A stretch of 38,406 nucleotides of DNA from Candidatus Zhuqueibacterota bacterium (GTDB taxonomy: Bacteria; Zhuqueibacterota; Zhuqueibacteria; Residuimicrobiales; Krinioviventaceae), in NCBI GenBank assembly GCA_016934825.1, contig JAFGSB010000101.1, positions 1 to 38,406 of the forward strand, written 5' to 3'. A program made the position numbers and the translations under genes. Below the pieces are notes generated by a model. That model worked only from the letters and a program-made list of their open reading frames with translations, did no database searches and was not told where the DNA came from. Shown here in pieces: positions 1 through 38,406 of the stretch (positions are counted from its first letter, which is position 1; the number at the start of each line of letters is the position of its first letter).

Positions 1-171
1 GAATCAACGATGAATTTTGATAATTCGTTTTCGGAATAATTTGTCATTTTTTTCTAATCACATTTTTTTTCTTTGCGGCCCTGGCGGTTTTGCGTTTAAA
101 TAATTGTACTGCAAAGCTAATTGAACCACGAGGCCGCAATGAAATTCAAAGTTTTAATATATTTTTTAGCC
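1..171. other. Intergenic, contains a degraded ACGC-rich repeat
   Basis: No gene is seen. Around 68-100 the minus strand reads GCAAAACCGCCAGGGCCGC followed by AAAGAAA, a diverged relative of the ACGCAAAG-type intergenic repeat at 4963-4990. The stretch lies downstream of the minus-strand methyltransferase gene; no convincing terminator hairpin was found. Confidence 0.4.
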
Positions 172-975
172 TTATTCCTTAACAGCGATTCCCTTGAACC
201 ACGTATAGAAAAAAGTTCCGTCCGGGGGCGTGCCGGAGCTGCTCAGGTCGCTGATGCCCCTGTTCCAGGTGCCGGAATCTACGATCTTTTCATCTAAAAT
301 TTGTTTTTTTGAGGACCGGACCATCGGCACGATAATTTGATGCACCATGCCCTCCAGTAATTTTTGTTTACCCATATCACCGTAAACATAACGCGGCGAG
401 ACATCCAAAACGTTAAAACCGGCATTCTTTAGCAGCGGATAAATCTTTCTACCGATGAGCGGATCGTGTCCCAGTCTCTGCTGAGCGGTGATCAGAGCGT
501 TCCATACTTTTCTTGAATCTTTTGTTTGCGGGTGCCAGAAACAGGAGCCGTGGTCGCCCTCGATAACGGTTATGGAACCGCCGGTTTTGAGTACTCTTTT
601 TAATTCGATCAGCGCTTCTTCCGGCCTGTCAAGATGTTCCAGTAAAAAACAGACGAAAATAGAATCGAAAAATTCATCGTCATAGGGCAGGTCGAATACC
701 GAGGCCTGCCGGAATTGCACATTTGTAATATTAGATTTTTTTATGGCTGCCCGGGCCTTGTCAAGCGATTGTTTTGCGATGTCGATTGAATAAAACCGGG
801 CATCCGGACTGTTTTTTGCCAGGATGACGGTTTGCGCGCCAATACCGCAGCCCGCTTCCAGGACTTTTGTTCCGCCGGGATAAGCGCTATCCCGGTGCAG
901 TAATTCTTCAAGTATGGTGGATTGGTCCCGCAGTCTCTCGGCTTCCCGCTCTGAATAACCGTGTACGTAACTCAT
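172..975 (-). CDS. Class I SAM-dependent methyltransferase
   Basis: 267 aa. Motif I, the S-adenosylmethionine-binding glycine loop, is VLEAGCGIGAQT at residues 38-49. It is followed by the acidic end of strand 2 (FYSIDIAK) and a motif IV/post-I region (DSIFVCFLLEHLDRPEEAL, then LKRVLKTGGSITVIEGDHGS) typical of the Methyltransf_11/25 group. These are cytosolic enzymes that methylate small molecules, lipids or quinone precursors; the substrate cannot be told from sequence. The ATG start is supported by AGAGG five bases upstream. The C-terminal ~90 residues are less conserved in such enzymes and probably carry specificity. The gene stands alone on the minus strand, with about 160 bp between it and the upstream hydratase gene, so it may or may not share a transcript. 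Confidence 0.88.
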   Translation of the reverse strand: MSYVHGYSEREAERLRDQSTILEELLHRDSAYPGGTKVLEAGCGIGAQTVILAKNSPDARFYSIDIAKQSLDKARAAIKKSNITNVQFRQASVFDLPYDDEFFDSIFVCFLLEHLDRPEEALIELKRVLKTGGSITVIEGDHGSCFWHPQTKDSRKVWNALITAQQRLGHDPLIGRKIYPLLKNAGFNVLDVSPRYVYGDMGKQKLLEGMVHQIIVPMVRSSKKQILDEKIVDSGTWNRGISDLSSSGTPPDGTFFYTWFKGIAVKE

Positions 976-1133
976 CGCGCCTCTTTAATAAAGATACTAT
1001 TGTATAAATAAATTTAGAAAAATTAAAATGCAGTGCAAGCAGAAACGAGGAGATTAGAAAATAAAAATATCCCCGATCAACGACCAGGATATAACTATAA
1101 TTTATCAGATGTTATCAGCACGTCATAAAAGTT

Positions 1134-1907
1134 TTATTTATTGTTGAAAATCGGTTCGCGCTTTTCAAGAAATGCTTTGACGGCTTCTTTCTGATCTTCG
1201 GTATTCACGCAATGGTACAGCGCCAGGCTTTCCTCGTCCTTGATATTGTCCAGGTCAAAGGGATAACGGTTGAGCATTTTTTTGGACAGACGGTTGGCGA
1301 TGGGCGCGTTTTTTTCGATTTTTCGGGCAATATTAAAAACATTTTCCAGGAATTTATCATCCGGGAAAACATCATTCAGCAAACCGTAAGCGTGAGCTTC
1401 GGTGGCGTTGATAATTTTGGACGTAAAGATCATTTCTTTAGTCCGGGCGACGCCGACGTGCCGGGGTAACCGAAAGGTCCCGCCCCATCCGGTGATCATG
1501 CCGACCTTGGATTCGATCAGTCCGAATTTTGCCGAATGGGTGGCGTAACGCAGATCGCAGGCGCAGGCGAACTCCAGACCGCCGCCCAGTGTATATCCGT
1601 TTACCGCAGCAATAACGGGACAGGGGAAATTTTCAATTTTGTCCAGTACCTTGTGTCCGGTAAGAGAAAATTTGCGGGCCGTATCCGGATCGAATTCTTT
1701 TATTTCATTCAGGTCCGCGCCCGAGGAAAAGGACTTTCCGGCGCCGGTAAAAACCAGACACCTGATATCGGTTTTGCTCAATTCGTCCAGTTTGTCGCTG
1801 ATTTCCTCAAGCATATCAAAATTCATTGCATTGAATACATCGAGCCTGTTGAACCTGATGTACACTGTATAATTGGTGATTTTTTCAGTTATAATGAAAT
1901 CTGACAT
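1134..1907 (-). CDS. Enoyl-CoA hydratase/isomerase (crotonase) family protein
   Basis: 257 aa, the usual length for a crotonase. It should act in the cytosol on acyl-CoA thioesters. The oxyanion-hole regions are seen as FSSGADL (60-66) and NGYTLGGGLEFACACD (103-118). Both acidic residues needed for syn-hydration are present: E112 in GGGLEF and E132 in FGLIESKVG, matching Glu144 and Glu164 of rat crotonase. A true hydratase is therefore more likely than an isomerase or dehalogenase of the same fold. The start ATG follows AAGGT at about 7 bases. There is no neighbouring acyl-CoA dehydrogenase or thiolase, so the pathway (fatty-acid or amino-acid breakdown) is not shown by context. Confidence 0.92.
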   Translation of the reverse strand: MSDFIITEKITNYTVYIRFNRLDVFNAMNFDMLEEISDKLDELSKTDIRCLVFTGAGKSFSSGADLNEIKEFDPDTARKFSLTGHKVLDKIENFPCPVIAAVNGYTLGGGLEFACACDLRYATHSAKFGLIESKVGMITGWGGTFRLPRHVGVARTKEMIFTSKIINATEAHAYGLLNDVFPDDKFLENVFNIARKIEKNAPIANRLSKKMLNRYPFDLDNIKDEESLALYHCVNTEDQKEAVKAFLEKREPIFNNK

Positions 1908-2123
1908 AATTTTACCTTCAGGGATTAAAATTTTACAACGTAAAACTTTTTAATAAAATCTACATAAAGTGATTACCTTTGCGTAATTGGAAAATGTATA
2001 TCGCAGTCGTACGAGGAGAAACAGGAAACGTGTTGAATTTGTAGTAATATATTTAAAAAAAATTAAAAAACCTTTAAATTTTTATCTTTGTATTAAAATA
2101 ATCGAACCGCCGGTTAAACGGCC

Positions 2124-2801
2124 CTATCCTATTAATTCGGTTTTTTCGATGGCACCGCCGCACATGTCCAGCACCCTCGCCGCAAAGGTGTCGGCCTGAC
2201 GGCGGAGTAAATCCGTGTCGTAATCACCGGGGGCGAATATGATGAGCAAAGTATTACGGGTGGCAACACTCACAGCCGTGCGCTGCGAGTCGGTCATGGG
2301 GGAGCCGAAGGGGCCCAGTTCATCGGCGATGCAGTAGCGGTTGTGCAGGTGCACCTCGTTGTTGTTCAGTCCAATGTAGTATTCGTCATCTTTGCCGGTA
2401 CGGATCGTTACCCGGCCGGTGATCCTGTCCGCGTCGTACACGCAGATCGGCAGTAAAAAGTCCAGCGAACACCAGTTGCCGACATCCACGAGCGAATTGA
2501 CCGAATAGAGTCCCTTGTTTTTTAAAGCGCGGTTGAGCAGCGCTTCCGAGGATGGCCGGCGTTTGGTGGGATCGATGCCGACGGCGCGGAAAAACGAACG
2601 CGCATGCTGTACGCCGGGCACCCCGCTGATGGGTGTGTCCTGATATTTCGCATAATAGGATTGAGCGAGCAGGTTGATCTGATCGTACGCGGCGTGACCG
2701 GTGTCCACATTGACGCCGTGAATATGAATCACTGCCAGTCTGACCGGCAGATCGGTTTCGAGCGACCACATTTTGGCTCCGGGTGTGAGTGAAAAATTCA
2801 A
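2124..2801 (-). CDS. B3/B4 tRNA-binding-domain protein (COG3382-like)
   Basis: About 225 aa if TTG at 2801 is used; the frame stays open to 2846. The core resembles the B3/B4 domain of the phenylalanyl-tRNA synthetase beta chain found as a stand-alone protein: RPSSEALLNRALKNKG, then VNSLVDVGNWCSLDFLLPIC, then GPFGSPMTDSQRTAV. Stand-alone members are thought to be tRNA-editing-like or nucleic-acid-related, but are poorly characterised. The start is uncertain. The first 15 codons of the open frame read as hydrophobic residues out of AT-rich DNA and have no ribosome-binding site, while LNFSLTPGAKMW at 2801 looks like the first strand of the family. ATG at 2771 is a third option. It faces away from the AT-rich operon that begins near 2921. 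Confidence 0.75.
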   Translation of the reverse strand: MNFSLTPGAKMWSLETDLPVRLAVIHIHGVNVDTGHAAYDQINLLAQSYYAKYQDTPISGVPGVQHARSFFRAVGIDPTKRRPSSEALLNRALKNKGLYSVNSLVDVGNWCSLDFLLPICVYDADRITGRVTIRTGKDDEYYIGLNNNEVHLHNRYCIADELGPFGSPMTDSQRTAVSVATRNTLLIIFAPGDYDTDLLRRQADTFAARVLDMCGGAIEKTELIG

Positions 2802-2920
2802 GAAACAAGGTTTCAGATAATATAAAAAATAACAGAAAAGAAGCAATAAAAGATTGTGGCAAGGTTCTTTTCCTGTAATATAAAAAAAATTAAAAGATTT
2901 TATATTTTTCGAGAAAAGAC

Positions 2921-2949
2921 TTGATTTTTAATTTTATTCATGTTATACT
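2921..2949 (+). promoter_or_regulatory. Sigma70-type promoter upstream of the Ntn-hydrolase operon
   Basis: TTGATT at 2921-2926 and TATACT at 2944-2949 are separated by exactly 17 bases. Transcription would start near 2956, ahead of the hairpin at 2994-3037. AT-rich background makes chance matches more likely, so confidence is moderate. Confidence 0.5.
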
Positions 2950-2993
2950 TGTCAAATACTTTATATTTATCATGTGGGAATAAATATGAGTGG

Positions 2994-3039
2994 AAAAGCA
3001 CAATAAGATGTGAGAGATCATGTAATATTGTGCTTTTTT
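2994..3039 (+). terminator. Terminator-like hairpin in the leader of the Ntn-hydrolase operon
   Basis: AAAAGCACAATA (2994-3005) pairs perfectly with TATTGTGCTTTT (3026-3037), with a 20-nt loop, and a T run follows the stem. It sits after a promoter and before the gene. It could end a short RNA of about 85 nt (from about 2956), act as an attenuator for the operon, or be a terminator carried in from elsewhere. The structure is nearly symmetrical, so it could also work on the minus strand. Confidence 0.6.
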
Positions 3040-3068
3040 GGGTTTTATGGGAGAAATTTTAATTAGAG

Positions 3069-3074
3069 TATAAT
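3069..3074 (+). promoter_or_regulatory. Possible second -10 element (TATAAT)
   Basis: A perfect TATAAT lies 61 bases before the ATG at 3135, downstream of the hairpin. The -35 is poor (TTATGG at about 18 bases). If real, it would drive the Ntn-hydrolase operon independently of the hairpin. Confidence 0.35.
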
Positions 3075-3134
3075 GTTTTAATTTTTTTTTAAAATTAATA
3101 TAATTATGTGATTTTTTTACTCAGGGAGTATTAT

Positions 3135-4463
3135 ATGACAGCAGAGATTGGAGTTTTAAATAAAGAAGCAGTAGCTTTAGCTGCAGATAGTGCTGTAACA
3201 TTATCTAATGCAGATGGTCAGAAGATTTTTATGTCAGCAAACAAAATATTTGCATTATCTAAATATTATCCAATTGGTATAATGGTTTATGGAAATGCAA
3301 CATTTATGGGTGTTCCTTGGGAAACAATTATTAAATTTTTTCGCAACTATTTAGGACAAATTCAATATAACACTATAGAGGAATATGTAATTCATTTTTT
3401 TGAATTTCTAAGGAAAAATCAGTTACTTTTTCCTACAATCGAACAAACAAATTTTGTAACCAGTGCAATAAATGGTTATTTTCAAAAAATAAAGTTTGAT
3501 ATTGAAGAAAAAGTGAAAAATAAAATTAATATAAATGATTCAATAACAGAAAATGAAATTAAAAAATATATAAAAGAATCAATTGATAAGAATCATAAGA
3601 TTTGGACAATTGCTGAAATACTTAAAACTGTTCCAGACGATTTTATAGAAAAATTCGGAAAAATGTATTCTGAAAAAATTGCAATTATTAGAAATAAAGT
3701 ATTTGAGAAATTACCAATTAATCCAAGTTATATAAAAAAATTGAATGAAATAGCTGTAAATTTATTTATTAAATTTCCTTCAGGCATTTTTTGTTCAGGA
3801 ATTTCAGGAGTAGTTATTGCTGGTTTTGGGAAAAATGAAATTTATCCTTCTTTGATTTCATTCGAAATTGAAGGTATTGTAAATAATTACTTAAAATATA
3901 GAGAAACAAATAAAATTAATATTTCTTCAAAGAATACTTCATCCATTATTCCATTTGCCCAAAGTGAAGTTGTAGCAACATTCGTTGAAGGTGTAGATCC
4001 TAATTACCAAAGAGAAATTAGCATTGGATTGAAGAAAATATTTGACAAATATCCTGAAATATTAATAAATTCCTTTGAAAATATTGATGAACAAAAAAAG
4101 ACACAACATATTATAGAACTTCGAAAAATTAATAATGAATTATTAAAAGGATTTTTCGATAATTTACAACAGTATAAAAATGCATCTTATATAAATCCAA
4201 TTTTAAAAGTGGTAAATATATTACCAAAATCTGAATTAGCTGCAATGGCTGAATCTTTTATTAATATTACATCGTTAAAACGTAAAGTTTCAATGAGTGC
4301 AGAAACAGTAGGAGGTCCTGTTGATGTAGCAGTGATTTCGAAAGGTGATGGTTTTATATGGATAAAGCGAAAACATTATTTCAAACCGGATTTAAATCAA
4401 CAATTTAATGCAAATTATTATCGGGAGGATAGTAAAAATGGCACGAAAAAAAATGGAAAATAA
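3135..4463 (+). CDS. Proteasome-like Ntn-hydrolase candidate with N-terminal Thr
   Basis: 442 aa from ATG 3135, which has GGGAG (3124-3128) six bases upstream; the open frame extends nine codons further back to a GTG with no such signal. The protein begins M-T-A-E-I-G, so normal Met removal would expose Thr as residue 1. Counting from that Thr, the AADSAVT strand puts Asp at position 17 and the NKIF strand puts Lys at 36. This is the T1/D17/K33 layout of proteasome beta subunits and HslV, with a slightly longer loop. YPIGIMVYGNATFMG and the final GGPVDVAVISKGDGFIWIKR would be later strands of the fold. At 442 aa it is about twice a normal beta subunit; the middle (about 90-330) is Lys- and Ile-rich and unassigned. 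The catalytic role is inferred from motif spacing only. Base composition is visibly more AT-rich than neighbours, suggesting transfer. Confidence 0.65.
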   Translation: MTAEIGVLNKEAVALAADSAVTLSNADGQKIFMSANKIFALSKYYPIGIMVYGNATFMGVPWETIIKFFRNYLGQIQYNTIEEYVIHFFEFLRKNQLLFPTIEQTNFVTSAINGYFQKIKFDIEEKVKNKININDSITENEIKKYIKESIDKNHKIWTIAEILKTVPDDFIEKFGKMYSEKIAIIRNKVFEKLPINPSYIKKLNEIAVNLFIKFPSGIFCSGISGVVIAGFGKNEIYPSLISFEIEGIVNNYLKYRETNKINISSKNTSSIIPFAQSEVVATFVEGVDPNYQREISIGLKKIFDKYPEILINSFENIDEQKKTQHIIELRKINNELLKGFFDNLQQYKNASYINPILKVVNILPKSELAAMAESFINITSLKRKVSMSAETVGGPVDVAVISKGDGFIWIKRKHYFKPDLNQQFNANYYREDSKNGTKKNGK

Positions 4464-4614
4464 AAAAATAAATTCCATTAATGAGTATAAAAAAATTTAT
4501 TTTCCCAATTATTATAAACAAGAGATTATAAGCGGAGAATCTCAATCTGAATCAATTGGTGTAAATCTCGCTGATCAATTTATTGAAAATTTAAAGAAAA
4601 AAATAAGGAGTTAA
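4438..4614 (+). CDS. Small basic protein, second gene of the Ntn-hydrolase operon
   Basis: 58 aa from ATG 4438, preceded by GGGAGGA (4422-4428) at a good distance. The gene overlaps the end of the Ntn-hydrolase gene by 26 bp in another reading frame, so the two are almost certainly translated from one transcript. The product is Lys-rich at both ends, with an acidic/polar centre (SGESQSESIGVNLADQFIENLKKK) that could form one helix near the C terminus. No membrane segment or known motif is seen. It may be a partner, adaptor or regulator of the upstream protein; that is inference from overlap alone. Confidence 0.65.
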   Translation: MARKKMENKKINSINEYKKIYFPNYYKQEIISGESQSESIGVNLADQFIENLKKKIRS

Positions 4615-5215
4615 TTTTAAAATTATGAGAAATTAATTAATAATACTTAATGATTATTGATAAAAATTCAATTCACCATAAACAATAATATTCCAGTTTT
4701 TATGATTTCTTGATTTTATTTAGATAAATAAAACATTTTTTAAACTTTATCACTGTAACTCATGATTTATATATTAAAATTGAACTTTAGAGTAAAGTAA
4801 AATACTAATTATCGGATCATTACTAAGCATCTGGAGAACCAGATTCCTTCCTTTCCAAAATTTATATATCAAGTTTTAATTCAACAAATTGTTTGACAAT
4901 ATTGAAAATATTTATAAATTCAGAAAATTTAAACTTTTTGCTCCTCTTTTTTTGGATGTTTAACCGCAAGGACGCAAAGAACGCAAAGGATCGCGACGAA
5001 TAAATTTCCGCCAGGTCATTCACACATATGTACGCATTAAATTTCCCGCGGGCGCCATACAGAAATGTCATCATTATAGTTTACTATATATTTTGTTTCG
5101 CCGGAACTTTTGTCTCGGAGTTGATGAATTTAAAGGAGCAATCGTCTGCAGGGGTTGGAGTCCCTGCGAAACGGATATAATAATTTATCAGTTGTCCATT
5201 TGGGGAAAAAATTAT
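4615..5215. other. Intergenic, AT-rich, with an ACGC repeat and small hairpins
   Basis: No convincing gene; a 70-codon minus-strand frame at 4862-5074 is built over a repeat and has no family features. Contents: ATCTGG/CCAGAT with a 4-nt loop (4829-4844), an ACCGCAAGGACGCAAAGAA-type repeat (4963-4990), and GCAGGG/CCCTGC with an 8-nt loop (5148-5167) just before the next gene. Confidence 0.5.
4962..4990. repeat. ACGCAAAG-type intergenic repeat
   Basis: Reads TAACCGCAAGGACGCAAAG then AACGCAAAGG. A diverged copy lies on the opposite strand near 68-100. Short ACGCAAAG repeats of this kind are common in intergenic DNA of environmental bacteria; no function is known to me. Confidence 0.5.
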
Positions 5216-5638
5216 ATGGAAAAGTTTAATTTTTTACTGGGGCACTGGGACATGGAATACCGGGTACCGGATAGTTCATTTCATGAAGCCGTGACAGGCA
5301 GCGGGAAAGCTACATTTAAAAAAGCACTGGGAGACAAATTCGTTGTTCTGGATTATGTTTCATTCATCGAGGGACAGCAGGGTGAAGCGCACGGGATATT
5401 TGTCCGGGACGATAAAACGGACATATACCGATACTGGTGGTTTGAAGAGTACGGTGCTTTTATGCAGGCAAGCTGTAAATTTATCAACGATAAAACTCTG
5501 GCCATGAACTGGCACAACAGCGTGCTTGTGCAGACGTTTCAGCAAACCGGCAAAGATCGGGTAGTTTTGAGGATGGAGCAGCCCGAATCCCCCGGCAAAT
5601 TTGAATTGATTTTGGAGGTCATTTTTACGAGGAAATGA
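5216..5638 (+). CDS. DUF1579-like lipocalin-fold protein
   Basis: 140 aa from ATG 5216, with GGGGA about nine bases upstream; the frame is open back to 5093 but that part reads through a hairpin and looks non-coding. The opening MEKFNFLLGHWDMEYRVPDSS is the typical start of DUF1579/lipocalin-like proteins (phi-x-x-LxGxW). The rest alternates beta strands (FVVLDYVSFIEGQQGEAHGIFV, DIYRYWWFEEYGAFMQASCKF), as expected for a small barrel that binds a hydrophobic ligand. No signal peptide, so it is probably cytosolic. The biological role of the family is not settled. It stands alone, convergent with the HTH/membrane pair. Confidence 0.65.
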   Translation: MEKFNFLLGHWDMEYRVPDSSFHEAVTGSGKATFKKALGDKFVVLDYVSFIEGQQGEAHGIFVRDDKTDIYRYWWFEEYGAFMQASCKFINDKTLAMNWHNSVLVQTFQQTGKDRVVLRMEQPESPGKFELILEVIFTRK

Positions 5639-5736
5639 ACGCCGCGAAATTTCTGGTTATCGGAATTGAGTAAAATAACGGTCGGGATATTTCACATTTT
5701 ATCTGTCCGTTACCCGGTTTGTATTGAACAAAGAAA

Positions 5737-5976
5737 TTATGTTTCCTTTTTCCCATTACCGAATTTTTTATTATTCACTTTTTTGATGATGGATTCAAAT
5801 TTTTCATCAATATGCTGGAGAAACCATTCATCAATAATTGATTTTTTGAACCGCCATTCTTTGCCCAGTTTTGCCGCCGGAATTTTTTTCTCCTGGGCCC
5901 AGGTATATATAGTCTGGGGTTTAACCCTCAGATATTCCGCCACTTCTTCCAGCGTCATTATTTCATTGTTTTTCAA
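5737..5976 (-). CDS. Excisionase-family helix-turn-helix DNA-binding protein
   Basis: 79 aa with TTG at 5976 (AGG about nine bases upstream), or 73 aa with ATG at 5958. The N-terminal half is a HTH_17/excisionase-type winged helix: MTLEEVAEYLRVKPQTIYTWAQEKKIPAAKLGKEWRF, where the TIYTW helix and the KxGKxWRF wing are diagnostic. The tail is Lys-rich. Such proteins are small DNA-binding regulators or recombination directionality factors; there is no integrase nearby, so a transcriptional role is more likely. With TTG it overlaps the end of the upstream membrane-protein gene by 14 bp, and with ATG it starts four bases after it, so the two genes form an operon. It may control its own promoter at 6766-6794. 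Confidence 0.8.
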   Translation of the reverse strand: MKNNEIMTLEEVAEYLRVKPQTIYTWAQEKKIPAAKLGKEWRFKKSIIDEWFLQHIDEKFESIIKKVNNKKFGNGKKET

Positions 5977-6736
5977 GGCTGTCTACCTGTACTTTTGTTT
6001 GCTGATTTTCAGTTTTTATTGTTTTTTCTGTCTTGAATTTTCTTACGGGGCGCGGGCTGATCAATTCAAAGGTGGGTTGTATAACCGCGGTATAAAAATT
6101 TCCGCCCCGTTCCCGGAATAATTCGAAAGGCATATTTTTGCTGCCGACGAATGGTCTTAAATTCCACGCGAGCTGCATTCCCACAAAAGCAAGAATGATG
6201 ATCCAGAACCGGAATACCTGAACGCCGACTTTGGGATAAATATTCTTTTTTTCGCAGGAAAATTTTAACGCGTCAATGATCGCTTTCATTCCAAATATCC
6301 CGGATAAAATAAATATACCGACATGCAAAAGTTTTAAAAATTCATAATTACTCGCCGTAATGAGAAAAAACAGAACGATCGGCGCGAACGATACCATAAT
6401 GGTAGCGGATAAAACAAAACCTGTGAGTATAATGGCAAGCATCTGGTAAAAGCCGAGTTTTGATCCCAGTATAAGCTGGATGATAAAAAAGGCCGGAAAA
6501 CAAATAATGATTTCCAGTGTAAACATTACCGGGACTTTAAAACCTGAACTGATGGCCTGTAAAAAACCGTTATAACTGCCCATGACGATACCATATATAA
6601 ATAAAAAAATAACTAACAGCAGATAAAAGCTGATAATTTTTTTGAGCGCAAAATCTTTTTGGGATAATTTATCAAATAATTCATCTTTTTCCTGTAAAGC
6701 GGACAGGAATTCCATTGAAAATAATTTATCTTTCAT
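5963..6736 (-). CDS. Multi-pass membrane protein of unknown family
   Basis: 257 aa from ATG 6736, which has a strong GGAGGT five bases upstream; the frame extends four codons further to a TTG, which is less likely. About five or six hydrophobic segments are visible (for example FYLLLVIFLFIYGIVMG, FTLEIIICFPAFFIIQLIL, MLAIILTGFVLSATIM, LLHVGIFILSGIFG and WIIILAFVGMQLAWNLRP). After the last segment, FVGSKNMPFELFRERGGNFY is a conserved-looking motif, followed by a polar Thr/Lys-rich tail. The N terminus is polar and probably cytosolic. I do not recognise the family. It is the first gene of an operon with the excisionase-like regulator, so a membrane process under control of that regulator is a reasonable guess, no more. 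Confidence 0.75.
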   Translation of the reverse strand: MKDKLFSMEFLSALQEKDELFDKLSQKDFALKKIISFYLLLVIFLFIYGIVMGSYNGFLQAISSGFKVPVMFTLEIIICFPAFFIIQLILGSKLGFYQMLAIILTGFVLSATIMVSFAPIVLFFLITASNYEFLKLLHVGIFILSGIFGMKAIIDALKFSCEKKNIYPKVGVQVFRFWIIILAFVGMQLAWNLRPFVGSKNMPFELFRERGGNFYTAVIQPTFELISPRPVRKFKTEKTIKTENQQTKVQVDSLEKQ

Positions 6737-6765
6737 AATGACCTCCAATTTTATATTTTCTATTG

Positions 6766-6794
6766 AATTTAATGTTTTATAGAATTATTGTCAA
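6766..6794 (-). promoter_or_regulatory. Sigma70-type promoter for the membrane protein/HTH operon
   Basis: On the minus strand TTGACA (6794-6789) is followed after 17 bases by TAAATT (6771-6766). Transcription would begin around 6759, giving a leader of about 23 nt that contains the GGAGGT ribosome-binding site. Confidence 0.55.
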
Positions 6795-7265
6795 GTATTT
6801 TATTGTTTTATAATGTTTGTTATTGTTTATTGGAGAAATTGTAATTGTGTATTCCCCCGGGCGGTAAATAGAATTATATTTTTATGTTAAAAATAATTAT
6901 TAACAGGTTAACGAAAAAAGTGCGGGCCCTGGTTTTATAACAATTATAACATGTTGAAAATACGATGGTGGAATAGTTATATGAGATAAGATATGAGTAA
7001 ATATATTATTACATTGCGGTTAGAATTTCCGTGCAGTAAAATACAGTGTTGAGAGTTATTAATGTCTGACCGACAGAATGTCCCGACATAATAACTCTCA
7101 AACACTGTCAGGTAAAAATGGATAGATGTACACCTAAACAGAACCGGTTACAGGTTACTCATAAAGAAGTATTTGTTTTTCCGGCCTGTTCCAGGTGCAG
7201 TCAATAATCCTGATAATACCTGAATGACAAGCAGCCAATTCGAATCTATCCCAAAATACGCAATT
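6795..7265. other. Intergenic, holds a long imperfect hairpin
   Basis: No gene is seen. The main feature is the 66-nt imperfect inverted repeat at 7043-7108. The part from 7109 to 7265 lies downstream of the minus-strand asparagine-synthase-like gene and shows no clear terminator. Confidence 0.4.
7043..7108. repeat. 66-nt imperfect inverted repeat (hairpin or MITE-like)
   Basis: The left arm (7043-7066, ACAGTGTTGAGAGTTATTAA then TGTC) and right arm (7085-7108, GACATAATAACTCTC then AAACACTGT) are complementary over nearly all 24 positions, with one single-base bulge on each side. The 18-nt loop itself contains GACAGAATGTC, a smaller palindrome. There is no T run after the stem, so a simple terminator is unlikely; a miniature mobile element, a protein-binding palindrome or a structured RNA are options. 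Confidence 0.65.
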
Positions 7266-9050
7266 TTAATCGACAAATTCGCGGCTGTATAATTCAAGAA
7301 TAACCAGTCTGCTTATGAGTTCTCTGTTATCAATTTTTTTGTTTCTATGATCTTCGATCATTTGTTTGGTTATATCTCGATCAAGATAATACCGGTTCAG
7401 GCTTTTTTCTTCATTGAGTAAATCATAACCGCCCGTTTCCAGTATATTGTTTAAAATTCGATATGGTTTCAGTGTTATATTGCTGTCCGCGTAAGGAAGT
7501 TTATTGGCGATTTTGGACATAGTCGGACTAATACGATCTGTTTTACTCAACCGGGTAAAAAAGTCCTTTACTCTGTATTCAATGGCATCAAACTTGGCTT
7601 TACTGCTTTTTGTATTGAAAACAAGCCCTTTGTCCGTCGGAATATTTGCTAGTTTTCTATTCATTTTCGTAATATAATATTTTGGAATATCAATTACTTT
7701 TAACTCATCCGGACACTGGACCGCCAATTTAATAATATCATTATCCATATATGGCGTTCTGACGTGCATAAAAGTACTTTCAATCGCCAGAGTTCCATAC
7801 CAGATAAGCCGGCAATTTTCCTCGACTGTTGCAACGATTTCGTTATCCGGAATAATTATTTCATAATCCTGACCGGCAAATTTATTGGCAATAAAGGGCG
7901 CCGGTTTCGTGTTTTTTAATTTATCGATCAGAGATATAATGATCGGGTGGAACATTTCGTTACCAAATTTTCCTGTAAGACAAATTTTATTCTTATATAG
8001 ATCATTAATGTAAAGGAGCATGCTGGGTATTGAGTAAATTACCATTCCATCCGTAATATGGACCGTTTTTTTAATCGAGTCTAATGAAATGAGTTTTTCA
8101 ACGGGTTCTAAAGGTATAAAATGATGCGGAACGCCCATCAGCGCGGCTATTTTTTTGGAAATCAAATGATCGCTGACATTTTTATGATAACCGTAGGTGA
8201 TCATTTCAGCCGGATACAGGTCCGGTGTGAGAGAAGCAAGCTGCATACGTGTATCTATACCTGCCGTCATTGATATAATTGGTTTACCACGTTTATAATA
8301 ACGGGGTATCGCTTTTTCGAGCACGCTGCTGTATTCTTCAAAAACATTTTTTATTGTCAGTTTTGGTAAATTTAAATATTCATCCCAACTCCAGTATTTT
8401 TTCATTTCCCAGTTGTTATCTTTGAAAATAAATAAAGTTGACGAAGGCATGCGCTTGACAGAATCAATAAAGGTTCTGTTATTAAATAACGTACCCTGCG
8501 AGAGAAAGTAATAAACGCCCGTTTCATCCAGTTTCCGGGGAATGTTATTATGGGCAAGAATCGCTTTTACTTCCGGGGCGAAAATAAATTTTTCGTTGTC
8601 CTGGTAAAAGAACAGCGGACGAAAGCCGTGACGGTCGTTGGCCAGTAAAATTTTCCCTTTTTGATTATCATTAATCAAAACATTAAACCAGCCGTTGAGC
8701 TCTTTTAAAAAGTCCTCACCCATTTCCTGATATAAGGCCAGCAACAATTCAGCATCACTGTCGCCTTTCAGTTTGATGCCTTTATCGGATAAGAGTTTTC
8801 GTAAATCAGAAAAATTGTATAGTTCGCCGCTAACTATACAAGCATTACCAGTCTCACTGTCATTATATATATATTCCGGCATTTCCGGCAGAGGTAAAGC
8901 TATATGCCCGACCTGGCATTTCCCTTTATTAAATGAAAATTTTTGGGTAATGTAATTTGGCTCATGATACAAACATGGAAACATTTTTTCAAATTGTTCT
9001 TTTTGAACAGTTTGGGCTTCTTTTGTAATAACTCCGAGTATTCCAGGCAT
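7266..9050 (-). CDS. Asparagine-synthase-like protein lacking the glutaminase Cys
   Basis: 594 aa. The two-domain plan of AsnB is clear. The N-terminal Ntn amidotransferase-like domain (1-210) has SGELYNF (74-80), GDSDAE (96-101) and DRHGFRPLFF (139-148). The C-terminal synthetase domain has its ATP-pyrophosphatase loop at S-M-T-A-G-I-D-T-R (260-268). Two features are odd. Residue 2 is Pro instead of the nucleophilic Cys of the usual MCGI start, and the ATG is firmly set by AAGGAG just upstream, so glutamine hydrolysis is not expected. The loop is T-A-G-I-D-T instead of S-G-G-x-D-S. Such relatives include beta-lactam synthetases and uncharacterised proteins of polysaccharide or peptide clusters. 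It stands alone between two long intergenic stretches, so the product is unknown. Confidence 0.8.
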   Translation of the reverse strand: MPGILGVITKEAQTVQKEQFEKMFPCLYHEPNYITQKFSFNKGKCQVGHIALPLPEMPEYIYNDSETGNACIVSGELYNFSDLRKLLSDKGIKLKGDSDAELLLALYQEMGEDFLKELNGWFNVLINDNQKGKILLANDRHGFRPLFFYQDNEKFIFAPEVKAILAHNNIPRKLDETGVYYFLSQGTLFNNRTFIDSVKRMPSSTLFIFKDNNWEMKKYWSWDEYLNLPKLTIKNVFEEYSSVLEKAIPRYYKRGKPIISMTAGIDTRMQLASLTPDLYPAEMITYGYHKNVSDHLISKKIAALMGVPHHFIPLEPVEKLISLDSIKKTVHITDGMVIYSIPSMLLYINDLYKNKICLTGKFGNEMFHPIIISLIDKLKNTKPAPFIANKFAGQDYEIIIPDNEIVATVEENCRLIWYGTLAIESTFMHVRTPYMDNDIIKLAVQCPDELKVIDIPKYYITKMNRKLANIPTDKGLVFNTKSSKAKFDAIEYRVKDFFTRLSKTDRISPTMSKIANKLPYADSNITLKPYRILNNILETGGYDLLNEEKSLNRYYLDRDITKQMIEDHRNKKIDNRELISRLVILELYSREFVD

Positions 9051-9682
9051 AATTTACTCCTTATTTTAAGATAAAAACCAATATTACAAGTTTACATTTT
9101 GTGAATAATATTGAAAAATTTTTCAGCATTTTTTAATTAAAAGCAATGGAATAAAAAATTTCTTATCTTAACTCTTCTTTAAGTAACCATATTTGAATTT
9201 GGATATTTTAATTTACCTGATCATTTGAAAAGATATCGTCTACCAATCAGGAAAAATTTAATACAATTCAAAAAGGTTTAAATAAGGAATATCAAAATCT
9301 CCTCCTACGGGAAAACCATTTTTCCCTCTTTTTAAATGAAATCATGGTGTTGTTTATCCGTCAAATTAAAGGGATTTAATTTATTAATGAGTATACGTTA
9401 ATGATGTAAATATGATTATTTTATTTCAGATTACAGGATTTAATTAATTCGAAAAGGGAACAATTCACCGCTCATTATAATAGATTATTCGACAACATTA
9501 AACAAAGCTTTAAAAAAATGAAAATATTTAATGAATTATTCCGGTTTACTACAACACACTTTTATTTTTAATAATTTATTTTCCAGCTTTGACCTATCAG
9601 ACCTGCAACCGGTTATTTTGAATAATTTTATATTGCAAATTTTGTTCCAGCGATTTATCGGACTTTATAGAATAGCGGTAAA
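9051..9682. other. Intergenic, 632 bp, AT-rich, no gene seen
   Basis: Neither strand shows an open frame with a ribosome-binding site or family features. It separates the promoter side of the asparagine-synthase-like gene from the end of the small membrane protein gene. A short precursor-peptide gene was looked for and not found. Confidence 0.4.
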
Positions 9683-10063
9683 TTATCGTAAATAACTGCC
9701 CAGGATGAAGAGAATCGCACAACCGGTTTTTACTGCAGGGCATATTTTAACCGGGATAATAGACGTTTTGACGCCGGTAAAAAGAGACACAACCGATAAT
9801 ATAACAAGAAAAACAGCGGCCGCCCTGATTACCAATATCGAAACAGGATTGAGAATATCCATTAAAATTGTAATTATGAGTACCAGTAGGCCGATGAATA
9901 TTAATGTTAATCCTTCATTGATCCAGGACATGGTAATAATGAGCCTGTTATCTCTGGAAATATCTCCAAAACCTCTGACGATTGCTTTTGTCGGGTACAG
10001 GTGTCCGATCCCCCACAAGGTGATCACGATAGAGCCGATATACAAAAATACAGTATTTGCCAT
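9683..10063 (-). CDS. Small four-helix membrane protein
   Basis: 126 aa from the ATG at 10063, which has AAAGGAG six bases upstream; an ATG six codons earlier lies over that signal and is unlikely. Four hydrophobic segments are visible: TVFLYIGSIVITLWGIGHL, LTLIFIGLLVLIITILM, LVIRAAAVFLVILSVVSL and VKTGCAILFILGSYL. The GHLYPTKAIVRGF stretch after the first helix recalls small uncharacterised integral membrane proteins. No catalytic motif is seen. It begins 45 bp after the racemase-like gene and is probably in the same transcript. Confidence 0.75.
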   Translation of the reverse strand: MANTVFLYIGSIVITLWGIGHLYPTKAIVRGFGDISRDNRLIITMSWINEGLTLIFIGLLVLIITILMDILNPVSILVIRAAAVFLVILSVVSLFTGVKTSIIPVKICPAVKTGCAILFILGSYLR

Positions 10064-10108
10064 TCTTTTCTCCTTTCCCATATTTAACTTTATACAAGAA
10101 ACAAACGA

Positions 10109-10798
10109 TTATCCGACAGCTTTTTTTAGCGCGGCCCGGGCGAGCAGACGCGTCGAATCCAGGGACGGCAGGGGACAGTCATCGGGATGAACGAGCAGGG
10201 GAATTTCCGTGCAGCCCAGCACTACAGCATCGCAGCCGCTATCTTTAAATTTTTGAATGACGCCGTTAAAAAATAACCTTGATTCTTCCCGGAAGATGCC
10301 GTTTACCAGTTCCCTGAAAATAATCTCGTCTATTATTTCTCTATCCGGTTTTTCAGGTATTTCACAGGATATGTCATATAGCTTTAATTTTTCAGGATAC
10401 ACGGACCCGGTCATCAGGTACTTTGTGCCGGTAATGCCCAGCCGTCGAAATCCTCGTGACCGGGCCTCTAAAGCCACCGCTTCGGCAATATGCAGCCAGG
10501 GGAGAGAAAATGAACGGATGACGAAATCAAAGGCCTGGTGGATTGTGTTATCCGGGCAAATGATAAAATCCGCACCGGCGGTTTCGAGTTTCTCAGCCGA
10601 TGAGAGCATGATGCCGGCAACCTTTTGCCAGTCACCATTACGGATATGCAGCATATAATCACTCAGGGGATATGTGTGCATGGAAATTTCCGGGTGTTTG
10701 TGTTCGCCCATTATAGCCGGCGCTTCCCGGCAAATTGTCTGATAGCATAAAGCAGCGCCTTCCGCACTGCATGCCACGATTCCGATATGCAGAGCCAT
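10109..10798 (-). CDS. Aspartate/glutamate racemase family protein
   Basis: 229 aa, typical for the family. The start MALHIGIVACSAEGAALCY matches the first strand and loop. The first catalytic Cys is most likely C81 in ICPDNTIHQAF, the version of the NT-x-H motif seen in a common subgroup, and the second is C196 in VVLGCTEIPLLV. With both Cys present, PLP-independent two-base racemisation of an acidic amino acid, or a related isomerase or maleate-isomerase-like reaction, is possible; the substrate is not certain. Cytosolic. The ATG follows AGGTT at about six bases. A small membrane protein gene follows closely, which may hint at a transport or envelope link. Confidence 0.88.
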   Translation of the reverse strand: MALHIGIVACSAEGAALCYQTICREAPAIMGEHKHPEISMHTYPLSDYMLHIRNGDWQKVAGIMLSSAEKLETAGADFIICPDNTIHQAFDFVIRSFSLPWLHIAEAVALEARSRGFRRLGITGTKYLMTGSVYPEKLKLYDISCEIPEKPDREIIDEIIFRELVNGIFREESRLFFNGVIQKFKDSGCDAVVLGCTEIPLLVHPDDCPLPSLDSTRLLARAALKKAVG

Positions 10799-10868
10799 TG
10801 ATAACCTGTTAATTTTGAAAAAATCGTCCGGTTGATTTGAAAATTATCAAGTTAAAAAGTAATAACTT

Positions 10869-11321
10869 TTATTTAGGCAGCCTGCCGAATAATTTTAAAA
10901 ACCATTTATGTACTTTATGAAACGATTCAACCGGTTCGGCAAACATAAAAATACATAAATTATGAATAACATTGATTCCCTTTTCTTTGCAAAAGTCAAT
11001 TGCGTTTTGTGATTCGGAACCAAGCTGCATCCAAATATGTTTAATACCCAATTCATGAGCTTCCCTGACGACTTGGTCCGTAACGGCAGGCGGGACGGCA
11101 AGGACAACACCGTCGATTACTTTGGGTATCGAACGTAGATCTTTGTAAAAAATAATGTCGCCGGTATCGGCCGCTTTAGGATTAACGGCAAATGTACGGT
11201 AATTTTTAACGGTCAGTTCATCGTAAATTCTGTTGCCGGACTTGTTCCCGGACCGTGATACACCAACGACGGCGATATTTTTCCCGGAAAGAAAATCCTC
11301 AACCGCTTTTTTTGAAATCAT
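10869..11321 (-). CDS. CoA-binding domain protein (YccU-like)
   Basis: 150 aa from ATG 11321 with AAAGG upstream; the frame also allows a TTG eight codons earlier. It is a single Rossmann-type CoA_binding_2 domain: KNIAVVGVSRSGNKSGNRIYDEL, FAVNPKA, GVVLAVPPAVTDQVVREAHELGIKHIWMQLGSES, and IHNLCIFMF near the end. The family resembles the CoA-binding domain of succinyl-CoA synthetase and is thought to sense or bind CoA or nucleotides in the cytosol; its physiological role is not well known. It starts 29 bp after the cytochrome gene stop, so the two are probably co-transcribed, though a functional link is not obvious. Confidence 0.9.
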   Translation of the reverse strand: MISKKAVEDFLSGKNIAVVGVSRSGNKSGNRIYDELTVKNYRTFAVNPKAADTGDIIFYKDLRSIPKVIDGVVLAVPPAVTDQVVREAHELGIKHIWMQLGSESQNAIDFCKEKGINVIHNLCIFMFAEPVESFHKVHKWFLKLFGRLPK

Positions 11322-11350
11322 AAACTGCCTTTTGTTAATATTCAAACTCT

Positions 11351-12310
11351 TTACTTTACGAATTTTTCAACGGAATTGTCAAGCGGTTTTACGGTCCGCA
11401 GATATTTATATATCGCTGTAAGGTCTTGCGATGTCATACCGCTGAACATTGTCCACGGCATAACGGTATTGAATTCAGCTTCAGCAACGGGCATTTTTCG
11501 TAATACCTCTATTTCATAGGATTTGAACCGGTCGATAAAATCCTGCATGCTCCATGCCCCGATGCCGGTCTCCTCATCGGGAGTAATATTCACGGAACGT
11601 ACCAGTCCGAATGGCAAGGGAAACCCATGACCGCCGGTGAATTCTTTTCCCGGCACCGCACGGCCTCTTTCTCGCGGAGTGTGACAGAACTGACAGCCGC
11701 CGATAGTCGACAGATACCTGCCATAGGCAAGCGTATCCGAATGCGAAGGGGTTGGTTTGGATTCATAGGGTTTCGGCAGGGTACGGAAAATAATATTGAA
11801 CGGAAATTTTAAATTTGACGTCGGTATCTCATTTTCTATGGGTTTTAGTGTACGGATATAAAGAATAATGGAACACAGATCTTGTTGACTCATTTCATTC
11901 AGAATGTCATACGGCATCATGGGGGCAAGCGGATCGCCATTTTTATCCACACAGGAAGCAATTGCCCTGAACAATTCACCGTCAGTCCAGTCCCGCAGGG
12001 CTGCGGGAGTGATATTTTTAGAGAAAACAACGCCGAAAACATCTTTAAAGATTTCTCCTCCCATGCCCTCCGTATTGGGAATGACCGGACCGGCGAAATA
12101 GTCCCAATTACGATGAGAGTGACAATCGATACACGACGATACATAATTCGCGAGGTATCTGCCGCGTTCCAGTTTTTCGGGAGTCGGTTCAAGAGTGATT
12201 CCCGGCGCCAGCCCTACTTTGGGGTAGGCCGTCATAAAATAGATATATGCACCGGCAAGCGCTACAATCAGCAGGAGAAACAGAACCAGTAAAATTTTTA
12301 AAAATTTCAT
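11351..12310 (-). CDS. Diheme cytochrome c, membrane-anchored
   Basis: 319 aa. A single N-terminal hydrophobic helix (residues 4-26) acts as signal or anchor, placing the rest in the periplasm. Two c-type heme-binding sites are seen: C60-I-D-C63-H64 and C206-Q-F-C209-H210. Met residues suitable as sixth ligands follow in MMPYDILNEMSQQDL and VMPWTMFSGMTSQDL, so this is two fused class I cytochrome domains. The layout resembles the cytochrome c subunits of alcohol, aldehyde or gluconate-type dehydrogenases, which pass electrons to the respiratory chain; no dehydrogenase gene is adjacent. The ATG has AGGAG upstream. It leads an operon with the CoA-binding protein. Confidence 0.92.
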   Translation of the reverse strand: MKFLKILLVLFLLLIVALAGAYIYFMTAYPKVGLAPGITLEPTPEKLERGRYLANYVSSCIDCHSHRNWDYFAGPVIPNTEGMGGEIFKDVFGVVFSKNITPAALRDWTDGELFRAIASCVDKNGDPLAPMMPYDILNEMSQQDLCSIILYIRTLKPIENEIPTSNLKFPFNIIFRTLPKPYESKPTPSHSDTLAYGRYLSTIGGCQFCHTPRERGRAVPGKEFTGGHGFPLPFGLVRSVNITPDEETGIGAWSMQDFIDRFKSYEIEVLRKMPVAEAEFNTVMPWTMFSGMTSQDLTAIYKYLRTVKPLDNSVEKFVK

Positions 12311-12408
12311 TGTCTTTCTCCTATTTATGATACGGACCTGTGCTTAAATTGAAATAATTGTCGGGTTGAAAATATAAAATATGAATTTAAATTAAGCAAA
12401 TAAATTCG

Positions 12409-13188
12409 CTAAATCAAGCCCCTGGTGCGTGATAAAATTAAAATAAAAATGAAAAAGTCGGAAATTGCGTGTATAACCACGGGAGCGAATATTGATTGCG
12501 ACCGTTTGACAAGAATTCCTGTGAATACACCAAAAATAAATGTGAGAATCAACCCCGGGTAGCCTGAAGGGAATCCTGCCTGGTAATGCATAAAGCTGAA
12601 CCAGACAGCCTGTAAAACAAGGGCAATATAAAAATTTGTTGCTTTGGTAAAAGAAGTTAACAGGATCCCTCTGAAAAGCCCTTCTTCATAAACGGAATTC
12701 AGAACCGCAAAACCCATACCCATTAAAATCAAAAAAACAATAGAAGTGCGGGGTATCATTTCCTCCCAGGGATTGTTTGTCTGATGATAAAACCAGCAGA
12801 ACAAACCGATCAACGAGCCGATTGTTAAAATAATACTTAAACCATAGGAGTTTGTTAATCCGCCGAGTTTGAAAATATTTTTTACAGGAGCATATTTTTT
12901 AATATAAACCAAAAAGAAATAAAATACTAAAATTGTCACAATCCGGGTTAACGGTATGTTGGAATTTATACCTATTATCAGGAACAGATAATTCAACAAA
13001 AAAAACAGTGCGATAAATTCCAGTGAATTGAACAAATATTTAATAAAAGATGTATAACTGGAGAAAATATACAATACACTCAGGCAAAGCAGTGATATGA
13101 TCCGTATTCTGGCGGAAGGCTGGACAAATAATAAATACGGAAGGATTAAAAATATCAGGCAGAAAATTATATTATTTTTCGATCTCAA
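12409..13188 (-). CDS. CPBP family intramembrane metalloprotease
   Basis: 259 aa with several membrane helices. All family motifs are present: EExxxR at 168-173 (YEEGLFRGILL), FxxxH ending at H201 (FSFMHYQ), and HxxxD at 240-244 (HAISDF). CPBP (Abi/Rce1-like) proteins are membrane-embedded glutamate/His metalloproteases involved in prenyl-protein processing, bacteriocin self-immunity or maturation; this one has no peptide gene beside it. The start is a TTG without a good ribosome-binding site, and no better in-frame start lies close by, so the N terminus is uncertain. It begins 45 bp after the stop of the E1beta gene and may be transcribed with it. Confidence 0.88.
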   Translation of the reverse strand: MRSKNNIIFCLIFLILPYLLFVQPSARIRIISLLCLSVLYIFSSYTSFIKYLFNSLEFIALFFLLNYLFLIIGINSNIPLTRIVTILVFYFFLVYIKKYAPVKNIFKLGGLTNSYGLSIILTIGSLIGLFCWFYHQTNNPWEEMIPRTSIVFLILMGMGFAVLNSVYEEGLFRGILLTSFTKATNFYIALVLQAVWFSFMHYQAGFPSGYPGLILTFIFGVFTGILVKRSQSIFAPVVIHAISDFFIFILILSRTRGLI

Positions 13189-13233
13189 TTTAATAATTTT
13201 TAAATCACAGGATTATCAGGAAAATATCAGGAA

Positions 13234-14244
13234 TTATGACATCAACGATAAAGCGGCGCTGATAATTCTTTCCGTGTTTGGCAATGTTTTCTCTTCCAGG
13301 TCCCGGGAATAAGGGATAGTATCATTCGTACAGACACGCGCGTATTTAGCCCGGATTCCCGCTTCCATGATCACGGCGGCGCATTCACCGGAAAGGCCGA
13401 ATTCCCTGTAGTCTTCATCGACGACCAGTACCCGTCCGGTTTTTTCTGCAGACTCACAGATGGCTTTGATATCCAGGGGCGAAACGGACCTCAGATCGAT
13501 CACCTCCGCCGCAACGCCTTTTGTTTTCAAAGAACCGGCCGCCTGCAGACAGCGGTGTACTCCAACGCCGACACCGACCAGAGAAATATCGGACCCTTTC
13601 TGCCGGACAGCGGCTTTACCGGGCGGCACAGGCGACAATTTATCCGGCACCGGCCCCCTGGCGCCGTTCGGCGGGACATCGAATGTGACGGTTTTCCTGT
13701 CGCCGATGCCCATATAGTCCAGCCAGTAATCGGCCAGCAGTTTATGTTCAAGGTAAATAACGGGACCGGCATGTTCAAGTGCGGTAAGCATCAGTCCGCC
13801 CGCGTCGGCGGGATTTGACGGCACAACAACCATTATCCCGGGGATGTGTGCCAGCCATCCCCACAGAGATTGCTGGTGCTGTCCGCCGTCGCCGTAACCG
13901 CCGCCGCACGCGGCGCGGATAACCAGGGGAACCTGCCATTTGCCGCCGGAAAAACTGTTCACTTTGGCGGCATGGTTCAATATTGCGTCCATTGCCACGC
14001 CGATAAAATCGACCAGCATGACTTCCACAACCGGCTTTAATCCGGCCATAGCCGCAGTTACGGCAGCGCCGACAAACGCGCTTTCGCTGATCGGCGTGTT
14101 ACGAACACGGTCCCTGCCAAAGCGGGAAAACAGGTTAACTCGCAGCATCTGTACATCTTCTCCGAGTATGATTATATTCGGATCATCGGCCATGGCCTGC
14201 GCCAGGGCCATATCGATAGCCTGAGCAAATGTTTTCGATTTCAT
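13234..14244 (-). CDS. 2-oxo-acid dehydrogenase E1 component, beta subunit
   Basis: 336 aa, normal for E1beta. Family features include FAQAIDMALAQAMADDPNIIILGEDV, the conserved RNTPISESAFVGAAVTAAMAGLKPVVEVMLVDF, and GGQHQQSLWGWLAHIPGIMVVVPSNPADAGGLM. The C-terminal transketolase domain shows RSVSPLDIKAI and VLVVDEDYREFGLSGE. With the alpha subunit it would form the thiamine-diphosphate E1 of a pyruvate, acetoin or branched-chain dehydrogenase in the cytosol. Its ATG overlaps the alpha-subunit stop (ATGA), a sign of translational coupling. Which 2-oxo acid or acetoin is used cannot be decided here, since E2 and E3 genes are absent from the window. Confidence 0.93.
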   Translation of the reverse strand: MKSKTFAQAIDMALAQAMADDPNIIILGEDVQMLRVNLFSRFGRDRVRNTPISESAFVGAAVTAAMAGLKPVVEVMLVDFIGVAMDAILNHAAKVNSFSGGKWQVPLVIRAACGGGYGDGGQHQQSLWGWLAHIPGIMVVVPSNPADAGGLMLTALEHAGPVIYLEHKLLADYWLDYMGIGDRKTVTFDVPPNGARGPVPDKLSPVPPGKAAVRQKGSDISLVGVGVGVHRCLQAAGSLKTKGVAAEVIDLRSVSPLDIKAICESAEKTGRVLVVDEDYREFGLSGECAAVIMEAGIRAKYARVCTNDTIPYSRDLEEKTLPNTERIISAALSLMS

Positions 14245-15284
14245 GTTACAGCCTTTTTATTGTCTGTATTCCCGTTCAACGCATTGATTACAATTTGTTT
14301 GATCTCCTGTTCGATTTTTTCTTCCAACTGCTCAAGCCGGTTTTTATCGGATTTTAATTCTTTACGGGTCATATCCAACGGATCATTAAAATTAAAAAAC
14401 TGAGCTTTGGTCGTCTGACCGAGTATTGATGTCACCGAACTCAGACTTTCCGTTCTTTCCCGGACAGCCGCACCCTTTGGTTTTAAAATGGATTTGAGTA
14501 ATGCCGGGGCCATATCTTTCATTTCTTTCAGGGGGTTTTTGGTAATCCGGATCAGCGGGTCGCCCAGGAAGTGCCCCTCGGGTCTGCTGCAATGGGCCAG
14601 CAGAAAAGAGGGGCCCTCGCCGCGGCGGGCCTCGTCAATCGCTTTATGCGCCGCCAGCCAGATCATTTCCACATCGGTTCCGTCAATTTCTTTTGCCGGA
14701 ATGTTAAAACTTTTTGCCCGGTTGAACAGACTTCCGCTCGTAACGGATGAGGACACGGTCGTGATGGCAATTTTACTGTCCTTGCATACAAACAGGACCG
14801 GTAATTTCCAGGTAGCGGCAAGATTCATGGATTCCATCATCATGCCCTGGTTCATGGCGCCTTCGCCAAAAAAGGCGACGGCCACGGCCCCGGGACGTAA
14901 ATGCTGCGCGGCTAAAGCAAAACCAACCGCAGCCGGCCCGGAAGAGCCGACAATTCCCGAAGAGGCGGCCAAATGTTGTTCGGAAAACAAATGCATGTGA
15001 CCGCCCATGCCGCCGCAAAGGCCTTCCGGTTTGCCAAGCAGTTCACATAACAGGGAAACCGGATCGACCCCGCGCATGAGCATCTGCGGCGTGCCCCGGT
15101 GATCGAGTGCCATTGCATCACCTTCTTTAAGATGGGACACGATACCGGCGGCAACGGCTTCTTCACCGATGGCCAAATGCATTTCACCCGATATTTTACC
15201 GTCATTCCACAATTTTTTTACAGCCTGTTCAAACAGACGGCTTTTATACATCAGGCTGTAAAGTTCCCAGAGGTCCGGCTGCAT
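14241..15284 (-). CDS. 2-oxo-acid dehydrogenase E1 component, alpha subunit
   Basis: 347 aa. The thiamine-diphosphate motif is G140-E-G-A-M-N-Q-G147 (the GDG-x-N form with Glu for Asp), preceded by the conserved HMHL, GIVGSSGPAAVGFALAAQ and followed by VLFVCKDSKIAITT. EGHFLGDPL and the DHRGTPQMLMRG loop also fit the PDH/AcoA alpha family. The C-terminal ~60 residues are polar, with a helical, Glu/Lys-rich end (RLEQLEEKIEQEIKQIV). The ATG has GGAG seven bases upstream. It is the first gene of the E1 pair and overlaps the beta gene by four bases. Acetoin dehydrogenase and pyruvate/branched-chain dehydrogenases are all possible. Confidence 0.93.
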   Translation of the reverse strand: MQPDLWELYSLMYKSRLFEQAVKKLWNDGKISGEMHLAIGEEAVAAGIVSHLKEGDAMALDHRGTPQMLMRGVDPVSLLCELLGKPEGLCGGMGGHMHLFSEQHLAASSGIVGSSGPAAVGFALAAQHLRPGAVAVAFFGEGAMNQGMMMESMNLAATWKLPVLFVCKDSKIAITTVSSSVTSGSLFNRAKSFNIPAKEIDGTDVEMIWLAAHKAIDEARRGEGPSFLLAHCSRPEGHFLGDPLIRITKNPLKEMKDMAPALLKSILKPKGAAVRERTESLSSVTSILGQTTKAQFFNFNDPLDMTRKELKSDKNRLEQLEEKIEQEIKQIVINALNGNTDNKKAVT

Positions 15285-15408
15285 GTTATTCTCCGGTTAT
15301 TTTATGGATAACATTAAGTAGAAATTACATTTTATTTTTTAAATAGAGGAACACAAAATGATCTGAATTTATTCTGATAATTGTTTTCCTTGTAAATAAT
15401 TAAATCCT

Positions 15409-16161
15409 TTATATTCCGGCAACCCATTCAATAGCCTGCCTGACAAGCCGCCGATAATTTGGATCAGCATAAGCAAATTTATCATGTCCGGATTGTAAAA
15501 CCACGATCCTGGAATGACCGTATGTTTTGGCCCAGGCCAGTATTTCACTGCTTTCCGGATGATTTGTTGTCAACAGGGGAGTAACTTCCGGCAATACGGT
15601 ATAACCACCGTACACTTCGTCATGGATGGTGAAGTCCTGCTGACCTTTGGTGACCGGGTGGTCTGGATTTACAACGGAAACATCAATATCCACATCGTGT
15701 TTATAGGTAGAGGCCGGAATCTCCTGACCGTCTTTTACCGTTGCCTGTAAATAGTATTTTCCGCCCGTGACTTTTTCAAACTCGGGCCAGTCCTGGTAGG
15801 AAATAAAGGCATGGTGCAGGAAAACCATCCCCTTGCCTTTTTCGAGCAAATCAAGAAAAGCCGCTTTTTGCGGTTCGGAAATTTCCTGGACCATGTCATA
15901 AAAAACAAAAACGTCGGCATTTTTTGATTTTTCGGGTGTATAGTAATTATTGGCATCGGGCTGCTGTAATTCAGTATATGTGATATTGGGGAATGAATCG
16001 AACAGTCCGAAAAAAGGTTGACGCTCAAATTCATGGCCGCCTGTGATTACAAAGATATTCATTTTTTTTGTTTTTGTCGATTGACAGGAAATCAAAGTAA
16101 AAAGTACAAAAATTAAGAGTAACGAAAATGGGTACAACGAGCCGAAGGTGTGGTTTTTCAT
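15409..16161 (-). CDS. ThuA-like domain lipoprotein
   Basis: 250 aa. An N-terminal signal ends in the lipobox LISC, so the mature protein is a lipid-anchored envelope protein. The rest is a ThuA-like class I glutamine-amidotransferase fold: MNIFVITGGHEFERQPF, DVFVFYDM, KGKGMVFLHHAFISYQDWPEFEKVTGG, and HDEVYGGYTV near the end. ThuA-like domains occur in proteins of sugar metabolism and in secreted sugar-binding proteins; the nucleophilic Cys of true amidotransferases is not seen. The ATG follows GAGGA. A terminator at 16264-16303 separates it from the TPR gene, so it has its own transcription unit. Confidence 0.88.
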   Translation of the reverse strand: MKNHTFGSLYPFSLLLIFVLFTLISCQSTKTKKMNIFVITGGHEFERQPFFGLFDSFPNITYTELQQPDANNYYTPEKSKNADVFVFYDMVQEISEPQKAAFLDLLEKGKGMVFLHHAFISYQDWPEFEKVTGGKYYLQATVKDGQEIPASTYKHDVDIDVSVVNPDHPVTKGQQDFTIHDEVYGGYTVLPEVTPLLTTNHPESSEILAWAKTYGHSRIVVLQSGHDKFAYADPNYRRLVRQAIEWVAGI

Positions 16162-16263
16162 TGGTTAATCCTCTGTCTATACTTTAAATAAAAGTTGTTA
16201 TGATATAAAAGTAAATTTTATTTTTTTTAATGTAAAGAAAAAAATACAGTCCGGGATGAATAA

Positions 16264-16303
16264 AAAAAAGGTGCTGTAATACAACTTGACAGCACCTTTT
16301 TTT
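16264..16303 (-). terminator. Rho-independent terminator of the TPR lipoprotein gene
   Basis: AGGTGCTGT and ACAGCACCT form a perfect 9-bp stem with an 11-nt loop, flanked by an A run on one side and a T run on the other. It begins 21 bp after the TPR gene stop on the minus strand; symmetry means it could act in both directions. Confidence 0.85.
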
Positions 16304-16323
16304 ATCACAATATTATTTGTGAG

Positions 16324-17802
16324 TTAAAGTGTTTTTAGTTGATCTATGGCCCGGTTTCGTACAAGAGCGAGGTTCAAGTTGTTCGTGGTCCATGTGCTGA
16401 TCTTTTCCAGTAATTGCCTGGCATTATCCGCGTCGCCTTTTTGTTCATAAGCAAGGGCCATATAGTACCAGTTGAGTGGCGACTGGTTATCCGCTTTGGC
16501 AAAATGCTCCAGCGCCTGATCATATTGTTTTTCTTTCAGGGCCAAAAGGGCGAGCGTGGATTCAAGCTGCATGATATTCTCGGGGTCCTGACGTTTATTT
16601 ATCAATTGTTTAAATTTATCGACATCGACCTTTGCTTCTTCTAATTTATTATCGTGAATTTTGCAGTTACACATCATTTCCATCGCGGCAACGGTCAGGT
16701 TCTCTTTTATCCAGTCATCAAGTTCCAAGCTTGTTATCAAATCCATCGCTGTTTGGACCTGTTTTAATCCCTCGGCGGGATTTCCCAATTCCATCAGCGT
16801 TTTCGCATCAGTCAGATATGAAAAGAGAACCGTCGTCATCTGGTTCTCTTTTTGGGCCAGTTCACGCCGGTTATTTAATATTGCCATAGCTGCATTCAAA
16901 TCTCCCTGATGTATATAGGAAACTGCTTGCAGATAAAGCGCGCCGAGTTTGTCGCCGAACTGGGTTGCTTTGTCAAGTCTTTGCTGATAACTGTTCCTGG
17001 CTTGTTCAAAGTCACCCTTGAAGATGAAATTATTGCCAATACCGTCATAAGCGCGTAAAAAGGTCGGATCAACCTCAAGCGCTTTTTGATATTGCCCGAT
17101 CGATTCGTCATACCTGCCAAGTTTTAACAGTAATTCTGCATAGGAATCATACGGATTGGCTTTGTCCGGGATCAGGCTGATATAGGTTTTGAATGTTTCT
17201 TCAGCCTTTTGGTTTTCATTTAGAGAGGAATAGGTATATCCAAGATCATTGTAAATTCGCGTATAGTTTTTATCAAGCAAAAGGGCTTTTTCATAATACT
17301 CTTTAGCTATTTGGAAATCATTCATTAAGGTATAATGATTACCGGCAAAAACAAGTATCCTCTTGTCCTCCGGGAACAGGGTTAACAGTTGCTCGATTAA
17401 TTCCTGCTGTTTAGGCCCATCACCTTCATTTATGGCCTTGATATATGAAATAAATGCTTTTTCACCTTCCGAGGCGTGGTCCATAGCTTTTAAAGCATTA
17501 TTGAATGCTTTAATAAACTCATTGGGATTCCCTGTGCCGCCCATGCAAAATGCCTTGTAAATATATGCCTGGGCAAAATTAGAATCCATTTTAGTCGCTT
17601 TGGACAAAAGATCAAACGCCTTTGTAAATTCGAGGTTCTCCCAATTGTCCCTGCCGTCCAGAAAAAGTTGCAACGCTTGTTTAGACTGGGTCGTTACCGG
17701 CATTTCATTTTTTTGGATTTTGGAACAGGAGACCAGGAGCAGTAAAATGAGAATAATACTCATTCCCCCTCCCGTAAACATGACATGTTTTTGGTTTTTC
17801 AT
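16324..17802 (-). CDS. TPR-repeat lipoprotein
   Basis: 492 aa. The signal peptide ends in LVSC (lipobox). The mature part consists of tetratricopeptide repeats, e.g. AQAYIYKAFCMGGTGN, YTRIYNDLGYTYSSLNENQKAEETF, ANPYDSYAELLLKLGRYDESIGQYQKALEVDP and FLRAYDGIGNNFIFKGDFEQA. These form a helical scaffold for protein-protein contacts in the periplasm or outer membrane. No enzyme domain is seen. The ATG is preceded by a strong AGGAGGAGG. It ends at a good terminator and so forms a single-gene unit. Partner unknown. Confidence 0.88.
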   Translation of the reverse strand: MKNQKHVMFTGGGMSIILILLLLVSCSKIQKNEMPVTTQSKQALQLFLDGRDNWENLEFTKAFDLLSKATKMDSNFAQAYIYKAFCMGGTGNPNEFIKAFNNALKAMDHASEGEKAFISYIKAINEGDGPKQQELIEQLLTLFPEDKRILVFAGNHYTLMNDFQIAKEYYEKALLLDKNYTRIYNDLGYTYSSLNENQKAEETFKTYISLIPDKANPYDSYAELLLKLGRYDESIGQYQKALEVDPTFLRAYDGIGNNFIFKGDFEQARNSYQQRLDKATQFGDKLGALYLQAVSYIHQGDLNAAMAILNNRRELAQKENQMTTVLFSYLTDAKTLMELGNPAEGLKQVQTAMDLITSLELDDWIKENLTVAAMEMMCNCKIHDNKLEEAKVDVDKFKQLINKRQDPENIMQLESTLALLALKEKQYDQALEHFAKADNQSPLNWYYMALAYEQKGDADNARQLLEKISTWTTNNLNLALVRNRAIDQLKTL

Positions 17803-18100
17803 ATTACCTCCTCCTATTAAAGTTGTTTATTAAAAATATAAAGTGAATTGATATTTAATCTGTCCGGGTAGAAATTTTCACGTCCGATCCGGCGAGAAAT
17901 ATCAACGATATGTGAATGATGGGATAAGAACAATGGTATAATTTTGTCGTATAAACTTTTCAAGCGATAAAATAAAATTGGTTTATCCGTAAGTGGAAGA
18001 ATATAACCGGCATCTGAATTGAGAATATCCCGCGAGAGTGAGGAACACCATTAATTTTAAAATACTTTATATATAAAACAAATAAATACAGTATATCATT
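17803..18100. other. Intergenic, no gene seen
   Basis: About 300 bp between the TPR gene promoter side and the end of the SpoIIE-type phosphatase gene. It is AT-rich and holds the purine-rich ribosome-binding site of the TPR gene; no repeat or terminator stood out. Confidence 0.4.
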
Positions 18101-20467
18101 TCATTTGACTTTTAGTATGATAAAAGTAATATCGTCATTCTGCGGCCTGCCGTTGCTCCAATTGTTGATAGATTTTTTCAAATGCGATAAGATTTCCTCT
18201 GGCGACCCCCCCGCGGTTTCCGCAAAAATTTGTTTTACCCGCGGATAGTCAAGAATTTCTTTGTTATCATTAAAAAGTTCCGGGAATCCGTCGGACATCA
18301 GCAGTATTGTATCACCGGCGGTCAGGTTCCTGTTTTCAAGTTTATAATCATAATCCAGGCTTCCCCCGAGCGGCATGCCTTTCATGATTAATTCCTCAAC
18401 GGAACCGGTTTTATTTTTGTAGATTAAAACGGGGGGCATTCCCGCGGCGGACGCGATCAGTTTGTTATTTTGAAATCTGAGCAGCAACATGGCCATGTAC
18501 AAGTTGCCAAGATTCATATCTTTGAGTATTGTAGTGCAGCGTTGAAAAAATTCCGTTATTTCCAGGTTGCCGCCAAAGGCGTTAAACAGGCTTTTAATGG
18601 AAGCGACCATAGTCCCGGCTTTGGTGCCGTGACCGGTGGCGTCGCCGATGGCAATGGTCAGGGTATTGTCTTTGGCAAGATGAAAATCATAATAATCGCC
18701 GCCGACCTCGGAAGCGGGTTTCATATAAACGGCAATGTCGAGGTTGGGGAGTTGGGGTATCTTTTTCGGGAGCATTGAGAGCTGCAGTTTACGGGCCTCT
18801 TCCAGTTCCTGTGTTTTGCGGGCATTGTCGGCTTCCAGTAACCTCTTGTTTATTTCTTCTTCCCGGGCATGACGTTCCTGTTCCAGCGCTTTTTGTGAAA
18901 GCTGTTTAACCTGCACAAGCTGATGTTTTAAATTTTTTTGGGTTCCGGCAAAATTCAATGACAGATTTATTGAAAAAGCAATACCCAGAACCATGACGCC
19001 GTATACATAAACAACCCCGCTGCCGCCGTTGGGATTCAGTATGTTAATATTGATGAGTATCTGATAAACAAAAGAAAGAATTGCGATCAATAACCCGAAA
19101 CCGGTTATCCAGCCTTTAAATTCTTTTTTCAGACCGGATTTGACAAGTATCCTGATTATTTCGACGGTTGCCAGTACCAAAAAGGAATAAAAGACAAAAT
19201 TAATCCACCTGTACTGAACAGGACTGAACCAAATTAATGATGATAAAAAAAGTGCGCATATAAAAAAAGCGTATGAATACCTGGGCGCTTTGAATGAAAA
19301 ACTATTATATGCCGTAAATATGGCAAAAGTAACAGCAAAAAGGGCAGATATATTTGCAATAATATTGTATTTTATAAGCAGTCCAACGTCCGAGATAAAG
19401 GGTTCGCTGAAATTCGTATAGGAAAGAATTCCGAACAATGCCATAGCCATAGCGTAATAGAGATTTTCTTTTGCGCCGGGATAAAATGCAAAAAGAAGTA
19501 AATGAACCAGAGCGAGGGCAATCGGCCCGATTGAAAAGATGTACTGGTAACTGGTGAACACTCTGACATGACTTACCCTGTCAGTGACATAAGTGTCCAG
19601 TTCACCGAGGGCGATATAAAATCCGGCCCCGACATTATATTTTTTTATTTTTTCATAGGAAAAATTGGAATATCGGACAGCAAGAACGTGATGTCTTTGG
19701 TTATCGAATGTGATATGTTTTGGATTTTTTTCCCAATATATTTTTTCACCGGATATAGATGAATCGACATTTCCAAATTTATATAGTAATTTCCCATCCA
19801 GAAATAATTCGGAAGCGCCGGTTTGATACATTGTGAGAGCCAGCGGTACATGCCAGAAAGTCGAATCTACAGTTATGTGTAGTCTGAACCAGCCGATACC
19901 GTTCCAGCCGCTTGACGGCATATTGGCCGAATCGAGAACCGTACTCGCGGACTCCCAGGAACTGTCATCAAAATCAGGATCGGCCCAGGTGCTGTCATCT
20001 CCCGGATGGTATTTCCAGTTTTCGATTAGTTCAAGGTTGCCTGCCTTGTTTGTAAAACGCTGACGACTGAGTACCGTCTGCACCTCAACCTGGTCCCGCC
20101 AGTTGATAATATGAAAAGTAAGTGTTGAATCATTCGTTACAGTATGTGAAATATTTGACATTTCCATACCGTATTCGTCTACCGCCTCGGTTTCCCAGGT
20201 CCCTTTTGTGAATTTAAATTCCAACTGTGCGCCTTTTGGGAATTTAAAAGTCCTGCTCCAACTGCCATCCCCCTGTTTGGACAGAGGAGTTCTCCAAGCG
20301 TTCCAATTGCCCAGTTCTTTGTTATTCCCGGCGATATATACTTTAGACCCCGGGGGACATGTATCGGAAAAGACTTTGAATGTTATGGATTTTTCCTGAA
20401 CCTTGTCGGAATGCCCGCAACTTGTTATTAATATAAGCAGTATGGGAAAAATAATTTTATAAAGCAA
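18101..20467 (-). CDS. CBM20 / 7TM / SpoIIE-type PP2C phosphatase sensor
   Basis: 788 aa, TTG start set by AAGGAG five bases upstream. The domain order is clear. A lipoprotein-like signal has its lipobox at ITSC17. A starch-binding CBM20-like domain covers about 25-125 (KVYIAGNNKELGNW, GSWSRTFKFPKGAQLEFKF). A galactose-binding-like jelly roll covers about 148-290 (DDSTWADPDFDDSSWE, GIGWFRLHITV). Seven hydrophobic helices cover about 305-515, as in 7TMR-DISM receptors. A coiled coil with Glu/Arg-rich heptads covers about 520-570. A SpoIIE PP2C domain follows to the end (ASEVGGDYYDFH, AIGDATGHGTKAG, LLMSDGFPELFND, NDDITFIILK). It would bind a ligand outside the inner membrane and control a Ser/Thr phosphatase inside, often acting on an anti-anti-sigma factor; no such partner is encoded nearby. 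Confidence 0.88.
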   Translation of the reverse strand: MLYKIIFPILLILITSCGHSDKVQEKSITFKVFSDTCPPGSKVYIAGNNKELGNWNAWRTPLSKQGDGSWSRTFKFPKGAQLEFKFTKGTWETEAVDEYGMEMSNISHTVTNDSTLTFHIINWRDQVEVQTVLSRQRFTNKAGNLELIENWKYHPGDDSTWADPDFDDSSWESASTVLDSANMPSSGWNGIGWFRLHITVDSTFWHVPLALTMYQTGASELFLDGKLLYKFGNVDSSISGEKIYWEKNPKHITFDNQRHHVLAVRYSNFSYEKIKKYNVGAGFYIALGELDTYVTDRVSHVRVFTSYQYIFSIGPIALALVHLLLFAFYPGAKENLYYAMAMALFGILSYTNFSEPFISDVGLLIKYNIIANISALFAVTFAIFTAYNSFSFKAPRYSYAFFICALFLSSLIWFSPVQYRWINFVFYSFLVLATVEIIRILVKSGLKKEFKGWITGFGLLIAILSFVYQILININILNPNGGSGVVYVYGVMVLGIAFSINLSLNFAGTQKNLKHQLVQVKQLSQKALEQERHAREEEINKRLLEADNARKTQELEEARKLQLSMLPKKIPQLPNLDIAVYMKPASEVGGDYYDFHLAKDNTLTIAIGDATGHGTKAGTMVASIKSLFNAFGGNLEITEFFQRCTTILKDMNLGNLYMAMLLLRFQNNKLIASAAGMPPVLIYKNKTGSVEELIMKGMPLGGSLDYDYKLENRNLTAGDTILLMSDGFPELFNDNKEILDYPRVKQIFAETAGGSPEEILSHLKKSINNWSNGRPQNDDITFIILKVK

Positions 20468-20587
20468 AACAACTCCTTGTAAGGCGCACTGAATGAATGC
20501 TTATAAAAATAAAGCAAATCTATTGTCTTTCAATTTACAATATTTCATCCATAAATCAAATACCATAACAATTTTTTTCGATACAAT

Positions 20588-21082
20588 TCAGGAAGAGTAG
20601 TGGGAAGGAAACATTTTTTTATCGTATGTTTCAAAAATATCCCGGAGTAGTTCGATCAATTCGTTTATGGAATTTAGAGTATCGCCATATTCAAAGGTGA
20701 TTTTTTTGGTCTGCTTATCCTGTTTTACCTGAATCCATTCGGCGCCGCCGTCCGCGCAGTCCGGGCAGCCGATGAATTCCTCATATTTTGTTATTTCGTT
20801 AAAGTCAATCAGACTTTGCAGGCGTTCAAGTTCGGCTGTGTTCAGTTGACCCGTTATTGATTTTTCGGGATATTGCCGGGGTTCCCAGCTTGACGCGATA
20901 AATGCCACATATGTCTCATTGATATACAATTCAAATTTACAATATCCACTACACATATTGAAGGAGGTTCCGTATTTGATGGTGTAATTCCCCGACCTGG
21001 CTGGATCCAATATGGTTTTATCACGTTCACAATTAATAATCAACAAAGTGAAAAACAATAAACAAAAAATTAATTTTTTCAT
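20588..21082 (-). CDS. Small lipoprotein of unknown function
   Basis: 164 aa. Signal peptide MKKLIFCLLFFTLLIINC, with lipobox-like IINC, then ERDKT. The mature part has four further Cys in two close pairs (NMCSGYC and GCPDC), which could form disulfides in the periplasm, and a beta-rich middle (CKFELYINETYVAFIASSW). Helices near the C terminus (NSINELIELLRDIFETY) may pack on it. The family is not recognised with certainty. The ATG has GGGAAAG upstream. It lies between the phosphatase and CotH-like genes on the same strand. Confidence 0.75.
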   Translation of the reverse strand: MKKLIFCLLFFTLLIINCERDKTILDPARSGNYTIKYGTSFNMCSGYCKFELYINETYVAFIASSWEPRQYPEKSITGQLNTAELERLQSLIDFNEITKYEEFIGCPDCADGGAEWIQVKQDKQTKKITFEYGDTLNSINELIELLRDIFETYDKKMFPSHYSS

Positions 21083-21164
21083 GGACTTTCCCTTTTAGTT
21101 AATGTTGATGTTTCGGGACGATTCATGGATCGACCATACTTTCTTTTTTTATGTAAAACGGTTC

Positions 21165-22805
21165 CTACCTGACCAGCAGCATTTTTCGTGTAGCGACAAA
21201 TGCATTCACCCGCAATTTATAGAAATATATGCCTGACGGCAAATGCCGGGCGTCAAATTCCATCGTATACGAACCGGCCGGCTTAAGGCCGTCCGTCAAT
21301 CGTGCGACCTGTTGTCCTTTAATGTTATAAATATTGATTTCCACGTGCGCATTTTCCGGAAGTTCATAGCTAAACCATGTCACCGGGTTAAAGGGATTAG
21401 GATAATTTTGTCCGAGTGAAAAGGCACGCGGCGGATTATTCGTCTCCGGCGCTTCCACGTTCGAGAGCAGACTCAGGTTAGCGTCCATAAAATCCCATCG
21501 GTCACTGATCCACTGTTTCATCTGTGCGATTTCATCTTCATACGGTTGTTTTTCCGTTACCGGCCATCGCGCGACGTTGCGCAGGCGCGCTTCATTGATA
21601 GAATCCGCCAGGACATCAATTGTCGTGTATATGGAATCTTTATCAAAATGTGTGAATTTGAGTTCGTTCCATCTTTGCTTCAGCCTGCTTGTGAATGCCG
21701 GATATTTGACCAGGGGCGGCCACCAGAACGGCACCCTGTAACCGTCCCAGGGGCGAATGGAGATACTGTAATCAACCTGCCAGGTGTCGGTCACGAATTT
21801 GTCTTCTTCGTACCAAGCGTTGCCGAAACTGAGATTGAAATCCCAGATCGGTCCGGCAAACAGTTTTCCACCCTGGCGTGCATTTTGTTTATATAAATAG
21901 GCGCTGATCCGGTAAGCGTCCACATTTTTGGGGAATTCGTTCAGCAGGAAATGATCAATAAAGGACGGCACATCGATAACGGTTTCATACGCGGGAAGCG
22001 GCCCGCCCATTTTGTCCAGATTGAGCATAATCGTTTCAAAGTCGTTCATAAAATTTTGAATATAATCCATTTGTTCCTGTACAATTTCATCCGCCTTGGG
22101 ATAATGGTACTGGTAATATATATGGTTTTCGCTTTCCCAGATGCCAATGTTTTCCCCTTCCCATTTATCGATTTTGATAATATAACCGCCGGTCACATCG
22201 TCGCCGGCGATAGCGGCTGAATCCATTTCGGCGATATCCACGCGGTCATTGTCGCGTTTGATCTTTTCCATCAGAATATACAGTCCGCGGTAATCATTGT
22301 TCAGCACCAGTTCGCAGAAACGGGTACGGCTGGCATAGCGGCCAATATCATTGGACAGTTTATATGCCAGCACATTACGGATTAGGGACTGGTCGTCCGT
22401 ATACGGACCGTACAGGATCCAGTCATTTTCCACGGGCAGTCCAAGCAGGGAAACATTCAGATTTTCACCCAGCGAGTCCTCGGTTTCGAAACGGTATTGT
22501 CCTTTCGGATAGCCGCCTGTGGCGCTGCCGCGGGTTTCGATAGCTATTTTACCGTTATAATCGTTAAAAGGATCGGTCAAATAATTACATCTTCCCGGAC
22601 CGTTGTCAATAGCTCCCATATCAACAAAAATACGTTCGTCGTCCCTGATATGCTTACCATTCGTATCGATGACAATAATCGGCAGATTGGATGATGTGAA
22701 TTCCACCGAATCGGCAAGTATAATTACCGATGGCGGGGAAAGGGCGGCAAAAGCATGGGTGGCGGTTATGGCAGACAGCAATAAAGTAAATAATATTTTT
22801 GTCAT
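21165..22805 (-). CDS. Secreted CotH-kinase-like protein with C-terminal sorting domain
   Basis: 546 aa. Signal peptide (MTKILFTLLLSAITATHAFA). The central part (about 65-420) is CotH-like: IETRGSATGGYPKGQYRFE, LPVENDWILYGPYTDDQSLIRNVLAYKL, FCELVLNNDYRGLYILMEKIKRD, GGYIIKIDKWEGE and IWDFNLSFGNAWY. CotH proteins are atypical kinases of spore coats and surfaces, and these bacterial forms are often secreted. The end (about 460-546) is the Por/FlgD-like sorting domain: QNYPNPFNPVTWFSYELPE then IYNIKGQQVARL and KMLLVR. This suggests export by a type IX-like system or cell-surface attachment. No ribosome-binding site is clear; the region before ATG is A-rich. Confidence 0.88.
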   Translation of the reverse strand: MTKILFTLLLSAITATHAFAALSPPSVIILADSVEFTSSNLPIIVIDTNGKHIRDDERIFVDMGAIDNGPGRCNYLTDPFNDYNGKIAIETRGSATGGYPKGQYRFETEDSLGENLNVSLLGLPVENDWILYGPYTDDQSLIRNVLAYKLSNDIGRYASRTRFCELVLNNDYRGLYILMEKIKRDNDRVDIAEMDSAAIAGDDVTGGYIIKIDKWEGENIGIWESENHIYYQYHYPKADEIVQEQMDYIQNFMNDFETIMLNLDKMGGPLPAYETVIDVPSFIDHFLLNEFPKNVDAYRISAYLYKQNARQGGKLFAGPIWDFNLSFGNAWYEEDKFVTDTWQVDYSISIRPWDGYRVPFWWPPLVKYPAFTSRLKQRWNELKFTHFDKDSIYTTIDVLADSINEARLRNVARWPVTEKQPYEDEIAQMKQWISDRWDFMDANLSLLSNVEAPETNNPPRAFSLGQNYPNPFNPVTWFSYELPENAHVEINIYNIKGQQVARLTDGLKPAGSYTMEFDARHLPSGIYFYKLRVNAFVATRKMLLVR

Positions 22806-23010
22806 ATTTTTACTATTTTTGTTTATTATACCTGTCTTTCAGTAAAAATTTCCTGATTATTTATCATTAATGCAACAATTTTTTTAGGCGCTGTTTTTTT
22901 CCGTATTTCCAGATCAATAAGCTGAGAAAGCTAAAGAAAAAGGATTGCGTGTGAAAAACAATGGAATCACTATTTTGTTTGTATCCATGCAGGTAATTTG
23001 ATTACTGGTT

Positions 23011-24915
23011 TTATTTATTTTTTCCCCGTTCCCCAAGCGATTTTAGCTTTTCCCGGGTTATTGACAAATATTTTGTCACCCTGGGGTCCTTACAGCGGCC
23101 GGACAATTGTTCAAAAGTTCGCAGTGCCAAATCATAATTACCGGAATTAAAATATGCCGCGCCCAGGTTGATCGCCGATTCATAAAAAACGGGTGAAATA
23201 GCCAGCGCCTTTTTGTAATAAATAACAGCGCGTTCGTGGTCTTTTTTTACCTCGAAGCAGGTGCCAAGGTTATTCAGTACATGCACATGATTGGGATGAT
23301 ATTTATCAGCCAGTATAAAATCGTTTAATGCGGCGTCGTTGTCCCCTTTGCTGAAAAAAGCCACACCCCGGTACCAGTGTATGGGCGTCGCCGTAGGATC
23401 CAGCGTGTAAAACGGGGAAACCGCTCCGGTGATGTTGCAAATCACGCCGTCCCAGTTATACGATACTTTATCGTACAGCGCCAGTTTGACCATTTTTTCC
23501 GAGTGTACTCTTTTTAATGATAGTATCAGTGAACCGGCTAATAAAATATAAAAAAATATAAAAACGGGGATGACTAAAGCGATTCCGCCGGTTTTCGGTT
23601 TAACCGTACTATGATAAATACCGGTGACCATCGCCAGATAAAAATAAAATAACAGCGATAGAAATATCCGTTCGCGGGGAAAACTGAAAAAGGAATTGAC
23701 CAGGTAACCCGTTATACCCATTAACAGGAAAGGCAGCAGGATATTTTCTTTTGTTAACCAGTCCCTTTTTTTTGTTTTAAAGATGTAAGCCAATGTGATT
23801 AAAATAATCAGCGTAAAACATATAAAGCCGGGAATCCCGGTTTCCGCCAGGATCCACAAATAATCATTGTGCGGACGCTGCACGTGGATAAACCCTGTTT
23901 CCGCTTTGGTGCCCTCAAGACCGTAGTCCGGAAAGGCTATCTTCCAGTTTCCGGGACCGACGCCGAGCAGGGGGAAATCGCGGATCATTGCCAGCGTTTT
24001 ACCCCATAATTGCAGCCTGATCTTTATACTGCCGCTGTCTTTGTCCATCACAGACAGCACCCGGCCGGCGATGGTCGGTTCGGTCCCTTGCAGATGGGGG
24101 TCGTATTTCAGGGCAAACTGACCTGCCGATAACGTGATAAAAAGCAGCACCGTCAAGATAACCACACCGAGGCGGTTTTTATTTATCTGGTTACTCAATT
24201 TTTCTACACCGTTCAGGTGCAGGACTAACACCAGTGCGGCGACGGAGGCAAAAATCAATCCCAGCCAGGCGGCCCGCGTTCGGGTGAGGATCAGACAGAA
24301 CAGCATGATAAAGAATGACAAGGTGGCGAAGAACCGGAATTTACCCTTGTTGAATAACAGGCCCGCAATCGCAAAAGGTATCAGCATTAGTAATGCAGTC
24401 GCAAGCATGTTTTTATTGGCGAGCGTGGCGTAAGGATAATAATATCCGGGCAGGTTTCGAAAAGCGAGTCCGAAAAATTGTAAAGTCCCGATAGCGGCCA
24501 ACAGAAATCCCGCTGTTGTCAGGGTGACCGTGGTGTACAAAATAAAATCCGGCGAATAGAGCAGCAGGACGGTGAAAAAAAACAGGATAAAAGTAAAAAG
24601 TTTGGCTGTCTCATACAGCGATTCGGACCTATTGACGGCAAACCCGGATGAGATAACCGAAATTTGCAGATACAATAAAAGCGCCGCGGTAACGGCCTTT
24701 TTTAATATTGCCGGATCGACCGCGGCCCGATTTTTAATAAACCGGAAAAGCAAAAGCGGCCAGATACAAAGCAGTCCGGCCTGCAGCAGCAGCAGTTTCG
24801 GCAGCAGGGCCGTTTCGATCAGAGCGGGGGAAAAACCAAAGGCGACCGAAAGCATCATCAGTGAAAACAGCAGGATGATAATCCTGTTAAACAAAATGTT
24901 TTCTGTTTTTTCCAC
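23011..24915 (-). CDS. O-antigen ligase family membrane protein with TPR domain
   Basis: 634 aa, GTG start with AGGA upstream. About ten or more membrane helices fill residues 10-470. The Wzy_C/O-antigen-ligase signature is present in the periplasmic loop: LLGVGPGNWKIAFPDYG and RPHNDYLWILAETGIPGF. After the last helix, a tail of about 130 residues has TPR repeats (VLNNLGTCFEVKKDHERAVIYYKKALAISP and SAINLGAAYFNSGNYDLALRTF). The fold joins or polymerises glycans such as O-antigen, exopolysaccharide or glycoprotein glycan in the inner membrane. TPR-tailed forms are common in FCB bacteria. No other glycan-assembly genes lie beside it, so the acceptor is unknown. Confidence 0.9.
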   Translation of the reverse strand: MEKTENILFNRIIILLFSLMMLSVAFGFSPALIETALLPKLLLLQAGLLCIWPLLLFRFIKNRAAVDPAILKKAVTAALLLYLQISVISSGFAVNRSESLYETAKLFTFILFFFTVLLLYSPDFILYTTVTLTTAGFLLAAIGTLQFFGLAFRNLPGYYYPYATLANKNMLATALLMLIPFAIAGLLFNKGKFRFFATLSFFIMLFCLILTRTRAAWLGLIFASVAALVLVLHLNGVEKLSNQINKNRLGVVILTVLLFITLSAGQFALKYDPHLQGTEPTIAGRVLSVMDKDSGSIKIRLQLWGKTLAMIRDFPLLGVGPGNWKIAFPDYGLEGTKAETGFIHVQRPHNDYLWILAETGIPGFICFTLIILITLAYIFKTKKRDWLTKENILLPFLLMGITGYLVNSFFSFPRERIFLSLLFYFYLAMVTGIYHSTVKPKTGGIALVIPVFIFFYILLAGSLILSLKRVHSEKMVKLALYDKVSYNWDGVICNITGAVSPFYTLDPTATPIHWYRGVAFFSKGDNDAALNDFILADKYHPNHVHVLNNLGTCFEVKKDHERAVIYYKKALAISPVFYESAINLGAAYFNSGNYDLALRTFEQLSGRCKDPRVTKYLSITREKLKSLGERGKNK

Positions 24916-25154
24916 AGTTTTTTCCTGATGTTTTTAACCTGATTAAAATATGGTGTATATTATTGTTAATGATTTTTTTGCTATAATAAAAGCGTTTTTT
25001 AATATAATTTTCCGTTGCCAAATTTTTTCATTTTATCCCGGTAAACCGAATAAAAAAGTTGTTAAAAACTGTTTGTATTGTTAAAATTTCCTGTTATATT
25101 TTATTATTATAAAAACCCTAATTGTATCTGAAACTCAACGGCAGGAGTCCAGGG

Positions 25155-25808
25155 GTGAAAGTTGTTAAAGGTCAAAATTACGGCGTGGTGACCGGGGATA
25201 TTGTCAATTCTTCAAAACTGCCCGTGAAGGAAAGGAAAAGGCTGTTTGACGAAATGCGCTCCGGTTCTGCGGAAATGCGGCAGTTTTTCGGCGAGCGCAT
25301 CCCCATGGATGTTGATATCTTTCGGGGCGACAGCTGGCAATTCGTAGTGACCCGGCCCGCCGACGCGCTGCGGGCGGGACTGCTGTACCGCGCCTATATC
25401 AAAGCGCACATGCTTCCTGCCAAACTGGACTCGCGCCTGGTAATCGCCATTGGAGGCATCGATTTTATCGCCGACCGGGTCTCCGAAAGCGACGGCGAGG
25501 TCTTTCGGCTGTCCGGCAAAACCCTGGAAACCCTGGACGATTCCGTGTGCATGAGGCTGGTCGCGCCGCACCTGCGCAACGCCGATGAACTGGACGCTAT
25601 CGTACAGCTTTTAGATGTTATCGCCCGGCGATGGACGCCCAAACAGGCGTTAGCCGTGTCCGGCGCACTGCGGGGGTGGAAACAGGAAAAAATATTATCG
25701 CTCTGGCAAAAGAATATTGCACAACCAACAGTTGTAAAACATCTGAATGCCGCGGAATGGCAAAGTGTCGGCAGGGCGATTGCTGTATATGAAAAGCTGT
25801 TGAATTAG
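25155..25808 (+). CDS. SatD-like protein
   Basis: 217 aa from GTG 25155, with AGGAG (25144-25148) six bases upstream; the frame is open to a TTG at 25122 that has no such signal. The opening QNYGVVTGDIVNSSKLP is the hallmark of SatD-like proteins, which carry the same V-x-G-D-I-x-S start. The middle (DIFRGDSWQFVVTRPADALRAGLLYRA, RLVIAIGG) resembles a nucleotidyl-cyclase-like or related alpha/beta core, and the C terminus (WTPKQALAVSGALRGWKQEKILSLW then PTVVKHLNAAEW) looks like a helix-turn-helix. The biochemical role is unknown. A DUF3307 membrane protein follows on the same strand; the pair often occurs together. Confidence 0.7.
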   Translation: MKVVKGQNYGVVTGDIVNSSKLPVKERKRLFDEMRSGSAEMRQFFGERIPMDVDIFRGDSWQFVVTRPADALRAGLLYRAYIKAHMLPAKLDSRLVIAIGGIDFIADRVSESDGEVFRLSGKTLETLDDSVCMRLVAPHLRNADELDAIVQLLDVIARRWTPKQALAVSGALRGWKQEKILSLWQKNIAQPTVVKHLNAAEWQSVGRAIAVYEKLLN

Positions 25809-25840
25809 TTGTATTTGTTATGATTGTTTATAATTTTTCA

Positions 25841-26090
25841 ATTATAAGTAAATATGTTTATAATTTCTAAATATAAGTTTATTTGCTTATATTTGTTTGA
25901 TATAGCCTTAAAGGGCTATATTTTAATATTATAGCTTTTAAAAGCTATAAAAAAAAATAACTTAAAAAGGTTGTAAATGGTCAATACAACCCCAAAAGGT
26001 TGTGTTTGTTTAAAACAATCATTTAAGGTTGTCATTAAATTAAACAGGTTCATTTGCCTGTAATTGCAATACAGGTTTTTAGCCTGTTTT
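25841..26090 (+). repeat. Array of nine short hairpins with ~29-nt period
   Basis: Nine successive stem-loops fill the 347-bp gap between the SatD-like and DUF3307 genes. Stem arms: ATTATAA/TTATAAT (25841-25864); AAATATAAG/CTTATATTT (25869-25894); ATATAGCC/GGCTATAT (25900-25921); a perfect 22-bp palindrome centred on TTTTAAAA (25929-25950); AACTT/AGGTT with one wobble pair (25959-25972); ACAACC/GGTTGT (25986-26003); ACAATC/GGTTGT with one wobble pair (26015-26032); ACAGG/CCTGT (26044-26061); ACAGG/CCTGT followed by T5 (26071-26091). 5' arms recur every 29 nt (twice 27). Stem sequences change along the array in blocks of two or three, while both arms change together. Loops are 6-10 nt and rich in A/T. 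Confidence 0.8.
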
Positions 26091-26155
26091 TCGTGTCAAA
26101 AGATTAAAGTGGTTTTTAATAACGTAATAAAAAAGTCAATAATTGGAGACTTTAC

Positions 26156-26911
26156 ATGATCGGGCAATCGGCAGAGGTGTTGATCGCGTTGTTCGCCGCG
26201 CATTTACTGGGCGATTTTGTAATGCAAACCACCAAAGACGTGGAGAACAAACACAAAATGTGGGTACTGGTACGGCATACCGGGCTGGTCGCGGCGGCAA
26301 GCTGGGCGCTGTGCGGGTTATGGAGCATCTGGTTCATTCCCGCGGCCGTATTTATTGCGCATTTGATCATCGACTTTGTCAAGTCGCGGTTGGTGAAGGA
26401 CGGTTTGTACACATTCATCATCGACCAGCTTGTGCATTTTTTGTCGCTGGTCCTGGTTGCGCGGCTTGTGGCGGTTCTGTATTTACCGGCGCCGGGTTTC
26501 TGGGTAATTTTTTTCGGGCCGGGATTTTTAAAGTTTTTGGTCGTTCTATCCGGTTTGATTATGGCCACTCGTGTGGGTGGTTTCCTGATCGGTTATATGC
26601 TCAACCCTATGGAGAAGGAATTAGCGGAAGCCGCGCAAAAGCAGACGGAACCGGCCATTTTCAAGGGGCTGACCAACGGCGCGCTGTTCATCGGCCAGCT
26701 TGAACGGGCGCTGATCCTGATTTTCTTTCTGGCGGGCGAGTCCGGCGGCATCGGCTTTCTCATCGCCGCCAAATCCATTTTCCGTTACGGCGAGGTGAAG
26801 AACCGCACCGACAAAATGACCGCCGAGTATATTATCATCGGGACGCTGATGAGCTTCGGTTTCGGCATACTGGTGGCCATTGTGACCAGGATGGTCCTGG
26901 GGACGATTTGA
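26156..26911 (+). CDS. DUF3307 family membrane protein
   Basis: 251 aa; ATG with GGAG seven bases upstream. The N-terminal half is a DUF3307 domain with the typical start: LIALFAAHLLGDFVMQTTKDVENKH, then LWSIWFIPAAVFIAHLIIDFVKSRLVKDGLYTFIIDQLVHFLSLVLVARL. The His/Asp pairs (AAHLLGDF, AHLIIDF, IDQLVH) sit inside helices and may bind a metal, an inference from spacing. About seven hydrophobic segments run to the C terminus. Function is unknown. It follows the SatD-like gene, and relatives of the two are found side by side in other bacteria, so they may act in one membrane-stress or regulatory unit. The hairpin array lies directly before it and could limit read-through. Confidence 0.85.
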   Translation: MIGQSAEVLIALFAAHLLGDFVMQTTKDVENKHKMWVLVRHTGLVAAASWALCGLWSIWFIPAAVFIAHLIIDFVKSRLVKDGLYTFIIDQLVHFLSLVLVARLVAVLYLPAPGFWVIFFGPGFLKFLVVLSGLIMATRVGGFLIGYMLNPMEKELAEAAQKQTEPAIFKGLTNGALFIGQLERALILIFFLAGESGGIGFLIAAKSIFRYGEVKNRTDKMTAEYIIIGTLMSFGFGILVAIVTRMVLGTI

Positions 26912-26961
26912 AGACGGCAGATGTAAAACGACAGATGTGAGATGTGAGAGGGGAGACGGCA

Positions 26962-27010
26962 GAGGAGGAATAAACCGCGGATAAACGCTGATGAACGCAG
27001 ATGTGCGTAA
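26962..27010. repeat. ACGC-rich dispersed repeat, copy 1
   Basis: Core GGATAAACGCTGATGAACGC then AGATGTG. Nearly the same sequence recurs at 27357-27407; shorter diverged copies are at 36256-36290 and 38225-38260. Both full copies are followed within about 15-60 bp by a CCTCACAGG-type palindrome, so they may travel as one composite unit. Confidence 0.65.
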
Positions 27011-27023
27011 AAAGTATTATACC

Positions 27024-27060
27024 AAACCTTGCTGGATTTTAAATCCAGTGAGGTTTTTTT
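27024..27060 (+). terminator. Terminator downstream of the DUF3307 gene
   Basis: AAACCTTGCTGGATTT pairs with AAATCCAGTGAGGTTT (two G-U wobble pairs) across a one-base loop core, followed by a T run. It is one of three related palindromes in the window (also 27466 and 33904) and lies 113 bp after the DUF3307 stop. Confidence 0.75.
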
Positions 27061-27116
27061 ATTTCATTATTTTGATACCGTAAGAATTGAATTAATAACA
27101 AATATCATCATTGCTT

Positions 27117-27151
27117 AACGTGTCGAAAAAAGACAAAAAAATCGACACGTT
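27117..27151. repeat. 10-bp inverted repeat
   Basis: AACGTGTCGA (27117-27126) and TCGACACGTT (27142-27151) are perfect complements with a 15-nt A-rich loop and a short T run after. It may be a further weak terminator or a protein-binding site. Confidence 0.5.
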
Positions 27152-27356
27152 TTGAAAATATGTCTATTGGATCGACATGAATTCCAGGATTTCCTGCATC
27201 TGTAAACCTTTATCAATTCCCGCAGTTCCCAGCGTCGGTAATATTTGCGCAAGATTGTTAATAAACATAATTTCCCCAACTCTGGGGGATTGAATAATTC
27301 CGGGAAGCCGGGACTGGAATACCAGTGACAGCGTGAATGAAACGTGAAAAGGAAGG

Positions 27357-27407
27357 TAGAGGAGGAATAAGCCGCAGATAAACGCTGATGAACGCAGATG
27401 TGTGTAT
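27357..27407. repeat. ACGC-rich dispersed repeat, copy 2
   Basis: Matches the copy at 26962-27010 almost base for base (GATAAACGCTGATGAACGC then AGATGTG), including the GAGGAGGAATAA lead-in. It is followed by the palindrome at 27466. Confidence 0.65.
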
Positions 27408-27465
27408 AAAGAGTGTGGGGAAAAAGTACAACAACAACGATTTTTATTTGTTTTAACATTATAAC

Positions 27466-27500
27466 AAACCTCACAGGATTTTTGATCCTGTGAGGGTTTT
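27466..27500 (+). terminator. Terminator-like palindrome, orphan
   Basis: CCTCACAGGAT pairs with ATCCTGTGAGG (11 bp) with a 5-nt loop; T4 follows after one G. No gene precedes it on the plus strand, so it is either a copy of a mobile palindrome or a leftover terminator. Confidence 0.65.
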
Positions 27501-27736
27501 CGATAATTATACATGCTTCTGACGTTTCATTTTTGCCCTTTGCCTTCCGCACTGTACTATCTGTTTATAACAACAATGTCAGCCGGGGGATATCTGAATA
27601 TAATACCGTAAAATTTTGTTAGTTTAATAAAATATGCCAGCCATTTATTTAGTCGGCGGGAAATATTTTTCATAAAGGAACCTCAAAGCAACAACCACTA
27701 AACCGTTCAAGTTTGAATATAGAAAAGGACTGTGAT

Positions 27737-29953
27737 ATGTATCTGAACAAGAGCCGCTTTATGTTTTTTCTCCTCTGTGTTTTTATTATTGCTTATCCTG
27801 TTTTTATCTATGCACAGAATGACATACTCGTCTGGTCGGATGAATTCGACGGCACAGAGGTGGACCGGTCAAAATGGAATTTTGGTTACGGGTATAACTG
27901 GGACAACGTGCACATCTACACGGACCGGGTCGAGAACGCCCGGGTGGCGGACGGAAAATTGCAGATCATTGCCCGGGAGGAACAGTACCAGGGGCAGGAT
28001 TACACGTCCGCGCTGATCAAGACCGATTACATCACAAGCTGGCGGTACGGCAGGGTGGAGGCGCGTATCAAGCTGCCCGGTTCGCCCGGGTTCGTGCCCG
28101 CATTCTGGATGCTGCCGGCGGACAATATTTACGGCTGGTGGCCCGCCAGCGGCGAGATCGACATCATGGAGTTCCCCTCCACCGAGGTGGACAAGATCTA
28201 CGGCACCGTGCATACCGAGGCGTATAACCTGTTTTTCGGCGAGCCGTCAAAGGGTACGACTATATCGGTCCCCGACGCCGCAACAGCGTTTCATGTTTAC
28301 GCGGTTGAATGGGACGAGGAAAAGATCGATTTTTATGTGGACGAGCAAAAGTATTTTACCTTTAACAACGAACACAGCGGCTGGGAGAAATGGCCGTTCG
28401 ACCGGCCGTTCTTTATCATCATTAATCTGGCCGTCGGCGGCGGCTGGGTCGGTAATCCCACCGACGAGACGGTTTTCCCGGCGGTTATGGAAGTTGATTA
28501 CGTCCGGGTTTACCAGGAGGTAAAGGATATCGACATGGCCGGACCGGATTTTTTGCTGCCGTTGAGTCATAATATAACCTATTCGGTGCCCGAGATCGAC
28601 GGCGCAAGTTACACCTGGACGCTTCCGGCCGGTGTGCATCTGCTGTACGGTAAAAACAGCAACCGGATCAATGTGAGCTGGGGCCACTTTGGAGGAAGTA
28701 TCCGGGCAAAGGTGGAAACACCTGCCGGCAAACAGACGGTCGAATACCCGGTTTATGTGCTGCCAAATTATATCGAAAATCCAGGCTTTGAAAAGGGTGT
28801 CAAGTATTGGGGCGGGAGCATCAGTCACACGGTGACAGGCAAGTACAGTATAATCGACGATGGCGTCCACAGCGGCGGACACGCGCTGTTAGCGGACATC
28901 ACATCCCTCGGCGAAAACACCTGGGATGTGCAGGTGACGCAGGGGAATCTGGAGTTAAAGTCCGGCGTTCATTACGAGGCCGGTTTCTGGGCCAGAGTGG
29001 ACGGCGGAAACAAACGGCTCAACGCGGCAATTATCAATCCCACTACTTTTTTCCTGTATGTTTTTGAAACCATCACCCTGACCGACGAGTGGACCCGTTA
29101 CACGATGAGTTTTACGGCGCCCGAGAACGCGACAGCCGCTTTTAATATCGACATGGGAGTCGACACCGGCAGGTTTTATCTGGATGATCTTGTTTTTACA
29201 ACTCCGGAATTGTCCGCCCTGAACCTGGTAGAAAACGCCGATTTTTCAAACGGCGACGCCGGCTGGACGTTTAATGTTTTTCCGGCGGCCCAGGCGAGCG
29301 GCGAAGTTAAGAACGGCGAGTATGTTATTTCAATCGTCAACGGCGGCAGCGTTCCATGGGACATATATCTGGGGCAATCGGGATTGTCGATCGCGAACGG
29401 CAAAACTTATGCGGTCTACTTTGACGCGTACGCTGCGTCTCCGCGGGACATATCCGCGCTGGTCGGCAAAGATTCCGATCCGTGGACGGTTTATAGCGGT
29501 GAACAGATTTTTTTGCTGTCAACCAACCGGCAGACCTATAACTATACATTTGTCATGAATGAACCGACGGACAACCTGGCGCGCCTCGGCTTTGATGTCG
29601 GAACGTCATCGGCGGATGTTTATTTCGACAACATCAGGATTTGCGAAACGGAGCCCAACAGCGTAACTCAGGGAACGGAGCACATTCCGGAAACCGTGAC
29701 CTTGCTGCAAAACTATCCGAATCCCTTTAACCCGTCCACAAGTATTGAATTTGAATTAACACACAAGTCGCTGGTCGAGCTGACGGTGTTCAATATATTA
29801 GGAAAAGAGGTCGTTACACTGCTGAATAAAGAAATGAATCCCGGCAGGCATACGGCCCGTTTTGACGCCCGGGACCTCGGCAGCGGCGTTTATTTGTACC
29901 GTTTGAACGCGGGACATTTTTCGACGATCCGAAAAATGGTTTTGATGAGGTAA
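27737..29953 (+). CDS. Secreted GH16 beta-glucanase with carbohydrate-binding modules
   Basis: 738 aa from ATG 27737 (AAAGGA seven bases upstream); the frame reaches back to a TTG at 27713. A signal peptide ends near IYAQ. A family 16 glycoside hydrolase domain (about 28-265) has the catalytic motif G-E140-I-D142-I-M-E145-F, which fits nucleophile E140 and acid/base E145. The substrate is probably a laminarin- or lichenan-type beta-glucan. An Ig/PKD-like region (about 275-345) follows, then two CBM4/9-like beta-sandwiches (NYIENPGFEKGVKYW and LVENADFSNGDAGW, each ending in a YLDDL or YFDNI strand). The end is the sorting domain NYPNPFNPSTSIEFEL, then KMVLMR. The protein is thus exported and held at or released from the cell surface. 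Codon use is GC-richer than its flanks. Confidence 0.93.
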   Translation: MYLNKSRFMFFLLCVFIIAYPVFIYAQNDILVWSDEFDGTEVDRSKWNFGYGYNWDNVHIYTDRVENARVADGKLQIIAREEQYQGQDYTSALIKTDYITSWRYGRVEARIKLPGSPGFVPAFWMLPADNIYGWWPASGEIDIMEFPSTEVDKIYGTVHTEAYNLFFGEPSKGTTISVPDAATAFHVYAVEWDEEKIDFYVDEQKYFTFNNEHSGWEKWPFDRPFFIIINLAVGGGWVGNPTDETVFPAVMEVDYVRVYQEVKDIDMAGPDFLLPLSHNITYSVPEIDGASYTWTLPAGVHLLYGKNSNRINVSWGHFGGSIRAKVETPAGKQTVEYPVYVLPNYIENPGFEKGVKYWGGSISHTVTGKYSIIDDGVHSGGHALLADITSLGENTWDVQVTQGNLELKSGVHYEAGFWARVDGGNKRLNAAIINPTTFFLYVFETITLTDEWTRYTMSFTAPENATAAFNIDMGVDTGRFYLDDLVFTTPELSALNLVENADFSNGDAGWTFNVFPAAQASGEVKNGEYVISIVNGGSVPWDIYLGQSGLSIANGKTYAVYFDAYAASPRDISALVGKDSDPWTVYSGEQIFLLSTNRQTYNYTFVMNEPTDNLARLGFDVGTSSADVYFDNIRICETEPNSVTQGTEHIPETVTLLQNYPNPFNPSTSIEFELTHKSLVELTVFNILGKEVVTLLNKEMNPGRHTARFDARDLGSGVYLYRLNAGHFSTIRKMVLMR

Positions 29954-30024
29954 CAGGATTTAATATATTTAAGTGAGAAATTTAATTAAATTGCATTGAG
30001 AAAAATATAAAAGGTTTGGTTTTT

Positions 30025-31320
30025 ATGCTTCTGCACAAAAACAAGTCACCGGAAATCACAATCGATTTAAAAAAAATTATTTTTACCGGAATATTATATT
30101 TCTTTTTCCCCCTGTTATCTGTGAATACATTGACGGCGCAGGAAAATAACAAGTGGCACTGTTTTCACGGTTTGTCCCGAAATAACAAGTCACTGGAAAC
30201 CGGTCTTCAGAAACAATGGCCGGAAACCGGGCCAAAGCTATTATGGACAGTTACGGGATTGGGAGACGGGTACAGTTCCGTATCCATTGCGGAGAATTTT
30301 ATATTTACTGCCGGCATGGTAAACAAACAAACCTATGTATATGCGTTCGATCTGAACGGAAAGCAGATATGGAAAAAGCCCAATGGCCGCTCCTGGGAAA
30401 CAACCATGAGTCATGCCATGACATATACCGGTTCCAGGAGCACGCCTACATTTGATAATGGCGTCGTGTACCATCTTAACGAACTGGGCCGCTTAACGGC
30501 TTTTGATTTCAGGACCGGTAATGAAATATGGAACCTGGAGCTTCGCAACCGGTTCGATGCCGAAATCCCCGAGTATGGTTATTCGGAATCCGTTTATATA
30601 AACGGTGATTTTTTATACTGCAATCCGGCCGGCAAGAGGGGATTTATGGTCTGCCTGAATAAAAAGAACGGCGATCTTGTATGGTCAAACAAAGACATAC
30701 CGGGAACGGTCGCATTCAGTTCGCCGATTGTTGTGGAATATGGCGGCTATCGCCAGATCATTGGGATGAGTTCAAATTGTGTTTACGGAGCTGACTCGAA
30801 AACGGGAAAACTGCTCTGGAGTATGGAGTATGAGAACCAGCGTGATAATAATGTAACGGATCCCATATTTCACGATGGGACTGTGTTTGTTTCAAGCGGT
30901 TACGGAAAAGGAAGCATGCTGATCAAGCTAAAGGCAGCGGGAAAAGAGATTTTACCGGAAAAGGTCTGGCACACGGACCTTATGGACAACCATCATGGCG
31001 GGATTATCCTGCATGAAGGATATTTATACGGGGCTGGTCACAACGCGAGGGGCTGGTTTTGTCTGGATTTTCTGACCGGCAAACAAATGTGGAACTCGCC
31101 GGGCAAGGGTTCGCTGACCTATGCTGACGGTATGTTATATTGTCTTGAGGAACGGGGGACGATGAAACTGGTCAAAACAACAGCCGACAAATATGAGCAG
31201 GTCAGCGCTTTCAAGGTACCCAGAGGCGGCAGGGGTCTGTACTGGGCGCATCCGGTGGTTTGCGGCGGACGGTTGTATGTCAGACATTCGGACAAGCTGT
31301 ACGCTTATAAGATTAAGTAA
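30025..31320 (+). CDS. Secreted PQQ-like beta-propeller protein
   Basis: 431 aa from ATG 30025 with AAAGG upstream (a TTG three codons earlier is possible). A hydrophobic segment (FTGILYFFFPLLSVNTLTAQ) acts as signal peptide. The rest is a PQQ/quinoprotein-type propeller: WHCFHGLSRNNKS at the start, then repeated blades such as VYAFDLNGKQIWKK, LTAFDFRTGNEIWNLEL, MVCLNKKNGDLVWSN and VYGADSKTGKLLWSMEY. The pattern of [YLF]-x-D-x-x-T-G-x-x-x-W recurs through the protein. No enzyme residues for PQQ use are clear, so it may be a structural or binding protein in the periplasm. It follows the GH16 gene by 71 bp on the same strand. Confidence 0.88.
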   Translation: MLLHKNKSPEITIDLKKIIFTGILYFFFPLLSVNTLTAQENNKWHCFHGLSRNNKSLETGLQKQWPETGPKLLWTVTGLGDGYSSVSIAENFIFTAGMVNKQTYVYAFDLNGKQIWKKPNGRSWETTMSHAMTYTGSRSTPTFDNGVVYHLNELGRLTAFDFRTGNEIWNLELRNRFDAEIPEYGYSESVYINGDFLYCNPAGKRGFMVCLNKKNGDLVWSNKDIPGTVAFSSPIVVEYGGYRQIIGMSSNCVYGADSKTGKLLWSMEYENQRDNNVTDPIFHDGTVFVSSGYGKGSMLIKLKAAGKEILPEKVWHTDLMDNHHGGIILHEGYLYGAGHNARGWFCLDFLTGKQMWNSPGKGSLTYADGMLYCLEERGTMKLVKTTADKYEQVSAFKVPRGGRGLYWAHPVVCGGRLYVRHSDKLYAYKIK

Positions 31321-31515
31321 TCCGGGATCGTGCACAGCCATGAAAAAAATAGAGTGTAAAATTGTCGGAATATTTCTTTTAAACGATACCATTGCCGCCA
31401 GATCATTTTTCCGGAACCTGTTAACCATACTTTTTACTGGACCGATACGAAAATTAATGAACAGTTAGAAAAAGCATCTTTAAAGCTGGGTGAACTGAAT
31501 TCCTTTGCCCGGCTG

Positions 31516-32481
31516 GTGCCGGATGTGGACATGTTTATCCGCACACACGTGCTCAAGGAAGCTGTGGTTTCCAGCCGCATCGAGGGAACGCGGACGGAAA
31601 TGCAGGAAGCGTTGCTGAATATAAAGGATGTCAGACCGGAAAAAAGGAATGACTGGCAGGAAGTGAATAATTACGTTGACGCTATGAATACGTCTATACA
31701 ACAATTGCATAAACTGCCGCTGTCGAACCGATTGCTTCGGAACGCCCACAGGGAACTGCTGAATCATGTCAGTGGCGAATATAAAAATCCCGGCGAATTC
31801 CGCACAAGTCAGAACTGGATCGGCGGAGCCACGATTACCGATGCAATTTTTGTCCCACCGGTTCATACGGAAGTGCCCGGTCTTATGGCAGACCTGGAAA
31901 AATTTCTGCATAACGAAGATATTGCCGTGCCTCATCTCGTCAAAATAGCTGTCGCCCATTATCAGTTCGAAACCATCCACCCGTTTTTAGACGGTAACGG
32001 CCGGGTCGGCAGATTGCTCATAACCCTCTACCTCGTGAGCAGCGGTATTCTGGACAGGCCATTACTGTACCTGTCCGAATTTTTTGAAAAGCATAAAAGT
32101 CTTTATTATGATAATCTAACCCGTGTGCGTGAAAAAAATGACCTGCGTCAATGGATACTTTTTTTCCTTATCGCGGTTGAAGAAATCGCAAACAAAGCGG
32201 CCGCGACATTGGATCGGATATTGGCGTTAAAAGAACATATTGAAAAAGAAAAAATTATCAGGCTTGGCAGGAAAATTCCCAATGCAAAAAAACTTTTTGA
32301 TTATTTGTTCTCCCAACCTGTTATTGAGGTAAAGGATGTCAAATATTTCCTTGACTTTTCAAGTAAAGCGGCTTATAATATCGTAAATGATTTTGTAAAG
32401 CTGAACATCCTGAAGGAGATCACGGACTTTAGATGCAACCGTAAATTTGTGTTTGACGAATATATAAGATTGTTTAAATAA
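31516..32481 (+). CDS. Fic family protein, 5' end damaged or misread
   Basis: 321 aa as an intact frame from GTG 31516, but no ribosome-binding site is there, and family-like sequence continues upstream in frame (FPEPVNHTFYWTDTKINEQ, from 31408) to a stop at 31357 without any ATG, GTG or TTG. The Fic core is complete: H155-PFLDGNGRVGR166, the AMP-transfer motif. The inhibitory motif S19-SRI-E23-G24 fits the S/T-xxx-E-G/N rule. A winged-helix-like C terminus follows (LFDYLFSQPVIEVKDVKYFLDFSSKAAYNIV). Fic proteins transfer AMP from ATP to target proteins; many of this Fic_N type are toxin-like or regulators. An ATG at 31340 lies in another frame that would join this one with one extra base near 31411. 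Confidence 0.7.
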   Translation: MPDVDMFIRTHVLKEAVVSSRIEGTRTEMQEALLNIKDVRPEKRNDWQEVNNYVDAMNTSIQQLHKLPLSNRLLRNAHRELLNHVSGEYKNPGEFRTSQNWIGGATITDAIFVPPVHTEVPGLMADLEKFLHNEDIAVPHLVKIAVAHYQFETIHPFLDGNGRVGRLLITLYLVSSGILDRPLLYLSEFFEKHKSLYYDNLTRVREKNDLRQWILFFLIAVEEIANKAAATLDRILALKEHIEKEKIIRLGRKIPNAKKLFDYLFSQPVIEVKDVKYFLDFSSKAAYNIVNDFVKLNILKEITDFRCNRKFVFDEYIRLFK

Positions 32482-32584
32482 CGGGACGGATAAATGATAA
32501 CATGATTTTGAGTGTTCGTAAAGTTTTTGTTCAGTCAATTATTGCATTTTAATTTTTTATCGAAACAGAAAAGGAGCTGTAAAA

Positions 32585-33880
32585 ATGAAAATCATCAACC
32601 GGCGTCAGTTTATACGTAAAACACCCCGAATAGCGGCCGCCGCGGCGGCGGGTTTGTATACCCCAGCACTTTTTGCCACCGGAGAAACCAAAATGCAGAC
32701 ACAAAACAATATCACCGCCGTTTTACCCAAACCCATCCAGGTTGTAATTGACGACGTGGGCTGGTGGTCTGGAAAAGACGGCAGTAAACAACAGGAACCC
32801 TATCGTACCGGAATTAAACGCGATCATGTCCCCGCAGATTATGCGGCGATTGTCGAACTGGGAAAAACCCTGAACATCCGGCCGCAGGCGGCGATGGTTT
32901 TGTGCGAGTGGGATAGAGAAAATATCCTGAAAAAACTGCCCACCAGCACATGGATGGGTGAAAACTGGGACAACAGCAAGTGGATCGGCCCCTGGATGGA
33001 AGAGGCCGCGGATATTATCCGCAGCAACCCAAGGAATTTTGAATTCACTATGCACGGCATCGGCCATGAATACTGGACAGGCGATACGTTTACCCGCGCC
33101 GAATGGGCCGACAGAAGCGGCGTCATGCGGCCCCGCGACCAGGTCGAACTACATCTTGACTATTTCGGCCGGCTCATGGACCAGAACAAACTGGGCGATT
33201 TCCCGAAATCATTCGTGCCGACCGCTTTCCGGCATGGCTTCGGGTTGACCGAAGGGCATGATGTCAGTATGGCGCAATTACTCAAAGGACGCGGCATCAC
33301 ATATATCAATACGCCCTTTAACATTATGAAGAACGTTGAAAACGTTCAGCATGGCTGTTTCGGAATAGACGCCGGGGTCATGACCGTCGACCGCGGCCAC
33401 GACCTGTTCAACTGGAATATTCACGGCGCCGTATTCGATGCCGAACAAGTCCTGCGTGGCGCCACCTGCGGCATGCACTGGCCCAATCTCCTGCATCCCG
33501 ACCCGGAGCGCAATTCCGAGATCGTTCAGGGCTGGGTTAAATTTTTGGCGCCGTATAATGATAAACCGGACACTATACTGGCCCCGAATTCGGTGGTCTT
33601 TCAGCGCCAGTTGGCGCATTTTGTCTGTACAAAGCTCAATTTAACCGGTAAAAGTGTGGAATTAGATTTTTCAGAAACGGATACTATGCCTGACGAAATC
33701 GGCAAAAAGGAATTGACCCTGAAAGTCGAAAGCCCCGAACCGGTGCGCTTTAAAGCGAATGATATAAAAATTGTTTCAGAGTCGGAGGGAAAACAGCAGG
33801 GCTCTTTGCTGTACACTTTGAAACTGGAAAGGATAAAGGGAAAGAAGAGTGCCAGGGTGGATTTTATTAACGCATCATAA
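32585..33880 (+). CDS. Tat-exported polysaccharide-deacetylase-like protein
   Basis: 431 aa; ATG with AAGGAG upstream. The N terminus has a twin-arginine signal (N-R-R-Q-F-I-R-K then an Ala-rich stretch), so it folds before export. Two motifs suggest a NodB/deacetylase-like barrel: VVIDDVGWW with D56-D57, and H157-G-I-G-H161, the H-x3-H metal pair. W- and H-rich loops (HGIGHEYWTG, FRHGFGLTEGHD, CGMHWPNLLHPDPE) would form the active site. The last ~100 residues form a beta domain. The exact family is not certain, and the metal and substrate are inferred. A terminator follows 24 bp after the stop. Confidence 0.65.
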   Translation: MKIINRRQFIRKTPRIAAAAAAGLYTPALFATGETKMQTQNNITAVLPKPIQVVIDDVGWWSGKDGSKQQEPYRTGIKRDHVPADYAAIVELGKTLNIRPQAAMVLCEWDRENILKKLPTSTWMGENWDNSKWIGPWMEEAADIIRSNPRNFEFTMHGIGHEYWTGDTFTRAEWADRSGVMRPRDQVELHLDYFGRLMDQNKLGDFPKSFVPTAFRHGFGLTEGHDVSMAQLLKGRGITYINTPFNIMKNVENVQHGCFGIDAGVMTVDRGHDLFNWNIHGAVFDAEQVLRGATCGMHWPNLLHPDPERNSEIVQGWVKFLAPYNDKPDTILAPNSVVFQRQLAHFVCTKLNLTGKSVELDFSETDTMPDEIGKKELTLKVESPEPVRFKANDIKIVSESEGKQQGSLLYTLKLERIKGKKSARVDFINAS

Positions 33881-33903
33881 AAAGTTTTTAACTTACAAAA
33901 ACC

Positions 33904-33940
33904 AAACCTCACAGGATTCTAAATCCTGTGAGGTTTTTTT
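33904..33940 (+). terminator. Strong Rho-independent terminator
   Basis: AAACCTCACAGGATT pairs with AATCCTGTGAGGTTT over 15 bp with a 3-nt loop, then a T run. It ends the transcript of the Tat-exported protein. The same palindrome family is at 27024 and 27466. Confidence 0.88.
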
Positions 33941-34000
33941 CATTTTGTTAGAGATGAAATCACAATATAATAAAATAAGAATTGCTTGTTTCAGTATGAA

Positions 34001-34075
34001 CAAGGCTGATGTCCTGTCTTATAGTCCGCCATGGAAAAATTTCCGCCAAAGGCGGATATCCGATCCAGGGCGATC
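34001..34075. repeat. GTCCTGTCTTAT-type dispersed repeat, copy 1
   Basis: Aligned with the three copies at 34896, 36654 and 36791. Shared order: GATGTCCTG(T/C), then TTAT(A/T)GTCCGCC, then a GGCGGA or CCAGG part, ending in AGGGCGA. This copy contains TCCGCC/GGCGGA with a 3-nt loop. Confidence 0.6.
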
Positions 34076-34093
34076 ATTGACTTCTGCTATAGT

Positions 34094-34648
34094 TTAACGG
34101 ACAGGGGTGAAATAATAGGTGATTGCTCCATTTATCCCAAATTGTACAAATTGATAATCAATATCGCTTGTTTTAAACAAAAATCCATGAGTACCTATGC
34201 CGAAACCCCATCTTTTTGCGATTAACCACTCCTTATCCAAACTTATGTTTACTGCATACCCGGTTTCTTCTCCATCGTCGGTAATCTCCCACCAATTCCG
34301 GGCAAAGGTTACTTTGCCCTGCCCCGCGGAAAGGGTGACAGATGTATTAAAAGGCATATAGTATTTTAAACCCAGCCCAAGCGCATCGAGATTAATGTAA
34401 TCATATTCACCGACTTTATTCTTAATCAGACCGCCAAAATCACTTATCTGTAATGTATACTTTTGATGAAATCCCCAACCGATTGCATGATTTTTGGCCG
34501 GTGTCGTAAAACCGGATTCATTGAGAGCGGATTGTTCCGTATAAACACCCGGTCCAACGCTGAATCTTATAAAGAATCCGTTATGTGCCTCGGCGTATAT
34601 GGCAGAAATAAAAATAATTAAAGAGATTAACACACTGTTATAACGCAA
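34094..34648 (-). CDS. Outer-membrane beta-barrel-like protein
   Basis: 184 aa with TTG start 34648, set by GGAGGAGG five to six bases upstream. A signal peptide (MRYNSVLISLIIFISAIYAEA) is followed by alternating strands: GFFIRFSVGPGVY, GWGFHQKYTLQISDFGG, INLDALGLGLKYYMP, SVTLSAGQGKVTFAR and AITYYFTPVR at the end, closing on an aromatic-rich strand as outer-membrane barrels do. It probably forms an eight-strand barrel or similar. No family name is certain. Its gene is convergent with the Tat-exported protein gene. Confidence 0.75.
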   Translation of the reverse strand: MRYNSVLISLIIFISAIYAEAHNGFFIRFSVGPGVYTEQSALNESGFTTPAKNHAIGWGFHQKYTLQISDFGGLIKNKVGEYDYINLDALGLGLKYYMPFNTSVTLSAGQGKVTFARNWWEITDDGEETGYAVNISLDKEWLIAKRWGFGIGTHGFLFKTSDIDYQFVQFGINGAITYYFTPVR

Positions 34649-35077
34649 AATGTCCTCCTCCGGTTTTAATTATAAAATACTCATTCTCTGAGACCATACC
34701 TTATCTCTTTTCAATTCCGGTTTAAGGTTACAGAAAGTATCTCTTATTTTCAACCATTAATTTGTCTGTTTTGTACTGAGGGGATGCAATTTACTTATCA
34801 TAAGAAAAAAGGAAAGAGGTGCGCGGGTGGATATGATATAAACCTTTTAAAAAGCCCAATCTCGCTGCATTTTAAAACTTAACTTGAACTATAATCAGGA
34901 CAGGATGTCCTGCCTTATTGTCCGCCCAGGACTTCTATGTCCAGAGCGAGCAGTTAAAAGCATTACATTGACATACCACCAACGAAATACTAAACCGTCT
35001 TATAATTTTCTGTTTACCTGAATCTGCCGAACCGAGCGAAGCGGTCGGGTTGATTTGCCGGTTATGCGGAAATAATT
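34649..35077. other. Intergenic with a dispersed repeat
   Basis: No gene. Holds the second copy of the CAGGACAGGATGTCCTG repeat (34896-34955) and, near 35029-35050, a GCCGAACCGAGCGAAGCGG stretch downstream of the acetyltransferase gene. Confidence 0.45.
34896..34955. repeat. CAGGACAGGATGTCCTG dispersed repeat, copy 2
   Basis: CAGGACAGGATGTCCTG at 34896-34912, with a short internal palindrome CAGGACA/TGTCCTG, followed by CTTATTGTCCGCCC and GTCCAGAGCGAG. See copies at 34001, 36654 and 36791. Confidence 0.7.
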
Positions 35078-35653
35078 CTACTCCTTTATAATATCTTTTT
35101 CAAGCAATGAATAAATAACACTATCTTTAAACTCATTTTTAAACAAGAAATTTTCTCTAAAGTGGGCTTCTTTCCTGAATCCAATTTTTTCAAGCAACTT
35201 TATAGACGGCAAATTTTCCGGGTTAACATTTGCTTCAATACTGTGAAGGTTTAATTTCCCGAAACCATATTTTATCAATTTATCTGCAGTTTCTTTCATA
35301 TACCCTTTACCCCAATAGTTTGGATGCAGGGCATATCCTATTTCACCTCTGCAGTGCCTGATATCTATTCTCCAAAATCCAAAGTATCCAATGAATGCAT
35401 TTATGGATTTCTCTATAATTCCCCAACTTATACCGGTACCCAAGTTGAAAGATTCGGTAATTGATTTTATTAAATTCTCTGATTCTGAAATTGATTTCAT
35501 TTCCTCTATATCCATAAATTTCATCACTTTTGTATTTGTTCGAATTTCAAATAATGTTTCAGAATCTTTTAATGTAATCCGGGTATATTTTAACCTATCA
35601 CTTTCTAATTCCGGAAATTGATCGAATTCTTTTTTATTTATTTCGAATTTCAT
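35078..35653 (-). CDS. GNAT N-acetyltransferase (RimJ/RimL type)
   Basis: 191 aa; ATG with GGAG six bases upstream. The GNAT fold is plain: ESDRLKYTRITLKDSETLFEIRTN at the start, IGYFGFWRIDIRHCRGEIGYALHPNYWGKGYMKETADKL with the acetyl-CoA loop NYWGKGYMKE, and LHSIEANVNPENLPSIKLLEKIGFRKEAHFRE at motif B. It uses acetyl-CoA to acetylate an amine, in this group often protein N termini or antibiotics-like small molecules. Its DNA is AT-rich like the nuclease gene further on, unlike the GC-richer genes before, so recent transfer is possible. It is single, with no linked gene. Confidence 0.92.
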   Translation of the reverse strand: MKFEINKKEFDQFPELESDRLKYTRITLKDSETLFEIRTNTKVMKFMDIEEMKSISESENLIKSITESFNLGTGISWGIIEKSINAFIGYFGFWRIDIRHCRGEIGYALHPNYWGKGYMKETADKLIKYGFGKLNLHSIEANVNPENLPSIKLLEKIGFRKEAHFRENFLFKNEFKDSVIYSLLEKDIIKE

Positions 35654-35998
35654 TTGTCTCCAATATTTATTATTTGCTTAACTATAATTATACAGACTGT
35701 ATAAATCTGTAAACACTGCAATTTACTGTTGTATAAACCGGTTTACAGGTTATCAATCGGAATTTTACCTTGAACGTTATTGTTAAGTACATGGGTATAG
35801 ATCATGGTAGTTAGTATGGTGGGATTTTTTTACCATTTATCTCACCAAAATCATAATTATCATTATATTTATTCATTTATATAATAAAAATCAAGAAAAA
35901 TCAAAGGTTAATTTATTTCATGATTTTTTCGAAATAAATAGAATAAGAATTTGCCATCATTACAAAGCCGGACAACAAATTTTACCAGGGAATGTGCC

Positions 35999-36187
35999 GA
36001 AGTTATATTTTGGGAGAGCTTTTGCTTTTTTTCGGCGAGGCAGGAAAACCGGTACAGCGAGCAGTGTTGCAGCATGTTTGGTATACTTTATCTGTTACTC
36101 ATTCCGCAGACGGGATAGGAAACAGATTACACATACAGTCTGGCTTTTTTCTTTTTTGCGCCCCAAGTGCAATTTTGATCGCAGGGG
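35999..36187. repeat. R element, copy 1 (diverged)
   Basis: Shares TCGGCGAGGCAGGAAAACC then GGTACAGC, a decayed hairpin centred on CGCAGACGG (36093-36129), and GCGCCCCAAGTG with the copy at 36381-36615. It sits between two modules that are directly joined in the copy at 38061-38406, so it looks inserted. Confidence 0.6.
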
Positions 36188-36192
36188 AAAAA

Positions 36193-36440
36193 ATTATTCG
36201 TACTAATTATTTTCACATACACTATTAAAGTTGATACGCAGCGGGCGGTCAATAAATTAAACCGCCGATGAACGCCGATAAACGCAGATAAAAATATATC
36301 AAGGATTGGGGCTATAAAGGTAGTTTTTTTTCCCTTAAATCAATTACTGCTTTCCGCAAAGATCTGCAGCCAGTGCGACGGGGAAGTTTTGCTTTTGGAG
36401 AGTTTTTGCTTTTTTTTCGGCGAGGCAGGAAAACCGGTAC
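36193..36440. repeat. ~247-bp direct repeat, left copy
   Basis: Collinear with 38161-38406 over its length, with an offset of 1966-1968 bp. Identical blocks include GATACGCAGCGGGCGGTC then AATAAA, and the final 67 bases (36374-36440 equal 38340-38406). An ACGC-rich segment (36256-36290) lies inside. The two copies flank the DUF6602-like gene; the right copy runs off the window edge. Confidence 0.8.
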
Positions 36441-36465
36441 AGCTAGTGGTTTTGCAGGGTGGTTT

Positions 36466-36503
36466 ATCTGCTTCTCATCCCGCAGACGGGATGAGAAGCA
36501 GAT
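36466..36503. repeat. Perfect 17-bp inverted repeat with 4-nt loop
   Basis: ATCTGCTTCTCATCCCG (36466-36482), loop CAGA, then CGGGATGAGAAGCAGAT (36487-36503). It has no T run. The related site in R copy 1 has the same loop but several mismatches, so this copy is the better preserved one. Confidence 0.85.
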
Positions 36504-36653
36504 TACACAACAGCCTGGCTGGGTCAAGTTGGTAGTTCATATGATGAAGGCAACCCCAAAATTGGCTTTTTCCCTTGCTTGCGCCCCAAGTGTAACTTGG
36601 GTCGCAGGGAAATCCGATCCTGGATTGGGAAGGCAGCGCTAGCTTAATAATTG

Positions 36654-36711
36654 CAGGACAGGATGTCCTGTTTTATTTTCCACCCTGGAAAGGATTTTCA
36701 GGGCGAGCTGG
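36654..36711. repeat. CAGGACAGGATGTCCTG dispersed repeat, copy 3
   Basis: CAGGACAGGATGTCCTG at 36654-36670, then TTTTATTTTCCACCC and CAGGGCGAGC. Similar layout to the copy at 34896. Confidence 0.7.
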
Positions 36712-36790
36712 TGATGCGGTTTGGTATGGGGGTTGGCAGGTGGATTTGGTTGATGGGTGATAGATCTTAAAGTCCAATGTGAACCACAAG

Positions 36791-36855
36791 CAGGACAGGA
36801 TGTGTTGATTTATTGTACGCCGTGGGCAGGGATTTGTGGGGGGAGGGGACGAGCG
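36791..36855. repeat. CAGGACAGGATGT dispersed repeat, copy 4 (diverged)
   Basis: CAGGACAGGATGTGTTGAT, then TTATTGTACGCC, GGCAGGGATTTG and GACGAGCGG. The right half of the palindrome is lost. Confidence 0.55.
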
Positions 36856-36881
36856 GATACTGATTATACTATGCAATAAAT

Positions 36882-37889
36882 TTAAAATAAATCATTCCAT
36901 TCACTCCAACTATCCTCGATATATCCTTTGTTATCTAATTTTTTTAAAACCGAATTTGATAATACATCTTTAGGCCATTTAATCGAATTACAGCTTATTG
37001 TTATCAAATTTATATAAATCGAATTTAAATATTCCGAAAATGACCTTAATGAAGTATTTCTATATGCAAAGTATTTTACAATTTCATTTATAAGAGATCC
37101 CAACACAATCCCAGTCCCTTGAAATGTTGATTCCAATTTTTTATAAACTCCATAGTATGTTGCGACACAATCATCATTAGTATTGTTAATTAACTTTTTC
37201 ATCAATTCAATATTTTTACCTTGCCCTATGAAAAGTGATTTTTGTAGTTTAAATGTGCCCAAATCAGCAATACTGACTAAATCAGTCATCATTCTTGGAT
37301 GATTCAAATAATAATTTTTTTTATCAATATCATGTAAAGATTCTACAGTAAGCTCAACGATTCTCTTAAAAACACTATTTATTAGTTGCTCCCCTTTAGA
37401 TTTAAGATCATGTGAATGTGCTAAAATACCATATAAAATTGGCTGGTGTAATTCTTCAAATGGCGATCCATTTTGTGTCTCAAAAAGATTCTTTATTTCG
37501 AAAGAATTATTAATAGCTTTTCGCAATTCGGTTCTCGTTAGAGTAAGCTTACACTCAAAAGCAGCTGCGACTCCAGCTGAAAAATATAATTTTTTGTCTC
37601 TTAATGCTTTTGGATAGAATGGATGCAACACTAGAATATCTATCTGTGGACTCATTTTTTTTGCTGCATTTATTATCCTTCCTTTTGTGACAATATGATA
37701 GTTTGCCGGAAGCCAATTAGTAAGAATAGAAGCCCAATTCAATTCGGCTTGATCACCTGCTGTGCCTGGATCCTGTTTTACCCATTTTTGTATTCTATTC
37801 CAATCATCTGATAAAGATTTTTCTAGATGTTCCATCAAATCATAATATTCATGATCCATATTCATAAATTTTGTTTTTTTAATGTTCAT
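36882..37889 (-). CDS. DUF6602-like PD-(D/E)XK nuclease candidate
   Basis: 335 aa from ATG 37889; the frame is open to 38054 and that extra part would add a membrane helix (IPGWESFFVLIFVLLYL). No start has a good ribosome-binding site. The N-terminal domain matches DUF6602-type proteins: GTAGDQAELNWASILTNWLP with E49, then GRIINAAKKMSPQIDILVL with D84, and AAAFECKLTLTRTEL with E112-x-K114. E, D and E-x-K in this order are the metal-binding set of PD-(D/E)XK nucleases. The rest (about 130-335) is helical and unassigned. Such genes occur in defence islands and near restriction systems, so a role in DNA defence is plausible but not shown. The AT-rich composition and flanking direct repeats suggest acquisition. 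Confidence 0.7.
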   Translation of the reverse strand: MNIKKTKFMNMDHEYYDLMEHLEKSLSDDWNRIQKWVKQDPGTAGDQAELNWASILTNWLPANYHIVTKGRIINAAKKMSPQIDILVLHPFYPKALRDKKLYFSAGVAAAFECKLTLTRTELRKAINNSFEIKNLFETQNGSPFEELHQPILYGILAHSHDLKSKGEQLINSVFKRIVELTVESLHDIDKKNYYLNHPRMMTDLVSIADLGTFKLQKSLFIGQGKNIELMKKLINNTNDDCVATYYGVYKKLESTFQGTGIVLGSLINEIVKYFAYRNTSLRSFSEYLNSIYINLITISCNSIKWPKDVLSNSVLKKLDNKGYIEDSWSEWNDLF

Positions 37890-38054
37890 AACAATAATTA
37901 TAATTACACAGGAATACCGCCCTCGCGCGAAAAAATATAATATTCCTGGAATCGTTAAATATAACAAAACAAAAATTAATACAAAAAAGCTTTCCCACCC
38001 TGGAATCATCATATTATTGCTGATTTGATCATTTATATATATACAATTTCGCAA

Positions 38055-38406
38055 TAAAAGTCAAGAAAAATCAAAAAATTGTTAATTTGTTATTTCTTAA
38101 AAATCATAACAATGACCTGACTTTATTACAAAGACGGACAACAAATTCAACCCGGATAAAATTATTCGTATAAATTATTTTTACATAAATTTATTAAGCT
38201 GATACGCAGCGGGCGGTCAATAAATAAAACCGTAGATTAACGCGGAAAAACGCAGATGAGGATATGTTATGGATTGGGGTTGAAATGGTTGTTTTTTCCA
38301 AAAATCTCAATCCCCCCCTCCGCAAACACTTCCAGCCGGTGCGACGGGGAAGTTTTGCTTTTGGAGAGTTTTTGCTTTTTTTTCGGCGAGGCAGGAAAAC
38401 CGGTAC
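38055..38406. other. Right repeat cluster, cut by the window edge
   Basis: No gene. Contains the module at 38061-38146 (TCAAGAAAAATCAAA, then TACAAAGACGGACAACAAAT) and the right copy of the direct repeat from 38161 on. The promoter of the minus-strand nuclease gene must lie here or just inside 37890-38054. Confidence 0.5.
38161..38406. repeat. ~247-bp direct repeat, right copy (continues past the window)
   Basis: Collinear with 36193-36440; the last 67 bases are identical. The match is still running at the window edge, so the full length and the R element that should follow are unknown. Confidence 0.8.

Follow-up and report, generated by a model that had tools for sequence, protein, structure and literature searches.

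What purpose is served by the run of nine small palindromes that fills the space between the gene for a SatD-like protein and the following DUF3307 gene in the window, i.e., the whole analysed stretch of 38,406 nucleotides? An earlier, sequence-only reading had offered hairpins of a transcript, a protein-binding array, or palindrome amplification. Comparison with related loci makes it most likely, and in our view highly so, that the array represents nine palindromic DNA operators of the adjacently encoded SatD and not an RNA element. The gap between the satD stop codon (25808) and the DUF3307 start (26156) holds nine 18-bp dyads at 25844–26087, which are given below together with the flanking genes (half-sites of both arms in the sense of the 5′ arm).

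25155–25808, + strand: satD, encoding a class III nucleotide-cyclase-like N-terminal domain and a C-terminal helix-turn-helix (HTH)
25716–25745, + strand: codons of the HTH recognition helix, IAQPTVVKHL, residues 199–208 counted from 25122, placed by the structure model and the correlations
25844–25861, no strand: candidate operator unit 1, ATAAG / ATAAA
25873–25890, no strand: candidate operator unit 2, ATAAG / ATAAG
25902–25919, no strand: candidate operator unit 3, ATAGC / ATAGC, equal to the half-site predicted for its own SatD
25931–25948, no strand: candidate operator unit 4, ATAGC / ATAGC, equal to the prediction and of highest symmetry (11 of 12 pairs)
25957–25974, no strand: candidate operator unit 5, ATAAC / ACAAC, with the type switching within the unit
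25986–26003, no strand: candidate operator unit 6, ACAAC / ACAAC
26015–26032, no strand: candidate operator unit 7, ACAAT / ACAAC
26044–26061, no strand: candidate operator unit 8, ACAGG / ACAGG
26071–26087, no strand: candidate operator unit 9, ACAGG / ACAGG, with the centre shorter by one base, then TTTT
26156–26911, + strand: DUF3307 gene, the presumed target of the array (PF11750, E 3.4e-16)

Units were phased on a 5′ arm A[CT]A[AG][GC], followed by 8 nt (7 in the last unit) and a complementary 3′ arm, and are joined by 11-nt linkers, with successive starts 29, 29, 29, 26, 29, 29, 29, and 27 nt apart. Nine hairpins on a 29-nt period had been described from the sequence, and both the number and the period stand, but the off-spacings are 26 and 27 instead of twice 27, and one unit spans about 2.8 helical turns, not about three. 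The earlier remarks that neighbouring units share a stem in blocks, that both arms switch together, and that T5 follows the last unit are correct; the hairpins with GGTTGT on the 5′ side do pair, but they arise when the same alternating half-sites are read in the other register, across the linker. Between 25825 and 26091 there are 10 non-overlapping perfect stems of at least 5 bp (mean 5.0, maximum 9 in 500 dinucleotide shuffles) and 7 of at least 6 bp (mean 2.2, maximum 6 in as many shuffles), and the short-range folding energy is −64.3 kcal/mol versus −25.1 ± 4.9 kcal/mol in shuffles (z −8.1). Self-identity of the array has a sharp maximum of 0.53 (z 7.3) at lag 29, and one dyad centre follows another at 14.5-nt intervals, a regularity unequalled in 200 shuffles; the periodic pairing is therefore unmatched by randomized sequence, which was one of the checks proposed for it.

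In a 1.1-Mb sample of its own genome, the array ranks first by hairpin number and second by hairpin score, and neither a hairpin-chain detector nor a period-plus-dyad detector found another palindromic 29-bp array, so that the genome search suggested for further arrays of 27–29 nt returned the focal one alone. Samples of four other genomes scanned with both detectors commonly contain hairpin-rich regions (most of all G001, a sister species of the same genus), none of them with the focal period and regularity. Across 60 related genomes, a two-unit pattern occurs at the focal locus, which is its only site in its own genome, in one other satD-DUF3307 gap, and at one site beside an unrelated gene. 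The latter (L228, G035:C50:87866–87912), the sole match away from a recognised satD, adjoins a gene that by reading of its translation encodes a putative molybdenum hydroxylase. A DNA search with the array sequence gave elsewhere just short weak matches. Dispersed palindromes of the REP/BIME type were rejected as copies are not scattered. A CRISPR array, with which the locus has a palindromic repeat unit of about 29 nt in common, was rejected as well, in agreement with the sequence-only reading: there are no unique spacers but 11-nt linkers, and the units differ in the dyad itself.

Several other repeats were observed in passing. GC-rich intergenic palindromes whose loops are short and whose stems vary, with cores such as GGACATGTTGTCC and CCCTGGGGATGCTCCCCAGGG, lie at 36414–36691 of the window, and runs with the same cores are found in the sister genome (L051 16100–17000, L060 8821, L062 16651, L063 18801, and L064 7111); they have no fixed period, are much denser in the sister species, and are apparently a separate phenomenon. 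Palindromes around GTGTCCGG-TTTAA-CCGGACAC are repeated in intergenic DNA of the own genome (L043 2339 and 2490, L036 2367, and L047 3715), where also five AT-rich hairpins with unrelated stems stand about 42–46 nt apart (L040 2799–2997). An 18-nt stretch like 25950–25967 of the window lies about 25–60 nt from the ends of contigs C29, C61, C66, C90, C128, and C130 of G000, which gives the impression that assembly had stopped at a repeated element.

The open frame of satD begins at 25122, and translation more likely starts from a GTG at 25155, preceded by GGAG. By itself, the protein has no Pfam match, and it is 25–53% identical to homologues (53% with L147) that score against the SatD family PF16264 with 37.8 (L219), 26.4 (L217), and 20.4 bits (both L147 and L163) at a cut-off of 29 bits, which L219 alone of these exceeds. 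The gene directly upstream of DUF3307 encodes SatD at most DUF3307 loci examined, and the window protein has this gene neighbour as well. SatD ends in an HTH: the AlphaFold2 model of the window protein (pLDDT 94.6) has a helix at 201–210, and the Chitinophaga SatD has weak matches to HTH domains, sigma-70 region 4 among them, all below cut-offs. The N-terminal fold resembles that of the class III cyclase Ma1120 (PDB 4wp9, Foldseek E 7e-5, TM normalised by target 0.60), with a profile match to the class III cyclase PDB 4wp8 (HMM E 0.001). D26 and D70 are invariant across the SatD alignment and stand where metal ligands would be expected in the class III cyclase fold. Unlike in class III nucleotide cyclases, this domain is directly followed by an HTH in SatD, and it is a likely sensor of a nucleotide or another ligand. 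The family takes its name from satD of the Streptococcus mutans sat operon, and satD of S. pyogenes is reported to be an essential accessory gene (PMC11323703); the open literature searched contains no mention of SatD as a DNA-binding regulator or of a SatD operator.

Relatives of DUF3307 were fetched from GTDB genomes, the loci lying mostly on contigs of metagenome-assembled genomes (MAGs), and a detector free of sequence anchors was run on them to find two similar dyads spaced by 28 or 29 bp. Such dyads, with the geometry of the focal ones, are present at 42 of the 76 satD-DUF3307 loci, from many phyla, either upstream of satD, in the satD-DUF3307 gap, or in both places, and gaps that looked ordinary at first sight proved to hold dyads of the same layout. 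The same detector found 0 arrays downstream of DUF3307, 0 within satD, and 0–1 in shuffles (mean 0.03), and 0–2 loci for each of the other spacings between 19 and 59, except for 58, twice 29, with 12 loci. Among 49 unit spacings across loci, 39 equal 29 bp and 6 equal 28 bp. In Chitinophaga cymbidii, five units precede satD at −148, −119, −90, −61, and −32; as start codons at the compared loci were set by the longest frame, distances from starts are in part approximate. The orthologous gaps, where the sequence-only reading had advised to look, thus hold periodic dyads, the opposite of the outcome that it took as speaking against itself, and a repeated dyad site is kept near the putative regulator or its presumed target, as expected of operators. 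Two observations count against operators of SatD: the strict detector sees no array at about half of the satD loci, many of them from Rhodobacterales with other helices, and in some genomes the array lies solely downstream of satD.

The sister species G001 separates the two genes. Its DUF3307 locus has neither satD nor the two-unit pattern, and we rejected the idea that this genome is devoid of SatD, since a divergent copy is located elsewhere (L243), away from DUF3307 and with its own four-unit array of exactly 29 bp. This array (L243 2146–2250) lies 3′ of satD and upstream of a gene for a small lipoprotein-like protein, and consists of TCAAC twice followed by TCAAT twice, just one of these two blocks fitting the helix of its own SatD at base 5. 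As the array accompanies satD away from DUF3307, it goes with satD.

Mutual information with the half-site bases was ranked over all columns of the SatD alignment without residue grouping, and the top column was P202 for base 2 (z 12.5), T203 for base 4 (z 9.7), and K206 for base 5 (z 8.2). At 39 loci labelled with their majority half-site, glutamine at residue 202 goes with C2 (27/27) and any other residue with T2 (12/12), while serine or threonine at 203 agrees with G4 and lysine, arginine, or asparagine at 206 with C5 at 38 of the 39 loci each, and arginine at 201 with G1 at all 39; these tables describe a rule and are not blind tests, because groupings such as that of asparagine with lysine and arginine were chosen after the data had been seen. 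Because shuffle tests of the correlations leave relatedness in, sister pairs were counted as well: where sisters differ in the residue, the base differs too in 20 of 21 contrasts over five tests, a summary and not a probability, because some pairs recur between tests (they are independent within one test). Further loci of the same phylum were not used for setting the rule. One of them, L238, has a helix SQPTIHQAL (P, T, Q), a residue-base combination absent from the training set that fits ATAGG, and ATAGG is present four times; L239 with ACAAC and L244 with ATAAC in three of four half-sites also fit. The rule cannot be extended unchanged to distant SatDs, because six later loci (L243, L246, L247, L249, L251, and L252) obey it at just part of the bases and carry T as base 1, which in L243, L246, and L251 stands in place of G despite an arginine at that helix position. 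Common amino acid-base contacts are those of lysine or arginine with G, serine or threonine with G, and aspartate with C (PMC8222616), and the pairings deduced for SatD fit these preferences. Site bases co-vary with recognition-helix residues, as those of operators would, and since they do so, SatD is very probably a transcription regulator that binds the array, in line with the protein-binding array that had been among the earlier proposals.

A structured RNA, in which serial hairpins in the satD-DUF3307 transcript would act as an attenuator, processing, or stability element, appears unlikely on the same data, although the array folds at low energy (z −7.9 and −8.1 in two calculations), a terminator scan gives matches at units 3 and 9 on the + strand, and the non-Watson-Crick cells of the focal array (arms and pair 6) comprise eight G.T and no A.C. 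The latter counts leave a small probability of some RNA role in the focal array, but are not independent, as the units are related by duplication. RNA stems would tolerate G.U and not A.C, yet in 123 units of other loci, chosen regardless of wobble, G.T and A.C are about equally frequent both in the arms (7 versus 5) and at pair 6 (27 versus 24), and the symmetry is therefore that of DNA half-sites and not of RNA stems. Moreover, the variable bases track the DNA-reading helix residues of SatD, and no Rfam family scores at gathering level, the best match below threshold being on the minus strand and to a eukaryotic miRNA family (25.1 bits, threshold 47.3). The comparison thus lends no support to an RNA structure under selection, one of the options of the sequence-only reading.

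With P202, T203, and K206, the window SatD has ATAGC as its predicted half-site, which is exactly that of units 3 and 4 and also that of L163 from the Phycisphaerae with the helix ISQPTANKAL. Only these two units and, in part, half of unit 5 match, which counts against SatD operators and would suit an array that belongs to another regulator merely linked to satD. We give that possibility the slimmest chance of all, as the top correlated residues in the whole of SatD are neighbouring positions of the recognition helix and the G001 array stays with satD away from DUF3307. The remaining focal units are symmetric or nearly so and carry half-sites of other SatDs: ATAAG (Bacteroidota), ACAAC, and ACAGG (Desulfobacterales). 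Such a mosaic is unusual, as the mean half-site difference is 1.6 in the focal array and at most 0.83 in every other labelled array.

Within the focal array, this difference averages 0.33 for the two arms of one unit, 0.88 for neighbouring units, and about 2 for more distant ones. That adjacent units are most alike is what local duplication would produce, and hairpin-rich intergenic DNA is frequent in the sister genome, but a functionless array grown by neutral palindrome or tandem amplification (template switching, slippage) is very improbable given the identical geometry found beside satD across many phyla, the co-variation of half-site bases with SatD, and the other tandem candidates in the sampled genome, which are without a periodic dyad pattern. 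The amplification proposed earlier may hence explain how the array grew, but not its purpose.

For SatD operators, the mosaic suggests that older operator types may have been retained in the array. The window protein's two closest relatives in the SatD tree, which form a group with it (support 95/85), have two of the focal types: L147 has ACAGG, and L162 has ACAAC, a manual assignment based on one dyad. Adjacent types in the block order differ by one or two bases. Tentatively, the array could be a layered record of a changing SatD specificity, with ACAGG and ACAAC blocks from earlier SatD versions at the DUF3307 end, followed by ATAAC and the present ATAGC, and with the ATAAG units coming last on the satD side, although we regard this order of events as rather doubtful. 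Alternatively, the window SatD might recognise half-sites broadly, or the MAG might lack a paralogue; a SatD paralogue as the source was set aside as a profile search of the own genome found no second copy, and since the MAG is 95% complete, one could be missing.

If SatD binds the array as we propose, one dimer would occupy each dyad with one recognition helix per half-site, and neighbouring dimers at the fixed 29-bp pitch might touch or cooperate. With a pitch of 2.8 turns, successive dimers would therefore not lie on one face of the DNA. Occupancy, set by whatever the cyclase-like domain may sense, would control the DUF3307 gene, which starts 69 bp beyond the array, and at other loci also satD itself. 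Operators of IclR (PMC8222616) and MerR (PMC5045206) regulators are likewise palindromic, with residues correlating with site bases by mutual information, and LacI-family regulons have been compared in a similar spirit (PMC4052901). IclR sites are often tandem as well, but are 18–22 nt apart from centre to centre, about two helical turns (PMC8222616), versus 29 bp and 2.8 turns here, where there are also up to nine units and several specificities within one array.

SatD and DUF3307 are widespread and without an assigned function in the open literature searched. SatD would gain a likely function as a DNA-binding regulator with a cyclase-like sensor, and the result also yields predicted SatD sites in dozens of genomes, a likely target gene, and a residue-base rule open to testing by point mutation. 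With the mosaic array, the joint change of specificity in a regulator and its operators could be studied on a natural example.
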